From a virus, in IMG/VR virus record IMGVR_UViG_3300010158_000088, positions 1-54,659 of that record: 54,659 bases of DNA. One strand, given 5' to 3'. Shown one piece after another: positions 1-54,659 of this stretch; the stretch's first letter is position 1; each line of letters begins with the position of its first letter. The notes beneath the pieces are model-generated. The model was given only the letters and a program-made list of their open reading frames with translations. It was not told the DNA's origin and did no database searches. The translations under genes were made by a program, and so were the position numbers.

Positions 1-142
1 AAAATTGAACAAATGGATGCAAAGCTAATTTAAACACTCGCTTTAATAATTCATTGGTAGCATTCTTCTTTAGAATAGCTTCCTTAGCAAGACGAGAATT
101 GTCTAATGCTAATTGTTCAATAACGGTATAAATTGCGCTCAT
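1..142 (-). CDS. 30: ATP-dependent DNA ligase, N-terminus only (T4 gp30-like)
   Basis: Only the first 47 codons are in the window; the gene continues past the left edge. The start ATG at 142 follows a GGAGCAG ribosome site. The fragment contains ELLKRVFKLALHP, which resembles the N-terminal adenylation-side region of T4 gp30 (ELLKRVYRLTY in T4, from memory). T4 gp30 seals nicks during replication, repair and recombination. Own sigma70-type promoter at 162..190. The active-site lysine lies outside the window, so the call rests on the N-terminus and the T4-like context. Confidence 0.6.
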   Translation of the reverse strand, partial: MSAIYTVIEQLALDNSRLAKEAILKKNATNELLKRVFKLALHPFVQF

Positions 143-161
143 TTCTGCTCCTTAATGCCTT

Positions 162-190
162 ATTATAACATCTTTTAGGAAAGAAGTCAA
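162..190 (-). promoter_or_regulatory. sigma70-type early promoter (gp30)
   Basis: Minus strand TTGACT, 17-nt spacer ending in GATGT, TATAAT. The TGT before the -10 forms an extended -10. The TGA of the -35 is also the stop codon of the preceding gene (187..384). Confidence 0.8.
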
Positions 191-384
191 GCAACTGCAT
201 TGAAAAACGGGTTAAAGTGCGGGGTAATAGAAAATTGTAAAGAATACTTGGTTTCTTCCGCAAGTAAATTCTTTTTAGCTTCCTCTACCTTATCTAAATT
301 AGCATATACCCCGACAATGAGTTTACGTTTAACTCGTTTAATGGCATCCAGATATTTGGCTTCGAGAATATATTGATTATACAT
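187..384 (-). CDS. hypothetical protein, 65 aa
   Basis: Small basic/helical protein, not recognised. It starts just inside the end of the 377..580 gene (overlap 8 nt), as expected for an operon member, and its stop codon lies within the -35 box of the ligase promoter. No signal peptide, membrane segment or cysteine motif is visible. Confidence 0.6.
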   Translation of the reverse strand: MYNQYILEAKYLDAIKRVKRKLIVGVYANLDKVEEAKKNLLAEETKYSLQFSITPHFNPFFNAVA

Positions 385-580
385 GAAAATAAAGTCCTTT
401 CGCAGGAACTTCTTGATTTACATATTCATCATCAACAAAATCTAAAGTACCATCAAAATGATATCCCGCCCCTCGTAAAAACATCTCAATATTTTCTAGA
501 ACTTCGGGTAAAAAGTCTTTTTCAAATTCGACAGTTGTTTTCTCATTTCCGTGATCACAAATAAGTGTAAATTTAGACAT
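377..580 (-). CDS. conserved T4-like phage protein, 67 aa
   Basis: Short acidic protein (MSKFTLICDHGNEKTTVEFE at the N-terminus, then a FLPEVLENIEMFLRGAGYHF core). The pattern matches a small uncharacterised protein I recall next to DsbA in T4-like cyanophages. It overlaps the 3' end of dsbA by 8 nt, suggesting translational coupling. Function unknown. Confidence 0.7.
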   Translation of the reverse strand: MSKFTLICDHGNEKTTVEFEKDFLPEVLENIEMFLRGAGYHFDGTLDFVDDEYVNQEVPAKGLYFHV

Positions 581-851
581 GGTCTTTACTCATGGTTGTA
601 GTTGTTGTAATTGTTTGATACATAGTCTCAAACTCTTCGTGTTCTTCAAGTTCCAAACTGAAGTTTTGCTTGTGATATACTTTTGCCATTCGACGAAATG
701 TCTTTTTGGAAAGTTGATACTTATCACAAATTTCTTTAATAGCTTCACGCATAAACTCTCGCTCGCCTTCGGTGCGAGTCATAGATGCACTAATTTCTTT
801 CATGCAGTCTAAGATAGCTTTACGATCTACTGGGCTTGATGGTATTGTCAT
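573..851 (-). CDS. dsbA: DsbA-like late-transcription DNA-binding protein
   Basis: 92 aa, close to T4 DsbA (about 89 aa), a dsDNA-binding protein that stimulates T4 late transcription. The core KTFRRMAKVYHKQNF followed by EEHEEFETMYQ matches the DsbA pattern of a helical middle, a YHKQ motif and an acidic HEEFE tail. The ATG at 851 is chosen over an upstream one at 887 because it forms an ATGA overlap with the stop of the upstream gene and has an AGGAAA site. Its presence agrees with the TATAAATA late promoters found here. Confidence 0.8.
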   Translation of the reverse strand: MTIPSSPVDRKAILDCMKEISASMTRTEGEREFMREAIKEICDKYQLSKKTFRRMAKVYHKQNFSLELEEHEEFETMYQTITTTTTMSKDHV

Positions 852-1621
852 AATAAAGGTTTCCTTTCTATATCTTCTTCGACACAATTATCACCATATT
901 GTATTTCTACAATTTTTAATGGCTTATCAGTTTCATTACAAAGCTGATGCCATTTTGTTTTACTAATATGAAGACTATCAAATTTTTGATAAACTCCCAA
1001 AAGGTAAACATCGGTACCTACATCTATAGTATAGACTGTGGCTGTTCCTTCAGATACAAACCAATGTTCTGCTCGATCTTGATGCCTTTGCATACTCAAG
1101 CATTTTCCTGGTTCTACTGTTAATTCTTTTACCTTGACTTCTTTACCCTGTTCGTGTAAAACCCTATAGTAGCCCCATGGTCTTTCTGTTTTAGGAGCCT
1201 TCCACTCTTGAAGAATCCACGAACTGGAATTCATTTTATTTTCGCCACCAACACCAAATGCGAATGATAAATTACAATCTACAACATCCATTTCTGGAAT
1301 ATTATCTTTAGTCCTGTCGCCGCCGTTGGCAAATATAAGTTCGGCATCGGGATAATGTGCTCTTGTCTGTTGAATAAAATGTTTTGCCGATCCGTCGTCG
1401 TCATCAAAGGTAAAAACTTCGTCGACCATTGATAAATTATTAATAACACAAAGTCTTTCGTTCCATGGCATAAAGGCTGCACCTTTTTTACGAACAAGCC
1501 AATCGTCAGAATTTAATCCAACAATTAATATGTCACCTAAAGTTTTTGCAGCTTTAAAATAAGCAATATGCCCAGAATGTAGGGGATCAAATCCGCCAGT
1601 GATTAAAACAATTTTAGACAT
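848..1621 (-). CDS. fusion of nucleotidyltransferase and mannose-6-phosphate isomerase-like cupin
   Basis: 257 aa with two domains. Residues 1-135 are a cytidylyltransferase-like nucleotidyltransferase of the RfaE/GCT type, with GGFDPLHSGH (HxGH at 15-18) and a Ser-rich NSSSW at 131-135. Residues 148-250 are a type II phosphomannose isomerase cupin: PWGYY, a VEPGKCLSMQRH metal-binding strand, then AEHWFVSEGTATV. The family chemistry is activation of a sugar or polyol phosphate and isomerisation of a sugar phosphate, so the protein probably acts on precursors of a surface sugar or a modified nucleotide. It overlaps dsbA (ATGA) and the upstream gene (TAATG). Domain calls are firm; substrate is unknown. 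Confidence 0.82.
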   Translation of the reverse strand: MSKIVLITGGFDPLHSGHIAYFKAAKTLGDILIVGLNSDDWLVRKKGAAFMPWNERLCVINNLSMVDEVFTFDDDDGSAKHFIQQTRAHYPDAELIFANGGDRTKDNIPEMDVVDCNLSFAFGVGGENKMNSSSWILQEWKAPKTERPWGYYRVLHEQGKEVKVKELTVEPGKCLSMQRHQDRAEHWFVSEGTATVYTIDVGTDVYLLGVYQKFDSLHISKTKWHQLCNETDKPLKIVEIQYGDNCVEEDIERKPLL

Positions 1622-2013
1622 TAGCGTCTCATACTTGAAATAGATTTTGCCTCATCATCACTAAAGATGGGCACGGCATTGGACTTGTGCATTGTTCCAA
1701 TGCCAATCATTTTTGTTCCTGTATATTGTGGAATTTGTTTTTTGGCAGCAATACCGTCGCCCGTATTTAAACTGGGGATGTGCTTAGTTGATTGTCTACC
1801 TGCAGGCGCAGATAATTTATAAGACAACGGTTCCGCTGTCATTGCTCTTTTGCGAGATTTTTCTTCTTGCTCGATGCCTTGATTTTTAAGCAGTTGTTTC
1901 CAAGCTGCATCTAACTCTCTTGCCTTACGAGCCTCATCTGCATTACGAAATTTAACTTTGCCTTTTTTCTTACCCGAAGTAGAAAGCCAAGGACCCACAA
2001 TATGCATTGTCAT
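1621..2013 (-). CDS. conserved T4-like phage protein, 130 aa
   Basis: Lysine-rich and probably DNA- or RNA-associated. N-terminal MHIVGPWLSTSGKKKGK and C-terminal QYTGTKMIGIGTMHKSNAV with a final ISSMRR match a protein widespread in T4-like cyanophages whose function I do not know. The first ATG is preferred because GGAG sits five bases before it. It has both an early promoter (2037..2065) and a TATAAATA late promoter (2074..2081), so it may be expressed through the whole cycle. Confidence 0.75.
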   Translation of the reverse strand: MTMHIVGPWLSTSGKKKGKVKFRNADEARKARELDAAWKQLLKNQGIEQEEKSRKRAMTAEPLSYKLSAPAGRQSTKHIPSLNTGDGIAAKKQIPQYTGTKMIGIGTMHKSNAVPIFSDDEAKSISSMRR

Positions 2014-2036
2014 ACGAACTCCAATAATATAATTAT

Positions 2037-2065
2037 ATTATAACACCTTTTTTAATGCTTGTCAA
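2037..2065 (-). promoter_or_regulatory. sigma70-type early promoter
   Basis: Minus strand TTGACA, 17-nt spacer ending AAAAAAGGTGT, TATAAT: perfect hexamers plus an extended -10. It overlaps the end of the proposed frameshift extension of the upstream gene. Confidence 0.82.
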
Positions 2066-2215
2066 ATGCTCTGTATTTATATTCTACTCGATATCTTGAA
2101 TCATACAAAGGTTCGGGTAAAGGGGCTCCTTGATCTGACCATTTTTCTTTTTCTTCTTCTACTGGTTTATCTTTGAACCAGGTCAGGATACGCTCAAAGA
2201 TTTTACTTTTTTTGC
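2052..2215 (-). other. candidate -1 ribosomal frameshift site and 51-codon extension
   Basis: The slippery run is A AAA AAA at 2213..2207, in the zero-frame register GCA AAA AAA GTA. The -1 frame stays open to a TAA at 2054..2052. It encodes a protein-like stretch beginning SKIFERILTWFKDKP and ending RVEYKYRAFDKH, with aromatic and charged residues unlike a random frame. I find no ATG, GTG or TTG in this frame after the slip site, so it needs either a frameshift from the DUF6433-like gene (158 + 51 residues) or a one-base sequencing error. No downstream pseudoknot was identified by eye. Confidence 0.5.
2074..2081 (-). promoter_or_regulatory. T4-type late promoter TATAAATA
   Basis: Exact TATAAATA on the minus strand, 61 nt upstream of the start at 2013. 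T4 late promoters consist of this -10 element alone. Confidence 0.6.
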
Positions 2216-2680
2216 TTTTGTTGCCGCCTCTACTTTTGCCTCTACTTTTTGCTTTTCTGGTAATAGATTCGGAAATGCTTCTCGAACAATATCTTCTTTT
2301 AAAGATTTATATTTGGTTTGTAACTTTTTGTCCTTTGCCAAACACAATGCCTCTGCTTCAGACCAATGTATACCTTCTAACATCTGAATAAACAGTTGTT
2401 CTTTTTTATGTCTAGTAAGATTAATATTGGGATCAAGCCAAACATACATACGTCTAAATTCTGCGTATAGATTAGTTTCAGAATAACCTACTGGGATAGT
2501 AGTATCCTTTTTGAAGGGAGGTTCCCCTTCGGGTAGATCTAATTTTACAGTTGGATCAAAATTAATCTGCAGCATGCCCTTTAAGATTGGATGATCATAG
2601 GCACGTAACACTTTGACCTTAGATTCTTTGCTGCTCGCTTTTTCAACGTCTTCAAATATTTGTGGTATTGTAGTTTTCAT
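2183..2680 (-). CDS. DUF6433-like conserved phage protein, 165 aa
   Basis: Matches a family common next to rnh in T4-like cyanophages: TTIPQIFEDVEKA at the start, LPEGEPPFKKDTTIPVGY near residue 50, QLFIQMLEGIHWSEAEALC near 100, and YKSLKEDIVREAFPNLLP. Function unknown. The C-terminus is Lys/Ala/Glu-rich and contains GCA AAA AAA G, a possible slippery site; shifting -1 there would replace the last seven residues with a 51-residue tail (see the feature at 2052..2215). It follows rnh directly. Confidence 0.8.
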   Translation of the reverse strand: MKTTIPQIFEDVEKASSKESKVKVLRAYDHPILKGMLQINFDPTVKLDLPEGEPPFKKDTTIPVGYSETNLYAEFRRMYVWLDPNINLTRHKKEQLFIQMLEGIHWSEAEALCLAKDKKLQTKYKSLKEDIVREAFPNLLPEKQKVEAKVEAATKAKKVKSLSVS

Positions 2681-3562
2681 TTAAAATTCCTCTATAACTT
2701 CTAGCATATTTTTCATTTTATGTTCAACAAAAAAATCTAGTAACTTGCTTTTATCTTTCGATGGGGTATCCTCATACCTATTTATGATAGAATTTTTAAT
2801 ATGATCAGGAATGCAACTAAAACTAACTAATTTTTTATTGCGTTCGTAATTTTTCTTAAATTCTGCATCTTGCGGCATAGCATCAAAATCCTTGTACCAA
2901 AGATCTAATTTTTCCTGACGTATTGGTTTTTGTCGTACACCATTCACAATACTATCGTCTGCTGATAGCACATTAGGAATACCGTCACCCTTGTCACCTT
3001 TAATGATATGTTCAAAAATATATTTCTCAGGGCTAATATCAGGTTTAACATACTTCCTTTGTATAGGGGAGAACTGTTTTACATTCTCATACTTTTGTAA
3101 TTGAATAAAGTCATGATCCCCGGATAATACTAGGAACGGCTTAGGTTCATCAAATAAAACACTCTTGGTATCATTAGTCTGAGACCATTCTGCGAGTACA
3201 GCAATGATATCATCTGCTTCTGCGCCTGCAACATTAATAACCTTGTATGGAAAGAACACTTCAATTTCACTACGAATAAGATTAATTGCCTCAAAGATTG
3301 TTTTCCAATCAAAGCCAGAATCTTCTCTTGCCTTTTTTCTTCCCGCTTTGTAATAAGGAAAATAATCTCTGCGCCAATAGTTTTGATTATCGCATGCGAT
3401 AACTATCTCGCCAAATTCTTTACCGAATTTTTGTTTATATCCTCGTATAGAATTTAAGATCATATGTCTCAATAGAGGCACTTGAATTTCAATATCATTA
3501 CGACCACCCACCTCAGCCATTAGATTAGAAATGGCTGTTTGATTAAAGTCAACTACTATCAT
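2681..3562 (-). CDS. rnh: RNase H, T4 Rnh-like 5'-3' exonuclease (FEN family)
   Basis: 293 aa (T4 RNase H is 305). It removes RNA primers and adjacent DNA 5' ends on the lagging strand. Visible acidic metal sites: D5 in VVDFN, E115/D117/D118 in GAEADD, D149/D151 in SGDHDF, then the H3TH-like KGDKGDGIPN near residue 192. The order and spacing fit the PIN-like nuclease fold. It shares one base with the upstream gene (TAATG) and is followed directly by the DUF6433-like gene. Confidence 0.9.
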   Translation of the reverse strand: MIVVDFNQTAISNLMAEVGGRNDIEIQVPLLRHMILNSIRGYKQKFGKEFGEIVIACDNQNYWRRDYFPYYKAGRKKAREDSGFDWKTIFEAINLIRSEIEVFFPYKVINVAGAEADDIIAVLAEWSQTNDTKSVLFDEPKPFLVLSGDHDFIQLQKYENVKQFSPIQRKYVKPDISPEKYIFEHIIKGDKGDGIPNVLSADDSIVNGVRQKPIRQEKLDLWYKDFDAMPQDAEFKKNYERNKKLVSFSCIPDHIKNSIINRYEDTPSKDKSKLLDFFVEHKMKNMLEVIEEF

Positions 3563-4830
3563 TATAAGTTTAGCTTTCCTGTGTTTAGTGGACCACGATC
3601 TTCCAGTGTAAATATCGTCCCTGTTTTTTGATTGTCTACTTCTATTTTGTAACCACTTGATTTTGCTCCCGCAGCTATTAATTCTTTCTCAACTATTCTA
3701 GCTGCAGCAGATGCGTCTCTTGCTTGCACGACTTGCGTAGAAGCAACTGAGCTGCCCGGGCGAGTAACTCTTACTTCATATGCAATAGTAACTGCCTCGA
3801 CTGCATCAGGATTTTGTGTTGATGCGGAATCTGTTGTCGTCGATGCAACTGCTACTTCCGAGGTTGGTTTAGCTATAAGAGTACCGTCCTCGCTGTCTCT
3901 AATAGCTGTACCGTCAAGTGCAGCTTGTTTTGCTGTAACGTATGTGGAAACCGCGGTGGCAACATCCGACTTCATAATTTTTTCATAAACACTGCCAGAA
4001 CACCCAGATAATAAATTATAAACTATATGATTAATTTGCGCTTCAATTGCTGCCTTTAGTGCCGCCTTATTAATGGAAGTATTGAATAATGAGTTGAATC
4101 TTGTAAGTACAGTATTAAAATCATTTAATGCTGTAGTTAATTCATTAATACCCAACCCACTTAACAGTTTTTGTTCAATTGCTCTAATTAAATCTCCTTG
4201 TTCAAGAGACGTTATTAATTCTTTTAGATCTATATCTGGAACAGAGTTATTAGGTGTACAACCATTCCCCAATAAATCTTGTAATGAACAACCGCCTGCC
4301 GCTTCCGCTCCAGATAAGGTCGCCACTCCCGATAATCTATCAGTAAAATTTTTAAAGGTGTCTAATTTTCCAGAAACAGTATATAATATACTTACCTGCG
4401 ATGCCAAAGTTGTTTTTTCCTCTGCCGCGGAAGTATAGGGAGAACTTACTGTGAATGACGGGACTGAATTTGCATTTGCAGTCCATTGATCTATAACTGC
4501 TATACGAGAATTTAAGGGGGTTAACCTTGATGTAATTGCTGTGTTGGTTGCATACGCAGGAAACGCAATGGGATTTTGAAATAATTGCTGTTGTATTGCT
4601 TCTACAAGTTTTTGCGCATTTGTAACATCTGTACCTGCAGCATTAATGGCATTTGTAACTCTATCTATTAGTGCTCTAATTTCTGTAAGTCCACCAGGAA
4701 TTCCTAGACCAACTGCTACTTGTCTAGAACCCTGTATTGTTGATGTGTATAATTGTTCTAATGGATTACCGCCGATTTGCGATAAAACAATTTTTATAAG
4801 TTGACAATAACTTAAACTAATACCTGCCAT
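3562..4830 (-). CDS. conserved phage protein, possible virion component, 422 aa
   Basis: Rich in Ala, Ser, Thr and Asn, low in charge, with long helical Ala/Leu/Ile stretches in residues 50-300. A compact C-terminal domain (about 335-422) carries EVRVTRP, QVVQARDASAAARIVEKEL and a final PLNTGKLNL. The N-terminus GISLSYCQLIKIVLSQIGGNPLEQLY recalls a protein next to rnh in T4-like cyanophages. The composition suggests a structural protein, but function is unknown. Starts three bases after the stop of the upstream gene. Confidence 0.7.
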   Translation of the reverse strand: MAGISLSYCQLIKIVLSQIGGNPLEQLYTSTIQGSRQVAVGLGIPGGLTEIRALIDRVTNAINAAGTDVTNAQKLVEAIQQQLFQNPIAFPAYATNTAITSRLTPLNSRIAVIDQWTANANSVPSFTVSSPYTSAAEEKTTLASQVSILYTVSGKLDTFKNFTDRLSGVATLSGAEAAGGCSLQDLLGNGCTPNNSVPDIDLKELITSLEQGDLIRAIEQKLLSGLGINELTTALNDFNTVLTRFNSLFNTSINKAALKAAIEAQINHIVYNLLSGCSGSVYEKIMKSDVATAVSTYVTAKQAALDGTAIRDSEDGTLIAKPTSEVAVASTTTDSASTQNPDAVEAVTIAYEVRVTRPGSSVASTQVVQARDASAAARIVEKELIAAGAKSSGYKIEVDNQKTGTIFTLEDRGPLNTGKLNL

Positions 4831-4833
4831 ATG

Positions 4834-5958
4834 TTACCTCGTAATTTTTAGGATGATTGTATCTATATTTATCCTACCATTGACAGCCTGTTCTTTAGAT
4901 TTAATATTATCTAGGAAAGTTCTTAATTTAACCTTACCCAAAGCGAGCAAATCTTTAATTTGTTCTTCGGGTTTTCTCAAAGTCTTTTGTTTGGATTTTT
5001 CTGGAGACCAATTTTGTAAAGTCGTACCCTTTACAGTCATACCTTTTGTTGATTCGGATGTGTATACCGATAATTTTCTTGTTTTCGTATTAAATAACCA
5101 TACTTGCTCTGCACCTACAAGATCAAATGCCTTCGCAGATGTTAAACCTAATTCATCATCCTTAAGTTTATACTTTAAGCTCTTAATTTGTGCAACTGCA
5201 GGTTTTTCTCTTGTTGCTCTGACTTTTCGGTTGGCTTTCTTGAACTGACCATACTTGTTACAGTCCTCAACGAAAGATTCGAACAATTTTACAATCTTGG
5301 TAATCTTACGTTTAGGAAAATTCGAATAACCCTCAACAATTTGAGAGTCTTTAGAATCAGCTACCTCATTCCATTGATCTAATTTCTTTACTGCCCAAGT
5401 TTTTACGAATGTAGTATATGGGGCAGGGATTTGGTTACCCTTTAAATGGGTATATAGATTAAAGTCTTTATCCGCAGTACAAAACTCATCTACAAACCCC
5501 TCAAGCTCACCAATATACTCAGATGCCTTGTCTTTAATTGCATCTTGAATAGATGGACGCTTAACCACTGCCACAGGGGTTGTTACTGTGATGACATTTT
5601 TCTTAGCATCAAGACGTTTCTTGCCGATCTCGAATAACCGGTTCAATTCTTTATTAAATCCGTCCAAGTGATCTTTGCGAATATTGGCGCCTTGCAATAA
5701 CATACGAGCCATCCAGCCATATGTCATGTGTACATCTTTTTCGTCAACCTCAGCAAATAATTTAGATGAGCTGGGCATATTATGCTTTACATATTGTGCA
5801 AAATACTTGTGAGCATCGCCTCTAGTTTTATCAGTACTATACCAATTATTGATTCTAATCAATGTAATGACATAGTCGTTAGCAGTTGGATCTAACTTAG
5901 AAACCAACGGTTCAGATAATAGAACTTTGCCTGCGTCGTGCTCACGTTTAGTAGCCAT
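4834..5958 (-). CDS. conserved T4-like phage protein, 374 aa
   Basis: Soluble, strongly charged protein without signal or membrane segments. Helical N-terminal half; Lys-rich middle (KRKITKIVKLFESF, KANRKVRATREKP); C-terminal part with a beta-like QVWLFNTKTRKLSVYTS and KGTTLQNWSPEKSKQKTLRKP. I recall similar proteins in T4-like cyanophages between DUF2693-like and rnh genes but no known function; the basic middle suggests nucleic-acid contact. It sits in tight tandem with its neighbours (stop to start one base from the upstream gene). Confidence 0.75.
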   Translation of the reverse strand: MATKREHDAGKVLLSEPLVSKLDPTANDYVITLIRINNWYSTDKTRGDAHKYFAQYVKHNMPSSSKLFAEVDEKDVHMTYGWMARMLLQGANIRKDHLDGFNKELNRLFEIGKKRLDAKKNVITVTTPVAVVKRPSIQDAIKDKASEYIGELEGFVDEFCTADKDFNLYTHLKGNQIPAPYTTFVKTWAVKKLDQWNEVADSKDSQIVEGYSNFPKRKITKIVKLFESFVEDCNKYGQFKKANRKVRATREKPAVAQIKSLKYKLKDDELGLTSAKAFDLVGAEQVWLFNTKTRKLSVYTSESTKGMTVKGTTLQNWSPEKSKQKTLRKPEEQIKDLLALGKVKLRTFLDNIKSKEQAVNGRINIDTIILKITR

Positions 5959-6285
5959 TTATTCTCCAAGGGTAAATTTGATCTGTTTAATTGAATCGTA
6001 CCTGCAAGAACGCCATTCATTCTTTTCAATATCGAATACTGAAATGACATTGTCGTTTTCTTTGCGAACACGATCTGTCTTTTTCTCAATTTCAGGCAAT
6101 TTTTCTTCAGCTAAGGTACATTTCATTTCCCTTATTGTATCATCTTTCTTCTTGAAAGTCAAGCCCACGGTATTTGTCTTCAAAACACTCACTAACCATT
6201 CGCGAAATTGTGCTTGTTCCTTGACAGAGGCAGTTTTATACCAATCTGTCATTTCAGACAAATCTGCAGACTCGAATTTTTTCAT
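5959..6285 (-). CDS. SH3/Sm-like beta-barrel phage protein (WYL_2/DUF2693-like)
   Basis: 108 aa. The pattern VGLTFKKKDDTIREMKCTL, then KLPEIEKK, then VFDIEKNEWRSCRYDSIKQI matches a small family common in T4-like phages and described as an Sm-like SH3 barrel. Role unknown; the fold is often used to bind nucleic acid or small ligands. A promoter-like TTGACT-17-TACAAT lies inside the gene facing the next gene. Confidence 0.75.
   Translation of the reverse strand: MKKFESADLSEMTDWYKTASVKEQAQFREWLVSVLKTNTVGLTFKKKDDTIREMKCTLAEEKLPEIEKKTDRVRKENDNVISVFDIEKNEWRSCRYDSIKQIKFTLGE
6134..6162 (-). promoter_or_regulatory. possible internal sigma70-type promoter
   Basis: TTGACT, 17-nt spacer, TACAAT on the minus strand inside the 5959..6285 gene. 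It would drive the 374-aa gene. One mismatch in each hexamer, so weaker than the others. Confidence 0.4.
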
Positions 6286-6315
6286 ATTTTCACCTTAAAA
6301 TAATGTAATTTAAAA

Positions 6316-6480
6316 TTATCGGCCTCGGCCGACTTTTTTCATGATAGTTTTGTTGACTTGGGGAATGTTTTTTGGTTTTGTATTCTTTGCCAATGCTTGT
6401 AAATGAACAAGTGGCTTCGAATTTAATGCTGGCTTGCTGTTTTTAGGCAATTTTTGGTCAATTTCTTTATGATCACTCAT
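6316..6480 (-). CDS. hypothetical basic protein, 54 aa
   Basis: Start ATG at 6480 chosen because AGGAGTT lies just upstream and promoter 6502..6530 has its -10 about 20 nt before. Lys/Asn/Pro-rich (KNSKPALNSKPLVHLQALAK) with a basic end KKVGRGR. Unrecognised; the composition suggests an intrinsically disordered nucleic-acid-binding tail-like protein. Confidence 0.6.
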   Translation of the reverse strand: MSDHKEIDQKLPKNSKPALNSKPLVHLQALAKNTKPKNIPQVNKTIMKKVGRGR

Positions 6481-6501
6481 ATCAACTCCTAATATAGAAT
6501 A

Positions 6502-6530
6502 ATTATAACACCTTTTGTGGAAGATGTCAA
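6502..6530 (-). promoter_or_regulatory. sigma70-type early promoter
   Basis: Minus strand TTGACA, 17-nt spacer ending CAAAAGGTGT, TATAAT; extended -10. Immediately preceded by the UUCG hairpin at 6536..6555. Confidence 0.85.
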
Positions 6531-6535
6531 GCAAT

Positions 6536-6555
6536 AAGTGGGCCGAAGCCCACTT
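6536..6555 (-). terminator. very stable UUCG hairpin, probable bidirectional terminator
   Basis: AAGTGGGC / GCCCACTT perfect 8-bp stem. The minus strand has a C(UUCG)G tetraloop and then TTATTGC running straight into TTGACA of the next promoter; the plus strand has five T after the stem. It lies directly behind the holin-like gene. Confidence 0.75.
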
Positions 6556-6556
6556 T

Positions 6557-6973
6557 TTAAGCAACTCCGGCTACTTTTTCTTTTGTTCTGCCATAAGCAG
6601 CAATTCCAAGAACAGCACCCATTGCAATATGGTATAACCCTGCACCCTGAAGGGTTAATGGCATCCATTGGCTTGTAACTTGTCCTGCAGACATTGCTTG
6701 TAGCATCGACCACAAGATCGGAAACAATACAAAGTCACATGTACAAGTTAACATATAAATCCAACCCATCATGGGTCGCATTTTCTTATTGATCCAATCA
6801 GTAGAATCCTTATCCAATGCTACTGTGGACTCACCACCTTGACTTAATGCACCACCGCCGCTTTTGAGCATCTCAGGATTACCAGATTGGAATCCATTTG
6901 GTGGTACTGCATTTGTATTAAATGGTGTAGGGTTTTTTACTTCAGCTGCTGCGTGAGAATCCCAATCTGCCAT
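6557..6973 (-). CDS. holin-like membrane protein, 138 aa
   Basis: Residues 1-60 are soluble and polar; then come KKMRPMMGWIYMLTCTCDF, a hydrophobic FVLFPILWSMLQAM, and a third hydrophobic stretch ending GAVLGIAAYGRTKEK. The RPMMGW entry and three membrane segments fit the 3TM holin group used by tailed phages and gene-transfer agents to open the inner membrane for the lysin. Own promoter at 7005..7033. Lysin (18.5 kb) and spanins (43.5 kb) are far away. Confidence 0.7.
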   Translation of the reverse strand: MADWDSHAAAEVKNPTPFNTNAVPPNGFQSGNPEMLKSGGGALSQGGESTVALDKDSTDWINKKMRPMMGWIYMLTCTCDFVLFPILWSMLQAMSAGQVTSQWMPLTLQGAGLYHIAMGAVLGIAAYGRTKEKVAGVA

Positions 6974-7004
6974 AACTAACTCCTTTTATTGTTATTATTG
7001 ATAT

Positions 7005-7033
7005 CATATAAAATGGTGTAGTTGTTATGTCAA
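7005..7033 (-). promoter_or_regulatory. sigma70-type early promoter (holin-like gene)
   Basis: TTGACA, 17-nt spacer, TATATG on the minus strand. Lacks the GGTGT extended -10 found in most others. Confidence 0.6.
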
Positions 7034-7047
7034 ATCAACATTCTAGA

Positions 7048-7263
7048 TTACTCGGGCGTTGTGCCCGCTTTTTTACGAGGACGCTTGACAACTGCCTTTA
7101 CATCTTCGGTATTTACCTTGCCGTCTTTGTTGACGTCCAAAGTTTCTTTAATTTCTTGTTCTGTTTTGACCAAGGCTTCATTTAAAGTCATAGGAGTATT
7201 TAGAAACTTATAGCCCCAAACCAATACTCCACCTACGAACACACCCAATAAAAATAATCCCAT
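7048..7263 (-). CDS. membrane-anchored EF-hand-like protein, 71 aa
   Basis: Residues 2-20 (GLFLLGVFVGGVLVWGYKFL) form one membrane segment. The rest is soluble and holds DVNKDGKVNTEDVKAVVK near residues 43-60, a DxNxDGxxxxxD calcium loop of the EF-hand/dockerin type. The C-terminus is basic (KRPRKKAGTTPE). Small phage proteins with one such loop exist but their role is unknown; calcium binding near the membrane is inferred. Start follows GGGAGATC. Confidence 0.7.
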   Translation of the reverse strand: MGLFLLGVFVGGVLVWGYKFLNTPMTLNEALVKTEQEIKETLDVNKDGKVNTEDVKAVVKRPRKKAGTTPE

Positions 7264-7336
7264 AAGATCTCCCTTTTTCAGTTTTTACATTAGTCCGGCC
7301 CGAAACGGCCCAGATTGCTACATATTATATATACCT

Positions 7337-7798
7337 TTACTTCCAATCCTGTAAGGCCTCGTCGAAGTCCGAGAATCTCTTGACCACGAATCGTTTTGGT
7401 AAGGTATCGAAATATCCAAAGTCTTCGGAAGTTTTATCCAGTCGAACTTTAGACTTTATTTGTTCGTTGTTTAGATCCCCGACAAACACCAAACTAAACG
7501 AGGAATACTCAGTTTGGGCTTCGAAAGCAGACTCAGTATAATTATCCTCATAAAAGCCAATAGGTATCAAGTCTCCGGTATATTTGATTCCAATCTCTTC
7601 GAAAATCTTTCGGCGAGCTGCGGCATCTACGGATTCTCCCTTATGGACACGTCCACCAATAGGCCAGTAAATGCCTTTACATGGCTCATCTGCTCTTTTA
7701 ATGAGTAATACTTTATCCTTGTATCTCAATATAATATCAACGCATAAAATGGGTATCTTTTGTATAATTTTTTTGTATTCATTCGCTTGTATAAACAT
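7337..7798 (-). CDS. Nudix hydrolase, GDP-mannose mannosyl hydrolase-like
   Basis: 153 aa. Nudix box at 49-71 (GGRVHKGESVDAAARRKIFEEIGI, first G omitted from numbering): G49, E55, R63, E67, E68, G70 are present, but position 64 is Lys where the canonical motif has Glu. The upstream LLIKRADEPCKGIYWPIGGRVH pattern and length resemble GDP-mannose mannosyl hydrolases, whose box is also relaxed. It may hydrolyse a sugar nucleotide, fitting the two nucleotidyltransferases in this window. Substrate is inferred. Confidence 0.85.
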   Translation of the reverse strand: MFIQANEYKKIIQKIPILCVDIILRYKDKVLLIKRADEPCKGIYWPIGGRVHKGESVDAAARRKIFEEIGIKYTGDLIPIGFYEDNYTESAFEAQTEYSSFSLVFVGDLNNEQIKSKVRLDKTSEDFGYFDTLPKRFVVKRFSDFDEALQDWK

Positions 7799-7827
7799 AA
7801 TCTCTTTCTTAATGTATACAGTATTTA

Positions 7828-8220
7828 TTAGTTATCAGCATGGGGTAAATTAGCTATCTGTTTAATAAACGCTATTGCTTGTTTAATTTGATCGATATCT
7901 TTACGCATAAACGCTGTGCCAATATAGTATCCTTTTATGTTGGATAATCCCATTAGTGTATAACGATCTCTTACGTATATGTATTCTTTACCGTAGTTAT
8001 CCGCGAGTTTCTTATGGACGTAGTTATCGAATTCTGCACGGTTGCCCGCCACAATGTATGTTTCCTGTTTGTCGAGCTTAATATCCTCATCCTCATCCTC
8101 GATCATATCATTGAGATCTTCCATTGTGTAGACACCCTTTTTAATCAACATATTACCGAGGCTCTCCTCTGCTCGTTGTATTTCTTCTTCGGTAAAGACA
8201 CCCTTTGTATTGAAGGTCAT
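7828..8220 (-). CDS. hypothetical protein, 130 aa
   Basis: Acidic, with an EDEDEDIKLDKQE run near residue 45 and a C-terminal helical AFIKQIANL. It may be two-domain: a helical N-terminus (EEEIQRAEESLGNMLIKKG) and an alpha/beta part (YIVAGNRAEFDNYVHKKL). Not recognised. The ATG at 8220 directly follows TATAAT, and a repeat-rich AT-rich leader lies upstream. Confidence 0.65.
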   Translation of the reverse strand: MTFNTKGVFTEEEIQRAEESLGNMLIKKGVYTMEDLNDMIEDEDEDIKLDKQETYIVAGNRAEFDNYVHKKLADNYGKEYIYVRDRYTLMGLSNIKGYYIGTAFMRKDIDQIKQAIAFIKQIANLPHADN

Positions 8221-8382
8221 ATTATAGTAACTTTTTTCTGGAGAAATTTTTCTGGGAAATTTTTTTATAGGGAGATTTTTAAAATCAAGGTTAATATTAG
8301 CAGGCCGCTATATGCTATATAAGCATACTAGCACTTTCTGTGTGCTAATTAGGGGGGTCTGTGCTAGAGAGCTAAAATCCTG
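8221..8382 (-). promoter_or_regulatory. AT-rich intergenic leader with short repeats and hairpins
   Basis: 162 bp without a gene. The left part has three imperfect tandem copies of a CTGGGAAATTTTTT-like unit (about 8235-8285). The right part has an inverted CTAGCAC/GTGCTAG pair (about 8323-8366) and a TATGC/GCATA hairpin. No consensus early promoter is visible. It probably acts as the 5' leader or terminator region between the 8383..8556 and 7828..8220 genes. Confidence 0.4.
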
Positions 8383-8556
8383 TTAGGACACTATACGGTA
8401 TGGGTCTCCTGCCATATCCTCGTGGTAACGCTGTTCGTCTAGATATGCGATACCTTGCTCTACGAGCTCTACGTCTACACCTAGCATAACCGCTATGCTA
8501 TATGCGTTATACCCCTGGTCCATTAGAGGTTCTATATCTATGATCAGATCTTTCAT
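8383..8556 (-). CDS. tiny HTH-like protein, 57 aa
   Basis: Predicted mostly helical. NAYSIAVMLGVDVELVEQGI resembles a helix-turn-helix of the sigma70-region-4/XRE kind (small residue at turn, V-D-x-E-x-V). Similar short patterns occur in the 13544..13681 and 14635..14802 genes. It starts 10 bp after the stop of 8566..8823, consistent with one transcript from the 8849..8877 promoter. Confidence 0.6.
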   Translation of the reverse strand: MKDLIIDIEPLMDQGYNAYSIAVMLGVDVELVEQGIAYLDEQRYHEDMAGDPYRIVS

Positions 8557-8565
8557 GCTATACCC

Positions 8566-8823
8566 TTATGCGTATTCGTAGAACTTAACTGTGGGGTCTA
8601 ATGCTGTCAATTGCTTCGCAACTTTGGTCAACTGCTTGTGACGGGCAATAACTGTTGCTCGGGGCAACTCGCCATCGCAGGTCAAGTTCTCAGGGGATAA
8701 ATCTGAGTCGATCATATCGGCAATGCGCTGACGGTCTTCTCGAGATGCTAGGCTCAGACCTTTCTTGTTGAATATCGCATTCCACGAGTTCTTTTGATTC
8801 ACGTACTCTTTGAGTTCTTTCAT
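8566..8823 (-). CDS. hypothetical phage protein, 85 aa
   Basis: Start ATG at 8823 is preferred over 8880 because AAGGAGCAAGC precedes it and the longer form would start upstream of the -10. Helical and charged; contains LSLASREDRQRIADMIDSDL. Small phage proteins of this kind are widespread but I know no function. First gene of the transcript from 8849..8877. Confidence 0.65.
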   Translation of the reverse strand: MKELKEYVNQKNSWNAIFNKKGLSLASREDRQRIADMIDSDLSPENLTCDGELPRATVIARHKQLTKVAKQLTALDPTVKFYEYA

Positions 8824-8848
8824 GCTTGCTCCTTTGTTACTATGTCTT

Positions 8849-8877
8849 ATTATAACACCGTTTGGTACGAAAGTCAA
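8849..8877 (-). promoter_or_regulatory. sigma70-type early promoter
   Basis: TTGACT, 17-nt spacer ending AAACGGTGT, TATAAT on the minus strand. It sits back to back with the plus-strand promoter 8904..8932 (27 bp between -35 boxes). Confidence 0.82.
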
Positions 8878-8903
8878 CAATAACCCTTTGGGATACTGGG
8901 GTA

Positions 8904-8932
8904 TTGACTCCTGCCCCTTTTGGTGTTATAAT
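8904..8932 (+). promoter_or_regulatory. plus-strand sigma70-type promoter, antisense to the AAA+ gene
   Basis: TTGACT at 8904, 17-nt spacer ending CTTTTGGTGT, TATAAT at 8927..8932. It shares the GGTGTTATAAT extended -10 with the minus-strand set but points right, into the 3' end of the AAA+ gene. No plus-strand gene follows. The next good plus-strand terminator is the hairpin at 10562..10592. Confidence 0.65.
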
Positions 8933-9834
8933 TACGCACCTTGAGTAATAACATACTTAGCCAAGTTCTTCCAATTGCCACCCTCTGCGCGAATCTTTGT
9001 CGTTGCTATCAGAGTACGCAAACTCAAATTCTTGATGCTGTTCATGTTGTCGCGCAAAAAGTTGATTGCGTCTGCTTTGTACGCTGTACTGTATTCCTCG
9101 AGAAACTCAGGATCTGCTACAAGCACTTCCATGCGCTCGATCTTTTGACCTTGCGTCATGCTTAGGTCAACGCACATTGCTCGCGAACGAACTGCTTGGT
9201 CTAAACGCTCGAGGTCTTTGTTTGAGATGAAAATAATTGTACCTGTGAACTTGAATGACCTGGGCAGATCCTCGTCTTTCATATCTGCGTTCCAGCTGAT
9301 CCAACGCTCGCCGTATGAGTCAAGAGCGCCTTTAAGCAAATTCAATGCTACGGGGTCTGTCAACACACTGTCACAGTCGTCAAACACTAGCACTTGGCCG
9401 TTGCCTTCGAACAGCGTACGATACAAGCCCTTTGCTGTAGAGAAGCCTTTAATCACCTTATAAGACTTAGGTGTATTAATGCGAGCACCTACCTCAAACT
9501 TAGTGAGGTCTGTGGTGTCTGCCATGCCGTTGGTCTTAAGAGCTTTCAACACCGTGTGCGTCTTACCCAGGCCGCCTTGACCTGTGATAATTGCTGATGC
9601 GATTGTCTTTTTAGCGACCATGCCGACCATCTGCTCTACGAATTCAAAGCGCTCGTTGATACCAAATTCGGATGCCTTCTCAGTCACATCGTTCTGCACC
9701 TGACCTACCACAAAGCCCAGCTTTGCTAACTGGTCTTTTACATAAGATTCGTGTCGTGAGCGTGATACCATTTTGCCATCTACGAAACCCTCGAAACGAT
9801 TCTTGGTGCTGTTGAACTTGACTGCTATTTCCAT
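8932..9834 (-). CDS. AAA+ ATPase of phage type, 300 aa
   Basis: Start at 9834 (AAAAAGGAAACAAA site) rather than 9858. Residues 1-60 are a small N-terminal domain; Walker A GQGGLGKT at 85-92; Walker B VLVFDDCD at 147-154; sensor-1-like IIFISN near 202 and an arginine-rich VRSRA near 217. A single-domain P-loop ATPase of a kind seen in T4-like and other large phages; role unknown (remodelling of a nucleoprotein is a guess). Own promoter at 9865..9893; a plus-strand promoter reads against its 3' end. Confidence 0.8.
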   Translation of the reverse strand: MEIAVKFNSTKNRFEGFVDGKMVSRSRHESYVKDQLAKLGFVVGQVQNDVTEKASEFGINERFEFVEQMVGMVAKKTIASAIITGQGGLGKTHTVLKALKTNGMADTTDLTKFEVGARINTPKSYKVIKGFSTAKGLYRTLFEGNGQVLVFDDCDSVLTDPVALNLLKGALDSYGERWISWNADMKDEDLPRSFKFTGTIIFISNKDLERLDQAVRSRAMCVDLSMTQGQKIERMEVLVADPEFLEEYSTAYKADAINFLRDNMNSIKNLSLRTLIATTKIRAEGGNWKNLAKYVITQGA

Positions 9835-9864
9835 TTTGTTTCCTTTTTGCTGTAACATGTCTTA

Positions 9865-9893
9865 ATTATATGTGCTTTTGATTAAGCTGTCAA
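9865..9893 (-). promoter_or_regulatory. sigma70-type early promoter (AAA+ gene)
   Basis: TTGACA, 17-nt spacer, TATAAT on the minus strand: perfect hexamers. The TGA in the -35 is the stop codon of the 9890..10075 gene. Confidence 0.85.
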
Positions 9894-10075
9894 CCAAAAA
9901 CCCTTTGAGCATCAGGGTCATTCTCATAATACTCATTCTCGGCATCTTCGAATATAGCGTTGGTCTCAGACCAGAGCTCTAGCTCGCTGACATCTATAGT
10001 GGGTCTGGTCTCATATAAGCATCCTAAGACCATACTGATTTGAGTATCAGTTAATTGTATTGTTACTTTTCTCAT
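9890..10075 (-). CDS. hypothetical protein, 61 aa
   Basis: N-terminus MRKVTIQLTDTQISMVLGCL resembles small phage proteins with a beta strand and helix; acidic tail ENEYYENDPDAQ. ATGA overlap with the upstream 10072..10227 gene. Its last codons form the terminator hairpin 9900..9918 and its stop is in the next promoter. Confidence 0.65.
   Translation of the reverse strand: MRKVTIQLTDTQISMVLGCLYETRPTIDVSELELWSETNAIFEDAENEYYENDPDAQRVFG
9900..9918 (-). terminator. intragenic terminator hairpin
   Basis: ACCCT / AGGGT stem with a 9-nt loop, followed on the minus strand by TTTTTGG and directly by TTGACA. It lies inside the last codons of the 9890..10075 gene. Confidence 0.5.
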
Positions 10076-10227
10076 AGTGATTCCTCATATACAATTTCGT
10101 CTATAGCACATGCTAAAGCATTAAACGCATTTTGCACAGCATCATTTTCGTCTAAACCGAGTTCGTCTAAAGCATTTTGCACGCTAATTAATAAGCTGTC
10201 TAATTGTTGTTTTTGTAAATTTTGCAT
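10072..10227 (-). CDS. hypothetical protein, 51 aa
   Basis: Start at 10227 (AAGGAAACAAA site) is in the right place behind the -10 at 10255. Helical, acidic, with QNLQKQQLDSLLISVQNALD and QNAFNALACAIDEI; could form a helical hairpin. Unrecognised. Confidence 0.65.
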   Translation of the reverse strand: MQNLQKQQLDSLLISVQNALDELGLDENDAVQNAFNALACAIDEIVYEESL

Positions 10228-10254
10228 TTTGTTTCCTTTTCTTAATATGCCTCT

Positions 10255-10283
10255 ATTATAGCACAATTTGGTGAACCTGTCAA
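10255..10283 (-). promoter_or_regulatory. sigma70-type early promoter
   Basis: TTGACA, 17-nt spacer ending TTGTGC, TATAAT: perfect consensus on the minus strand. Confidence 0.88.
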
Positions 10284-10288
10284 CCAAT

Positions 10289-10309
10289 AACCCTATACCC
10301 TTACGGGTT
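10289..10309 (-). terminator. short hairpin before promoter
   Basis: On the minus strand AACCC...GGGTT, or the alternative ACCC-GTAA-GGGT, followed by TATTGG and TTGACA. Weak U-tract, so attenuator-like at best. Confidence 0.35.
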
Positions 10310-10315
10310 ATAATG

Positions 10316-10492
10316 TTACTTGCTATAATCATCTACAAAATGCATCAGCTCCTCGTAAACGCACTCATATGCATCTGTCATTACGCTATCCAAATCATCA
10401 TAGTTATCACTACAATATTTGACTGCTTCTGTAATTGAGAGACCGTTGTCTCTAGCAAAATTTGCAAATACTACTAGGGGATGCTTACTCAT
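10316..10492 (-). CDS. hypothetical protein, 58 aa
   Basis: ATG at 10492 after AGGAAATTAAAA. Starts MSKHPLVVFANFARDNGLSI; then ITEAVKYCSDNYDDLD; acidic, helical. Small N-terminal pattern (FARDNGLSITEAVKYC) has HTH-like spacing but is not convincing. First gene behind promoter 10527..10555. Confidence 0.65.
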   Translation of the reverse strand: MSKHPLVVFANFARDNGLSITEAVKYCSDNYDDLDSVMTDAYECVYEELMHFVDDYSK

Positions 10493-10526
10493 TTTTAATT
10501 TCCTTTTCTTTTCTTAATATGCCGCT

Positions 10527-10555
10527 ATTATAGCACATTCTGACCAAACCGTCAA
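10527..10555 (-). promoter_or_regulatory. sigma70-type early promoter
   Basis: TTGACG, 17-nt spacer ending ATGTGC, TATAAT on the minus strand; downstream leader GCGGCATATTAAG nearly repeats that of 10255..10283. Confidence 0.78.
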
Positions 10556-10561
10556 GCAAAG

Positions 10562-10592
10562 ACCCTATAGCCGAGTAGGACATAGGGTTTTT
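10562..10592 (+). terminator. rho-independent terminator, plus strand
   Basis: ACCCTAT / ATAGGGT 7-bp stem with a 13-nt loop followed by five T on the plus strand. On the minus strand it precedes CTTTGC-TTGACG, matching the other hairpin-promoter cassettes. It would stop rightward transcription coming from 8904..8932. Confidence 0.6.
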
Positions 10593-10636
10593 AAAAATGC
10601 AAAAGAATGCAAATTGCAAAACTATTGTATGGGGGA

Positions 10637-10754
10637 TTCTGATAGGCGATTGCTATAATAGAGAATGCCTATCGGTTCCTGGATTCTGATAGTCTCCGTC
10701 TATAATAGAAGCCGCCTATGGGAAATGCTCTGCAATAGACACAGACTATAATAG
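10637..10754 (+). repeat. three tandem promoter-like repeats
   Basis: Unit spacing 47 and 46 bp. Each has (T)TCTGATAG or CAATAG, exactly 8 nt, TATAATAG (10654, 10701, 10747), then about 6 nt and a GCCTAT or GGCTAT. The first copy forms a GATAGGC/GCCTATC inverted repeat around its TATAAT. No TTGACA-like -35 is present, so this differs from the early promoters and may be an activator-dependent promoter array or a protein-binding array. Confidence 0.6.
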
Positions 10755-10839
10755 TCGCAGGCTATGAGGTTTTGATTTCAAATTTAAAAAATTAATAATA
10801 AACTCCGGGATTCTTCACCATATACACACTTTTACGCCA

Positions 10840-10847
10840 TATAAATA
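10840..10847 (+). promoter_or_regulatory. TATAAATA motif on the plus strand
   Basis: Exact T4-late-type -10 element facing right in the non-coding gap. No plus-strand gene follows, so it may be chance or may drive an untranslated transcript. Confidence 0.25.
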
Positions 10848-10961
10848 CCGTCTAATATAGGCTCGATTATACGAGCTCTTGCGAGTTCTAGATAATGCAA
10901 ATCACGATTCTAGCAGCATCTTATATTGCGTTTAACTATTATAGCAACATAATACTTAACT

Positions 10962-11111
10962 CTACATTCCATGTCTTGAGGCAACTTTTCGATCCATCTC
11001 TGAGCGCAACTCTGTAGGCAACTCTATACGTGATCCTATAGCCATGCCTATACCGTATCCTAATAGAAACCCTATAAAAAGGCCTAATACTATGCACATA
11101 ACGTATTCCAT
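10962..11111 (-). CDS. small membrane protein, 49 aa
   Basis: MEYVMCIVLGLFIGFLLGYG is one membrane segment with GxxxG spacing; the tail (IELPTELRSEMDRKVASRH) is soluble and charged. Starts one base after the TAA of a 12-codon ORF. Unrecognised; last gene of the tiny-gene string before the non-coding gap. Confidence 0.6.
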   Translation of the reverse strand: MEYVMCIVLGLFIGFLLGYGIGMAIGSRIELPTELRSEMDRKVASRHGM

Positions 11112-11112
11112 A

Positions 11113-11151
11113 TTATAAAGTACTTTCTAGTTCTTTGATTCGATTGTTCAT
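11113..11151 (-). CDS. possible 12-codon micro-ORF
   Basis: ATG at 11151 with GGGGAT just upstream; encodes MNNRIKELESTL and stops TAA, followed by T and the next ATG. The same TAA-T-ATG junction is found on its 5' side, so both neighbours would be coupled through it. It could be a real peptide or only a coupling device. Confidence 0.3.
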   Translation of the reverse strand: MNNRIKELESTL

Positions 11152-11152
11152 A

Positions 11153-11287
11153 TTATCCCCAAATACTTTGATATATTGCGTAGAAAAAGACAAACATGGT
11201 CATAAAGAAAAGCAAAGGTTGCAATATGATAAACCATAAGAACATTATGATAAAATCCGGGTTTAAATATTTTAAATATTTTTTCAT
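11153..11287 (-). CDS. small membrane protein, 44 aa
   Basis: Basic start MKKYLKYLNPD, then 30 hydrophobic/aromatic residues (IIMFLWFIILQPLLFFMTMF) that could make one long or two short membrane segments. ATGA overlap with 11284..11466; RBS AAGGATTGAAAA. Unrecognised. Confidence 0.6.
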   Translation of the reverse strand: MKKYLKYLNPDFIIMFLWFIILQPLLFFMTMFVFFYAIYQSIWG

Positions 11288-11466
11288 TTTTCAATCCTTA
11301 CACATCGCATATTCACATATCCTTTTTTACCCTTTGCATCCGCTTCAAATGCACGAATAGCCTGTTCACATTTTTCAAAGGTATTAAATTCCATTGTGGG
11401 AATCACTGTATTGGTAAAATGCCCATTACTGTTTAACACAATCAAAACAAATACAATAGTGTTCAT
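11284..11466 (-). CDS. small secreted or membrane-anchored phage protein, 60 aa
   Basis: Hydrophobic start MNTIVFVLIVLNSNGHF, then TVIPTMEFNTFEKCEQAIRAF and a C-terminal NMRCVRIEK. Two cysteines. It belongs to a small phage family I recognise by pattern (hydrophobic start, EFxxxxxCxxA, C-V-x-I end); 12500..12694 looks like a paralog. Function unknown. Overlaps both neighbours by ATGA. Confidence 0.65.
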   Translation of the reverse strand: MNTIVFVLIVLNSNGHFTNTVIPTMEFNTFEKCEQAIRAFEADAKGKKGYVNMRCVRIEK

Positions 11467-11600
11467 TCTTCAAACTCCAAAAAGATATAGTATGGTACTA
11501 TTAGTATACCTGTTATCGTCATCAATGCGATGCCGGCCATTAGGTATACTAGATAAAATGGTGTTAGTACCCATTCAATTAAATCAACATCAAGACTCAT
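11463..11600 (-). CDS. small membrane protein, 45 aa
   Basis: Start at 11600 gives proper spacing from GGGAG (an ATG at 11603 is too close). One membrane segment about residues 14-40 (TPFYLVYLMAGIALMTITGI); acidic end FLEFEE. Overlaps the next gene by ATGA. Unrecognised. Confidence 0.6.
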   Translation of the reverse strand: MSLDVDLIEWVLTPFYLVYLMAGIALMTITGILIVPYYIFLEFEE

Positions 11601-11603
11601 CAT

Positions 11604-12029
11604 TTACTCCCAAGTTCTATGAACTTCTGCAATATGCTCAAGTCCATCATATTCTTCAACAGTATATTCAACACCGTCAGGAATATCCACAACTCTCAGG
11701 TTGGCGCAATGACCATTGGCAACATCACCTAGTTCTTCAACTACTTGGGCCAATACTGGGTCGTGACGTTCAATATCTCGTTCATAAAACGATTGTTCAG
11801 AACACAATTTATTATATGCTTGGCGATCATTCATAGGCATTGCATAAAATGCTTCACCTTCTTTTCTCTCAACACGATCTTCTGATTTTACCAACCAATA
11901 GGTCCAGAATCCCCAATAACTTTTATCCTGTTCTGGGTAAACAACAATATCTTTAATTTCAAGATATCGCATAACAGCTTCGTGACTCAAGTTAAAGCCA
12001 CCATAACATTTATTGATTACTACTTTCAT
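11604..12029 (-). CDS. conserved phage protein, 141 aa
   Basis: Start at 12029 preferred (GGAG seven bases upstream). MKVVINKCYGGFNLSHEAVM, a central FWTYWLVKSEDRVERK, RHDPVLAQVVEELGDVANG, and a C-terminal VVDIPDGVEYTVEEYDG with HIAEVHRTW form a pattern widespread in unrelated tailed phages. Function unknown to me. Follows the 12032..12430 gene with a stop-start gap of two bases. Confidence 0.75.
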   Translation of the reverse strand: MKVVINKCYGGFNLSHEAVMRYLEIKDIVVYPEQDKSYWGFWTYWLVKSEDRVERKEGEAFYAMPMNDRQAYNKLCSEQSFYERDIERHDPVLAQVVEELGDVANGHCANLRVVDIPDGVEYTVEEYDGLEHIAEVHRTWE

Positions 12030-12031
12030 TA

Positions 12032-12430
12032 TCAATCTCCAAAAACTGTTCCACGTTGTTGCTCATAATCATAGAATGCTACTAGCTTAGCTGGCTCGTT
12101 ATTTTCTGGCTTAGCATAATAAACAGTTAAGCCACCTAGATCACGCGATGCATAAAACTGCGTCTCGTTAAAAATAGTAAGTTCAGCTAACACTTCTAGC
12201 TCATCAGAATACTCACGATCGCTGTAGTCTATAGTATAGACTTTAGTGTTATTAATTTTCTCAGATTCTTTGTCAGTTATTTGATGCACAATGTTGCCCT
12301 CGTTTACGTTGGTCTGAAGTTTGTTGAATGCATAATACAAATGCTTCACGTCTGCATCGTCAGAGTACTTGCCATATACTTTGTCGATAGCTGAAAACAT
12401 ATACTGAAAGTGTTGTTGCTGTGTCTGCAT
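12032..12430 (-). CDS. hypothetical protein, 132 aa
   Basis: Glutamine-rich start MQTQQQHFQYMFSAIDKVYG, then a beta-rich part with aromatic and acidic residues (YTIDYSDREYSDELEVLAEL, FYASRDLGGLTVYYAKPEN). First gene behind promoter 12456..12484. Not recognised. Confidence 0.65.
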   Translation of the reverse strand: MQTQQQHFQYMFSAIDKVYGKYSDDADVKHLYYAFNKLQTNVNEGNIVHQITDKESEKINNTKVYTIDYSDREYSDELEVLAELTIFNETQFYASRDLGGLTVYYAKPENNEPAKLVAFYDYEQQRGTVFGD

Positions 12431-12455
12431 AGTATTCTCCGAGTTGCTAGATCTT

Positions 12456-12484
12456 AATTATAACACCTTTGGCATTCTATGTCA
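12456..12484 (-). promoter_or_regulatory. sigma70-type early promoter
   Basis: TTGACA, 17-nt spacer ending CCAAAGGTGT, TATAAT; perfect hexamers with extended -10 on the minus strand. Confidence 0.88.
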
Positions 12485-12499
12485 AGCGCTTTCTAGCAT

Positions 12500-12694
12500 T
12501 CAATCTCTATCCACTCCAACGCAGATATAGGACTTTCGGTTATCCTGATTTTTCTTGGACAACCGTTTTTCCTCTCTAAAGCATTCTGTCCAATTATCAT
12601 AATACTTTAGTGGTTCATACCTAAGATCAACCTTTTGAGTTGTTGGATCCTGTGTAAGAATGGCTACTACTAATACTATATCTGGAAAAATCAT
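12500..12694 (-). CDS. small secreted or membrane-anchored phage protein, 64 aa
   Basis: Start at 12694 (MIFPDIVLVVAILTQDP) chosen because it removes a 95-bp overlap and aligns with the paralog at 11284..11466: hydrophobic start, EPLKYYDNWTECFREEK, and a C-terminal YICVGVDRD. An upstream start at 12793 would add an alternative signal peptide. No clear SD for either, so the start is uncertain. Confidence 0.55.
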   Translation of the reverse strand: MIFPDIVLVVAILTQDPTTQKVDLRYEPLKYYDNWTECFREEKRLSKKNQDNRKSYICVGVDRD

Positions 12695-12698
12695 ATTG

Positions 12699-12926
12699 TT
12701 AAATGTAAAAACATTCTCCGCGTTTGTCTGCACCGATAGAATCATACACATACTCACGGACAACAGTATCCAATGCCTCGCCGTATAGATCATGGTTGCT
12801 ATCTGCTAATTGCACAAGTTCTTCGTATGTTTGTGCCCAAGTATAATTATTTTGTATTGCTCGCAACACAATGCCGTGAATTTCGTTGTTGCCTTCAGGT
12901 GAATACATTCCGTAATTGTTTACCAT
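12699..12926 (-). CDS. hypothetical protein, 75 aa
   Basis: ATG at 12926 after AAGGAATTGGC, overlapping the upstream gene by 7 nt. Acidic, helical; contains VLRAIQNNYTWAQTYEELVQ and LYGEALDTVVREYVYDSIG. Unrecognised. Confidence 0.6.
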   Translation of the reverse strand: MVNNYGMYSPEGNNEIHGIVLRAIQNNYTWAQTYEELVQLADSNHDLYGEALDTVVREYVYDSIGADKRGECFYI

Positions 12927-13234
12927 GCCAATTCCTTTGCTTTAAATCTGATCTGACCTTCATACTCAAACTGAGACTTCTCAAAGTCTGTCATATAGTC
13001 GTTATCAACCAATTCCCATCCCATCACCTCACGGCGAAAGTATTCGCTGTTCTCTTCAATCTGACTGCGAAGAGCCATGACCGCTTCGGTGGCTTCTTTC
13101 TCACCGCCTTTAAACTTGGGCACAAAGAAGTCTTCGCCACCTTTGAACTTCCAATACTGGGGGCACTCACCTTTGCCGTCCCAATCATGTGCGCCATAGT
13201 TCTCTTGATCCTGTGTCCAAATGTGCAATTTCAT
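12920..13234 (-). CDS. conserved phage protein, 104 aa
   Basis: Start at 13234 (AAAAAGGAACAGAC site), not 13285. MKLHIWTQDQENYGAHDWDG, then CPQYWKFKGGEDFFVPKFKG, and EYFRREVMGWELVDNDYMTD form a pattern seen in many unrelated phages; function unknown. Aromatic-rich, soluble. First gene behind promoter 13265..13293. Confidence 0.75.
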   Translation of the reverse strand: MKLHIWTQDQENYGAHDWDGKGECPQYWKFKGGEDFFVPKFKGGEKEATEAVMALRSQIEENSEYFRREVMGWELVDNDYMTDFEKSQFEYEGQIRFKAKELAW

Positions 13235-13264
13235 TGTCTGTTCCTTTTTGCTGTTCATGTCATT

Positions 13265-13293
13265 ATTATAACACCTTTTGGTCAACCAGTCAA
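13265..13293 (-). promoter_or_regulatory. sigma70-type early promoter
   Basis: TTGACT, 17-nt spacer ending CCAAAAGGTGT, TATAAT on the minus strand, directly after the terminator at 13298..13318. Confidence 0.85.
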
Positions 13294-13297
13294 GAAA

Positions 13298-13318
13298 AAC
13301 CCTGCACAGAGCAGGGTT
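13298..13318 (-). terminator. rho-independent terminator fused to a promoter
   Basis: AACCCTGC / GCAGGGTT perfect 8-bp stem, 5-nt loop, then TTTTC on the minus strand and immediately TTGACT. Confidence 0.75.
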
Positions 13319-13346
13319 ACTATAGGTAATAAAAAGGTTTTACCTT

Positions 13347-13547
13347 TTAGAGATACGTATCTATTTGAGATCCCTTAGCTCTAATAGCTTGTATAAAGGC
13401 TCTTTGTGTATAAATGATGTCTGCAACTGTCGCGACGAATTGCGTATTTTGCACTTCCACTCTTTCAGGTAAAGAATGTGCATCTGTACGTCTAAGTTCA
13501 GTCACAAGGTTAATAGTAGGGACAACTTCTGCAGAATGAATTCTCAT
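13347..13547 (-). CDS. hypothetical protein, 66 aa
   Basis: Contains VVPTINLVTELRRTDAHSLP, then QFVATVADIIYTQRAFIQAI: two probable helices. ATGA overlap with the HTH-like gene upstream. Unrecognised. Confidence 0.6.
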   Translation of the reverse strand: MRIHSAEVVPTINLVTELRRTDAHSLPERVEVQNTQFVATVADIIYTQRAFIQAIRAKGSQIDTYL

Positions 13548-13681
13548 GTTATAATTTCTTTTATAATATCTAATGCTATACGAACTGTGTCTAAATCTAC
13601 GTTTAGACTGGCAGCAATTTCTAGTACATCAAATTTACGTTCAAATAGCTCTCTAATTTGATTTAATAGGTCTCTTTTCAT
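13544..13681 (-). CDS. tiny HTH-like protein, 45 aa
   Basis: ATG at 13681 after AAGGAATTTAC. MKRDLLNQIRELFERKFDVL is followed by EIAASLNVDLDTVRIALDII, with helix-turn-helix spacing (A-A-x-L-x-V-D-x-x-x-V). Resembles the 8383..8556 and 14635..14802 proteins. Downstream of the late-type motif 13699..13706. Function (small repressor or adaptor) is inferred from pattern only. Confidence 0.6.
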   Translation of the reverse strand: MKRDLLNQIRELFERKFDVLEIAASLNVDLDTVRIALDIIKEIIT

Positions 13682-13697
13682 TGTAAATTCCTTTTAG

Positions 13698-13811
13698 TTA
13701 TTTATACCAACCCCTTAGAGAGATATAGGTGCCGTCAGTATACTCTGCTTCTATTGAGAATGCGCAAAGGCATACAAGATAAACAAAAATCCATAATAGT
13801 GATCTAAACAT
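13698..13811 (-). CDS. tiny exported or membrane protein, 37 aa
   Basis: MFRSLLWIFVYLVCLCAFSI is a signal peptide or membrane anchor; the remaining 17 residues (EAEYTDGTYISLRGWYK) are polar. TAATG overlap with the upstream gene. Unrecognised. Confidence 0.55.
   Translation of the reverse strand: MFRSLLWIFVYLVCLCAFSIEAEYTDGTYISLRGWYK
13699..13706 (-). promoter_or_regulatory. T4-type late promoter TATAAATA
   Basis: Exact TATAAATA on the minus strand, overlapping the stop codon of 13698..13811 and about 18 nt before the ATG at 13681. Confidence 0.5.
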
Positions 13812-13993
13812 TACATTTCACCTGCTTGCTGTTGTCGAATATACTCTCCATATAAAAGATTGTATGCTTTTTGTATTTCATCAGATAGAATAGTTGCATC
13901 TTTTTCAATTTGATTAGCAATGGCATTTGCCAATGCTCTGGATAAAAAAATCTCTCGTGTATGCCCAGTAGGTTCGATTTCAACATTACTCAT
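13811..13993 (-). CDS. hypothetical protein, 60 aa
   Basis: Start at 13993 (MSNVEIEPTGHTREIFL) chosen over 14026 for a short overlap. Helical: SRALANAIANQIEKDATIL, then SDEIQKAYNLLYGEYIRQQQ. Unrecognised. Confidence 0.6.
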   Translation of the reverse strand: MSNVEIEPTGHTREIFLSRALANAIANQIEKDATILSDEIQKAYNLLYGEYIRQQQAGEM

Positions 13994-14402
13994 ACTCTTC
14001 TTCCTCATAACTAGGAGTAGTTTCAATTACTACATGACCAAACTGAATTCTTCCGTCCCAATCAGATTCGCCTCGACCACCCACGGTCACAAAATCCTCA
14101 TCAAATTCAAGAATAGCGCCTACATCTAAAAATTGGTCAAAATTATCAACATACTTGATATCGTCTAAAAGAATACAACCAATTGATCCTGAATCTACAC
14201 TATATGAAAAGCCATAATGATCATGGTATGTTCCATCACCATATGCTGTGCTGTACATTGCAAATCTACGACCATCTTTTAATTGAAATTCGCCTTCAAG
14301 GACTCGTGTACCCTGTATGGTGATATCACAAATATCTAGCCATTCATCATCGGCCATTACATAGCACAAGTCGCCAATATAATATTTTCCTGCTGGCATC
14401 AT
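13986..14402 (-). CDS. conserved phage protein, 138 aa
   Basis: Beta-rich soluble protein: MPAGKYYIGDLCYVMADDEW, then FAMYSTAYGDGTYHDHYGF, VDSGSIGCILLDDIKYVD, and an acidic tail SYEEEEYE. The GKYYIGDLCYV start and GDGxYxD motif recall small proteins in many phages and bacteria of unknown role. Follows 14405..14638 closely. Confidence 0.7.
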   Translation of the reverse strand: MMPAGKYYIGDLCYVMADDEWLDICDITIQGTRVLEGEFQLKDGRRFAMYSTAYGDGTYHDHYGFSYSVDSGSIGCILLDDIKYVDNFDQFLDVGAILEFDEDFVTVGGRGESDWDGRIQFGHVVIETTPSYEEEEYE

Positions 14403-14404
14403 AA

Positions 14405-14638
14405 TTACAACACTCCTAGTTGTTTCTGAATAACGTAAACAATTTCTTCACGCATACCTGAAGTCATTTCAAGATATGCCCATGCTGGAAGATATTCATC
14501 TAAACGATGTATATCTAAGGGTTTTGGTTGAGCCTGTTTAGTATATTCTTCTAGTTGATCCAGTGTAAATGCCCAGTTTGGTCCTTCGACCTCGGCACCC
14601 ACACTCGATGCTAGTTTTACAATATCTAATCTATTCAA
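14405..14638 (-). CDS. hypothetical protein, 77 aa, TTG start
   Basis: TTG at 14638 has GGAGAAA six bases upstream and forms a TTGA overlap with the stop of the upstream gene; the only ATG (14674) would overlap that gene by 40 nt without a good site. Contains NRLDIVKLASSVGAEVEGPN, then WAFTLDQLEEYTK. Unrecognised. Confidence 0.6.
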   Translation of the reverse strand: MNRLDIVKLASSVGAEVEGPNWAFTLDQLEEYTKQAQPKPLDIHRLDEYLPAWAYLEMTSGMREEIVYVIQKQLGVL

Positions 14639-14802
14639 GAAGTTTCTCCGACTGATTCTACAATACGTTGCCACCGATATGCAACAACATTCTCAACCAT
14701 AGTTACGGGGATATCCAAAACTGCAGCAATTTCATCAATCATAAGATTTGTGCTGCTAAGCAGATCATTAATCTCTGCATCCAATTCTGACATTTTACTC
14801 AT
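14635..14802 (-). CDS. tiny HTH-like protein, 55 aa
   Basis: ATG at 14802 preferred over 14826 (AAGGAGCAAACT). MSKMSELDAEINDLLSS, then IDEIAAVLDIPVTMVENVVA, which has HTH spacing like the 8383..8556 and 13544..13681 genes. Function unknown. Confidence 0.6.
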   Translation of the reverse strand: MSKMSELDAEINDLLSSTNLMIDEIAAVLDIPVTMVENVVAYRWQRIVESVGETS

Positions 14803-14812
14803 AGTTTGCTCC

Positions 14813-15082
14813 TTAAAATAAATCAACTTGAACTTGCTTACCTATTTGAGTCGTATTGTAACTGGTCATACCACAACCTGTTGGTAACGCCTCACCTTTT
14901 CTCTTTGCCTCATAACGCAAATGCGACAAACGCAAAACACCATCGCACGCAGCCTGCCGAAGACTATGAGTGGCAAACACGCTGGCAACACCACCTACAG
15001 TTGTGTAGATTCCAAACCCATCAATTATCACACGGATTTTCTGTGAGTTCTTAAAACCATCGATGAAAGTCTTTGTACGCAT
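14813..15082 (-). CDS. hypothetical protein, 89 aa
   Basis: Start at 15082 (AAGGATTAAA) chosen over 15118. KIRVIIDGFGIYTTVGGVA, then HLRYEAKRKGEALPTGCG. No membrane segment. Two cysteines. Unrecognised. Confidence 0.6.
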   Translation of the reverse strand: MRTKTFIDGFKNSQKIRVIIDGFGIYTTVGGVASVFATHSLRQAACDGVLRLSHLRYEAKRKGEALPTGCGMTSYNTTQIGKQVQVDLF

Positions 15083-15083
15083 T

Positions 15084-15293
15084 TTAATCCTTCTTAGGGA
15101 AACGAGCAGTCGGGTCAACTAACTTCTTCATACCTGAATTTGATTTGCCTCGAGCTGAGACTGGCTTAGGATTTTTGCGACCTTTCAGAACTTCTACAGT
15201 TCCGCCGTTAGCTAAAAACTTTGCTAGTGCATCTTCTTGCATTTCTCGTGCTACATCCTTGGGGACTACTGGGAGATCTTTTACTTCTTGCAT
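15084..15293 (-). CDS. hypothetical basic protein, 69 aa
   Basis: ATG at 15293 after AAAAAGGAAACAAG, 27 nt behind the -10 at 15320. Helical N-terminus (PKDVAREMQEDALAKFLANG), then a Lys/Ser-rich tail KNPKPVSARGKSNSGMKK. Possibly disordered nucleic-acid binder. Unrecognised. Confidence 0.6.
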   Translation of the reverse strand: MQEVKDLPVVPKDVAREMQEDALAKFLANGGTVEVLKGRKNPKPVSARGKSNSGMKKLVDPTARFPKKD

Positions 15294-15319
15294 CTTGTTT
15301 CCTTTTTTGCTATGTGCTT

Positions 15320-15348
15320 ATTATAACATCTAATGGAAAATTACTCAA
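15320..15348 (-). promoter_or_regulatory. sigma70-type early promoter
   Basis: TTGAGT, 17-nt spacer ending TTAGATGT, TATAAT on the minus strand. Confidence 0.75.
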
Positions 15349-15372
15349 GCAATAACCATTAGAGTTAACGGG

Positions 15373-15678
15373 TTACTGTGTATTTAATGTTGGTAAGCAC
15401 TCACCAATAAGCTGACGCTCAATAGCATGTGCTGCAACTTTACCTCTCACTACAGCTAATTGCTGTGCCACGAATGATTCTGGACCAAAAGAGCGAATTG
15501 CTTCGCACAATGTCCAGGATTTGCCCTCAGTCAATGCCCGTCGTACATGCTTTTGCACACGTATTTTCAGATCACGCTGACGAAATCCCTGCGTAATGCC
15601 TATATAGAAATCGCCTGTGACACAATTGGTCAGGCAATATACTATATGTCTACGATCAATTCTCTTTTTTCTTTTCAT
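15373..15678 (-). CDS. GIY-YIG nuclease-like protein, 101 aa
   Basis: HIVYCLTNCVTGDFYIGITQG at 11-31 is the GIY (here IVY) and YIG core; R40 and K43-H44 follow. Small GIY-YIG proteins in phages are homing or DNA-repair-type nucleases; this is the domain alone, without a DNA-binding module. The only ATG (15678) lies about 7 nt after the -10 of promoter 15685..15713, so the mRNA would be leaderless. Confidence 0.8.
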   Translation of the reverse strand: MKRKKRIDRRHIVYCLTNCVTGDFYIGITQGFRQRDLKIRVQKHVRRALTEGKSWTLCEAIRSFGPESFVAQQLAVVRGKVAAHAIERQLIGECLPTLNTQ

Positions 15679-15684
15679 GCTATA

Positions 15685-15713
15685 ATTATAACACCTTTTG
15701 GCAAACTTGTCAA
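15685..15713 (-). promoter_or_regulatory. sigma70-type early promoter at a leaderless start
   Basis: TTGACA, 17-nt spacer ending CCAAAAGGTGT, TATAAT; perfect. The expected start point falls on or next to the ATG at 15678. Confidence 0.85.
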
Positions 15714-15757
15714 GTATAACCCGTCAGAGAGTAAGGGTAATAAAAAGGTTTTACCTT

Positions 15758-15976
15758 TTAGGTTTGTGTTCCAAACTTATCAGTTTCGTAAGCCCAGTGT
15801 ACTGTGATCCAATCATCAATACACATTCTTTCAGTTATTTTAGGATCTGCAGGTATATTTTTGCCCGCCTTTGCCATTAACTCATACCATTTTGGAAAGT
15901 ATGAAGTTAGTATTGTGTTTTCTGATAGTGTAACCGATACATCCATATCAGGTTCAGAATAAGACCAATATTTCAT
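15758..15976 (-). CDS. hypothetical protein, 72 aa
   Basis: MKYWSYSEPDMDVSVTLSEN, FPKWYELMAKAGKNIPADP, then RMCIDDWITVHWAYET. Aromatic-rich, soluble. TAATG-type junction with 15976..16233. I recall a similar short protein in T4-like cyanophages but no role. Confidence 0.65.
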   Translation of the reverse strand: MKYWSYSEPDMDVSVTLSENTILTSYFPKWYELMAKAGKNIPADPKITERMCIDDWITVHWAYETDKFGTQT

Positions 15977-16233
15977 TAATCATTACTCTTTTCGTGCAGT
16001 TTAGGTTGATAGAATCTTTTTTCCTGAATAGTTAATTCTTTAAAGATTTTCCTAGGGCTTGCACACATAATACATTTAGGATTGCCACAGTCCAAAGCAT
16101 GCTGTTTGACAAACTTGTGTGGTTCCTTTACATCTATACCGTGTGACTTGGCAATCTTTGTTTGCTTTTTGATATGGACTTCATCCTGATGAAGTCTTGA
16201 ACTATGTTTTAGTTTGTCCTGTTCCGCGCTCAT
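15976..16233 (-). CDS. conserved cysteine-containing T4-like phage protein, 85 aa
   Basis: Start at 16233 (MSAEQDKLKHSSRLHQDE), not 16308. Basic, with HALDCGNPKCIMCASPRK (C-x4-C-x2-C) and the end FKELTIQEKRFYQPK, matching a protein frequent in T4-like cyanophages. The Cys pattern suggests a small metal site. Overlaps 16202..16435 by 32 nt. Confidence 0.75.
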   Translation of the reverse strand: MSAEQDKLKHSSRLHQDEVHIKKQTKIAKSHGIDVKEPHKFVKQHALDCGNPKCIMCASPRKIFKELTIQEKRFYQPKLHEKSND

Positions 16234-16435
16234 TATTAGCACCTTTCTCATTTTCAATTTTAGTATTAACTTGTTCTGGATAAAAAATGGGTGCTGCCCA
16301 TACACCAAATTGAATTGGCTTCCAAAACTTGTGGAAGAGATTATTTAGTAATATTAATATTACCCCAATCACAACAAACCCTAACCCAGATAAAATGCAG
16401 CCAATTAAAAAATTTGCTGCTTGATCTATTGTCAT
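16202..16435 (-). CDS. small membrane protein, 77 aa
   Basis: N-terminal MTIDQAANFLIGCILSGLGF and VVIGVILILLNNLF form a long hydrophobic region (one or two membrane segments); tail YPEQVNTKIENEKG is polar. ATGA overlap with the upstream gene. Unrecognised. Confidence 0.65.
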   Translation of the reverse strand: MTIDQAANFLIGCILSGLGFVVIGVILILLNNLFHKFWKPIQFGVWAAPIFYPEQVNTKIENEKGANNERGTGQTKT

Positions 16436-16671
16436 AATCCTTTCTTTCTATATGCTTGCTTTTCTTCTAATCCCACTGTCATTTTTTCATAATCTTTTTT
16501 GGTAATTTCCTTAAAAGAATGTTCCTCCACCATCTCTAATGACTTTTCAAATTCTAATAAAGAATGTAGATTGTAACCTCTTGCAGGCACTTTAAATTTA
16601 AAGCCATCTACCAATACTACACTTATTTGGTAATAGCCATCTCTACTTATCTTTTTAGTGGTTACAGTCAT
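16432..16671 (-). CDS. hypothetical protein, 79 aa
   Basis: MTVTTKKISRDGYYQISVVL, then VDGFKFKVPARGYNLHSLLE: a short beta-rich then helical protein. Basic end KQAYRKKGL. Unrecognised. Overlaps the membrane-protein gene by ATGA. Confidence 0.65.
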   Translation of the reverse strand: MTVTTKKISRDGYYQISVVLVDGFKFKVPARGYNLHSLLEFEKSLEMVEEHSFKEITKKDYEKMTVGLEEKQAYRKKGL

Positions 16672-16696
16672 AACTTCTTAGGTATTTGAAATAGTA

Positions 16697-16939
16697 TCAT
16701 AGCATGAATTGTTTAAGTAATGTCTTTGCTTGCGGAAACTTGTTTGTGTTTTCCCATTCTGAGTCTGCAACCTCAAGTATAATCAAGCGTTGTAATATAT
16801 CGCAAGTGTTTTGTTCTTCTTTGGATAATGTCTCATACCAATCGAAGAATTCATTCATGTCATCAAGAGACCACATCATATCGAGCATTTCAACTTGCTC
16901 ATAGGTTAACCCGCTTATTTTGACATCTCGGGGATTCAT
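16697..16939 (-). CDS. hypothetical protein, 80 aa
   Basis: ATG at 16939 after AAGGAAATCCT. Acidic and helical (EQVEMLDMMWSLDDMNEFFD). First gene behind promoter 16968..16996. Unrecognised. Confidence 0.65.
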   Translation of the reverse strand: MNPRDVKISGLTYEQVEMLDMMWSLDDMNEFFDWYETLSKEEQNTCDILQRLIILEVADSEWENTNKFPQAKTLLKQFML

Positions 16940-16967
16940 AGGATTTCCTTTTGGTTGATATGTCTAT

Positions 16968-16996
16968 ATTATATAGTCTTTTGTATTAGTTGTCAA
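16968..16996 (-). promoter_or_regulatory. sigma70-type early promoter
   Basis: TTGACA, 17-nt spacer, TATAAT: perfect hexamers on the minus strand. The -35 contains the stop codon of 16993..17166. Confidence 0.85.
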
Positions 16997-17166
16997 GTCT
17001 TTTTATACTGAGGGATTACAAGGGGGACAAAGGGGAGTTTTTGCTTTATGAGCATCTTATCCTCTTCAAAACCTTTACTTGTAGTCCAATATTTATTTTG
17101 ATTGCTAGTTTTCTTTCTTGCAATCTCATACAGTTCTCGCAAGTAATCCCGGTTAATCTCAGTCAT
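16993..17166 (-). CDS. hypothetical protein, 57 aa
   Basis: MTEINRDYLRELYEIARKK, then KLPFVPLVIPQYKKT. Basic. ATGA overlap with 17163..17306; stop lies in the next promoter. Unrecognised. Confidence 0.55.
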   Translation of the reverse strand: MTEINRDYLRELYEIARKKTSNQNKYWTTSKGFEEDKMLIKQKLPFVPLVIPQYKKT

Positions 17167-17306
17167 AGAAGATTATTTACCTGTAAGAATTTATATAGTT
17201 TTATATAATAGGAAAAGGATGCAGGATACACTTCGGGATCGGGTAATTTCTCACCCCAGCGTTCCTGCATTTTGGTATAAAAATCAATTATTTCTTGATC
17301 TGTCAT
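17163..17306 (-). CDS. hypothetical protein, 47 aa
   Basis: MTDQEIIDFYTKMQERWGEK, then YYIKLYKFLQ. Helical and aromatic. ATGA overlaps on both sides place it in an operon after the phosphoesterase. Unrecognised. Confidence 0.55.
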   Translation of the reverse strand: MTDQEIIDFYTKMQERWGEKLPDPEVYPASFSYYIKLYKFLQVNNLL

Positions 17307-18160
17307 ACATCAACATACTTTAAAGTAAATCTTTCAGCACGTTCTTCATAATTGTCATATCCTCTTGGATTGCATACAATACGAGTAGAACCAATCATAT
17401 AATCAAAATCCTCGTGTGTATGTCCGTGAGTCCACAACTTAATCTGAGGATGATCTAATATGAATGCAGATAGATCTGAACTATAGCCACCGTTCATTAT
17501 TTCTTCATCTTTGTATCGAGGATGAGTCGATAGTTTAGATGGTGCATGATGCCCGACAACTACAAACTTTTGATTAAATTTACCCTCAGTCATAATGCGA
17601 ATGTATTCCAACATTTCTCTGTGGTCAACAACTGCATCTTCTGGTGCAAAACGACTTTTACGTTTATGAAATTTACCATCCTCATCTTTAAAGATTGTTA
17701 CCCGATTACTATTTTGAACACAACGGAAGTCATTCATCATGCTTTTCATGTGAAGTAAGGTGATTGGATCTTCATTATTCATATCAGTCCACAAGGTGCC
17801 ACCGATGAATGTAGTGTCATCAATAACTTTAGTCTCCTTGTCTAGCAAATACACATTGCTTAACATATTAGAATCAAGCATTGATTGTAGTTTGTTTTTA
17901 GACTCACCAAAATCTCCGTTGTAATGCTCATGGTTACCCATGATAAAGATTACGTGTGGAAATTCGAATGAACAACGCTTAAAGAAATCTGTAATGCGAT
18001 TACTGCGAGAACCCTCAAGGAAATTGTGTGGATCAGGTTGACCGATATCGGCAGCAACACAGATATCACCGCCAAGAATTAATACATCGGCGTTGTCTGT
18101 GTTTTGTAAATTGATATCACCAAACTCGAGGTGAATATCTGAGCAAATTGCTACTCTCAT
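17303..18160 (-). CDS. calcineurin-like metallophosphoesterase, 285 aa
   Basis: Binuclear metal motifs in order: D8-x-H10 (CSDIHLE), D32 (LILGGDICV), GNHEHY at 75-80, VVGHHAPS near 201 and THGHTHEDFD near 244. Family members hydrolyse phosphomonoesters, diesters or nucleotides; phage members can act on DNA ends, RNA or nucleotide signals, so the substrate here is open. Near family length and apparently intact. Starts 3 bp after the membrane gene 18164..18469. Confidence 0.88.
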   Translation of the reverse strand: MRVAICSDIHLEFGDINLQNTDNADVLILGGDICVAADIGQPDPHNFLEGSRSNRITDFFKRCSFEFPHVIFIMGNHEHYNGDFGESKNKLQSMLDSNMLSNVYLLDKETKVIDDTTFIGGTLWTDMNNEDPITLLHMKSMMNDFRCVQNSNRVTIFKDEDGKFHKRKSRFAPEDAVVDHREMLEYIRIMTEGKFNQKFVVVGHHAPSKLSTHPRYKDEEIMNGGYSSDLSAFILDHPQIKLWTHGHTHEDFDYMIGSTRIVCNPRGYDNYEERAERFTLKYVDV

Positions 18161-18163
18161 AAA

Positions 18164-18469
18164 TTATTTGAATAAAATCAAAGCCATTAAAACTGCCTGT
18201 GCTATAAAACCTACACCTATAGTAATTATATTGAGTGCATCTTTAAGTACAACTGCTCTTGTGAATAATAAAACCAATCCTGCCCACATCATTAACACCA
18301 CATCAAGGCTGGGTGGTTTATCACTTAGTCCTGTAAGTAATGCTAGTAATGAAGGAAGTGTTGCGCAATGTATTACTATTACTGCCAGCCAACCCATAGT
18401 GTCGGCAGAAATTTTATATAGATGCTCATTTAAAAAATTTCTAACAGCATTGATGTTAAAGAAGTTCAT
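18164..18469 (-). CDS. membrane protein next to the lysin, holin candidate
   Basis: 101 aa with three hydrophobic segments: WLAVIVIHCATLPSLLALL (about 27-45), VLMMWAGLVLLFTRAVVL (about 57-74) and IITIGVGFIAQAVLMALILF (about 81-100). It overlaps the lysin gene by ATGA, the classic lysis-cassette position, and could be a class I holin. Against this, 6557..6973 looks more like a known holin family, so this may be an antiholin or a second holin. Confidence 0.6.
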   Translation of the reverse strand: MNFFNINAVRNFLNEHLYKISADTMGWLAVIVIHCATLPSLLALLTGLSDKPPSLDVVLMMWAGLVLLFTRAVVLKDALNIITIGVGFIAQAVLMALILFK

Positions 18470-19044
18470 GTTCTTTCTCCGTAAAAGATGTGTCTACCGA
18501 TCTGTTCTATCTTTGGTTTTTTCCAATTTGGATTTACATAATCCGCGTGATAATATAATGCGTTATTTAGAGAAGGTAATCTAAAATTCTCTAATAGAAC
18601 TTTCTTTGCTACCAATTCACTTTCTTCCCATAGGGGTTTGTATATTGGTCTGATTTTGTGTGTATTCTCACAATACCAACTAAATTGACAAACTACCTTT
18701 GCATAAAAGATGTTTTTCTGATAAACAACTTCGCATACTGAATTCGCAAACTTTCCAGAATTTACTCTGTTCATAGTTACTTGTGCCACGCCTACCTTGC
18801 CTTCAAACGGTTCGGATGCCGCTTCCCAATATATGTTTCTAGTTAGGCAATCCAATTCTTTCATTCTTGTGGATGCACTAATATAGTCGGGTGGCCATGA
18901 TGATTGAGTTTCTTTGAGGTTGCCTAATTTGACTTTACATGTAATTGCCACGGCGGACACTACAAGTGCAAATCCTATTATTTTAAAGAATTTCGCGGCA
19001 AAATCAACAATGGTTGCACTGTTGGTTTTTAAACTAATATCCAT
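18466..19044 (-). CDS. SleB-type cell-wall hydrolase with signal anchor (lysin)
   Basis: 192 aa. An N-terminal hydrophobic FKIIGFALVVSAVAITCKV at about 19-37 may be a signal anchor or SAR sequence. The domain from about 65 to the end carries LTRNIYWEAASEPFEGKVGV, VTMNRVNSGKF, CQFSWYC and ALYYHADYVNPNW, the pattern of the Hydrolase_2 (SleB/CwlJ) family, which cuts peptidoglycan; the Glu of YWEA is the expected catalytic acid. AGGAGAAAAA site at the start; promoter 19135..19163. Confidence 0.82.
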   Translation of the reverse strand: MDISLKTNSATIVDFAAKFFKIIGFALVVSAVAITCKVKLGNLKETQSSWPPDYISASTRMKELDCLTRNIYWEAASEPFEGKVGVAQVTMNRVNSGKFANSVCEVVYQKNIFYAKVVCQFSWYCENTHKIRPIYKPLWEESELVAKKVLLENFRLPSLNNALYYHADYVNPNWKKPKIEQIGRHIFYGERT

Positions 19045-19134
19045 TTTTTCTCCTATTTGGATCCCCTCTCAAAAACTGAGACAAAGAGTGCATAGGGCAC
19101 TATTTTTCTAAGGGATTTATTTGGTCACAGGATA

Positions 19135-19163
19135 ATTATATAGGACTTGACTAGGTTTGTCAA
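19135..19163 (-). promoter_or_regulatory. sigma70-type early promoter (lysin operon)
   Basis: TTGACA, 17-nt spacer, TATAAT on the minus strand; leader of about 85 nt to the ATG, longer than the others. The spacer itself contains a second TTGAC. Confidence 0.78.
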
Positions 19164-19165
19164 GC

Positions 19166-19188
19166 GACCCGGACAACTAATCCGGGTC
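19166..19188 (-). terminator. hairpin between virion genes and lysin promoter
   Basis: GACCCGGA / TCCGGGTC perfect 8-bp stem with a 7-nt loop, ending directly at the lysin promoter. Little U-tract, but its position behind the 19206..19601 gene fits a terminator or insulator. Confidence 0.55.
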
Positions 19189-19205
19189 TCTGCTAATCCG
19201 TAAGA

Positions 19206-19601
19206 TTAAGCTTGTGTTTCTAATTTTGGCACAGTAACTGCTGTCCAATTTAATATGGATTCATCCCATGTATAGAATGTTCCTTCTGTTTCTGTTGTTG
19301 GCATAACTGCCTCAGGTTGTGCAACAGGCGGCTGCCAATAGCATGTGTTCTCATCCAAAATCCAGCTTGCAAAAGGTTGAGGTGCATAAAATGCATCTCT
19401 GCCTGCATCATATACATAACCAATGCCTGCGTAGTTTTTACGCAAAGGAGTGCCACCGTTGCGGTGTGTACCACCTTGGGTATTGTAACTTGTTTGAACC
19501 CAAGTGCCGGGGTCTCCTACAGCACCTGTGTCAATAAAATCTTGATCAGCAACAATAACTTGTGTTACTGTTCCGTTTTCTACTTTAGCAAAATGTCCCA
19601 T
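19206..19601 (-). CDS. conserved phage virion-associated protein, 131 aa
   Basis: MGHFAKVENGTVTQVIVADQ, then TWVQTSYNTQGGTHRNGG, YAGIGYVYDAGRDAFYAPQP, WILDENTCYWQPP and a C-terminal YTWDESILNWTAV. This composite repeats in many T4-like cyanophage and pelagiphage structural regions; tryptophan/aromatic beta repeats suggest a small virion or fibre part. Late promoter at 19651..19658. Confidence 0.75.
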   Translation of the reverse strand: MGHFAKVENGTVTQVIVADQDFIDTGAVGDPGTWVQTSYNTQGGTHRNGGTPLRKNYAGIGYVYDAGRDAFYAPQPFASWILDENTCYWQPPVAQPEAVMPTTETEGTFYTWDESILNWTAVTVPKLETQA

Positions 19602-19650
19602 TTTTTCTCCTAAAAATTTACCATTGTTGGTAATTGCTACATTGTTTATT

Positions 19651-19658
19651 TATTTATA
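19651..19658 (-). promoter_or_regulatory. T4-type late promoter TATAAATA
   Basis: Exact TATAAATA on the minus strand, 50 nt upstream of the start at 19601. Confidence 0.65.
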
Positions 19659-19711
19659 TGCCTATTATATCTAAAGTGTGTTTTTGATGTTTGAAGTTAT
19701 TCGGTCTTAGT

Positions 19712-21838
19712 TTACTGTGCAAATGCAATGTAGTAATATGTGCGCCCAGAGGTGTTCAAGGTTGTGCTTGATGCCAGTTGAAACCCGCCATTCACTTGAA
19801 GACAAACATCCCCAAGAACAGCATTTGCAACTGTTCCACTTAAATTCATACTGTAATTGTTGCCTGTGGTCATTCCTATAGCCTGGGTAAACATGAACAT
19901 CCCCTCAGTAGCTTCAAAAATTATTATTGCGCCAACGGTGAAGTTGGTAAAAATTGTTTGAGCCGCGCCTGCGCCAGCATATTTGCCCGTCACTTGCACG
20001 CCAGCGCTATCAGCCCACACCATCCATGCCGACGCTTGGCCTGAAGTAAACCCATTTCCGTACGCAATCCAAGCCTCACCATCGGTATTCGGCGGGTTGT
20101 TCCAAGGGCTTGTTCCAGTCCTTGTAAAGGTACCTGAGCCAAGCGTGTAACGAGCACTTGGATCGTGCGCATGCCACAAATACCAAGTTGCGCCAGTTGT
20201 TTCCATGTTTTTGAGCATGAAAAAAGTTGGGCGTTGCTGTAGATTCCACGCTACTTGCCCACCATCAAGTACACTGCCAACCGTCGATCCATGATCAAAC
20301 ATATTGGGGTAATGATAATTTACCAATACCGCATAATTTGTGGTTGAAACAAGGTTGTTTATCTGCAAATTTTCCCCGTCCCATCCACCTGTGTCTGTAG
20401 CAGTATTTGTGGCACCGTTTAGAGTCCATGCAAGCTGAGTGTTAGACCCTGATTGATTGTAGTATGAAAAATGACGGCTATAAATTTTGTTAGCAACCGC
20501 ACCTGTTCCGTTTCCTGAGATAACCCAAATAGTTGCCATGTTCATTGGGTATCTGTTGGGGTTTATTGATATGGTGGCAGATGTTGCACCCGCAGTAATT
20601 TTTTGCTGTGATTTAAACCCAGCTTGAAATGGTCTGTACTTAGCCGCATTTACATAATAGTCAGAAACTGGCTGTAGAAAACTGTAGTAATAATAAGCAA
20701 TTCCGCTCACATTCCAGCCCCCAGTTCCAGCGCTGTAAGAGTAAATGCTTGTAGGGTTAACGTACTGCACAACACTACCTGTGCCTGTGGTTAAAGCAAA
20801 TGGATTGGGCGTAAGGGCACCTGCGGCACTGACTGCGGCGCTTGTTCCAAACCCATCCATAGTCCATCCCGTTGGGTGATTGGCAGCAGTGCGCGTGAAC
20901 ATCCCCATTGAAAGGCCGTGAGTCCATAGTTGCGATGGCGTTATTGCAGTGGTTTTTGCGGTTCCATCACCAACGTAAAATGAACGATTGAATGCCTTTT
21001 GCGCCGCCTTGGCTCCATAACTTGCTGCCGAGTCAAACATCCAGACAACATAGGTGCTTGATGATTCGTTTGTAAACGTACCAGAGGCGTTGTAGCCAAC
21101 GGTAATTGTATCAGCGCCGGCGCCAACACCTGTCCCCCATATACTGGTTCGGGACGTGTCCATCTGCGCGACGGTTTGAACGCTTCCCGAATAACCTGTA
21201 AGCAACGTATGTGCGCTTCTAGACTGAGAGGAATTCCACCAAGACATGACGCCATCCGACTTCATAACCATTGCCATATTTGGTTGCCAAGCCACTGCAG
21301 GTCCAGCGCCAGCGATTGCTCTGTTTGTGGCGTTGTTACCACTATAATAGTTTCTTGTAAACCCAAATGAAGTATCGCCCGCGTGAAAAGCAAAATACTT
21401 CCAAACTACCTTAGTTGTTGCATTTCCCGAGGTAATGGCCGCAGTACCAAAATTAAAAATTAAATCGGTACCTGTGGTGCCGCCTCCATCAACTGAAGTA
21501 AGGGACTGTGCGTCAAACGATTGGCCTACTGCTCCATTTTGAATATAAGACCCGGCGCCGGGGCCAGAGTCAAAAATCAACATTGTTCCACTCTCATAAC
21601 TGCGTGTCCCACTCACCACTTTACCAACCTTTATCAACATCAGGCCCCAGCCATTCGATGTGGTGACTTTGCCCGGCATCCCTGCGCAGGTAATGCTCCA
21701 AGCTGTTCCCAACCCTGTCATTACAGTGCCTGTTTGGAAAAAGTTTTCAATTGGCACACCCGAAAGAACAGCGGGTAACTTGAGATTTTGCCCAAGACCT
21801 TGCGCTGAACCTGATCCTGCTGTTGAGACAAATGGCAT
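19712..21838 (-). CDS. large fibre- or adhesin-like virion protein, 708 aa
   Basis: Almost no charged helices; rich in Gly, Ser, Thr, Trp and Tyr, with repeated beta motifs. Two related internal blocks: VWKYFAFHAGDTSFGFTRNY (near 145) and VVWMFDSAASYGAKAAQKAF (near 265), then GTGGWNVSGIAYYYYSFLQ and a second half from about 400 that again has WYLWHAHDPSARYTLGSG. Ends RTYYYIAFAQ. I do not recognise a named family; composition and context point to a receptor-facing fibre or decoration. No signal peptide. Confidence 0.65.
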   Translation of the reverse strand: MPFVSTAGSGSAQGLGQNLKLPAVLSGVPIENFFQTGTVMTGLGTAWSITCAGMPGKVTTSNGWGLMLIKVGKVVSGTRSYESGTMLIFDSGPGAGSYIQNGAVGQSFDAQSLTSVDGGGTTGTDLIFNFGTAAITSGNATTKVVWKYFAFHAGDTSFGFTRNYYSGNNATNRAIAGAGPAVAWQPNMAMVMKSDGVMSWWNSSQSRSAHTLLTGYSGSVQTVAQMDTSRTSIWGTGVGAGADTITVGYNASGTFTNESSSTYVVWMFDSAASYGAKAAQKAFNRSFYVGDGTAKTTAITPSQLWTHGLSMGMFTRTAANHPTGWTMDGFGTSAAVSAAGALTPNPFALTTGTGSVVQYVNPTSIYSYSAGTGGWNVSGIAYYYYSFLQPVSDYYVNAAKYRPFQAGFKSQQKITAGATSATISINPNRYPMNMATIWVISGNGTGAVANKIYSRHFSYYNQSGSNTQLAWTLNGATNTATDTGGWDGENLQINNLVSTTNYAVLVNYHYPNMFDHGSTVGSVLDGGQVAWNLQQRPTFFMLKNMETTGATWYLWHAHDPSARYTLGSGTFTRTGTSPWNNPPNTDGEAWIAYGNGFTSGQASAWMVWADSAGVQVTGKYAGAGAAQTIFTNFTVGAIIIFEATEGMFMFTQAIGMTTGNNYSMNLSGTVANAVLGDVCLQVNGGFQLASSTTLNTSGRTYYYIAFAQ

Positions 21839-21842
21839 AATA

Positions 21843-22598
21843 CTAGGTGTAGTTGGTTCTAGATGCTAAAACGGTGTAGGTTGCTGAGGCTGTTTTCATA
21901 ATTGTGTACACGTACATATCAATACCAGTGCCAGCGCTGTTTGTTGGGGCTGTTCCAGTTGCCCATTTTGGGGTAACTGAAGTACCGTCAATCGAGAATG
22001 CTGATTGATAAAAAGTTATTGAATTTGCTGCTTGGGCGTGAGCAATTGTTATTGCGCTTCCAACAGACAATACTGAGTTCAATGTGGTTGTTGAATTAGC
22101 CCTGACGTTCAACGTCCAGTTGTTTACGGCGTTAGCTGTATTGTACAAAACTGATTGCGTACTTACGTCGTAGTTGAATGTTGCTGTCGGCGCGGGTGAT
22201 GAAATTGTTGCGGTTTCAATTAACGCAGTCACAACCGAATTATTTGCAATACTTCCACTTGCACTGTTACTTGTAACAGTAACTGCACTACCTACGACTG
22301 TAGCAGTTACTCCAGTACCTACAAAATTAATACTTGTTGTGGCTGTGGATAAAATGTTACCCTCATCAGACACGGTTAACGCACTACCACCGCCCCCACT
22401 TACGTTGGCAGTTATTGTATTATTTGCAGAAATAAGAATATTATTACCTGCATTTAATACAACAGGAGAGTAATCATCCCACTGAACAGATGTTCCCCTC
22501 AATGCAATTAACTTATATAACTTATTAGTTGTGGGATTATACCATTCATCCCCGAGAGCCCCATTTGGGGGCTGGGTTGTAGATACTATATGAGCCAT
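21843..22598 (-). CDS. tail-fibre-like protein, 251 aa
   Basis: N-terminal QPPNGALGDEWYNPTTNKLY is the virion-attachment-type pattern found at the start of phage fibre modules (GDxWYNPxTNxLY). The rest is Ser/Thr/Asn/Val-rich beta repeats (NNILISANNTITANVSGGGG), ending MKTASATYTVLASRTNYT. Probably part of a fibre or fibre tip. Follows the 989-aa protein gene directly. Confidence 0.7.
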   Translation of the reverse strand: MAHIVSTTQPPNGALGDEWYNPTTNKLYKLIALRGTSVQWDDYSPVVLNAGNNILISANNTITANVSGGGGSALTVSDEGNILSTATTSINFVGTGVTATVVGSAVTVTSNSASGSIANNSVVTALIETATISSPAPTATFNYDVSTQSVLYNTANAVNNWTLNVRANSTTTLNSVLSVGSAITIAHAQAANSITFYQSAFSIDGTSVTPKWATGTAPTNSAGTGIDMYVYTIMKTASATYTVLASRTNYT

Positions 22599-22600
22599 TT

Positions 22601-25570
22601 TTATGCCTGTGCTTCTGTCCAGCTGATACGAGCGTTAATGTTTGCTGGTACGCCTGCAGGAGACAAGTTTGTTGCACACAATGTAATCATATCAGGACCA
22701 TCTGGATACTTACCTAGTAAAGTATTAGCCAGTAAAGATGTACCACCACCTAAAATACTTGTACCAATATCTCTGGCCAATGACATATCCTGTTGAGTCG
22801 TACCTGAAGCATTCGTGAAGAATGAGAACATATTCTCACCGCCAACGATTGGAGTGGCATTAGCATGTAAAATATATTGTGCCAAGCTTGAACCACCGAC
22901 GTTTTGCCAACGACCTTCTGCAGGAGTTCCGTTCAGAATAACCTCAATACGATAAGGTGATGTTGTCAACGCATCCATTTGGCGTAGAACCAACTGCATA
23001 CGATTATTAATTTCTCTTGCACCCATTAATCCTGTTAAACCGCTATCGACGCTAGGTGCAACTCGCAAGCTAATCATAGCATATCTGTTGTTTGTAGGTA
23101 AATTGGCAAGAGCAACGTTTTGACCAATGTTAAACACCAACGATTTATCGTCATCATATTTACCATCCATAATTACAGATGAACCCCAGTGACTCATTGT
23201 AGAAGCAACTTGAGGCGAATACAATGATACTTGTGTTGGTGTATTTGAAGAATATGTAAATTGACTTGGAGTAATTGTGCCGCCAGCTGTTGCTCTGTTA
23301 CCTATTGTTAATGCATTGCCTGTCTTTGCAGTATATGTGATATACTCAATATTAGCATTTCTATTTCCTGCCTGTTGTACAATTACTGTACCTACATTCG
23401 GGAAGTTATTTGCATCTAATACTGTTATAGTAGCACCTGTTGTAGCAGAGCTTGCTAATGTTGCGCCTAATATTGTATATGGTGCATATGTAGATGTTTC
23501 ATATCTTGAAGCCATATTACCAGAACGCATATAAGCTTCAGTATTAAAGTTATTATTAACAATACGATGGCAATATATTACCTCGCCTCTGTTATTTTTA
23601 ACACCGAATCTAATAGCACCTGCACCATACCATGAGAAGTCCATGTACCACATCTGCATTCTTGATAAATCAAGAGTGTATAAACTATGTCCTGTACCGT
23701 CTAATTTATCTATGTTCCATATGCTTTGCGGATACTTGGTATCTATTGTTTTACTTACTAAAGAGTTAATTACGTTAACTCCTCTGTATTCTGGGAATAT
23801 ATTTAGAACAGTATCAGATTCAATAGATTGAATTTTATAACTTGTTCCTCTGATTACAATCATATCGCCAGGTTGTAGTTGAGTACCAAATTTAGTAGCA
23901 TTACCTGTAACGATTATGTTACCTGTGTTGGCAGAAACCGTTCCAGTAATTTGTTGTGTACTAGATCTCTTAACACAATATATTTGTTGTCCATCATACT
24001 CAAAGAAGAAACCATTTTGTTCGTCAAACATACCTAATCTATTTCTTGAACCATACCATGAGTATGGAGAAACAACGATTGGGAATCCTGTTGTCGTTGT
24101 AGCACTTGGTGTAGTATTGCTTGTGTATGTTAGAGTCAATGGAGAAGGTGCACCTGTTACTGCCCATAAACCATTATATCCTGATTCATTTACACCACTT
24201 ACTGTAATGTTTGCACCAACACCTAAACCGTGAGGTACTTTAGTTAAAACTGTTACTGTTGTACCTGATGATGTAATATTATCAGGTGTGATGGATGGTC
24301 TAAAAATAGAACCAGTACTAAATTGTACACCTTTACCTGATTGATAGCGGAAATATCTACGAGTTTGTCTTACAAACTGAGAGTTATGTGCTGGTAATTG
24401 ATTTGTAAATTGAACACCACCGTCAAACGCTCTGTGCTGTACATAACCTGCTGGTCTCATATACAACGTATTTGCTGCGGTATTTAGAGTTGCTGCACCT
24501 GCAGTCCAAGTAGTTCCAATGTAGCCGTTAGCAATTAAAGTGTTACTTGTTGGTGTGTTTGCCACATTCCAAATACCATTTAAACCTGTACTTGCTAGAA
24601 CACCGACGCCTGTAACGCTTGATGTATTGGTAAGCATAATCTGATTGCCAGGTGTTAAACCGTGGGCATTGGTAGTGTTAACATAAATTACACCACCTGT
24701 AACTGATACGTTATTTACTGCAATCGCTGAATTAGAATAGAATGCACCTGCAAATACATATGTCTTAGTTGGGTCATATAAAATGTTAGATCCAACAACT
24801 GAACTTGGTAGACTCGTTACGGGAATAGTTGTTGTTCTATAAGAGAAACTTACGTTACCTGTAATCTGTTCAATAACGAACCAACCATCTGCATTTGCTG
24901 TGTCAAGTGTACCTTGAACATAAATTGGTTGACCAACATAAATGTTAGGAGAAATTGTATCTGCAATGCTAACAGTAATTTGTGTATTACCGCCACCTGA
25001 ATGGAATACGTTAGAGATATTCAATTGACCAGGTTGCGCACCCCAAGTTGTAGTTGGGAAGTTAGGTAAGCCACCGTTAGCAGGTGGAATTCCAGGAGCA
25101 GGGGCATTTAAAAAGAATGCTGTTGGTCTGTTATTCATTAGGGAAATACTTTCCCACTTTGTTGGCTGTGTGCCATATTCAAAGTCTGTATCAATTAATG
25201 ACTGAGGTTCCGAAACTCTCATCTTACCTACAGGATCAAGTTGTGATTCCGCAGGAGTTGTTTCTTGATATGTCTCTTCAACTAAAATCGACAACTTATC
25301 TGTACTGCTCATTGCAGTAGTATTATACGCCAAAAGAATAGTTGTTGATTCTACGTTTGTACCTATACCAGGACCGCCTTGTGTAGCGGTCATGGCATTA
25401 ACAAATGATGTAGCGGCCAAATTAGGATCGCTAAAGTTGTAGATTACAGTATTACGTGTTACGTTAGTAATTAATAATAATTGTTCTCTGCGGATATTCT
25501 TACCATTTACAACAACTGTTCTTGTTGCCGGTGTAAATGTGTAACCTTCTAATATTACGTGCTTTGCCAT
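22601..25570 (-). CDS. large virion structural protein, 989 aa
   Basis: N-terminus AKHVILEGYTFTPATRTVVV and TNVTRNTVIYNFSD, then an ISPNIYVGQPIYVQG region, two copies of a beta module with HGLTPGNQIMLTNTS (near 300) and HGLGVGANITVSGVNESGYN (near 440), and a large C-terminal part with MWYMDFSWYGAGAIRFGVKN (near 645) and MSHWGSSVIMDGKYDDDKSL (near 790). Similar very large proteins occur in T4-like cyanophage structural regions. Not named; baseplate or fibre role is inferred. Confidence 0.75.
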   Translation of the reverse strand: MAKHVILEGYTFTPATRTVVVNGKNIRREQLLLITNVTRNTVIYNFSDPNLAATSFVNAMTATQGGPGIGTNVESTTILLAYNTTAMSSTDKLSILVEETYQETTPAESQLDPVGKMRVSEPQSLIDTDFEYGTQPTKWESISLMNNRPTAFFLNAPAPGIPPANGGLPNFPTTTWGAQPGQLNISNVFHSGGGNTQITVSIADTISPNIYVGQPIYVQGTLDTANADGWFVIEQITGNVSFSYRTTTIPVTSLPSSVVGSNILYDPTKTYVFAGAFYSNSAIAVNNVSVTGGVIYVNTTNAHGLTPGNQIMLTNTSSVTGVGVLASTGLNGIWNVANTPTSNTLIANGYIGTTWTAGAATLNTAANTLYMRPAGYVQHRAFDGGVQFTNQLPAHNSQFVRQTRRYFRYQSGKGVQFSTGSIFRPSITPDNITSSGTTVTVLTKVPHGLGVGANITVSGVNESGYNGLWAVTGAPSPLTLTYTSNTTPSATTTTGFPIVVSPYSWYGSRNRLGMFDEQNGFFFEYDGQQIYCVKRSSTQQITGTVSANTGNIIVTGNATKFGTQLQPGDMIVIRGTSYKIQSIESDTVLNIFPEYRGVNVINSLVSKTIDTKYPQSIWNIDKLDGTGHSLYTLDLSRMQMWYMDFSWYGAGAIRFGVKNNRGEVIYCHRIVNNNFNTEAYMRSGNMASRYETSTYAPYTILGATLASSATTGATITVLDANNFPNVGTVIVQQAGNRNANIEYITYTAKTGNALTIGNRATAGGTITPSQFTYSSNTPTQVSLYSPQVASTMSHWGSSVIMDGKYDDDKSLVFNIGQNVALANLPTNNRYAMISLRVAPSVDSGLTGLMGAREINNRMQLVLRQMDALTTSPYRIEVILNGTPAEGRWQNVGGSSLAQYILHANATPIVGGENMFSFFTNASGTTQQDMSLARDIGTSILGGGTSLLANTLLGKYPDGPDMITLCATNLSPAGVPANINARISWTEAQA

Positions 25571-25574
25571 TTCT

Positions 25575-26042
25575 TTAGTCTCCTAATACGACTCCACCCG
25601 CCGTAAACGGGTAACGTCTTGTTTGAATTGATCTACTGATGTTTCTGATAATTATTGAGCAATCGCTTCCCGGTGAAGGCGCTATGTAAAATACAATATT
25701 GTCATTTTCTACTCTATAACCTTGTCTAAATGAATCATATGGTGTTATCCAGGGCCAAGTTGTTTGCCCTATATAAGGTTTAACGAGCTGACCTCCCATT
25801 GAAACATCTAAATCTTTTGAATCTAATATTGAAGTATTTATAACATTAGAAACAGTCGTTGTATCGACTGCTAATGTAAAAACTGTTTTATCTCCATCAA
25901 ATTGAGGAGAGATATCATCCATTACTAAGGGTAATGCAAATCCATTTGCAGCAAGTGTACCGTCTGCTTGGACAGTTACAACTGCACCAACACTTGCCGT
26001 GTTGGGTACTTTAATTTGCGATAGTATTATTTGTGTTGACAT
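25575..26042 (-). CDS. virion-associated protein, 155 aa
   Basis: Begins QIILSQIKVPNTASVGAVV, with DDISPQFDGDKTVFTL, DLDVSMGGQLVKPYIG, WPWITPYDSFRQGYRVEN and IVFYIAPSPGSDCSII: a beta-rich protein like phage fibre-attachment or adaptor modules in cyanophages. Directly upstream of the 989-aa gene in transcription order. Function inferred from context. Confidence 0.65.
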   Translation of the reverse strand: MSTQIILSQIKVPNTASVGAVVTVQADGTLAANGFALPLVMDDISPQFDGDKTVFTLAVDTTTVSNVINTSILDSKDLDVSMGGQLVKPYIGQTTWPWITPYDSFRQGYRVENDNIVFYIAPSPGSDCSIIIRNISRSIQTRRYPFTAGGVVLGD

Positions 26043-26069
26043 AATAGTCTTCCGTTATTCTAATACTTA

Positions 26070-26966
26070 TTAGAATGTGATTGTACCTGAGCTATAGAAT
26101 TTATATACAACATATCCGCCTGAAGATGTTACGACTACATTAGATCCTGTGGTACTTGCAGCAGAAAATTCTGTAGGATGACGTAAAACAACTATACCAG
26201 AACCACCTTGTCCAAATTGCCCAGCACCCGATTGTCCGCCACCTCCACCTCCACCTCCGCCGGTGTTAGTTAAACCATTATTAACTGCGCCGCCGCTTGA
26301 AGGTTGTCCTCGGCCACCGCCCCCCGCACCGCCATTTCCTCCGGGTGTGCCGTCGCCACTTCCCCCGCCGCCGCCGGCATAGGCAACATTTGCACCTGTA
26401 ATTAAACTATATCTTCCGTCCCCACCGTTACCCACCGTTACACCGTTGCTACCTACAGCACCTGCGCCCCCTCCCCCGGCGCCAAAGCCGGCGGCGGTTC
26501 CACCTGCAAATCCTTCTACCGGAGTATAGCTACCTGCATTGCCCGGACCTGCCTGCCCAATAGTTTGATCGCCTGCTGATACATAACCGCCACCGCCGCC
26601 GCCGGATCCGCCTGATCTACCATGTCTGTTTGCAGGTGTGACAGAATATGTTCCTCCACCTCCACCTCCAGATGCGGTTATTGTGGAAAATACAGAATTT
26701 GTTCCGTTAGCTCCAAAAGTGGCTGCAGTAGTTCCCCCGGCACCTACGGTGACCGTTATTGGGGTTCCCGGGGTGAAATCACTATAACCTGTATTAGTTC
26801 TGTAGCCGCCGCCCCCACCTCCGCCACCTGCTGAATTACCGCCTGAGCCGCCCCCAGCAACAACTAAATATTCTAATGTGAGGACAGAACGGAGAGGAAC
26901 ATTTGCCGAATTTAATCGGTTGTTAACATTATTAAAATTTCTTGCCGTATGGCGTTTTGTTGACAT
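26070..26966 (-). CDS. glycine-rich adhesin-like protein, 298 aa (copy A1)
   Basis: N-terminus MSTKRHTARNFNNVNNRLNS differs from the 30-36 kb group but resembles the 50474..51451 copy (short basic start with RLN-x-AN). Then LEYLVVAGGGSGG starts the glycine-rich domain with blocks such as GGGGGGGGYRT, PGTPITVTVGAGG and GYAGGTAAGFGAGG, ending in a beta hairpin VVVTSSGGYVVYKFYSSGTITF. T-even gp38 adhesins use stacked polyglycine motifs for receptor loops; this looks like the same architectural idea. Follows a 110-aa protein, duplicated at 51451..51780. Confidence 0.75.
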   Translation of the reverse strand: MSTKRHTARNFNNVNNRLNSANVPLRSVLTLEYLVVAGGGSGGNSAGGGGGGGGYRTNTGYSDFTPGTPITVTVGAGGTTAATFGANGTNSVFSTITASGGGGGGTYSVTPANRHGRSGGSGGGGGGYVSAGDQTIGQAGPGNAGSYTPVEGFAGGTAAGFGAGGGGAGAVGSNGVTVGNGGDGRYSLITGANVAYAGGGGGSGDGTPGGNGGAGGGGRGQPSSGGAVNNGLTNTGGGGGGGGGQSGAGQFGQGGSGIVVLRHPTEFSAASTTGSNVVVTSSGGYVVYKFYSSGTITF

Positions 26967-27298
26967 TAGTATATCTCTGAACCAAACAGATTAAAGGTTA
27001 CGTTACCTTGTAACGAGTAAACTTGCACAGTATCTGTTGCATCCAAAGTCATACCAAGTGTTAATGCAATTGCATCCTGTGCAGGTAATGCGGTATCATA
27101 TGCAATATAGGCATTAGATGGTGTTGGGCTGGTACCTCTGGGAATTACTGCAATCCTAAATGTTACATTGGATTGAGATAAACTACATATATTTAATGTG
27201 GAAATAACTGCACTATTTCCTGCAGGTACGGTATATAATGTTGCATTTGCATTTGCTGCAGGAAAAGCCTGTCCTAGAATTTTATATTTAATTGTCAT
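26966..27298 (-). CDS. small virion protein, 110 aa (copy A)
   Basis: TIKYKILGQAFPAANANATL, TVPAGNSAVISTLNICS, VTFRIAVIPRG, then QDAIALTLGMTLDATDTVQV and QGNVTFNLFGSEI. A compact beta protein; clear paralog of 51451..51780 by motif order. Overlaps the glycine-rich gene by one base (TAATG). I do not know the family name; a fibre-attached or decoration protein is likely. Confidence 0.7.
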   Translation of the reverse strand: MTIKYKILGQAFPAANANATLYTVPAGNSAVISTLNICSLSQSNVTFRIAVIPRGTSPTPSNAYIAYDTALPAQDAIALTLGMTLDATDTVQVYSLQGNVTFNLFGSEIY

Positions 27299-27308
27299 TT
27301 TTTTTTCC

Positions 27309-27464
27309 TTACATTCCCGCCAATAGGAATGGACTTAGTGTTTCTATTACAAGAACGGTTTGTCCTGAAGAATTAATGGTTACAGAGCCTCCACTAATTG
27401 TTGCATGAACCGCAGTAATTGCGTTTGCCGATAGTCCATCTTGTTGAATTTGTGTTAGAGCCAT
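27309..27464 (-). CDS. short virion-type protein, 51 aa
   Basis: MALTQIQQDGLSANAITAVH, then TISGGSVTINSSGQTVLVIE and PFLLAGM. The start recalls short fibre-module proteins of T4-like cyanophages, and the ending resembles the fibre partial at 51791 (EQIHPFLLSLL). ATG at 27464 after AAGAGAAAAC. A late promoter at 27488..27495 sits just upstream. Confidence 0.6.
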   Translation of the reverse strand: MALTQIQQDGLSANAITAVHATISGGSVTINSSGQTVLVIETLSPFLLAGM

Positions 27465-27487
27465 TGTTTTCTCTTATGTTATACTTA

Positions 27488-27495
27488 TATTTATA
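27488..27495 (-). promoter_or_regulatory. T4-type late promoter TATAAATA
   Basis: Exact TATAAATA on the minus strand, 24 nt before the ATG at 27464, directly behind the stop of the 27496..28332 gene. Confidence 0.6.
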
Positions 27496-28332
27496 TTAAT
27501 TCAAATCTTTGTTCTTGATGGAAAAGACCGAACCTTTGTCTATTTCTATTGAATTCCTCAAATTTCTAATTTTTGGTCTCCTTTTTTCGCTCTGTAGCAT
27601 AGAGTTTGCCCCTATTACTAATAGAATAGCTAACGGATCAAACACTATGATTATGAGTAAAATCATCCATGATACTGCTTTTTCCAATATACTTGTGTCC
27701 GTTGCCCCATACATAAATGCTGCAATATACTTTATAGGACCTACTTCGGCCTCGACCTTTCGTACTTCAGCTGCGATTGGCGCACGCTCCTCGCTAATGG
27801 CAGCAACAATTTTCTGTTCGGCTTGGATCTCAGACTGAAGCCTTGCACGTTCTTTCTGCTGGGCACGTCTAATAGTAACTGCCTTCTCCGCACCCGTTTC
27901 TGAACTGCTTCTTGCCATGACTTGGTCCACTGCCTCATCCATTTGTTTAAGAGCTTTACGGTTCGCATCAATATTATCCTTTGCTGCTTTAATCTTTTCG
28001 TCATATATGGATATTTTTGCCAGCACGTCACCTGACACTAAATTTTGATCGCTATGGGCTTTGGATAAGAATCCGAATATACCCATGGATGTTAGTAGGG
28101 ATAAAACTACAACACTGGTAATAAAATACGTTTTCATCAATGTGTTTATTTTGTTCCATTGTCTATATACGTAGGATGCTGTTACAAGTTTGCCCACTTC
28201 AAGAGCTGCGCCCATTATTAGAATAGGAGTTGGGCTAGCTGAAAAGATATAGGTCAATCCCATGATTGAAAAATATCCTGCTATACCTGAAATAGCTAAA
28301 GCTGTTCCCAATAATATAGCTGCAAAAATCAT
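27496..28332 (-). CDS. membrane protein with coiled coil, 278 aa
   Basis: N-terminal half has three or four membrane segments (residues 2-25, 32-53, 70-90), a soluble coiled-coil-like stretch about 105-195 (KISIYDEKIKAAKDNIDANR, AVTIRRAQQKERARLQSEIQ), a last membrane segment near 220-243 (MILLIIIVFDPLAILLVIGA), then a basic tail. Similar proteins occur in T4-like cyanophages and pelagiphages; function unknown. ATGA overlap with the upstream amidotransferase-like gene. Confidence 0.7.
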   Translation of the reverse strand: MIFAAILLGTALAISGIAGYFSIMGLTYIFSASPTPILIMGAALEVGKLVTASYVYRQWNKINTLMKTYFITSVVVLSLLTSMGIFGFLSKAHSDQNLVSGDVLAKISIYDEKIKAAKDNIDANRKALKQMDEAVDQVMARSSSETGAEKAVTIRRAQQKERARLQSEIQAEQKIVAAISEERAPIAAEVRKVEAEVGPIKYIAAFMYGATDTSILEKAVSWMILLIIIVFDPLAILLVIGANSMLQSEKRRPKIRNLRNSIEIDKGSVFSIKNKDLN

Positions 28333-28970
28333 TGAGCCATTAACCTATCTACAAAATTTAACAGTAAGGCGTGATGCTCACCGTTATGGTATTTTCCTTT
28401 TAGCCAACTGTAACTATCATACCAAAATTGTTCGCTTTCAGGATGGCAACCTATAAGTCCTATGTTCTTTTGAATAATCGCCATCGCATCACCGTTTGCA
28501 TAAGTAGCGATTGTTTTGTAGTTTCCATTACCAACCAGAGCACAACCATCGTAAAAAAACATCTTTGTGTCAATTCCATCCCAGTTGATTTCAATATTCT
28601 TAGCATGAGGTCTCCTTGTGTCAGTTTTTGGTTGCGTGATATATTGTACTGCATCCACTTTATTTAATATGTTAAGATAATGACTACCTGCCCAATAGGC
28701 ACCCATACAGATGCCTAGATATTTGCCGCCACGATTGACAAAATCAATAACACTAGTTTCGTTATGTTTGAATAAATTTTTGTAACTATTGCTATCCCCA
28801 ATGCCGCCAGGAACAGCTATCATATCTACATCGTCAAAGAAATTATTTTCTAGTTTATTTTTGGAAAATAGTTTAAAACTATACTTATTCCCTAACGATT
28901 TCATAATACCATTGCCACTCTGCACTGAGCATTTTGGGTCATGGATAAATAATGCTATAGTTTTTTGCAT
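28329..28970 (-). CDS. class I glutamine-amidotransferase-like protein (BPL_N-type)
   Basis: 213 aa. AVPGGIGDSNSYKNLF near 52-67, nucleophile elbow LGICMGAYWAG with C88, and GCHPESEQFW with H176 and E178, giving a Cys-His-Glu triad. This agrees best with the BPL_N family (biotin-protein-ligase N-terminal-like domains). Such proteins are hydrolases or transferases of unknown substrate; no ligase domain is fused here. It lies at the edge of the adhesin array, so it could act on cell-surface or small-molecule substrates, which is a guess. Confidence 0.75.
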   Translation of the reverse strand: MQKTIALFIHDPKCSVQSGNGIMKSLGNKYSFKLFSKNKLENNFFDDVDMIAVPGGIGDSNSYKNLFKHNETSVIDFVNRGGKYLGICMGAYWAGSHYLNILNKVDAVQYITQPKTDTRRPHAKNIEINWDGIDTKMFFYDGCALVGNGNYKTIATYANGDAMAIIQKNIGLIGCHPESEQFWYDSYSWLKGKYHNGEHHALLLNFVDRLMAQ

Positions 28971-28971
28971 T

Positions 28972-29727
28972 TTAAAATGGTTTCGTTGCGCTCTGTGTCA
29001 CTGTGCCGTTGTTGGTGACAGTTTGTGTACTTGATGAATCTGTAGTAACAGCTGCACCCAACATTAAATATTCAGTATATGCATCAATCGTTAGTTCTAT
29101 ACTGGGAGCTGATACTGTACTATTATTCGTATCATATCTTGCTTCACCTATAGTAACTCTAAAATTAGTTATGTAACCGGGAAAATATCCACCATAGTAT
29201 CTACCCACTTGATCAGATGAACCATACCAATCATACGAATCTATACAAGTTCCTGCAGGAAAACTAGTAGGATCAAAATTACCTGCTGCAAATGATGCAC
29301 GATAGCATGTAACAGGTGCACCTGGACTACCCAATGTGCCTACATACATTGTTTCTAAACCATTGGGGTTGCGGTTTAAAATAATATATTGCCATGTGTT
29401 TGTTTGTAATGTTCCAGGAGACCAAGTATAAGTTATTGTGCCATGTCCGCCAGATACATCTAACATGATATTATAATCATCAGTTGTAAATAGATGCATA
29501 CCATATTCATTGGTAGTACCTAACCATCCCCTCGAAGTAAAATCGCTATTATTATAAAACCAGCCTTCTATTGTAAAAGCTCCAGCGCTCATAGTTAAAC
29601 CTGGATTTAAACTCAAATATTGATTGGTGCCGTTAAAACTTAAACTACCTCGTAGTGTGGGACCAGGGAGAGGCGGGGGAGGAGAAACTGTTATTCCTCC
29701 GTTAATTCTTGTCCCATTTATTAGCAT
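28972..29727 (-). CDS. LamG-like jellyroll adhesin, 251 aa
   Basis: Starts with the shared module MLINGTRINGGITVS, a Pro-rich linker PPPPLPGP, then a laminin-G/concanavalin-A-like domain: LRGSLSFNGTNQYLSLNPG, FTIEGWFYNN, WQYIILNRNPNGLETMYVG, GYITNFRVTIGEARY. LamG-type domains bind glycans or proteins. Closely related to 29736..30416. Both share the N-terminal module with the glycine-rich genes that follow, so they appear to be alternative tips on one attachment. Confidence 0.78.
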   Translation of the reverse strand: MLINGTRINGGITVSPPPPLPGPTLRGSLSFNGTNQYLSLNPGLTMSAGAFTIEGWFYNNSDFTSRGWLGTTNEYGMHLFTTDDYNIMLDVSGGHGTITYTWSPGTLQTNTWQYIILNRNPNGLETMYVGTLGSPGAPVTCYRASFAAGNFDPTSFPAGTCIDSYDWYGSSDQVGRYYGGYFPGYITNFRVTIGEARYDTNNSTVSAPSIELTIDAYTEYLMLGAAVTTDSSSTQTVTNNGTVTQSATKPF

Positions 29728-29735
29728 ATATTTCC

Positions 29736-30416
29736 TTAGAACGGATTCAATGAAGAACTTGTTACAGCACCATTATTAGTAATTGTTATATTATTTGTTG
29801 ACGAATCTTTTAGAAAATTAGCATCATTCGAGGTGTTTAATAATAATTGGGTACCCCCGATTGCACTCAATGGTGAGGTAGGGACAGTAATTGTTGATCC
29901 GATGTAAAGTGCTGTGCCGCTAACAATTCTAAAATTGCTTATACGACCATTAAAATAACCATTACCTTGCACCGCACTATATGCAATATCAATTGATCTA
30001 TTTGCTGTACTATTATATCCTATGCCACTTTGGGACATTACAGAAACTCCGTTTACATAAAGTGTAAGAGTTCCACTTGCTCTTACTAATGCAATATGAT
30101 GCCAGGTCCCTACAGTTATTACTGTATTAGTAGCACTATTGCGTATACCGCCTTCACCAAAGTAGTAAATACCCCCATTACCATTAAGATCTACATTATC
30201 ACGATCAGAACTAAAATACCACAAACGCCCAGAAAGATTATTGGGGTAAATCCAGGTTTCCATAGTAAAATCGTTTGTTCCAAAAGCAAACGCAGAACTT
30301 GACGGGGTATTTAAATATTGACTTGTGCCATTAAAGGATAAACTACCCTGCAATACGGGGGCTGCCGGAGGAGAAATTGTCATTCCACCTTGTTGTCTCA
30401 TTCCTGTTATTATCAT
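29736..30416 (-). CDS. LamG-like jellyroll adhesin, 226 aa
   Basis: N-terminal MIITGMRQQGGMTISPPAAP module, then VLQGSLSFNGTSQYLNTPSS, FTMETWIYPNNLSGRLWYFS, WHHIALVRASGTLTLYVNGV, GRISNFRIVSGTALY: a complete LamG-like domain. Paralog of 28972..29727 with the same ending type (SSTNNITITNNGAVTSS). Probably carbohydrate binding. Confidence 0.8.
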   Translation of the reverse strand: MIITGMRQQGGMTISPPAAPVLQGSLSFNGTSQYLNTPSSSAFAFGTNDFTMETWIYPNNLSGRLWYFSSDRDNVDLNGNGGIYYFGEGGIRNSATNTVITVGTWHHIALVRASGTLTLYVNGVSVMSQSGIGYNSTANRSIDIAYSAVQGNGYFNGRISNFRIVSGTALYIGSTITVPTSPLSAIGGTQLLLNTSNDANFLKDSSTNNITITNNGAVTSSSLNPF

Positions 30417-30420
30417 ACGG

Positions 30421-31365
30421 TTATCCGGTAAATGTTATCGTTCCTGGTCCAGTAAATGTATAATATACATTGCCATTTGAAGTAGTAACAGTGTTACTAC
30501 CTGTAATATTAGATGTTGCAGTAAAATATGCAGGATGTGCAAAAATAGCCACGCCTGATCCGCCAGCTCCGCTTGCCGATGTGGCGGTGTGTGCACCAGC
30601 ACCACCTCCACCGCCGGTATTTACGTTACCGGCAACAGCCTGGAATGCTGTACCTGGCGGATTCTCTCCGCCGCTCCGTCCGCCTCCGCCGAGGCCACCG
30701 GGACTAGGAGCAACGGGAGAAAAACTATAATCTGCAGCTCCACCGCCGCCGCCGGCATAATAATTACCATTTACCCATGCATTACCATCGCCGCCATATC
30801 CTTGTAATGTTCCAGTTTTTCCTGTAGTACCAGCGCCACCGCCCCCACCGCCATACTGTCCGCCACCTGTTCTTGAATTTCCTGGGGCGCCAGGATTTCC
30901 CTGTCCTGCTGTACCTGTACCGCCCGTATTGTTTGGGCCTCCACTACCTGCTGAATTTCCTGCACCTCCGCCCGATCCCCCGGGACGACCATTGTACTGT
31001 GGTGAGAAGTATCCTGTGCCGCCACCGCCACCGCCTGCAGCAGTTAATGTGCCTGTTAACGGAGAAGCTAAGATTGAGGGTGTACCGGGTTCGCCCCAGT
31101 TACCGCCATATGGCGCGCCAGCATTTCCTGCACCACCGCCACCTATTTGTGTAACGGCAAAGCTAGCAAACACTCCTGTTGATAATACAAAACTGTTTGC
31201 AATATATCCACCTGCACCACCGCCGCCACCATAATAATTGGCACCTCCACCGCCGCCTCCGCCAACCAATAGATATGATAATGTAAAGGGCGGGGGTGGG
31301 GGTGGCGGTGGTTCGATGTATTGTGCGCCGCCAGATAATACTGCGCCGCCTGTTAAAATTAACAT
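30421..31365 (-). CDS. glycine-rich adhesin-like protein, 314 aa (copy B1)
   Basis: Module MLILTGGAVLSGGAQYIE, a run of eight Pro (PPPPPPPPFTLSYLLVGGGG), then Gly-rich blocks with TPSILASPLTGTLTAAGGGG and a last hairpin NVYYTFTGPGTITFTG. The N-terminus (SGG-x-x-Y, polyPro) is shared with most of the next genes. Ending type TGPGTITF matches only 33559..34485. Predicted receptor-binding fibre tip. Confidence 0.75.
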   Translation of the reverse strand: MLILTGGAVLSGGAQYIEPPPPPPPPFTLSYLLVGGGGGGGANYYGGGGGAGGYIANSFVLSTGVFASFAVTQIGGGGAGNAGAPYGGNWGEPGTPSILASPLTGTLTAAGGGGGGTGYFSPQYNGRPGGSGGGAGNSAGSGGPNNTGGTGTAGQGNPGAPGNSRTGGGQYGGGGGGAGTTGKTGTLQGYGGDGNAWVNGNYYAGGGGGAADYSFSPVAPSPGGLGGGGRSGGENPPGTAFQAVAGNVNTGGGGGAGAHTATSASGAGGSGVAIFAHPAYFTATSNITGSNTVTTSNGNVYYTFTGPGTITFTG

Positions 31366-31374
31366 ATTATTTCC

Positions 31375-32517
31375 TTAAAATAAGATTGTACCTGAGCTGG
31401 TAAATTGATAAACTCTATATCCACCACTTACTGTTATTGTAGGTGAGCCGGTAGTTGTAGTAGCTGCTGTGTAAGTATCAGGATAACGTATAATTACTAT
31501 ACCTTTACCGCCTGCACCGCTTGGACCACCGCCACCTCCGCCTCCACCGGTATTTTCTGCTCCGTCTAATATGCAGTTTGCAATGGCATTAGTTTGCCCT
31601 GGTTTTGCACCACCGCCGCCTGCGCCGCCATACCCTACTCTACGTCCTGCGCCGCCACCTGCATAATACCTACCTGTACTAGTAATTGCTACTCCTGTAT
31701 TTGTAGCTGTACCGTTTACATTCATGTAATAAATACCTGTACTACCTGTACCCGTACCTCTTGCAATTATATACGAATTAGCTGGAATTCCGGTACCAGT
31801 AACTTGTGTACCTACATCAATTATTCCATCACTAACTGCGGTTACAGTTAATGTATTATTTGAGGAAAATACTGATGCTGTTCCAGTGAAAGGAATTGTT
31901 GCATTGCTTTTTACCCCAATGCCACCAAAGCCCTCTGTAGCGGCTGTGCCACCTTGACCACCTGCACCACCACCACCCGAACCGTTATCGTTACTATTAT
32001 TTGTACCGCAATCATATCCCTGGCCGGTAGTTCCTAAACCTTGTACACCCATAATTTGGGCGGCACCTCCACCACTACCACCATTACCAACACCTTCTGT
32101 GTCATAACGGCGAGGCGAAGTGCCAGAGCTGTTTGGTCCGCCAGCGCCGCCACCAAGTGATGTAATTGTTGTTATACCACTACCAGATATGGACGAGTTA
32201 CTACCTTTAAATCCGGAAGTTTCTTCACCATTTACGCTTGCACCACCTGCACCAACTGTAATAGTGTATGTTACATTTGAACTAATACCAGTTAAGACAG
32301 ATTCTGCATTTGCACCTCTACCTGAAGATTCGCCGGCGATTGAAGAACGATATCCACCAGCACCACCGCCACCTGAGCCAATTGCATCATATCCTCCACC
32401 GGAGCCGCCGCCTGCAACAACTATAAATTCTAACGTAGTAGGGGGAGGAGGTGGGGGAGGAGGTATATATGTTGCGCCTCCAAATATTGTTGCTCCGCCT
32501 GTGATTGTAATTGGCAT
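31375..32517 (-). CDS. glycine-rich adhesin-like protein, 380 aa (copy B2)
   Basis: MPITITGGATIFGGATYIPP module and poly-Pro, then LEFIVVAGGGSGG, and Gly blocks interrupted by an unusual beta insert with VTAVSDGIIDVGTQVTGTG and IIARGTGTGSTGIYYMNVNG at about 225-270. Ends VYQFTSSGTILF. The insert makes it the longest member; the insert may be the variable contact domain. Otherwise like its neighbours. Confidence 0.75.
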   Translation of the reverse strand: MPITITGGATIFGGATYIPPPPPPPPTTLEFIVVAGGGSGGGYDAIGSGGGGAGGYRSSIAGESSGRGANAESVLTGISSNVTYTITVGAGGASVNGEETSGFKGSNSSISGSGITTITSLGGGAGGPNSSGTSPRRYDTEGVGNGGSGGGAAQIMGVQGLGTTGQGYDCGTNNSNDNGSGGGGAGGQGGTAATEGFGGIGVKSNATIPFTGTASVFSSNNTLTVTAVSDGIIDVGTQVTGTGIPANSYIIARGTGTGSTGIYYMNVNGTATNTGVAITSTGRYYAGGGAGRRVGYGGAGGGGAKPGQTNAIANCILDGAENTGGGGGGGGPSGAGGKGIVIIRYPDTYTAATTTTGSPTITVSGGYRVYQFTSSGTILF

Positions 32518-32529
32518 CTTATTTCCTAA

Positions 32530-33486
32530 TTAAAATGTGATTGTTCCTGAGCTGGTCCAAATATATATTCTATATCCACCTTCTATAATAACATTTGGAC
32601 TGCCCGTAGTATTCGATGCGGCTGTGTATGTATCTGCATATCTAATAATAGCTACACCTTTTCCGCCGTTCCCTCCACTTGCTGATCCTGCTGGGTATGA
32701 AACTCCTCCACCACCACCGCCTGTGCCTGAAGTTCCATTTGTTCCTGGTATACTCGCGCCGGTGGCGCCTGCTCCGCCACCACCAGCTCCACCAGCTCCA
32801 CCTGCGGCACTTGCTCCACCCCCACCGCCGCCGCCGGCGAAATATACATTACTGCCAACAACATTTCCTATATTATAAGTTGTGGCTTGTGTTGTAGTAA
32901 TGATTGTCGAAACTTTACCGATACCACCCGCTTTGCCTGTAGTGCCAACGCTCGCCCCGTCCTCACCTGCAGCACCTGCTCCACCTCCGCCTCCGCCTGA
33001 ATAAGCTCCGCCAGTACCACCACGATTACCAAATCCTCCACTAGCACTAGTAGGTTGTAGTCCTGCCCCATATGTGGTATGATCGGCTCCGTTCCACGAT
33101 GCTCCGCCACCTGAACCACCTGCTGTGGCATTTGTATATGGACCATAAAAACCACCCGTGCCTCCACCAATAGCTATAACATTACTCGAAGCCAAGATAG
33201 ATGAGTTCGAACCATTATTGCCGCCGCCGCCGGTGCCGCTTACGCCTGTTCCACCTGCTCCAACAATTACTGTTATGAGAGACCCTATGGTAATAGGTAA
33301 TGCAGTATTTGCTACATATCCTCCTGCACCACCACCACCGCACCCTAAATTAGGAGCACTTGCGCCCGAACCACCGCCAGCTACTACCAGATATTCTACT
33401 GAACTAAGTACCGGTGGAGGAGAAGGTGGAGGAGGTGTTAAATTAAATCCTGAAAGTGATACGCCGCCTGAGATTGTAATTGGCAT
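32530..33486 (-). CDS. glycine-rich adhesin-like protein, 318 aa (copy B3)
   Basis: MPITISGGVSLSGFNLTPPP module, SSVEYLVVAGGGSG, then SNVIAIGGGTGGFYGPY and poly-Gly blocks; ends RIYIWTSSGTITF. Ending type W/FTSSGTI links it to 31375..32517. Between its start and the previous gene lies the gene relic 33495..33554. Confidence 0.75.
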   Translation of the reverse strand: MPITISGGVSLSGFNLTPPPPSPPPVLSSVEYLVVAGGGSGASAPNLGCGGGGAGGYVANTALPITIGSLITVIVGAGGTGVSGTGGGGNNGSNSSILASSNVIAIGGGTGGFYGPYTNATAGGSGGGASWNGADHTTYGAGLQPTSASGGFGNRGGTGGAYSGGGGGGAGAAGEDGASVGTTGKAGGIGKVSTIITTTQATTYNIGNVVGSNVYFAGGGGGGGASAAGGAGGAGGGGAGATGASIPGTNGTSGTGGGGGGVSYPAGSASGGNGGKGVAIIRYADTYTAASNTTGSPNVIIEGGYRIYIWTSSGTITF

Positions 33487-33494
33487 CTTATTTC

Positions 33495-33554
33495 CTACCT
33501 AAATGTAATTGTTCCAGATTGCCAGAATCTGAAAATGATGTTTTGCGTTTGCAT
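33495..33554 (-). pseudogene. relic of a glycine-rich gene C-terminus
   Basis: Minus strand, 19 codons reading QTQNIIFRFWQSGTITFR then TAG. This closely matches the last residues of 34494..35444 (ANANIIYRFWQSGTIIFN), in the right frame and with an ATTGCCAGAATCTG stretch shared at the nucleotide level. It lacks any upstream domain, so it is a left-over 3' end, probably from recombination between copies. Confidence 0.7.
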
Positions 33555-33558
33555 AAAT

Positions 33559-34485
33559 TTATCCAACGAATCTTATTGTGCCAGGACCAGTAAATGTATA
33601 ATATACATTGCCATCTAAAGTAGTAACAGTATTACTACCTGTAATATTAGATGTTGCGGTAAAGTACGAAGGATGTGCAAAAATAACTACCCCTGATCCT
33701 CCAGATCCTCCGGCAGTGGCTCCACCTGCCGGATGGGAACCTGCGCCGCCACCGCCCCCAGTATTTACGTTGCCTGCAAGAGCAAGGAATGTTGTTCCCG
33801 GAGGATTTGCGCCGGATCCTCGACCGCCGCCGCCTAAACCACCAGGAGAAGGTGATAGGTTAGCAAAATTATAATCTTGCCCACCTCCTCCTCCGCCTGC
33901 ATAGTAATTACCATTTATCCATGCATTACCGTCACCACCTTGACCTTGCAAGGGACCTGTTCTTCCTGCAGTACCAGCACCACCGCCCCCACCTCCAGTT
34001 TGTCCAAGGGGTGGTCTTGAATTTGCAATTCCGCCAGGATTTCCTTGTCCAGCTGTACCTGCACCTCCAGTATTAGCTGGTCCTGAGTTGCCAGATGGAT
34101 TTGCTGCTCCGCCACCCGATCCGCCAGATAGTCCATTAAAGTTAACGCCATCATTTGTACCGCCACCACCACCACCTACGGCAATAAGATTTGCACTAAA
34201 TGCTGCAGAAGATAGGGTTGACGGGGTGCCACTTGCACCTGCTGCACCGCCCCCAGCACCCCCGCCCCCCAGTGTAAAATTAAAACTATACGAAGATAAG
34301 GTGGGCACCACAATACTATTGGCAATATAGCCTCCAGCACCGCCGCCTCCAGCATAAAATGCCCCGCCGCCGCCACCCCCGCCTGCTACTAATAGATAAC
34401 TTAATGTAAAGGGTGGTGGTGGCGGAGGTGGAGGGGTAAGGGTAAGCCCTGAAAATATTACACCGCCGCTAATTGTTAATGCCAT
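33559..34485 (-). CDS. glycine-rich adhesin-like protein, 308 aa (copy B4)
   Basis: MALTISGGVIFSGLTLTPPP module and a long Pro run, LSYLLVAGGGGGGG, blocks AGGYIANSIVVPTLSSYS and PSPGGLGGGGRGSGANPPG; ends NVYYTFTGPGTIRFVG. Nearly the same domain plan and ending as 30421..31365, so these two are probably recent duplicates. The relic of another member lies just downstream. Confidence 0.75.
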   Translation of the reverse strand: MALTISGGVIFSGLTLTPPPPPPPPFTLSYLLVAGGGGGGGAFYAGGGGAGGYIANSIVVPTLSSYSFNFTLGGGGAGGGAAGASGTPSTLSSAAFSANLIAVGGGGGGTNDGVNFNGLSGGSGGGAANPSGNSGPANTGGAGTAGQGNPGGIANSRPPLGQTGGGGGGAGTAGRTGPLQGQGGDGNAWINGNYYAGGGGGGQDYNFANLSPSPGGLGGGGRGSGANPPGTTFLALAGNVNTGGGGGAGSHPAGGATAGGSGGSGVVIFAHPSYFTATSNITGSNTVTTLDGNVYYTFTGPGTIRFVG

Positions 34486-34493
34486 ATTGTTTC

Positions 34494-35444
34494 CTAATTA
34501 AAAATAATTGTTCCGGATTGCCAGAATCTGTAGATGATGTTGGCATTGGCATAGGTTACGTTTGGTGAACCTGTGGTTGTTGCAGTTGCAAATGTATTTG
34601 GATAACGAATAAACGCAATACCAGAACCACCAGCAACACCATTAATAAATGGTGATCCGCTTGGGGAGGTTCCTCCACCGCCTGCACCACCTCCAGTATT
34701 TACGGTACCTACAGTACCCAAACCTGAGCCCACCGCCCCTGCGCCACCGCCACCTAAACCGCCTGTGCCTGCAGTTCCTCTACCGTTCCATGTGCCGCCA
34801 CCACCACCGCCAGCATAATACACATTAGCACCTGTTATTGTAGAGGGTGATCCGTCTCCGCCTGAACCAGCACCACCAGCTCCGCCAGATCCACCAACTG
34901 CTCCTGCACCACCTCCACCCCCACCTCCATAATTATTACCAGGTGAACCCGACCCACCAGGATTGCCTTGTCCAGGCGTCCCTGTTCCGGCAGCACCTGC
35001 CGTTGGAGCAGGACCATAGCCTCCACCTCCACCTGATCCTCCAGGTTTTCCTGCATAACCAGTAGCAGAAGTTATACCGCCACCGCCACCGCCGCCAATG
35101 GCAATTACATTTGATGCATAGGATGCTGCAGTTATCGAAGTATTTGCGCCATTTGCACCTGCAAGAGTAGCTTCTACGTTAGCAGAACCTATACCTCCAG
35201 CACCACCTGCGCCAACTGTTATTGTATATAACGTACCGGGAGTGACTGCCAATGCACTATTGGTTATTAATCCTCCTGCGCCAGCTCCAGCAACACCACC
35301 ATCATTACCAACAGTGGCCCCTGAACCACCGCCCCCCGCAACAACTAAATATTGTACTGAACTAAGTGGGACAGGTGGAGGTGGTTCAGATGCATATAAC
35401 GCGCCGCCTACTAATGCCATTCCGCCTGTGATTGTAATTGACAT
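34494..35444 (-). CDS. glycine-rich adhesin-like protein, 316 aa (copy B5)
   Basis: MSITITGGMALVGGALYASE module, a shorter PPPPVPLSS linker, VQYLVVAGGGGSG, then LITNSALAVTPGTLYTITVG and Gly blocks; ends ANIIYRFWQSGTIIFN, the type preserved in the relic at 33495..33554. Predicted receptor-binding protein. Confidence 0.75.
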   Translation of the reverse strand: MSITITGGMALVGGALYASEPPPPVPLSSVQYLVVAGGGGSGATVGNDGGVAGAGAGGLITNSALAVTPGTLYTITVGAGGAGGIGSANVEATLAGANGANTSITAASYASNVIAIGGGGGGGITSATGYAGKPGGSGGGGGYGPAPTAGAAGTGTPGQGNPGGSGSPGNNYGGGGGGGAGAVGGSGGAGGAGSGGDGSPSTITGANVYYAGGGGGGTWNGRGTAGTGGLGGGGAGAVGSGLGTVGTVNTGGGAGGGGTSPSGSPFINGVAGGSGIAFIRYPNTFATATTTGSPNVTYANANIIYRFWQSGTIIFN

Positions 35445-35453
35445 ATTATGTTC

Positions 35454-36371
35454 CTAACTAAATGTGATTGTTCCTGAGCTATAGAAGTTGTATACAACAT
35501 TTCCACCTGAAGATGTTACAACTACATTAGCTCCTGTGGTATTTGCAGCAGAATATGCAGAAGGATGACGCAAAACAACTAATCCAGACCCGCCGGTTGC
35601 TCCCACCCCTCCATACGAACTAGCCCAACCGCCACCGCCACCGCCACCACCAGTATTAGTATTACCATCTATGCCGGCATTATTACTGAAATTACCAGCG
35701 CCACCGCCGCCTGTGCCACCTGTACCTTGTGTACCTGGTCCATTTCTAGTTCCGCCTCCACCGCCGCCTGCGTAATTTAATCCAGTTATACTAGATGATG
35801 TGCCAGCTCCACCATTACCAGCAACACCCGGTGTTATCCCATTTGCATTTACACCTGCAGAAGCAGAGCCACCGCCACCGCCACCCAAATACGCGGGTGA
35901 AGTAGTGCCTGTGCCGCCTGCGTATCCTTCTACCGGACTATAACTGCCTTCATTTCCTGTGCCTCCTAATGGGTGTCCTCCAGAACCACCTCCGCCGGAT
36001 CCGCCATTTTGTCCCGGAAGCGTACCTGGCCCTTGATCTGCGCCGACCCCGCCACCTCCGCCAGTAGTGGAAATACTAACCACACCGCCTATTAATGATG
36101 AATTGGCGCCTTTGCCGCCCTGTTGAAGAGCACCGGCATTGGCCTGCCCTGCAGAACCTCCGCTGCCAACAGTAATAGTATATGGGGTGCCTGGGGCAAT
36201 AGTTACGGTAGATTGTCTTAATCCTCCAGCACCACCGCCTCCCCCGCTATTACCGGCACCTCCGCCCCCACCTGCAACTATTAGATAATCTATTAAACTA
36301 AGTGGGGGAAGCGGCACAAATACGGATAGCCCGTTTGATATTGCCACTCCGCCTGTGAATATAACTGGCAT
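35454..36371 (-). CDS. glycine-rich adhesin-like protein, 305 aa (copy B6)
   Basis: First of the array in transcription order. MPVIFTGGVAISNGLSVF module, weak Pro linker, LIDYLIVAGGGGG, block GTPYTITVGSGGSAGQANAG, and a poly-Gly region with NYAGGGGGGTRNG; ends NVVYNFYSSGTITFS, the same ending type as 26070..26966. It thus combines the N-terminus of the array with the C-terminus of the A copies. Confidence 0.75.
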   Translation of the reverse strand: MPVIFTGGVAISNGLSVFVPLPPLSLIDYLIVAGGGGGAGNSGGGGGAGGLRQSTVTIAPGTPYTITVGSGGSAGQANAGALQQGGKGANSSLIGGVVSISTTGGGGGVGADQGPGTLPGQNGGSGGGGSGGHPLGGTGNEGSYSPVEGYAGGTGTTSPAYLGGGGGGSASAGVNANGITPGVAGNGGAGTSSSITGLNYAGGGGGGTRNGPGTQGTGGTGGGGAGNFSNNAGIDGNTNTGGGGGGGGWASSYGGVGATGGSGLVVLRHPSAYSAANTTGANVVVTSSGGNVVYNFYSSGTITFS

Positions 36372-36372
36372 A

Positions 36373-36771
36373 TTATTTTCCTATTTTTATATGCGTTCTA
36401 TGTACTCTGCATTGTATTTGGCCATTATAATAATCTTCAGTTTCCAATACTCTGCGATCCATTTGTTCTCTTGCCTCAAGATAATTACAAGATCCCTTAT
36501 TGGGACAAATATGTAATATCTCTCTTATAAATTTATCTGTTCCAACTGTCTCTACATCCTTTTTAACTTCTTCGGATGAGGACCAATAATCTCGCCAATC
36601 TGATTCGACCTTTATACGCTTCTTTTTGCCCTTAACCTGTTTAGTTTTACGAAACCAAAAAAGTTTTTTACCTATGTATTTCCGTCCAGTAACAGTATTT
36701 GTAATCAAATATACATAACCATACGCAGTTTCTGGTATTTCCTCAAAGGGAATATTATTATAAAGCCACAT
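36373..36771 (-). CDS. GIY-YIG endonuclease-like conserved phage protein, 132 aa
   Basis: Start at 36771 (AGG five bases upstream; the GTG at 36777 has none). ETAYGYVYLITNTVTGRKYI then GKKLFW is the GIY (YVYLI)/YIG core at about 16-38, and ESDWRDYWSSSEEVKKDVET follows. This matches a T4-like cyanophage nuclease-like family; T4 relatives of this kind are often Seg-type homing enzymes. It follows the glycine-rich array closely. Confidence 0.78.
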   Translation of the reverse strand: MWLYNNIPFEEIPETAYGYVYLITNTVTGRKYIGKKLFWFRKTKQVKGKKKRIKVESDWRDYWSSSEEVKKDVETVGTDKFIREILHICPNKGSCNYLEAREQMDRRVLETEDYYNGQIQCRVHRTHIKIGK

Positions 36772-36793
36772 AAACACCTATCTAAATAAGTAT

Positions 36794-37162
36794 TTATTGT
36801 TCTATAATTTCCCATATATCTCCATCTTCGGAGTATCTGTCGGTATCCACACGGGGTGGGACTATGAAATAGTCCTCAGGATCCGTCATTACATCCTCGA
36901 GTCGCTCGGTTGCCAAACCTTTGCCCATTGTGCCAGTCTTAATGAACATGGATGTCTGTACAGATTTCTTATATCTGTGATATTCTGACTCATCCCGAGC
37001 CATATAATCTTTTTGCTTTTCAGAGAATACTTGTTTCTGTTCCTCCGACCATTGCCTTGAATTGGCACAAGCCCGGGTGCAAAATTTACCGGGCTTGTTG
37101 TGTTGTATCCCACACTTAGGACAGGTCTTCGTCGTCGTTGTCGAGATCTTCGTATTGCTCAT
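36794..37162 (-). CDS. zinc-finger phage protein, 122 aa
   Basis: TCPKCGIQHNKPGKFCTRAC near 13-33 is a C-x2-C...C-x3-C zinc site like those on homing-endonuclease tails. The rest is charged helical (SEKQKDYMARDESEYHRYKK) and ends with an acidic EDGDIWEIIEQ. No nuclease core seen. Overlaps 37116..37295 by 47 bp, so the two are read in different frames. Confidence 0.65.
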   Translation of the reverse strand: MSNTKISTTTTKTCPKCGIQHNKPGKFCTRACANSRQWSEEQKQVFSEKQKDYMARDESEYHRYKKSVQTSMFIKTGTMGKGLATERLEDVMTDPEDYFIVPPRVDTDRYSEDGDIWEIIEQ

Positions 37163-37295
37163 CTATTTGATCTTCATCTATAGTGGCACCGCAGAATGGA
37201 CAAAACCCTACATTATAATGACGTTCGTCAAGATCATGTTTTATCTTGAAGACGGCATCACATTCGATGCACTCGTGGTGTTTATTTTTTGCCAT
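37116..37295 (-). CDS. zinc-ribbon T4-like phage protein, 59 aa
   Basis: ATG at 37295 after AGAGGAATCGACAC. HHECIECDAVFKIKHDLDE, then VGFCPFCGAT gives a CxxC...CxxC zinc ribbon (Cys 9, 12, 32, 35 approximately), and a strongly acidic tail. Similar short proteins lie near dCMP deaminase in T4-like cyanophages. Its start lies inside the end of the cytidylyltransferase gene (55-bp overlap). Confidence 0.7.
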   Translation of the reverse strand: MAKNKHHECIECDAVFKIKHDLDERHYNVGFCPFCGATIDEDQIDEQYEDLDNDDEDLS

Positions 37296-37735
37296 GTGTC
37301 GATTCCTCTCTTCTTTGCTTCAGTTTCAAATACTCTTGTTCTTAGATCTGATGAACTAAAGTAATGATCTCGCTTGTTAAAATAAATGTCAATTTTTCTT
37401 TTCTCACAGATAACTTTGCCTGTGTACTCAGTATCTCTATACTCTTCACCCAAGATACGAACATCAATAGGTAAAGACATAAAGATATCTTCAAGTTCTT
37501 TTTCTGTAGAATATACAATAATCTCATCGACGTGTTTACAAGCTGCAACTTGTATTTGTCGTTCGATTATGGATTGTACGGGTTTGTTTTTACTTAACCT
37601 GTCGATTGTTGGGTCGACTTGGATTGCTGCGATTAAATGATCGCATTGTCTTTTTGCCTCTTCAAGCATGATAACATGACCAGCATGAAAGAGATCAAAA
37701 GTACTGCAAGTAATTCCTATAATTTTATTACTCAT
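37241..37735 (-). CDS. cytidylyltransferase-like nucleotidyltransferase, 164 aa
   Basis: GITCSTFDLFHAGHVIMLEE with HAGH at 17-20, IDRLSKNKPVQSIIERQ, RILGEEYRDTEYTGK near 93, and HYFSSSDLR near 124-132 is the glycerol-3-phosphate cytidylyltransferase plan. Such enzymes make CDP-activated polyols or sugars; here it may work with the fusion at 848..1621. ATGA overlap with the dCMP deaminase. Confidence 0.8.
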   Translation of the reverse strand: MSNKIIGITCSTFDLFHAGHVIMLEEAKRQCDHLIAAIQVDPTIDRLSKNKPVQSIIERQIQVAACKHVDEIIVYSTEKELEDIFMSLPIDVRILGEEYRDTEYTGKVICEKRKIDIYFNKRDHYFSSSDLRTRVFETEAKKRGIDTWQKINTTSASNVMPSSR

Positions 37736-38199
37736 ATTTGCTCCACTTCAATTTTACATTGATTTAAAAATTCTATACCATTAGTATTTCTATAAGGGGT
37801 ACGATAGAATACTTTATTTATACCTGCCACATGAATCATTTTACTACATTCAAAACAAGGTGCATGGGTAATATACATTGTAGCGCCCTCGCCTGATTCT
37901 GTCGAACGAGCTAATTTACCTATAGCATTTGACTCAGCATGAATTACCTCAGCTTTAGTCTTTAATGTATAGTTTGCACCTTCGTATTCTTCGATGGATT
38001 GACCGACACCATAAGTAAAAGTTTCTCGTATTACATCTTCACAGTTGTTATCCCATCCCGCAGGAGTACCATTATAACCTATAGATATAACCCTATCATC
38101 TTTAGTTATAATAGCACCAACCTTTAATCTTCTCGCATAAGATAGATCTGCATATGCCTCCGCAGCCGTCATATGTGCATAATCAATTTTCTTCGGCAT
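37732..38199 (-). CDS. dCMP deaminase
   Basis: 155 aa. Zinc ligands H87 (HAESNAI, with catalytic E89), C115 and C118 (PCFEC), plus the GAIITKDDRVISIGYNG nucleotide-binding strand. Converts dCMP to dUMP, the substrate of thymidylate synthase; ThyX is encoded at 44230..44904, so this and RNR form a dTMP supply chain. Length near T4 CD (193 aa, which has a longer C-terminus). A TATAAATA lies inside it at 37815-37822, facing the next gene. Confidence 0.88.
   Translation of the reverse strand: MPKKIDYAHMTAAEAYADLSYARRLKVGAIITKDDRVISIGYNGTPAGWDNNCEDVIRETFTYGVGQSIEEYEGANYTLKTKAEVIHAESNAIGKLARSTESGEGATMYITHAPCFECSKMIHVAGINKVFYRTPYRNTNGIEFLNQCKIEVEQI
37815..37822 (-). promoter_or_regulatory. internal TATAAATA motif
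   Basis: Exact late-type motif on the minus strand inside the deaminase gene, 80 nt before the cytidylyltransferase start. May be a late promoter or chance. Confidence 0.3.
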
Positions 38200-38365
38200 T
38201 CCATTTACCTTCAGGGCATTTTTCCCATTTAATTAATGTCTTGCCCCATATGGCGCAACCGCACGAATCACAAAATTTTGCACCAATAATAATTTTTTTA
38301 TGTTCACACGTATCACAAATTTGTCTGCGAACTATTACGTAGTTTGTTTTTTTATCGGAATCCAT
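38183..38365 (-). CDS. zinc-ribbon protein, 60 aa
   Basis: RRQICDTCEHKKIIIGAKFC then DSCGCAIWGK: C-x2-C...C-x2-C-x-C metal site in the middle; basic ends. Short T4-like family seen beside NrdB. Overlaps the deaminase start and the 38335..38553 end. Confidence 0.65.
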   Translation of the reverse strand: MDSDKKTNYVIVRRQICDTCEHKKIIIGAKFCDSCGCAIWGKTLIKWEKCPEGKWNAEEN

Positions 38366-38553
38366 TTTTTACACCAATAATTAGGTTTCACCTTAGCATC
38401 CCAGGTTTTACAATATTTTGTTCCTGGTACATATGCCCCACAATTTGCGCAATTTTCTTTACTATTACCTAAAGCATATGCAGGAGGTAATTTTTTATTA
38501 ATTAAAGTACCATCAGGATACTTTCTTTCTCTTATCTCATCAAAATTTTTCAT
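38335..38553 (-). CDS. small cysteine-containing protein, 72 aa
   Basis: Start at 38553 forms an ATGA overlap with the nrdB stop, so it is preferred over 38568. SKENCANCGAYVPGTKYCKTW then NYWCKKWIP gives four Cys spaced like a small iron-sulfur or zinc knuckle. Conserved next to nrdB in some T4-like phages as I recall. Function unknown; a redox or metal role is plausible. Confidence 0.65.
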   Translation of the reverse strand: MKNFDEIRERKYPDGTLINKKLPPAYALGNSKENCANCGAYVPGTKYCKTWDAKVKPNYWCKKWIPIKKQTT

Positions 38554-39533
38554 GCAGCCTTTCCCCACACATCATGCCAGTTTCCTGACAAGGCACCTTT
38601 TGCGTAGTCTGTTGCTCTGTTTTCAAAGAAATTAGTATGCGTTGGAGCATTGATCATTTCTTCAACCCATGGTAAAGGATTCTTTTTACGCTTAAAGATG
38701 CCTTTTAGTCCAAGACTAATTAGACGTCTGTCAGCAATGTAACGAATATATTCCTTTACGTCGTTCTCTGTTAACCCTTCGATAGCGCCAGATTTGAAAG
38801 ACAGTTCAATAAACTTATCTTCAAGACTAACCATCTTCTCCGCAATCGAGTAGATCTTTTCTTTGAGAGTATCATTCCATATCTCCTTATTTTCTTCGAT
38901 GTAGTTACGGAATAATTTAATCATGCCCTCGGCGTGTTGTGTTTCATCAACAATAGACCAAGTAACAATTTGTCCCATACCGCGCATCTTACCCATACGA
39001 GGGAAGTTAAGTAACATAATAAAGGAACTGAATAGTTGCATACCTTCAGTAAATGCGCTGAACACCGCAATATGTTCTGCGGTTGAAGCAATCGTACCAT
39101 TCTTAGATGAAATATCAAGAACAAAGTCATGCTTATCTTTCATTTCTTGATATTCTAGAAATTGATTGTAAGTTGTTTCTGGTAATCCTAGTGTCTCAAT
39201 TAAATGAGAATATGCCGCAATATGTAATGCCTCACGGGCTGCAAAACCCATAAGCATCATTCTTATTTCAGGTTGCGGAAAGTAAGGTAGATAATTTTTG
39301 ACATATCCACCAGCGACATCAATATCTCCCTGAGTAAAGAATCGGAAGATGTGCGTAAGGAATTGTTTTTCTTCATTTGATAATTTCTTTTTCCAATCTT
39401 TAACATCCTCATGCATGGGTACTTCGGTATGTAACCAATGGCTTTGTTCATGTTTTAACCATGCATCATATGCCCAGGGGTAATTAAAGGGTTTAAACGA
39501 ATTTCTATCATCCGTCATTTTTGTCTTTTTCAT
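38550..39533 (-). CDS. nrdB: ribonucleotide reductase class I beta subunit
   Basis: 327 aa. Di-metal ligands D70 (TQGDID), E101 and H104 (REALH), E163 (FTEGM), E197 and H200 (VDETQH), and the radical tyrosine Y108 (HIAAYSH) are all present. It makes the tyrosyl radical that NrdA uses to reduce NDPs. nrdB here is separated from nrdA by the Fe-S gene group. A smaller, cyanophage-like form; class Ia-type spacing with a Tyr, not a Phe, at the radical site. Confidence 0.92.
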   Translation of the reverse strand: MKKTKMTDDRNSFKPFNYPWAYDAWLKHEQSHWLHTEVPMHEDVKDWKKKLSNEEKQFLTHIFRFFTQGDIDVAGGYVKNYLPYFPQPEIRMMLMGFAAREALHIAAYSHLIETLGLPETTYNQFLEYQEMKDKHDFVLDISSKNGTIASTAEHIAVFSAFTEGMQLFSSFIMLLNFPRMGKMRGMGQIVTWSIVDETQHAEGMIKLFRNYIEENKEIWNDTLKEKIYSIAEKMVSLEDKFIELSFKSGAIEGLTENDVKEYIRYIADRRLISLGLKGIFKRKKNPLPWVEEMINAPTHTNFFENRATDYAKGALSGNWHDVWGKAA

Positions 39534-39548
39534 TTTTGCCTATTCTTT

Positions 39549-39872
39549 TTATACAGAAAAACTACTACCACAACCACAGGTTGTTTCCGCATTTGGATTT
39601 TTTATAACAAACTGTGAGCCTTGTATATCTTCTTTGTAATCTATGCTTGCACCTTGTAGATACTGCATGCTCATAGCATCTATTAATATTTTAGTTTTTT
39701 CGAGAGGTATTTCAAAATCATCCTCATTCATTACCTCATCAAATGTAAACCCATAGCTCATTCCACTACAACCACCACCTTGTACAAATGTCCTTAAACA
39801 TAAATCGGGATTACCCTCTTCTATAAAAAGATCTAAAATTTTTGTCTTTGCTGATTCTGTTATGGTTATCAT
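39549..39872 (-). CDS. A-type Fe-S carrier (IscA/ErpA-like), copy 1
   Basis: 107 aa. C35 in [11 protein letters not shown] and C99/C101 in [11 protein letters not shown] are the three A-type ligands. A-type proteins pass Fe-S clusters from the scaffold to target enzymes. ATGA overlap with the 211-aa gene. A second, divergent copy is at 40505..40831, so the phage has two carriers. Confidence 0.88.
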
Positions 39873-40504
39873 TTTTGTCCCTCGTACATTACTGTGTTAG
39901 TTTCGCCGAGTGCCCATTTTGAATCCGTTTCAACTGACCATTTCTTTGTTGCAACTTTAAAGTCTGGGTATTTTAGTTCTTTTGGATTACTACTTGGTTC
40001 TAATATGATTAAACGATTATTTGGCTGAGCAGCAAACTGACCATTATCACACTGGATGAAATTATAAGACTTGTGATCCTCGACATCCTCGCTAAAACCT
40101 GTATCAAGTGTGTTAAAATCAGGATGAGCACTATCAACTGTAAAAAGATAAACACCATACATCCAATCTCCATTTTTTAATTTAAACTTACACTTCATTG
40201 ATTGTAACTGTGCTTTCTTTATAACAGCTATATCATATGAAAGGCAATCCCACAACTGAAGATAATCTAAAGGTAGAGGTTCTCCCTCAATTGGTTTCCA
40301 ACAATATGCATGCAGAGGTAATTTATCATACAATGCGCCATAATTATTTAGATATGATTCAATACGAAATGCTTGGCCTCTTAGAGACTTAACACTAACC
40401 CACCAGCAAGGTTCAAGTTCTCCGTGACCTTTTTCAAAATCATAAAGAAATTCTTTGCGAACAAAACATTTTACTGTAGGAAGATTTGCTACGATATGTG
40501 CCAT
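39869..40504 (-). CDS. conserved T4-like phage protein inside the Fe-S group, 211 aa
   Basis: [20 protein letters not shown], then [53 protein letters not shown], and [18 protein letters not shown] near 160 match a conserved protein I recall in T4-like cyanophages. Cysteines are scattered, with no CxxC pair. It lies between the two A-type carriers with one-base spacing, so translation is coupled to Fe-S genes; a role with them is inferred. Confidence 0.75.
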
Positions 40505-40831
40505 TTATACCCTAAAACTTTCTCCGCAACCACAGCGGTCTCGTTCGTTTGGATTTTTAAAATCGAATCCCTCGTTTAGACCATTTCTAACCCAATCCAT
40601 GGTCAATCCTTTCAGATATATATCACTTTTTATATCAACTAAAACTATAAAATCTTTATGTGCGTAATTAATTACACCTACGGTTTCTTCATACTTATCC
40701 ACATATTCAAGTGTATATGCCAATCCACTACAACCTGTAGTTTTTACGCCTAGTTTAATACCAACACCCTTACCCCGTTTCTGAAGTTGAGTTTTAATTT
40801 TATCATATGCTTTTTCAGTTAACGAGATCAT
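40505..40831 (-). CDS. A-type Fe-S carrier (IscA/ErpA-like), copy 2
   Basis: 108 aa. C34 in TTGCSGLAYTLEYVD and C100/C102 in DRCGCGESFRV are the ligands. Differs from copy 1 in length of the loop and charge, so the two may serve different targets. Overlaps iscU by 17 nt. Confidence 0.88.
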   Translation of the reverse strand: MISLTEKAYDKIKTQLQKRGKGVGIKLGVKTTGCSGLAYTLEYVDKYEETVGVINYAHKDFIVLVDIKSDIYLKGLTMDWVRNGLNEGFDFKNPNERDRCGCGESFRV

Positions 40832-41198
40832 GTTTCTTCTTATAGTCTAATACTGCAGCCTTTATAGCATCTTCTGCTAAAATAGAACAATGTATTTTTA
40901 CTGGCGGGAGAGCAAGTTCTTCAGCAATGGCACTATTTTTGATAGTGAATGCTTCATCCAATGTTTTCCCTTTGACCCATTCTGTAACGAGTGAACTAGA
41001 AGCGATTGCGGAACCACATCCATATGTCTTGAAGCGAGCATCTCTAATAATACCATCTTCTACCTTTATTTGTAGTTTCATGACGTCGCCACAAGCAGGT
41101 GCCCCCACCATACCTGTGCCGATTGTGTCGTCTGTCTCAAACTTGCCTACATTCCGAGGGTTTTCGTAATGATCGATTACCTTATCTGAGTAGGCCAT
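40815..41198 (-). CDS. iscU: IscU-like Fe-S scaffold protein
   Basis: 127 aa, near the normal IscU length (128). Cluster ligands C36 (PACGD with D38), C61 (YGCGSAIASSS) and C104 (HCSILAED); the LPPVK recognition motif for the HscA chaperone is intact at 97-101, so it should plug into a host ISC system. It assembles [2Fe-2S]/[4Fe-4S] clusters. No IscS desulfurase or chaperone is encoded nearby, so those must come from the host. Confidence 0.92.
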   Translation of the reverse strand: MAYSDKVIDHYENPRNVGKFETDDTIGTGMVGAPACGDVMKLQIKVEDGIIRDARFKTYGCGSAIASSSLVTEWVKGKTLDEAFTIKNSAIAEELALPPVKIHCSILAEDAIKAAVLDYKKKHDLVN

Positions 41199-41201
41199 AT
41201 A

Positions 41202-41450
41202 TTACCAAGTTACTTCGCCGCTAGAAATCTTTCTTAGGCCCATATTAATAGCACCCATTAAAAGCATTTGATATTCCGCAGGAACTACAAAGCCATAATT
41301 TGTTTGTACTATTACTAATACACCTGCTACAATATTAGCCCAGAAAGTTTTACTATAGTACCACTTTTTGCCTGTTGCTTCGCTTACCATTGCTTCGTTA
41401 ACTGCTTCAATAATTTTTTCGTTAACTACTGTTTCTTTTTTCGTTGCCAT
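41202..41450 (-). CDS. small membrane protein, holin-like
   Basis: 82 aa. KKWYYSKTFWANIVAGVLVI, then VQTNYGFVVPAEYQMLLMG and INMGLRKIS: two hydrophobic segments around a short loop, a plan used by some small phage holins. Starts 3 bp before the iscU stop side, i.e. directly upstream in the transcript. Function not certain. Confidence 0.55.
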   Translation of the reverse strand: MATKKETVVNEKIIEAVNEAMVSEATGKKWYYSKTFWANIVAGVLVIVQTNYGFVVPAEYQMLLMGAINMGLRKISSGEVTW

Positions 41451-41508
41451 TTTATTTCCTTATTTTTAGATGTTTACCGCCGCATAATGGGCATTCTTCT
41501 TACATAAT

Positions 41509-41676
41509 TTAATTATTTCCCTTGACAATATTATCGTCTTTATCTCGGCATTCCGCGCATTCGCACTTATTACAAGAACAAGGGTTAGAAGGGCAGGAGC
41601 CCTGACAATGAGCGTCGTGTCCACACCTTTGGCATGTGTATCTGACGTATTGTTCATGTAAAAATGGTGTTTGCAT
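41509..41676 (-). CDS. cysteine-rich microprotein after nrdA, 55 aa
   Basis: ATG at 41676 after GAAGGTTAAAT, just behind the nrdA stop. Nine cysteines (residues 15, 18, 24, 28, 33, 35, 38, 40, 43) in YTCQRCGHDAHCQGSC and PCSCNKCECAEC: a dense metal-binding or redox knuckle. No recognised family. Position between nrdA and the iscU group suggests a link to metal or thiol handling, which is inferred. Confidence 0.6.
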   Translation of the reverse strand: MQTPFLHEQYVRYTCQRCGHDAHCQGSCPSNPCSCNKCECAECRDKDDNIVKGNN

Positions 41677-41678
41677 AT

Positions 41679-43490
41679 TTAACCTTCGCAAGCCAAACAA
41701 GTATCACCCTCAATTATTGCTTTCATATCTAATTCTTTAATAACTTCTCTTTCAATTCTTTTAGAGACTTTATCTGCTTTGCCAATCTTTTCAGAGCGGC
41801 AATAGTAAAGGGTTTTCAATCCTTGCTTCCATGCCATAAAATGTACAGCATGCAAATACATAATATTTGCATCTGGTCTAAAGAACAGATTAACAGATTG
41901 TGCTTGATCTATATATTGCTGTCTATCGGCGGCGTGTTGGATAACCCAGCGTTGGTCTATTTCCATAGATGTTTTAAATACATCTTTTGTCCAATCATTC
42001 ATCCAAGTTAAGTGTTGTACTGACCCGTCATTCGCAATAATTGAAGACCAAATGTCATTATAATCATTTTGAGATATTGTTCCACTATCGCTAGATAAAT
42101 GATCTTGAATAACTCTATCAAGCCATTTATTTTTATTAAGCATAGAACCACTTAGTGTATCTTGTCTATAGGCGTTAGCACGTAATGGCTCAACGGAAGG
42201 AGAAGTATTTCCCATAATAATAGAAGAAGAAGCGTTAGGAGCAATAGCAAGCATATGAGAAAAACGTCTACCTGTACCTGCAGCATCGGGCGCCTCGCCC
42301 CTCTCATGTCCTAATTTAAGATTTGCTTCATCTAATCCTTTTCGAATATGCTTAAAAATTTGTAGGTTTCTTCCCACTGCCATGGACGATTCCCAAGGAA
42401 TATTATTTTTTTGTAAAAAGGCGTGCCAGCCTAGGGCTCCAATACCAATGCTACGCTCATTCCGAGCAGAGTAAATAGCCCTGGAAATGGCACTAGGTGC
42501 ATTATCAATAAAATACTGTAGAACATTATCAAGCATTTCAGCAACATCAGCAAGGAAGAGAGGGTCAGATTTCCATTCATCGTAGTACTCCAAATTTAAA
42601 GATGACAAACAACATACCGCGGTGCGTTCTTTATCTGTAGGTAAAATAATCTCAGAACATAAATTAGATTGTTTGATACTTAAACCAAGCTTCTTCTGAA
42701 AATCTGGCATCGCTCTGTTACTGGTATCAATAAAATGTAGATATGGTTCACCTGTTTGCATTCTCATTTCAATAATACGTTGCCATAATTCTCTAGCTGA
42801 AATAGTATCACGTACTTCTCCGGAATGAGGATCTTTTAATTCCCATGTATCATCTGCATCTTTATCCAACATACATTTTTCAACTAATTGCATAAAGTTA
42901 TCAGTAATATTAATACCGTGATGTAAATTAAGTGTCCTCATATTAGGATCACCTGTTGGTTTACGCATTTCTAAAAATATGAGAATATCCGGATGAGAAA
43001 TATCAAGATAAGCGGCATAACTACCCCTACGAGTCCTACCTTGTCTATAAGCGAGAGATGATGCGTCATATGTGCGAAGGTGGGGCATAACTCCAACCGA
43101 CTTATCATCCGCTGAACGAATTCCAATACCAATTCCAACTCCTCCGCCCAGCATACTGAGCCAATTTACTTCCGCGAGAGTACTAACCAAACCTTCAGCA
43201 CTGTCATCGAGATAAGGTAAAAAACAAGAAATAGGAAGACCACGCTTACTGCGACCAAAGCTAAGAATGGGAGTAGAATAAGAAAGCCAATGCTTGGATG
43301 AGTACTCATAAAGTCTCTGTGAATGCTTCTCATTAGTGCCAAACGCTTTGGATACATATGCGAACCTTTCCTGAGGAGAAACCTCATCTTCTGTCATATA
43401 ACTTTCTTTTAATCTTTTAATTCCCAATTCATCAAATAAACTATCTCTAGTATAATTGACATTAATCCCATGGACTACATCTTTAGTCAT
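41679..43490 (-). CDS. nrdA: ribonucleotide reductase class I alpha subunit
   Basis: 603 aa, shorter than E. coli NrdA (761) because there is no N-terminal ATP-cone; so dATP inhibition by the cone is probably absent. Redox pair C89 (PISCFL) and C293/C294 (TAVCCLSS), thiyl C278 with N276 and E280 (NLCSE), radical-transfer tyrosines in TLYYCRSE and the C-terminal shuttle pair in TCLACEG (C598 and C601). Reduces NDPs to dNDPs with NrdB. Located after the spanin pair. Confidence 0.92.
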   Translation of the reverse strand: MTKDVVHGINVNYTRDSLFDELGIKRLKESYMTEDEVSPQERFAYVSKAFGTNEKHSQRLYEYSSKHWLSYSTPILSFGRSKRGLPISCFLPYLDDSAEGLVSTLAEVNWLSMLGGGVGIGIGIRSADDKSVGVMPHLRTYDASSLAYRQGRTRRGSYAAYLDISHPDILIFLEMRKPTGDPNMRTLNLHHGINITDNFMQLVEKCMLDKDADDTWELKDPHSGEVRDTISARELWQRIIEMRMQTGEPYLHFIDTSNRAMPDFQKKLGLSIKQSNLCSEIILPTDKERTAVCCLSSLNLEYYDEWKSDPLFLADVAEMLDNVLQYFIDNAPSAISRAIYSARNERSIGIGALGWHAFLQKNNIPWESSMAVGRNLQIFKHIRKGLDEANLKLGHERGEAPDAAGTGRRFSHMLAIAPNASSSIIMGNTSPSVEPLRANAYRQDTLSGSMLNKNKWLDRVIQDHLSSDSGTISQNDYNDIWSSIIANDGSVQHLTWMNDWTKDVFKTSMEIDQRWVIQHAADRQQYIDQAQSVNLFFRPDANIMYLHAVHFMAWKQGLKTLYYCRSEKIGKADKVSKRIEREVIKELDMKAIIEGDTCLACEG

Positions 43491-43507
43491 TCTTACTCCA
43501 ATTTTTA

Positions 43508-43783
43508 TTATTTTACTGATTCAAAAATTTGTTTTTGAATTCGATACCATTCAACCCATGCATCATTTTTGACTGCACATTCATAATATGTCGTATAATT
43601 TATTGCTACTGTTTTAGATATATCACTTAGCTTAGCATCTTCTTTTAATTTTTCAAGTTGAGGACACTTATTTAAAAGGCTTTCGGGTACATCTGGAAAT
43701 TTTGCAGTAACAGGAACTGTTGTAGAACAGGCTGTTAATGTAACAGAAAATAAAACTAAAGTAAAATACTTAAATATATTCAT
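43508..43783 (-). CDS. outer-membrane spanin lipoprotein (o-spanin, Rz1-like)
   Basis: 91 aa. Signal with lipobox LVLFSVTLTAC (Cys 19), then a short soluble domain VPVTAKFPDVPESLLNKCPQ ending VEWYRIQKQIFESVK. Overlaps the i-spanin gene by ATGA. Spanins fuse the two membranes at the end of lysis, so the host has an outer membrane. Longer than many Rz1 proteins, but the lipobox and partner order fit. Confidence 0.75.
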   Translation of the reverse strand: MNIFKYFTLVLFSVTLTACSTTVPVTAKFPDVPESLLNKCPQLEKLKEDAKLSDISKTVAINYTTYYECAVKNDAWVEWYRIQKQIFESVK

Positions 43784-44226
43784 TTTGGTTGGTCTGCAGC
43801 ATCATTATGTGCTTTGATAAATTCTTTAGGGATCTCACAAATACCACCTGGTGCAAATTTTGTATCATATTTAACTATCTCTCTGTCCACATATGTAACA
43901 ATATCATTACCTCGTCTAGTAATGTATTCGGTTTTCCTTACAATCTTTTCCACAATTTTTATATTTTCTTTTGCAGATTCTACCTCGGCTTTTGCTACTT
44001 TTTCTTCCATTTCTCTTACTCTAGCTTCCCATACAGCATTATTTACTAAACCGCCCTCAAGGAAAAGACCTAGTGCTACAAGTATATAGCCTATTATTTT
44101 TGCGGGGATTGCGTAGGTTCGAATGAAGGGAAGGAACCCAAGAAAAGTACTCGCAATTACGGTTATTATACCTGTTGCGAGTATTGCATGAAAAATCCAA
44201 TTAGGAAGAAAAGATAGTATCCACAT
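43780..44226 (-). CDS. inner-membrane spanin (i-spanin, Rz-like)
   Basis: 148 aa. Two hydrophobic stretches near residues 10-32 and 40-62 (TYAIPAKIIGYILVALGLFL), then a coiled-coil-rich periplasmic domain: RVREMEEKVAKAEVESAKEN and IKIVEKIVRKTEYITRR. Classical Rz has one membrane segment, so two here is unusual; topology (C-out) would need both to be counted. Followed by its partner with an ATGA overlap. Confidence 0.68.
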   Translation of the reverse strand: MWILSFLPNWIFHAILATGIITVIASTFLGFLPFIRTYAIPAKIIGYILVALGLFLEGGLVNNAVWEARVREMEEKVAKAEVESAKENIKIVEKIVRKTEYITRRGNDIVTYVDREIVKYDTKFAPGGICEIPKEFIKAHNDAADQPK

Positions 44227-44229
44227 AAC

Positions 44230-44904
44230 TTATATATCTAATTGCAAATCTTTAGTTAGCGGAAAAATCTTAGAAATAGCCTCAGCGCATGCTTTTGCAA
44301 CTTTAATATGTTCTTTTTGTGTGCCGTTTTCGGACCTGAGCTGAATATAGTGTATCCAACTACGTAAAGTCCCAGCCATATAAAGACGACTTTCCATATT
44401 ACCCTCGGGTAATACCGCCCTTGCTTGTTCTTTTGCAATACCGTTACTGATAGCCCATTTATATGCATCCATAGATGCTTTTATTACACCTTGTTGTTTT
44501 TCTTTCCATAAACGGTCTAATTCTCTATCCTCTGAATTGGTATAATCTAAATCTACAGAATTTTGTCTGTTTTTCTGATCCTGTTTACGAGCATCACGTA
44601 CGACAAAATTTAAATCTTTTGTTGGATCAGCATATCGTTGACTATATTCCTGAAATGAAAACGACCTATGCCGTAACATTTGTCTTGCAATGTCTCTTGT
44701 TGTTTCAATCTCAAGGGTAAGAGAAACCATTTCCAAAGGAGACCAATGCTTATTGGCAATAAGATATTTAATTAACTTTTCAGAAGTTTCCTTATTGCCT
44801 TGATTAGATGGATTTGAAACTCTAGCACAAAATGCTACGAGTTCTGTCATATTCTCTGCAAAGTATTCTGCGGGTTGGGAGTATGAGTGTAATTTAACTT
44901 TCAA
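44230..44904 (-). CDS. thyX: flavin-dependent thymidylate synthase ThyX, TTG start
   Basis: 224 aa from a TTG at 44904, which forms a TTGA overlap with the upstream stop and gives the family N-terminus MKVKLHSYSQ; the ATG at 44922 has no site. RHRSFSFQEYSQRY at 78-91 is the RHRxxSxxxxSxR signature. Methylates dUMP to dTMP using FAD, NADPH and methylene-THF. Works with the dCMP deaminase and RNR to provide dTTP. Confidence 0.9.
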   Translation of the reverse strand: MKVKLHSYSQPAEYFAENMTELVAFCARVSNPSNQGNKETSEKLIKYLIANKHWSPLEMVSLTLEIETTRDIARQMLRHRSFSFQEYSQRYADPTKDLNFVVRDARKQDQKNRQNSVDLDYTNSEDRELDRLWKEKQQGVIKASMDAYKWAISNGIAKEQARAVLPEGNMESRLYMAGTLRSWIHYIQLRSENGTQKEHIKVAKACAEAISKIFPLTKDLQLDI

Positions 44905-45071
44905 CGCAAAACACCATCCCATCTATATGTTCTCATTGGTTTATCTTGTTCATATTTTATTGCAGCTTGCCATGCCTGCCATAGTAATTCTCTAACTTTG
45001 GCAGTTGGTATTTCTCTTAATTCAAAGGTATCAAATAACCAAGTATCAAATGCTTGTTTATTGTTATCCAT
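44901..45071 (-). CDS. hypothetical protein before thyX, 56 aa
   Basis: MDNNKQAFDTWLFDTFELRE then VRELLWQAWQAAIKYEQDKP: helical, tryptophan-rich. TAA-ATG junction with 45072..45746 and TTGA overlap into thyX, so one transcript. A short phage protein with a WQAWQAA-like helix is common in phages; function unknown. Confidence 0.65.
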   Translation of the reverse strand: MDNNKQAFDTWLFDTFELREIPTAKVRELLWQAWQAAIKYEQDKPMRTYRWDGVLR

Positions 45072-45746
45072 TTAATCCCACAATCCTTCGTAGTATTTAC
45101 CAAACAATCTAAAGCCATTTTTTATTCTATCATGCTGCACTTTCATGCCTTCATAGTCACACGTATAAGTGTCCTTAGGGCCTTTATCCATTTTAAAAAA
45201 CTTGTGATCGCCTTTTGGCACTTCATTCCCGTCCTTGTCCACCGGCACCCACTTAATATCGTGTTCACCTGAAGAAAATTTATCGTCTGAATGATCGTCA
45301 TTTTTACATTCAAATGCAAAAATCATTTCATCCATTACCCAGTCCCACCGTTTGAAGTGGTTAGCATCGGTATCCCATTCATTTTCTTTAGGCGGGGCTG
45401 ATGTACTTTTCAATTCGTCTGGCACATCCTCGTCATCGACAAAGGGTGCACCATGTTTATCTTTTTTAAGTTGTTTTAGCATTGGCAAAATGATATATGC
45501 CAATGTGTGATCCATCGACCAAGTATCCCAACGATCAATTTTTACATAATTAATTTTAGGATCAACGATATCAAGAAACTTTTGTACCAATGTCATTGGC
45601 TTTACTAACCAATTGGTATAGTGTTCATTTCCATCATCGTATAAATCAAATTTTGGATCGGTCCACTTCTTCCAGAAAAGAACTTTCTCCATAATTATAT
45701 ATGGAGAAAGCCAGTGACCCTTGTAATTGTTTATGTAAACTTTCAT
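45072..45746 (-). CDS. conserved phage protein, 224 aa
   Basis: MKVYINNYKGHWLSPYIIME, KFLDIVDPKINYVKIDRWDT, TLAYIILPMLKQLKKDKHG, WDWVMDEMIFAFECKNDDH, and an end RIKNGFRLFGKYYEGLWD. The pattern is very widespread in tailed phages; function not known to me. It often appears near thymidylate synthase or RNR genes. ATGA overlap with the gene upstream. Confidence 0.78.
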   Translation of the reverse strand: MKVYINNYKGHWLSPYIIMEKVLFWKKWTDPKFDLYDDGNEHYTNWLVKPMTLVQKFLDIVDPKINYVKIDRWDTWSMDHTLAYIILPMLKQLKKDKHGAPFVDDEDVPDELKSTSAPPKENEWDTDANHFKRWDWVMDEMIFAFECKNDDHSDDKFSSGEHDIKWVPVDKDGNEVPKGDHKFFKMDKGPKDTYTCDYEGMKVQHDRIKNGFRLFGKYYEGLWD

Positions 45747-46180
45747 ATTTCCTGTTCTCCCTCTTTGGTAAAGAATGTATTGATCTTATGCTCATCGCTC
45801 CATGCTCTTGCATAATCATTGTCCTCATCGCACATTTTTAATGCATCTTCCTCGGACACAACCCGATGATTAACAATTTGTTCGCCTAAGTGTTCTTGAC
45901 TGAATTCCTTTGCTTCATGCATGACCACGGTGTCCATAGCCCATTCTTTTTTACCCTTTGGTACTTGAACCATATAGCGTTGACGGAATGTACTAACACA
46001 TTCAACTAATACCCATTCTTTTTCTTGTTTCCTCAACAACCAAGAACCATCTTTTTGGTCTATCCATTCTAAAGTGTCGCCAATTTCCCAACCTGTCTCA
46101 TCAAAAATTTCGTTATCTAATGGTAAAATTAATTCACCTGTTTCTGGATCTGTAACTACTGTAACAATCGCGGATTTCAT
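45743..46180 (-). CDS. conserved phage protein, AbrB-like N-terminus, 145 aa
   Basis: Start at 46180 (AAGGTGCTAAAT) rather than 46198. TDPETGELILPLDNEIFDET then GWEIGDTLEWIDQKDGSWLL recalls the SpoVT-AbrB swapped-hairpin pattern (LP-x-E-x-x-x-x-G-W-x-x-G-D). C-terminal half VVSEEDALKMCDEDNDYARA. Possibly a DNA-binding regulator, not shown. Follows primase directly. Confidence 0.65.
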   Translation of the reverse strand: MKSAIVTVVTDPETGELILPLDNEIFDETGWEIGDTLEWIDQKDGSWLLRKQEKEWVLVECVSTFRQRYMVQVPKGKKEWAMDTVVMHEAKEFSQEHLGEQIVNHRVVSEEDALKMCDEDNDYARAWSDEHKINTFFTKEGEQEI

Positions 46181-46182
46181 AT

Positions 46183-47205
46183 TTAGCACCTTTTCCATTC
46201 TGTAAATTTCATTTTAGCTTCCAAACCTGAAAATATATTTTTTGCTACAATTTTGGCAGCATCAATACCATTTTCAACCATTTCATTTATGTCCTTTTCT
46301 TCAATGTTCTGAGGCCATATAACCACATTATAATGCCGTTCTATAACCTTGTCAAGCACTCGGACAACATCCTTATTCCTCGGTTGGTTATCAATAATCA
46401 TAACCAATTTATCTTTTGGCAAATCTAATAATTCCATTTTACCGAAAGATGTACCACCTACTGCGATTGCATTTGGTAAAAACAAACTATCCAATGGACC
46501 CTCAGTTACATAAATTGGTTTGTTTTTATCAACCTCATTCATTCCAAATATCAAGGCATCGTCCTCTTTAATTTTAATAACCAAATATCTTAAGGATTCT
46601 CCTCGCAATCCTCTGCAAGTTACTCCTGAGAGTTGACCAATATTATTATAAAAAGGAATAACTAACCTAGGTTCTTCTGTTGTTATTTTGTCTTTATATT
46701 TATCAGAAAGTTGCACGATGTGCTTTATGTTGGAAATAAAGTACAAACGGTTGAACATTGCCTTTGGAATTTTTCTTTTAAGACAGAACTGAACTGCTTC
46801 ATTGTCTTCGGGTAAAGTATCAAGCCTATCCAATATTTTATCTAATAATGTCTCTTCCTTCTTCTCAAAAACAGGCTCTTCCTTTCTAAATTTGTCCTCA
46901 ATCTTTTGATGTGGCTTGTTCATTGGCAAGCCTTCATTATATCGTTCCATTACATATTGGTTATACTGAAAACTATCTAGTTGTTTTAGGAATGAACCAA
47001 AGTGCATGGAAACACTACAATTATGACACTTATAATACAAATCATTTTTAGCAACATAAAAATAACCACGTGTTTTACTTTGTTTTTTTGATGAGTCTCC
47101 GCAAAGAATACATCTGCAGTTGTAAAGGCGTTCGCTCTTTTGTTTGAACAGAGGCAAGCGGTTACTTATTAGTTTGAGATATTTAAGATCAGTGAATAAA
47201 GACAA
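46183..47205 (-). CDS. 61: DNA primase (T4 gp61-like)
   Basis: 340 aa (T4 gp61 is 342). Zinc domain at 30-63: C32-C35 (RCILCGDSS) and C60-C63 (YKCHNCS). TOPRIM core: E235 in IYVTEGPLDSLFLP and D272 in LVMIIDNQPRNKD. Makes RNA primers for lagging-strand synthesis with the helicase (not in the window). Own sigma70-type promoter at 47230..47258. Confidence 0.9.
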   Translation of the reverse strand: MSLFTDLKYLKLISNRLPLFKQKSERLYNCRCILCGDSSKKQSKTRGYFYVAKNDLYYKCHNCSVSMHFGSFLKQLDSFQYNQYVMERYNEGLPMNKPHQKIEDKFRKEEPVFEKKEETLLDKILDRLDTLPEDNEAVQFCLKRKIPKAMFNRLYFISNIKHIVQLSDKYKDKITTEEPRLVIPFYNNIGQLSGVTCRGLRGESLRYLVIKIKEDDALIFGMNEVDKNKPIYVTEGPLDSLFLPNAIAVGGTSFGKMELLDLPKDKLVMIIDNQPRNKDVVRVLDKVIERHYNVVIWPQNIEEKDINEMVENGIDAAKIVAKNIFSGLEAKMKFTEWKRC

Positions 47206-47229
47206 AACGAGACTCCCATTAGAGTCTTT

Positions 47230-47258
47230 ATTATAATATAATTTTAGGGAGAAGTCAA
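47230..47258 (-). promoter_or_regulatory. sigma70-type early promoter (primase)
   Basis: TTGACT, 17-nt spacer ending AAATTATAT, TATAAT on the minus strand. Confidence 0.8.
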
Positions 47259-47262
47259 GTGT

Positions 47263-47601
47263 TTAGAACAACTTTTCCAATTTAATATGAGCCAAAACGT
47301 AGCCTGCAGCAATAGCGCCGCCCATTACCATCCAGCGCCATTTTTCGATGGCAGCCATTTTATCTGAAATAGCTTTATGTTGATCTGTACTAGCCTTGGT
47401 TTGTTCATCGAGTTTTTCCATAACCTTGTCATGTTTGGTTTCAATATTGGTAATCATGTCATCGCGCATTTCACTTATGCGATGATGTAGAGTAGAATAA
47501 TTGGAATCAATCCTACCTTCAAGCTTTTCCACAGTTCGGGTAATTCCCTTAACTTCTGTTTCTAATACTGTTATGCGTTGTAATTCTTCTTGTTCAGGCA
47601 T
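47263..47601 (-). CDS. coiled-coil protein with C-terminal membrane anchor, 112 aa
   Basis: Heptad-like helix through residues 8-80 (RITVLETEVKGITRTVEKLE, DKVMEKLDEQTKASTDQHKA), then a short hydrophobic MVMGGAIAAGYVLAHI tail anchor. Resembles small hemolysin XhlA-like/holin-associated phage proteins in plan. Could be part of lysis control; not proven. Confidence 0.6.
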   Translation of the reverse strand: MPEQEELQRITVLETEVKGITRTVEKLEGRIDSNYSTLHHRISEMRDDMITNIETKHDKVMEKLDEQTKASTDQHKAISDKMAAIEKWRWMVMGGAIAAGYVLAHIKLEKLF

Positions 47602-48151
47602 TCGGTTTTCCTCTTTTGAACATGCTATTAGTAGATGTCCATTTTCTTTGTGCTTTTTTATTTACTGGGGGATTTTTATCTAAGCCTGCCACACCTGCAG
47701 TTGCAGCCGCATTATTTGCGGGTGCACCTTCACCTTCTTCTGAAACAAATTGTCTAAAAGATAAAATTTTACTTTTATCTAGTGCTGCATTTACTTCCAT
47801 TAGTTCTATTGTTAGGTCCTCGTTAAGCTTTAATAAAAATTTCTCTTCAAGGTTAATTGACTCTTTACCGTTAGCAAGATCTTCTTTAATTAAAGCATAT
47901 GCCGCAGCAAGTGACACTAATTTTTTATTTTCTATTGGTACTTTATTTATAATTCTTTTTAATCGGAAAACTAATCTGTGAAGCAGGGTGTAGGCATCTC
48001 TTTCTTCGACAGTATTAAGATCTCGCATCTTCATTAGTTCTTTACCCGTCTTATCGATTATGCCAAGACGAAAAGCTTCGGTGTTCTCAAAAGGAACAAC
48101 CAACATATGTAGTATTCTAAATGCGATGACTGAGTCTACAAATTTTCCCAT
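47594..48151 (-). CDS. conserved T4-like phage protein, 185 aa
   Basis: MGKFVDSVIAFRILHMLVVP, TGKELMKMRDLNTVEERDA, TLLHRLVFRLKRIINKVPIE; helical, then a Pro/Ala/Lys-rich basic tail from 145. Similar proteins occur next to structural genes in T4-like cyanophages. Function unknown. TAATG overlap with the next gene. Confidence 0.7.
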   Translation of the reverse strand: MGKFVDSVIAFRILHMLVVPFENTEAFRLGIIDKTGKELMKMRDLNTVEERDAYTLLHRLVFRLKRIINKVPIENKKLVSLAAAYALIKEDLANGKESINLEEKFLLKLNEDLTIELMEVNAALDKSKILSFRQFVSEEGEGAPANNAAATAGVAGLDKNPPVNKKAQRKWTSTNSMFKRGKPNA

Positions 48152-48540
48152 TAAATCCTCTTTAAATCTTCTAGTATTGATTCATCTATAGGAATGTCTT
48201 TATCTAAGATCTCTATTCCAGGAGACACTATTATCTTTAATGGCATATAGTTTAAAAACACAAGAAATGTTTTTACCTGAGGCCAAAATTTTTTCTCTAA
48301 TTTATAAAACAACATCTTTGTTGTTGCTTCAACACCAAATAAATTACCAAGAACAATTATATGATTTAATATCAATCGTTCTTTTAATTCTTTACCTACA
48401 TTATGTTTTCTTAACAATCGCTTAATGTACTTAAATCTTTTCAAATCATCCAAAAATTCATCCATCCCAATGCAAGAAGGATTATCATAATTTTTAATGG
48501 CATACATCATAAAATTGTCTTCAGTCAATTCATTTATCAT
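48151..48540 (-). CDS. conserved T4-like phage protein, 129 aa
   Basis: MINELTEDNFMMYAIKNYDN, RFKYIKRLLRKHNVGKELKE, RLILNHIIVLGNLFGVEATT, KTFLVFLNYMPLKII: helical, near a T4-like cyanophage family (DUF7207-like pattern by memory). Function unknown. Followed by the 185-aa gene. Confidence 0.65.
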   Translation of the reverse strand: MINELTEDNFMMYAIKNYDNPSCIGMDEFLDDLKRFKYIKRLLRKHNVGKELKERLILNHIIVLGNLFGVEATTKMLFYKLEKKFWPQVKTFLVFLNYMPLKIIVSPGIEILDKDIPIDESILEDLKRI

Positions 48541-48541
48541 T

Positions 48542-50170
48542 TTAGGTCAGTGTTATAGTTCCATTTGTTAGTGTTAAGGGTCCTGTAAGACCAACTGCCC
48601 CGCCCGTTTGCGATGCTAATGCATTAAAGGGGTCGTATAAAAATTTATTTTTCGTACTTAATGATGATCGATTGTTTAGGTAATCGCTTAAATTAACATT
48701 CCCGGTATTATATATAACACCAGAAATTGACGCTGTATTTGTCGTCCATATTTTTAATTGGTTGGGAGTAACTCCTGGATTCATTTGTAAAAATGTTGCC
48801 AACACACCGCATACCTGAGGTGCTGCTTGAGATGTACCACTTAAAACAACTTGTTTAAAACCACTATCCAAGTTATAACTTACTGCACTAAATCTATTTG
48901 TATTACTGCAGCAACTCATTATATTTGACCCAGGTGCCCATATGTCGATACCATTGCCCGAGGCGCTAAAATCTGCTTTTTGATCTAGGTTTGCGGCACG
49001 TACAGTTGAATCTATGCAACCCACCTTAAAGGCTTGATCATCTATTGGACTACTTCCCCTGTGCCAATAATATGTATCACCTGCAGTAATATAGTTATTA
49101 TAATCTGCACCCGATGCGACATCTATTTTTGTGTAATGATTACCACCCGCAATAATTACATGTACGCCTTCATCTATTAATTCTTGTATGTCTGTATCAA
49201 CTGAGCCAATTTGTGTAGATGTGGTATAGGATATCATATCTGTAGATAGGGCATTAATTACACCTACCGGATATAAACCAAAATACCATTTTTTAATATA
49301 ACCAGATATTTGCGCACCCGAATAACTATTGCCCCGGTAGTTTATTGCTGTTATATTTGAGGTTGTAATTGTAGTAGTATATCCCCAACTCATATTAACA
49401 ATGGTTGGTCTTTTCTTTCCTGAGGAAGCCTCTACAGGTTTATTTCTATGCCACAATTTAATTACATCAAAGCAATCTGTAACGGATATACCTGTACCCG
49501 AATCTCCTGAACCTTCAAGCCCTGATACTTTTATGGAAAAAACATTTGCATTCTTTGCCCAACCAAAAGTTTTACCTGCAACAATACCTGCAACATGAGT
49601 TCCGTGACCATCATAATCTCTGTAATGGTTCCCGCTTTGAGTACCACCTAATCCGCTAGCAGTATACCAATCTATTTGTTGTACTCGAGAATTGCCTTTG
49701 GCATCTGTAAACTCAGGATGTGCCACTTCTAATCCGCTATCCTGTATAACAACATCAACTCCTGTACCATCCAGAAAATAATCATAGCCTGGTACAGTAG
49801 GTGATAAATTAGCACCGAATACATTGTTATTGTTACTTACACGAACTAGGCCCCAATTTACATTTGCACCATTGGATGTAATTGGTTTATTAAAACTGCC
49901 CGTTTGTCTGGCTCTAATACCAATTTGGATATCTGTTCTTTGTTCTGGAGGAATCTCTACAGAATAGACTCTATCATCATTCTTTAATGTGTCGGCTTCT
50001 TCATCTGTAAGTGAGTAATGGCAGCTACGCAAACTGCCGTCTCTGTTGTTCACTATATCTACACGCCTATTAGGCACAAAAAGGAGTCCATCTGTCTCGG
50101 ACTCCATTTGTGACCAAAATAAATTATAATCTACGTCACGTTTTAAACTGACGATATATTCTTTTAACAT
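48542..50170 (-). CDS. subtilisin-like serine protease, virion-associated, 542 aa
   Basis: Peptidase S8 triad: D144 (VIQDSGLEVAHP), H189 (YDGHGTHVAGIVAG) and S447 (LSGTSQAAPQVCG); oxyanion N344 (AGGNH). Residues 1-75 look like an inhibitor-I9-type propeptide; C-terminal 40 residues end VGLTGPLTLTNGTITLT, like a fibre-module end. It lies among virion genes and has no signal peptide, so it may be a virion component that processes structural proteins or digests host surface proteins. A serine protease of this type is unusual for T4 itself. Confidence 0.85.
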   Translation of the reverse strand: MLKEYIVSLKRDVDYNLFWSQMESETDGLLFVPNRRVDIVNNRDGSLRSCHYSLTDEEADTLKNDDRVYSVEIPPEQRTDIQIGIRARQTGSFNKPITSNGANVNWGLVRVSNNNNVFGANLSPTVPGYDYFLDGTGVDVVIQDSGLEVAHPEFTDAKGNSRVQQIDWYTASGLGGTQSGNHYRDYDGHGTHVAGIVAGKTFGWAKNANVFSIKVSGLEGSGDSGTGISVTDCFDVIKLWHRNKPVEASSGKKRPTIVNMSWGYTTTITTSNITAINYRGNSYSGAQISGYIKKWYFGLYPVGVINALSTDMISYTTSTQIGSVDTDIQELIDEGVHVIIAGGNHYTKIDVASGADYNNYITAGDTYYWHRGSSPIDDQAFKVGCIDSTVRAANLDQKADFSASGNGIDIWAPGSNIMSCCSNTNRFSAVSYNLDSGFKQVVLSGTSQAAPQVCGVLATFLQMNPGVTPNQLKIWTTNTASISGVIYNTGNVNLSDYLNNRSSLSTKNKFLYDPFNALASQTGGAVGLTGPLTLTNGTITLT

Positions 50171-50171
50171 A

Positions 50172-50465
50172 CTAGTGTAGGTTTATCCAACCGCCCGAAG
50201 CATAAACTTGTAATTTATTTGTTTGTGAATTGAAGATAATTGTGCCATTGGACACAGTAAGTGCATTGGCTTGGGAAGAATTATAACTTGGTGCTATAAT
50301 AGTATTGGCTGTAATACTACCAGTAACTCTAACATTGCCGTTGATATTACCCAGTAAGTCTTGTGCAGTAACTGCCTTACTGGTATTTGATTGGACAACA
50401 TACATCAAATCTGTAAGATTAATAGATGTTGCTCTTTGTAATTCTGATACTTTTAATTTTGACAT
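50172..50465 (-). CDS. short fibre-module protein, 97 aa
   Basis: SKLKVSELQRATSINLTDLM then VVQSNTSKAVTAQDLLGNIN, VRVTGSITANTIIAPSYNS and a C-terminal NKLQVYASGGWINLH. The LQRATSxNxTDLMYVVQ start and the LQVYxSGGWxNL end are typical of T4-like cyanophage tail-fibre modules (tail collar/adaptor pieces). One base after the glycine-rich gene's stop region. Confidence 0.7.
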   Translation of the reverse strand: MSKLKVSELQRATSINLTDLMYVVQSNTSKAVTAQDLLGNINGNVRVTGSITANTIIAPSYNSSQANALTVSNGTIIFNSQTNKLQVYASGGWINLH

Positions 50466-50473
50466 AGTTTATT

Positions 50474-51451
50474 TTAAGCTGTATATGTGCCGGAACTTTG
50501 GAAAGTTAATACTGTTTTACCTGGCGCTGAAGGTGGATTAGATGCTGCAACATTAGAACCTGTAAATGTACCAGAATATGACGGAGTCGGTATGGCTAGT
50601 ATAGCAACACCCGACCCACCTGCTGCTCCGGAAATAGTTGGTGACCCGACAATTTGAGATCTTCCCCCTCCGCCTGTTCCTGTATATATTGTGCCGGCAA
50701 CCGCAGCAAGGTCTTTATTCCCGCCGGTGCCCCCAGAAACACTCACATTACCCCCGGCCGCAGTAGGAGGCGTGAGGGCGGGGTTAAAAGCAGTGTCAGT
50801 TCCGCCACCGCCACCGCAGCTATATATGATGCCGGTGCTTTGAACAAAGCTCCAAGAAGATCCATTACCTCCAGCGCCTCCACGGCCGCCTGGGGCTACT
50901 TTGTCCCCACCAGCGGTGGCGGCACCACCGCCACCACCACCACCAAGGTATGACAAGCCACCGGGATTGCCTTGTCCAATTATAGCGTTGCCCCGTGTAC
51001 CGACATTGGCTGTACCTGTACATGTACCACCACCCGACCCACCTATATTTCCATCAAAAGTGTCGTTATTAGTTGGTGGGGCGGCACCACCGCCACTACC
51101 ACCACCGTATGCAACAGTGGCTGTAAAAGTTGAGTTGCTAAGTGTTGTATTAGAACCGTTGGCTGCTCTTGCTAACCCCACGCCGGCTGGGCCACCCGCA
51201 CCAACGGTAATCGTATATACTGAGTAACCGGTCAGGTTGGCGGACCCCTGGACAAAGCCACCAGCACCACCTCCGCTGCCGCAATAGCCGCCTGGTATTG
51301 TGCCACCGCCACCGCCACCGCCACCCACTAGTAAAAAATCCACCGCATAGGATGGTCTGGGATCGATCCCAGATATAATTGCAGGTATATTAGCTTGGGC
51401 GTTTAATCTAGATACTGACCCTTTTCTAGTAGAACCCAACTTAAATCCCAT
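50474..51451 (-). CDS. glycine-rich adhesin-like protein, 325 aa (copy A2)
   Basis: N-terminus GFKLGSTRKGSVSRLNAQAN resembles that of 26070..26966; then YAVDFLLVGGGGGGGG and poly-Gly blocks with NLTGYSVYTITVGAGGPAG and NSTFTATVAYGGGSGGG; ends KTVLTFQSSGTYTA. Together with the 109-aa gene it forms a second copy of the [110-aa + glycine-rich] module found at 26070-27298. Confidence 0.75.
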   Translation of the reverse strand: MGFKLGSTRKGSVSRLNAQANIPAIISGIDPRPSYAVDFLLVGGGGGGGGTIPGGYCGSGGGAGGFVQGSANLTGYSVYTITVGAGGPAGVGLARAANGSNTTLSNSTFTATVAYGGGSGGGAAPPTNNDTFDGNIGGSGGGTCTGTANVGTRGNAIIGQGNPGGLSYLGGGGGGGAATAGGDKVAPGGRGGAGGNGSSWSFVQSTGIIYSCGGGGGTDTAFNPALTPPTAAGGNVSVSGGTGGNKDLAAVAGTIYTGTGGGGRSQIVGSPTISGAAGGSGVAILAIPTPSYSGTFTGSNVAASNPPSAPGKTVLTFQSSGTYTA

Positions 51452-51780
51452 TAGGTAATCTCCGTACCAAATACTGCAAAACTTACGTTGCCTTGAAATG
51501 AATACCCTGTAATAACATCAGTATTACCTAAAGACATACCTAGCGATAGTGCAATAGTATCTTGTGCAGGAATAGGTGAATCAAATACAATGTAATGTTT
51601 AGATGTGCCCGTTACACCTGCTGGTCTAATAGCTATTCTAAATGTAACATTTGATTGCGATTGATTACATACATTTAGAGTAGAGATAATTGCGCTCGCA
51701 CCTGCGGGAACAGTATACAAATCCACGTTTGCATTTGCCCCCGACATTGCCTGCCCTAAAACTTTATATGAATACGCCAT
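51451..51780 (-). CDS. small virion protein, 109 aa (copy B)
   Basis: AYSYKVLGQAMSGANANVDL, TVPAGASAIISTLNVCN, VTFRIAIRPAGV, QDTIALSLGMSLGNTDVI, QGNVSFAVFGTEIT: paralog of 26966..27298 along its length (same motif order, similar size). TAATG overlap with the glycine-rich gene. A paired function is likely. Confidence 0.72.
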   Translation of the reverse strand: MAYSYKVLGQAMSGANANVDLYTVPAGASAIISTLNVCNQSQSNVTFRIAIRPAGVTGTSKHYIVFDSPIPAQDTIALSLGMSLGNTDVITGYSFQGNVSFAVFGTEIT

Positions 51781-51790
51781 TTAATTTTCC

Positions 51791-54659
51791 TTATAATAGA
51801 GATAACAGAAACGGATGTATCTGTTCCTGCACAATTGCGTTAATTTGTCCATTGGCCGAAATTGTTAAATTTTGTCCAACAGTTATATTACTATTTATTT
51901 GTCCGTTAGGCAGAACTTCAGTATTTTTTCCACCAAGATATGTTCCTGTGCCATTTAATGTTGGTAGCTCTCTTATTTCTACAGTTACACCTGTTCTTGG
52001 AGGAGTTGTAAATCTTAATAATCCGTTGTTTACGGAGTAATCTATTCCTGGAACTTGGGCTACGCCGTTTTCAAATACTAAAATACTCGAATCTGTAAAA
52101 TTATTACTAATAAGTGTAGTATTTGCTACGCTATTACCGTAAAATAATCTACTGTTAAAATCTTTAGCTAAAACTTGAGCTACATCTAATATTCTAACAT
52201 CTATATCCGCATTTGTTGCAGGGGCACCACTTAAAGTAATTACATTGCCGCTTAGAGTATATGCATTAGATAATTGTGTAACACCATTAATAATAACAGT
52301 TACATAGTTATTATTTACAGGAGTAACAGGAAGATTCAAAGTTATTACTTGAGCATTACCCCTAAATGTAGCAATGTATGGTTTAAATACTGCCCCAGGA
52401 GCCATTGCTGCATATACTCTGGCATTTGAGAAGTATAGGTTTGCACCACCTTCAGCTAAATTAGCAGTTGTAAGTCCAGCTAATGATACTGTACCTGCTG
52501 AAGTATTGGATCTAATCTGACCATTTGCCGCAATTACGATAGTTGCATCTGTAGATAACGCAGATATTACTCTTGAATTAGTATAGTAAAGATTAGATCC
52601 TTCAGCAACATTTGATGTTGTTAAGTATGGTGTTAATACAGATACAACACGAGCATTAGTATAATATAAATTAGATGCAGATTCAATTACGTTTGCTGTA
52701 TACAATCCTAACCAGCTATTGGCTTGAATATTATTAGCAGATATCAAATTGGCGCCGGTCATAGAACCGCCGGTGCCTGAACCAAAGAATGCGGTGTTTG
52801 CTACTACACTACCTATAGTGGCATTGCCAATAACAATATTACCTGTTAAAGCTGATAATACTCTTGTATTAGTATAGTAAAGGTTTGAGCCTTCTGTTAA
52901 ATTAGCAGTTGTAAAATTACTAATACTTAAAACAGTATTTGCCACATTGGATGTTGATGCAAATCCCGATGTTGCGGATGCTGTTGCATTAATTTGTCCG
53001 TTGGCTTGAATCTGTATACCTGATCCTGCCAATGTTGGCAATAATGCAATTACATTAGCAAATACTCTAGCGTTGGTAAAATATAAATTACCTGTCGTTT
53101 CTATTACATTGGCTGTATAAAGCCCCAACCAACTATTAGCTTGTATATTTGTGGCAGATATCAAATTGGCGCCGGTCATAGAACCGCCGGTGCCTGAACC
53201 AAAGAATGCCGTATTTGCTACAATATTATTAGCAGATATCAAATTGGCGCCTGTTACAGAACCACCGACCCCTGAACCAAAGAATGCCGTATTTGCTACT
53301 ACACTACCTATAGTGGCATTGCCTATGGTAATATTACCTGTTAATGCTGATAGAACACGAGTATTAGTATAATAAAGATTAGAACCTTCTGCTAAATTAG
53401 CAGTAGTAAAATTACTTAAAGTTAAAACAGTATTTGCCACATTGGATGTTGATGCAAATCCCGATGTTGCTGATGCTGTTGCATTAATTTGACCATTAGC
53501 CTGAATCTGTATACCAGAGCCAGCTAAGCTAGGTAATAATGCAATTACATTTGAGTATACTCTAGCATTGGTAAAATATAGGTTTGTATTTTCAATTACG
53601 TTAGATGTATACAATCCTAACCAACTATTAGCTTGTATATTTGTGGCAGATATTAAATTTGCACCTGTTACAGAACCGCCGGTGCCAGAACCAAAGGATG
53701 CTGTATTTGCTATTACATTACCTGTGGTAACATTAACTGCAGTAATATTATTAGTTTGAATATTATTTGCGGATATTAAGTTTGCCCCAGCTATTATTCC
53801 GCCTGTGCCTGTTCCAAATAGTAATGTGCCTGTTGCTATTACATTGCCCGCTGTAACATTTCCTGAGGTAACATAGCTATTGGATACAGAAGTGCCTGTA
53901 ACTAAATTACCTACTACAAGATTACCTGTTAATGCAGATAATACTCTGGCGTTAGTGTAGTAAAGATTCGAACCCTCAGAAACATTAGATGTTGTTAAGA
54001 ATGGTGCAAGTGTTGCTAGAGATAATGATTGGGCGTTTGCGTTAATTTGTCCGTTGGCTTGAATCTGTATACCTGATCCTGCCAATGTTGGCAATAATGC
54101 GATTACATTGGAATAAACTCTAGCATTGGTAAAATAAAGGTTTATATTTTCGATTACATTAGATGTATACAATCCTAACCAACTATTAGCTTGTATATTA
54201 TTTGCGGATATTAAGTTTGCACCTGTTACAGAACCGCCGGTGCCTGAACCAAAGAATGCAATGCCAGTTGCTATTACATTACCTGCGGTTACATTACCTG
54301 TGGTAACATAACTATTAGATACAGAAGTGCCTGTAACTAGATTACCAATAGTAACATTACCTGTTAACGCTGATATAACACGCGCATTTGTATAATAAAG
54401 GTTCGATCCTTCAGATACATTTGATGTTGTTAAGAATGGTGCAAGAGTTGCCAGGGATATTGATTGAGCGCTTGCATTAATTTGACCATTGGCTTGAATC
54501 TGTATACCTGATCCAGCTAATGAGGGTAATAGTGCGATTACATTTGAATAAACTCTTGCATTTGTAAAATATAAATTACCTGCTGTTTCTATTACGTTTG
54601 CTGTATATAAACCTAACCAAGTAATACCTTGTATATTATTTGCGGATAACAAATTAGCG
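51791..54659 (-). CDS. repetitive tail-fibre protein, C-terminal 956 codons (truncated at window edge)
   Basis: The true start lies to the right of the window: the first visible codons (ANLLSANNIQ) are in the middle of a repeat. The protein is built of repeated blocks of about 110-160 residues, each with NSWLGLYTANVIE, NLYFTNARVYSNVIALLP, GSGIQIQANGQINA, and TTANLAEGSNLYYTNTRVLS. The final 200 residues lose the repeats (PFKP-type linker, LPVTPVNNNYVTVIINGVTQ, TVEIRELPTLNGTG) and end IHPFLLSLL. Long fibres of T4-like cyanophages have such repeat ladders. Confidence 0.75.
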   Translation of the reverse strand, partial: ANLLSANNIQGITWLGLYTANVIETAGNLYFTNARVYSNVIALLPSLAGSGIQIQANGQINASAQSISLATLAPFLTTSNVSEGSNLYYTNARVISALTGNVTIGNLVTGTSVSNSYVTTGNVTAGNVIATGIAFFGSGTGGSVTGANLISANNIQANSWLGLYTSNVIENINLYFTNARVYSNVIALLPTLAGSGIQIQANGQINANAQSLSLATLAPFLTTSNVSEGSNLYYTNARVLSALTGNLVVGNLVTGTSVSNSYVTSGNVTAGNVIATGTLLFGTGTGGIIAGANLISANNIQTNNITAVNVTTGNVIANTASFGSGTGGSVTGANLISATNIQANSWLGLYTSNVIENTNLYFTNARVYSNVIALLPSLAGSGIQIQANGQINATASATSGFASTSNVANTVLTLSNFTTANLAEGSNLYYTNTRVLSALTGNITIGNATIGSVVANTAFFGSGVGGSVTGANLISANNIVANTAFFGSGTGGSMTGANLISATNIQANSWLGLYTANVIETTGNLYFTNARVFANVIALLPTLAGSGIQIQANGQINATASATSGFASTSNVANTVLSISNFTTANLTEGSNLYYTNTRVLSALTGNIVIGNATIGSVVANTAFFGSGTGGSMTGANLISANNIQANSWLGLYTANVIESASNLYYTNARVVSVLTPYLTTSNVAEGSNLYYTNSRVISALSTDATIVIAANGQIRSNTSAGTVSLAGLTTANLAEGGANLYFSNARVYAAMAPGAVFKPYIATFRGNAQVITLNLPVTPVNNNYVTVIINGVTQLSNAYTLSGNVITLSGAPATNADIDVRILDVAQVLAKDFNSRLFYGNSVANTTLISNNFTDSSILVFENGVAQVPGIDYSVNNGLLRFTTPPRTGVTVEIRELPTLNGTGTYLGGKNTEVLPNGQINSNITVGQNLTISANGQINAIVQEQIHPFLLSLL
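52600..54659 (-). repeat. direct repeats within the fibre gene
   Basis: Blocks around 52680-52760, 53080-53170, 53560-53650, 54120-54200 and 54560-54640 share about 60-80 nt (the ANVIE...NLYFTNARV segment), and the GGTGCCTGAACCAAAGAATG segment recurs near 52775, 53190, 53270 (variant), 53690 (variant) and 54240. The near identity at nucleotide level indicates recent amplification or slippage. Confidence 0.7.

Follow-up and report, generated by a model that had tools for sequence, protein, structure and literature searches.

A putative dnaX-type programmed -1 ribosomal frameshift in a phage DUF6433 gene

The best-known frameshifts of tailed phages are found in tail and head genes. In lambda G/GT and other tail-assembly chaperones, a -1 shift near the 3' end of a gene adds a C-terminal extension to its product. 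The chaperones of T4-like phages reportedly use a mechanism other than frameshifting, going by the title of a 2022 paper by Vladimirov that PMC10885494 cites. The frameshift cassette of Escherichia coli dnaX (tau/gamma) includes an upstream Shine-Dalgarno (SD) sequence. Its slippery sequence is AAAAAAG, followed by a 5-nt spacer and an 11-bp hairpin, and its efficiency is 50-80% (PMC8861025). Here we describe a phage gene for a DUF6433 protein in which sequence comparison makes a programmed -1 ribosomal frameshift cassette of the dnaX type very probable. The gene is unrelated to dnaX, and the shift would lengthen the DUF6433 protein, whereas in E. coli it shortens the dnaX product.

The stretch of DNA analyzed (the window) is an IMG/VR viral record of 54,659 bases, and the window coordinates given below are all on its minus strand. 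The DUF6433 gene (2183-2680) is a zero-frame open reading frame (ORF) of 165 codons, encoding a core and a K/A/E-rich linker. Its assignment as DUF6433-like in a first-pass annotation is borne out by a match to PF20025 (E=2.9e-30, 105.1 bits, gathering cut-off 38.9), and it also matches phrog_461 (E=9e-41). The ATG is immediately preceded by the stop codon of the upstream neighbor, a T4-type RNase H (flap nuclease; 2681-3562; Pfam RNaseH_C 3.7e-15, 5_3_exonuc_N 1.6e-13). The zero frame ends ...ACA AAA GCA AAA AAA GTA AAA TCT TTG AGC GTA TCC TGA. A heptamer, A AAA AAA (2207-2213), thus lies in the zero frame, seven sense codons before the TGA stop (2183-2185). In the -1 frame, 51 codons (SKIFERILTWFKDK...YRAFDKH; 2055-2207) extend past the two lysines of the heptamer to a TAA stop (2052-2054), the first tail codon, AGT, reusing base 2207. 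Inspection of the sequence confirmed both the position of the heptamer and the length of the -1 frame as first annotated. The predicted fusion is 209 residues long and the unshifted form 165. The annotation had also described the -1 frame as free of start codons. This holds for ATG and GTG, which are absent; there is a single TTG (PEP-L-YD), but it comes far too late for the conserved tail to start from it. Between the tail and the next gene is an AT-rich gap (2014-2051; TTATAATATAATTATATTATTGGAG) with the look of a promoter and ribosome-binding site. Further along, 848-1621 encodes a 257-aa protein that combines a cytidylyltransferase-like domain with a mannose-6-phosphate-isomerase-type cupin.

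The length of the -1 frame proves nothing by itself, because such overruns are common in the window: of the 49 long ORFs on this strand, 21 continue in the -1 frame for at least 43 codons past the stop. An X XXY YYZ motif near the stop together with a long -1 overrun also occurs at 28332-28970, 37735-38199, 48154-48540, 38553-39533 and 17306-18160; several of these overruns probably just run into the next gene. The heptamer is rare, with two in-frame A AAA AAR in 13,161 codons of the window.

Relatives were collected by IMG/VR scans, to which named phages were added. The contig scans used single tail sequences, and a first tail alignment was too diverse. A scan of genome contigs turned up no relative. 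The tail is present at 79 of 101 sequence-distinct DUF6433 loci, and in all 79 distinct sequences it lies in the -1 frame, never in frame or in +1. An in-frame A AAA AAR stands ahead of it in 73 of the 79; at other Lys-Lys sites on the same contigs the motif has a background share of 7.6%. At 14 of the 73 heptamer sites the -1 frame is open only from 3 nt or less before the heptamer, so that entry from further upstream is impossible there. The comparison that the first-pass annotation had proposed thus shows A-run and -1 frame to be conserved in diverged relatives, and by these counts the co-conservation of heptamer and tail is far beyond chance. The same annotation had looked to relatives that might encode the tail in frame. 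None was found; in five the tail is instead an ORF of its own, whose ATG overlaps the stop. Some sequencing technologies are prone to errors in homopolymer runs, which raises the question of a sequencing or assembly error, or of a decaying pseudogene tail. The same frame relation recurs in dozens of independent metagenome contigs with runs of varied composition, A6G variants included, and this excludes an assembly error.

The tail also changes as a coding sequence does. Downstream of the zero-frame stop, the -1 frame has a pN/pS of 0.45, compared with 0.92 for the zero frame and 1.28 for the +1 frame. Stops interrupt the zero frame in 48 of 65 sequences and the +1 frame in all 65; the -1 frame has none. 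By these measures the tail is evolving as a protein, under purifying selection in the -1 frame. The decay that was named beforehand as a sign against frameshifting was looked for in this same set (frame open in 65/65, pN/pS 0.45) and is absent. We regard error or pseudogene decay as effectively refuted and assign it next to no probability.

The heptamer is flanked on both sides by candidate stimulators. An SD-like element, AGAGGCGG (2224-2231), lies 10 nt upstream, where the best upstream anti-SD energy in the window is -6.5 kcal/mol (the sequence is identical to that of relative L132). Across 62 sites, pairing with the anti-SD of 16S rRNA is strongest for 8-mers whose last base lies 7-10 nt upstream of the heptamer, with a mean energy of about -4.2 kcal/mol at this peak and about -0.8 at more distant upstream positions. 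Within the stimulator zone, the best value is on average -4.5 as observed and -1.8 after codon shuffling. The element is weak in about a dozen sites (the L138/L180/L195 group).

Downstream, a 5-nt spacer (2202-2206) leads into a 10-bp stem-loop, AUCUUUGAGC-(13 nt)-GUUCAAAGAU (2169-2201), with the zero-frame UGA in its loop. The window hairpin has a predicted energy of -11.1 kcal/mol; its z-score is -2.20 relative to dinucleotide shuffles and -2.70 relative to synonymous recoding. Stem pairs were counted by script after group-wise re-alignment, MAFFT having misplaced a one-base bulge. Standard pairs fill 215 of 252 pair cells in 21 distinct stems, compared with 70-135 when the partner strand is slid. 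RNAalifold run on subgroups found compensatory pairs in which both sides have changed. Synonymous recodings of the tail give, on average, a less stable hairpin than the native sequence in 27 of 29 clusters (mean z -1.86), so that the hairpin is not merely a by-product of the protein sequence. Significance is missing in some clusters (L150, L153).

These flanking elements bear on a second rival, transcriptional slippage on the A7 run, by which a mixed mRNA population would supply the -1 frame. It fits the 46 of 73 sites that have only the A7 form. It does not fit the other 27, which have A6G, or L208, where a C CCU UUG sequence leaves no A-run at the entry point; moreover, a hairpin and a positioned SD-like element act on ribosomes, not on RNA polymerase. 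We consider this route very improbable.

In architecture the cassette resembles that of dnaX: A AAA AAR, an SD-like element about 10 nt upstream, a 5-nt spacer and a replication-associated protein. The stems are of 10 bp in the window and 11 bp in dnaX, and the hairpin sequences are unrelated. Of the 20 bases that precede the heptamer in the window, 15 match dnaX, and relative L107 shares with MG1655 dnaX 22 consecutive identical nucleotides, AGGGAGCAACCAAAGCAAAAAA, in the same reading frame. We read this likeness as apparent convergence.

A third rival keeps the tail but dispenses with the shift. The tail could be a separate small gene, expressed by stop-coupled re-initiation at a non-AUG codon (CTG or TTG overlapping TGA). 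An ATG does overlap the stop in five relatives (L079, L120, L122, L123, L125), and in many others the TGA overlaps a CTG or TTG of the -1 frame. Several observations speak against re-initiation as the general route. Thirteen of 71 complete -1 ORFs lack any ATG, GTG or TTG, and the conserved tail residues FER precede the overlap. In L065, L097 and L143, where the zero-frame stop comes 67-76 nt past the heptamer, both the heptamer and the tail persist; this argues against stop coupling, which here would need a backward jump over 20 codons. Re-initiation also leaves the heptamer, the SD peak and the hairpin unexplained. Overall we judge re-initiation improbable, and programmed -1 frameshifting remains our reading.

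Six of the 79 tail-bearing sequences lack A AAA AAR. In the five relatives with the overlapping ATG there is no heptamer, and TAATG or TGATG puts the tail ATG on the stop codon. In the sixth, L208, C CCU UUG stands about 13 nt after GGGAGG, and -1 stops lie just upstream. All six, then, offer some other plausible way of reaching the tail in place of the usual signal. With the tail made from an ATG in five of them, covalent fusion is not a strict requirement. Another clade (L153, 911-1063; L160, 3462-3611; L150, 3462-3611) also has the heptamer, followed by a -1 tail. The C-terminal half of this tail is different, with DIPKYEDYYTFKVHKE replacing YRAFDK, and the tail end may be subject to exchange.

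As in the lambda G/GT pair, a short protein would be extended at its C terminus by a -1 frameshift, and DUF6433 plus tail could in principle be a tail-assembly chaperone pair of that type. DUF6433 is, however, a different protein from G/GT, with another fold and another place in the genome. Its neighbors are replication genes, RNase H and DNA ligase, not the tail-tube and tape-measure genes of a tail module, and its fold matches a ligase DNA-binding domain. The chances of a chaperone pair are accordingly very slim. AlphaFold2 models DUF6433 with high confidence (pLDDT 86.9), and among solved structures Foldseek places T4 DNA ligase and the DNA-binding domain of that enzyme first (5wfy, the T4 ligase DNA-binding domain: probability 1.00, TM 0.61/0.74, E 8e-3). 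When DUF6433 was compared by hhalign, on a shallow profile, with the N-terminal domain of the ligase that the phage itself encodes, the probability was 92.8 and E 3.8e-7. We infer from the model that the DUF6433 core (residues about 1-140) is a stand-alone, all-helical DNA-ligase DNA-binding domain. It would share the fold of the T4 ligase (gp30) domain; unlike gp30 it has no catalytic domain, and a full-length ligase is encoded by the phage as well. With RNase H and ligase as its neighbors, the DUF6433 body may work near nicks or flaps, in Okazaki-fragment or repair steps.

The start of the ATP-dependent DNA ligase gene (2-142) is truncated by the window edge. This ORF, MSAIYTVIEQLALDNSRLAKE..., matches the ligase N terminus in L213, and the ligase is full-length (442 aa) in a 222-kb relative. 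The N-terminal domain of the edge-cut gene is homologous to the DUF6433 of the same gene cluster. In each of the five large tail-bearing contigs searched, DUF6433 has a full ligase gene about 3 kb away. S-PM2 and HTVC008M, the two marine phages searched, gave no ligase-domain match and no tail, and a review reports no ligase homologue in marine cyanomyoviruses (PMC2984593). In this small sample the tail thus co-occurs with a phage ligase. The DUF6433 proteins of marine cyanophages, pelagiphages and Melnitz (T4-GC 313) have a homologous core, and several follow RNase H. They differ in having no linker, heptamer or tail; they end in ...WGGRS or similar, and an unrelated gene comes next. In marine cyanophages DUF6433 is followed by T4-GC 314, which on comparison by eye does not resemble the tail. 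The phages with a tailed DUF6433 are T4-like, and from their source lakes and the contig numbers we read them as freshwater phages.

The most conserved residues of the tail are W25, R40 and the C-terminal YRAFD. Searched by tblastn among named phages, the tail had no credible match, and the tail alignment gave nothing convincing against Pfam, PHROGs or PDB. The AlphaFold2 model of the tail is poor (pLDDT 65, pTM 0.18). FERILTWF, in the first part of the tail, has the hydrophobic spacing of the phage polymerase C terminus, QATLEGLF. In RB69 the polymerase C terminus is a known clamp-binding position (PMC3012046). The FERILTWF helix or motif is mostly absent in the ATG clade, which retains the W...YRAFDK part. 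With low confidence, we propose that the tail might attach a fraction of DUF6433 to a partner, possibly the sliding clamp; a role as replisome or clamp tether is a guess. Clamp tethering is only a suggestion because its sole basis is the motif spacing and the motif is mostly missing in the ATG clade.

Together, the heptamer, the SD-like element, the co-varying hairpin and selection in the -1 frame strongly support programmed -1 frameshifting. Every comparative test proposed at the outset came out in favor of this reading at the sequence level, and as the tests share ancestry they are not independent and are not to be multiplied together. In the proposed mechanism, a ribosome on A AAA AAA would have the SD-like sequence paired behind it and the hairpin ahead. 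A fraction of ribosomes would slip back one base into the -1 frame, giving the 209-aa form with its 51-residue tail; the remainder would stop seven codons later, giving the 165-aa form. Slippage itself, its efficiency and the use of both proteins are what we infer from these signals. More tentatively, and on balance doubtfully, Okazaki-fragment processing in the phage could be tuned by two forms of a ligase-type DNA-binding protein, one of them with a replisome- or clamp-tethering tail, under a dnaX-like signal that evolved independently and converged even on the sequence of dnaX.

A literature search found no paper that mentions DUF6433, nothing that joins 'programmed frameshift' with 'cyanophage', and no published report of this frameshift. 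The mechanism is already known; what is new to us is the gene, its ligase-type identity and the other routes seen in relatives. The DUF6433 case would place a frameshift in a gene associated with replication, in a freshwater T4-like group that is widespread. Gene annotation would be corrected in many genomes, and DUF6433 would gain an identity. The relatives would form a natural set of more than 70 dnaX-like cassettes with two alternative solutions, the overlapping ATG and C CCU UUG, useful for studying how such signals arise and get replaced.
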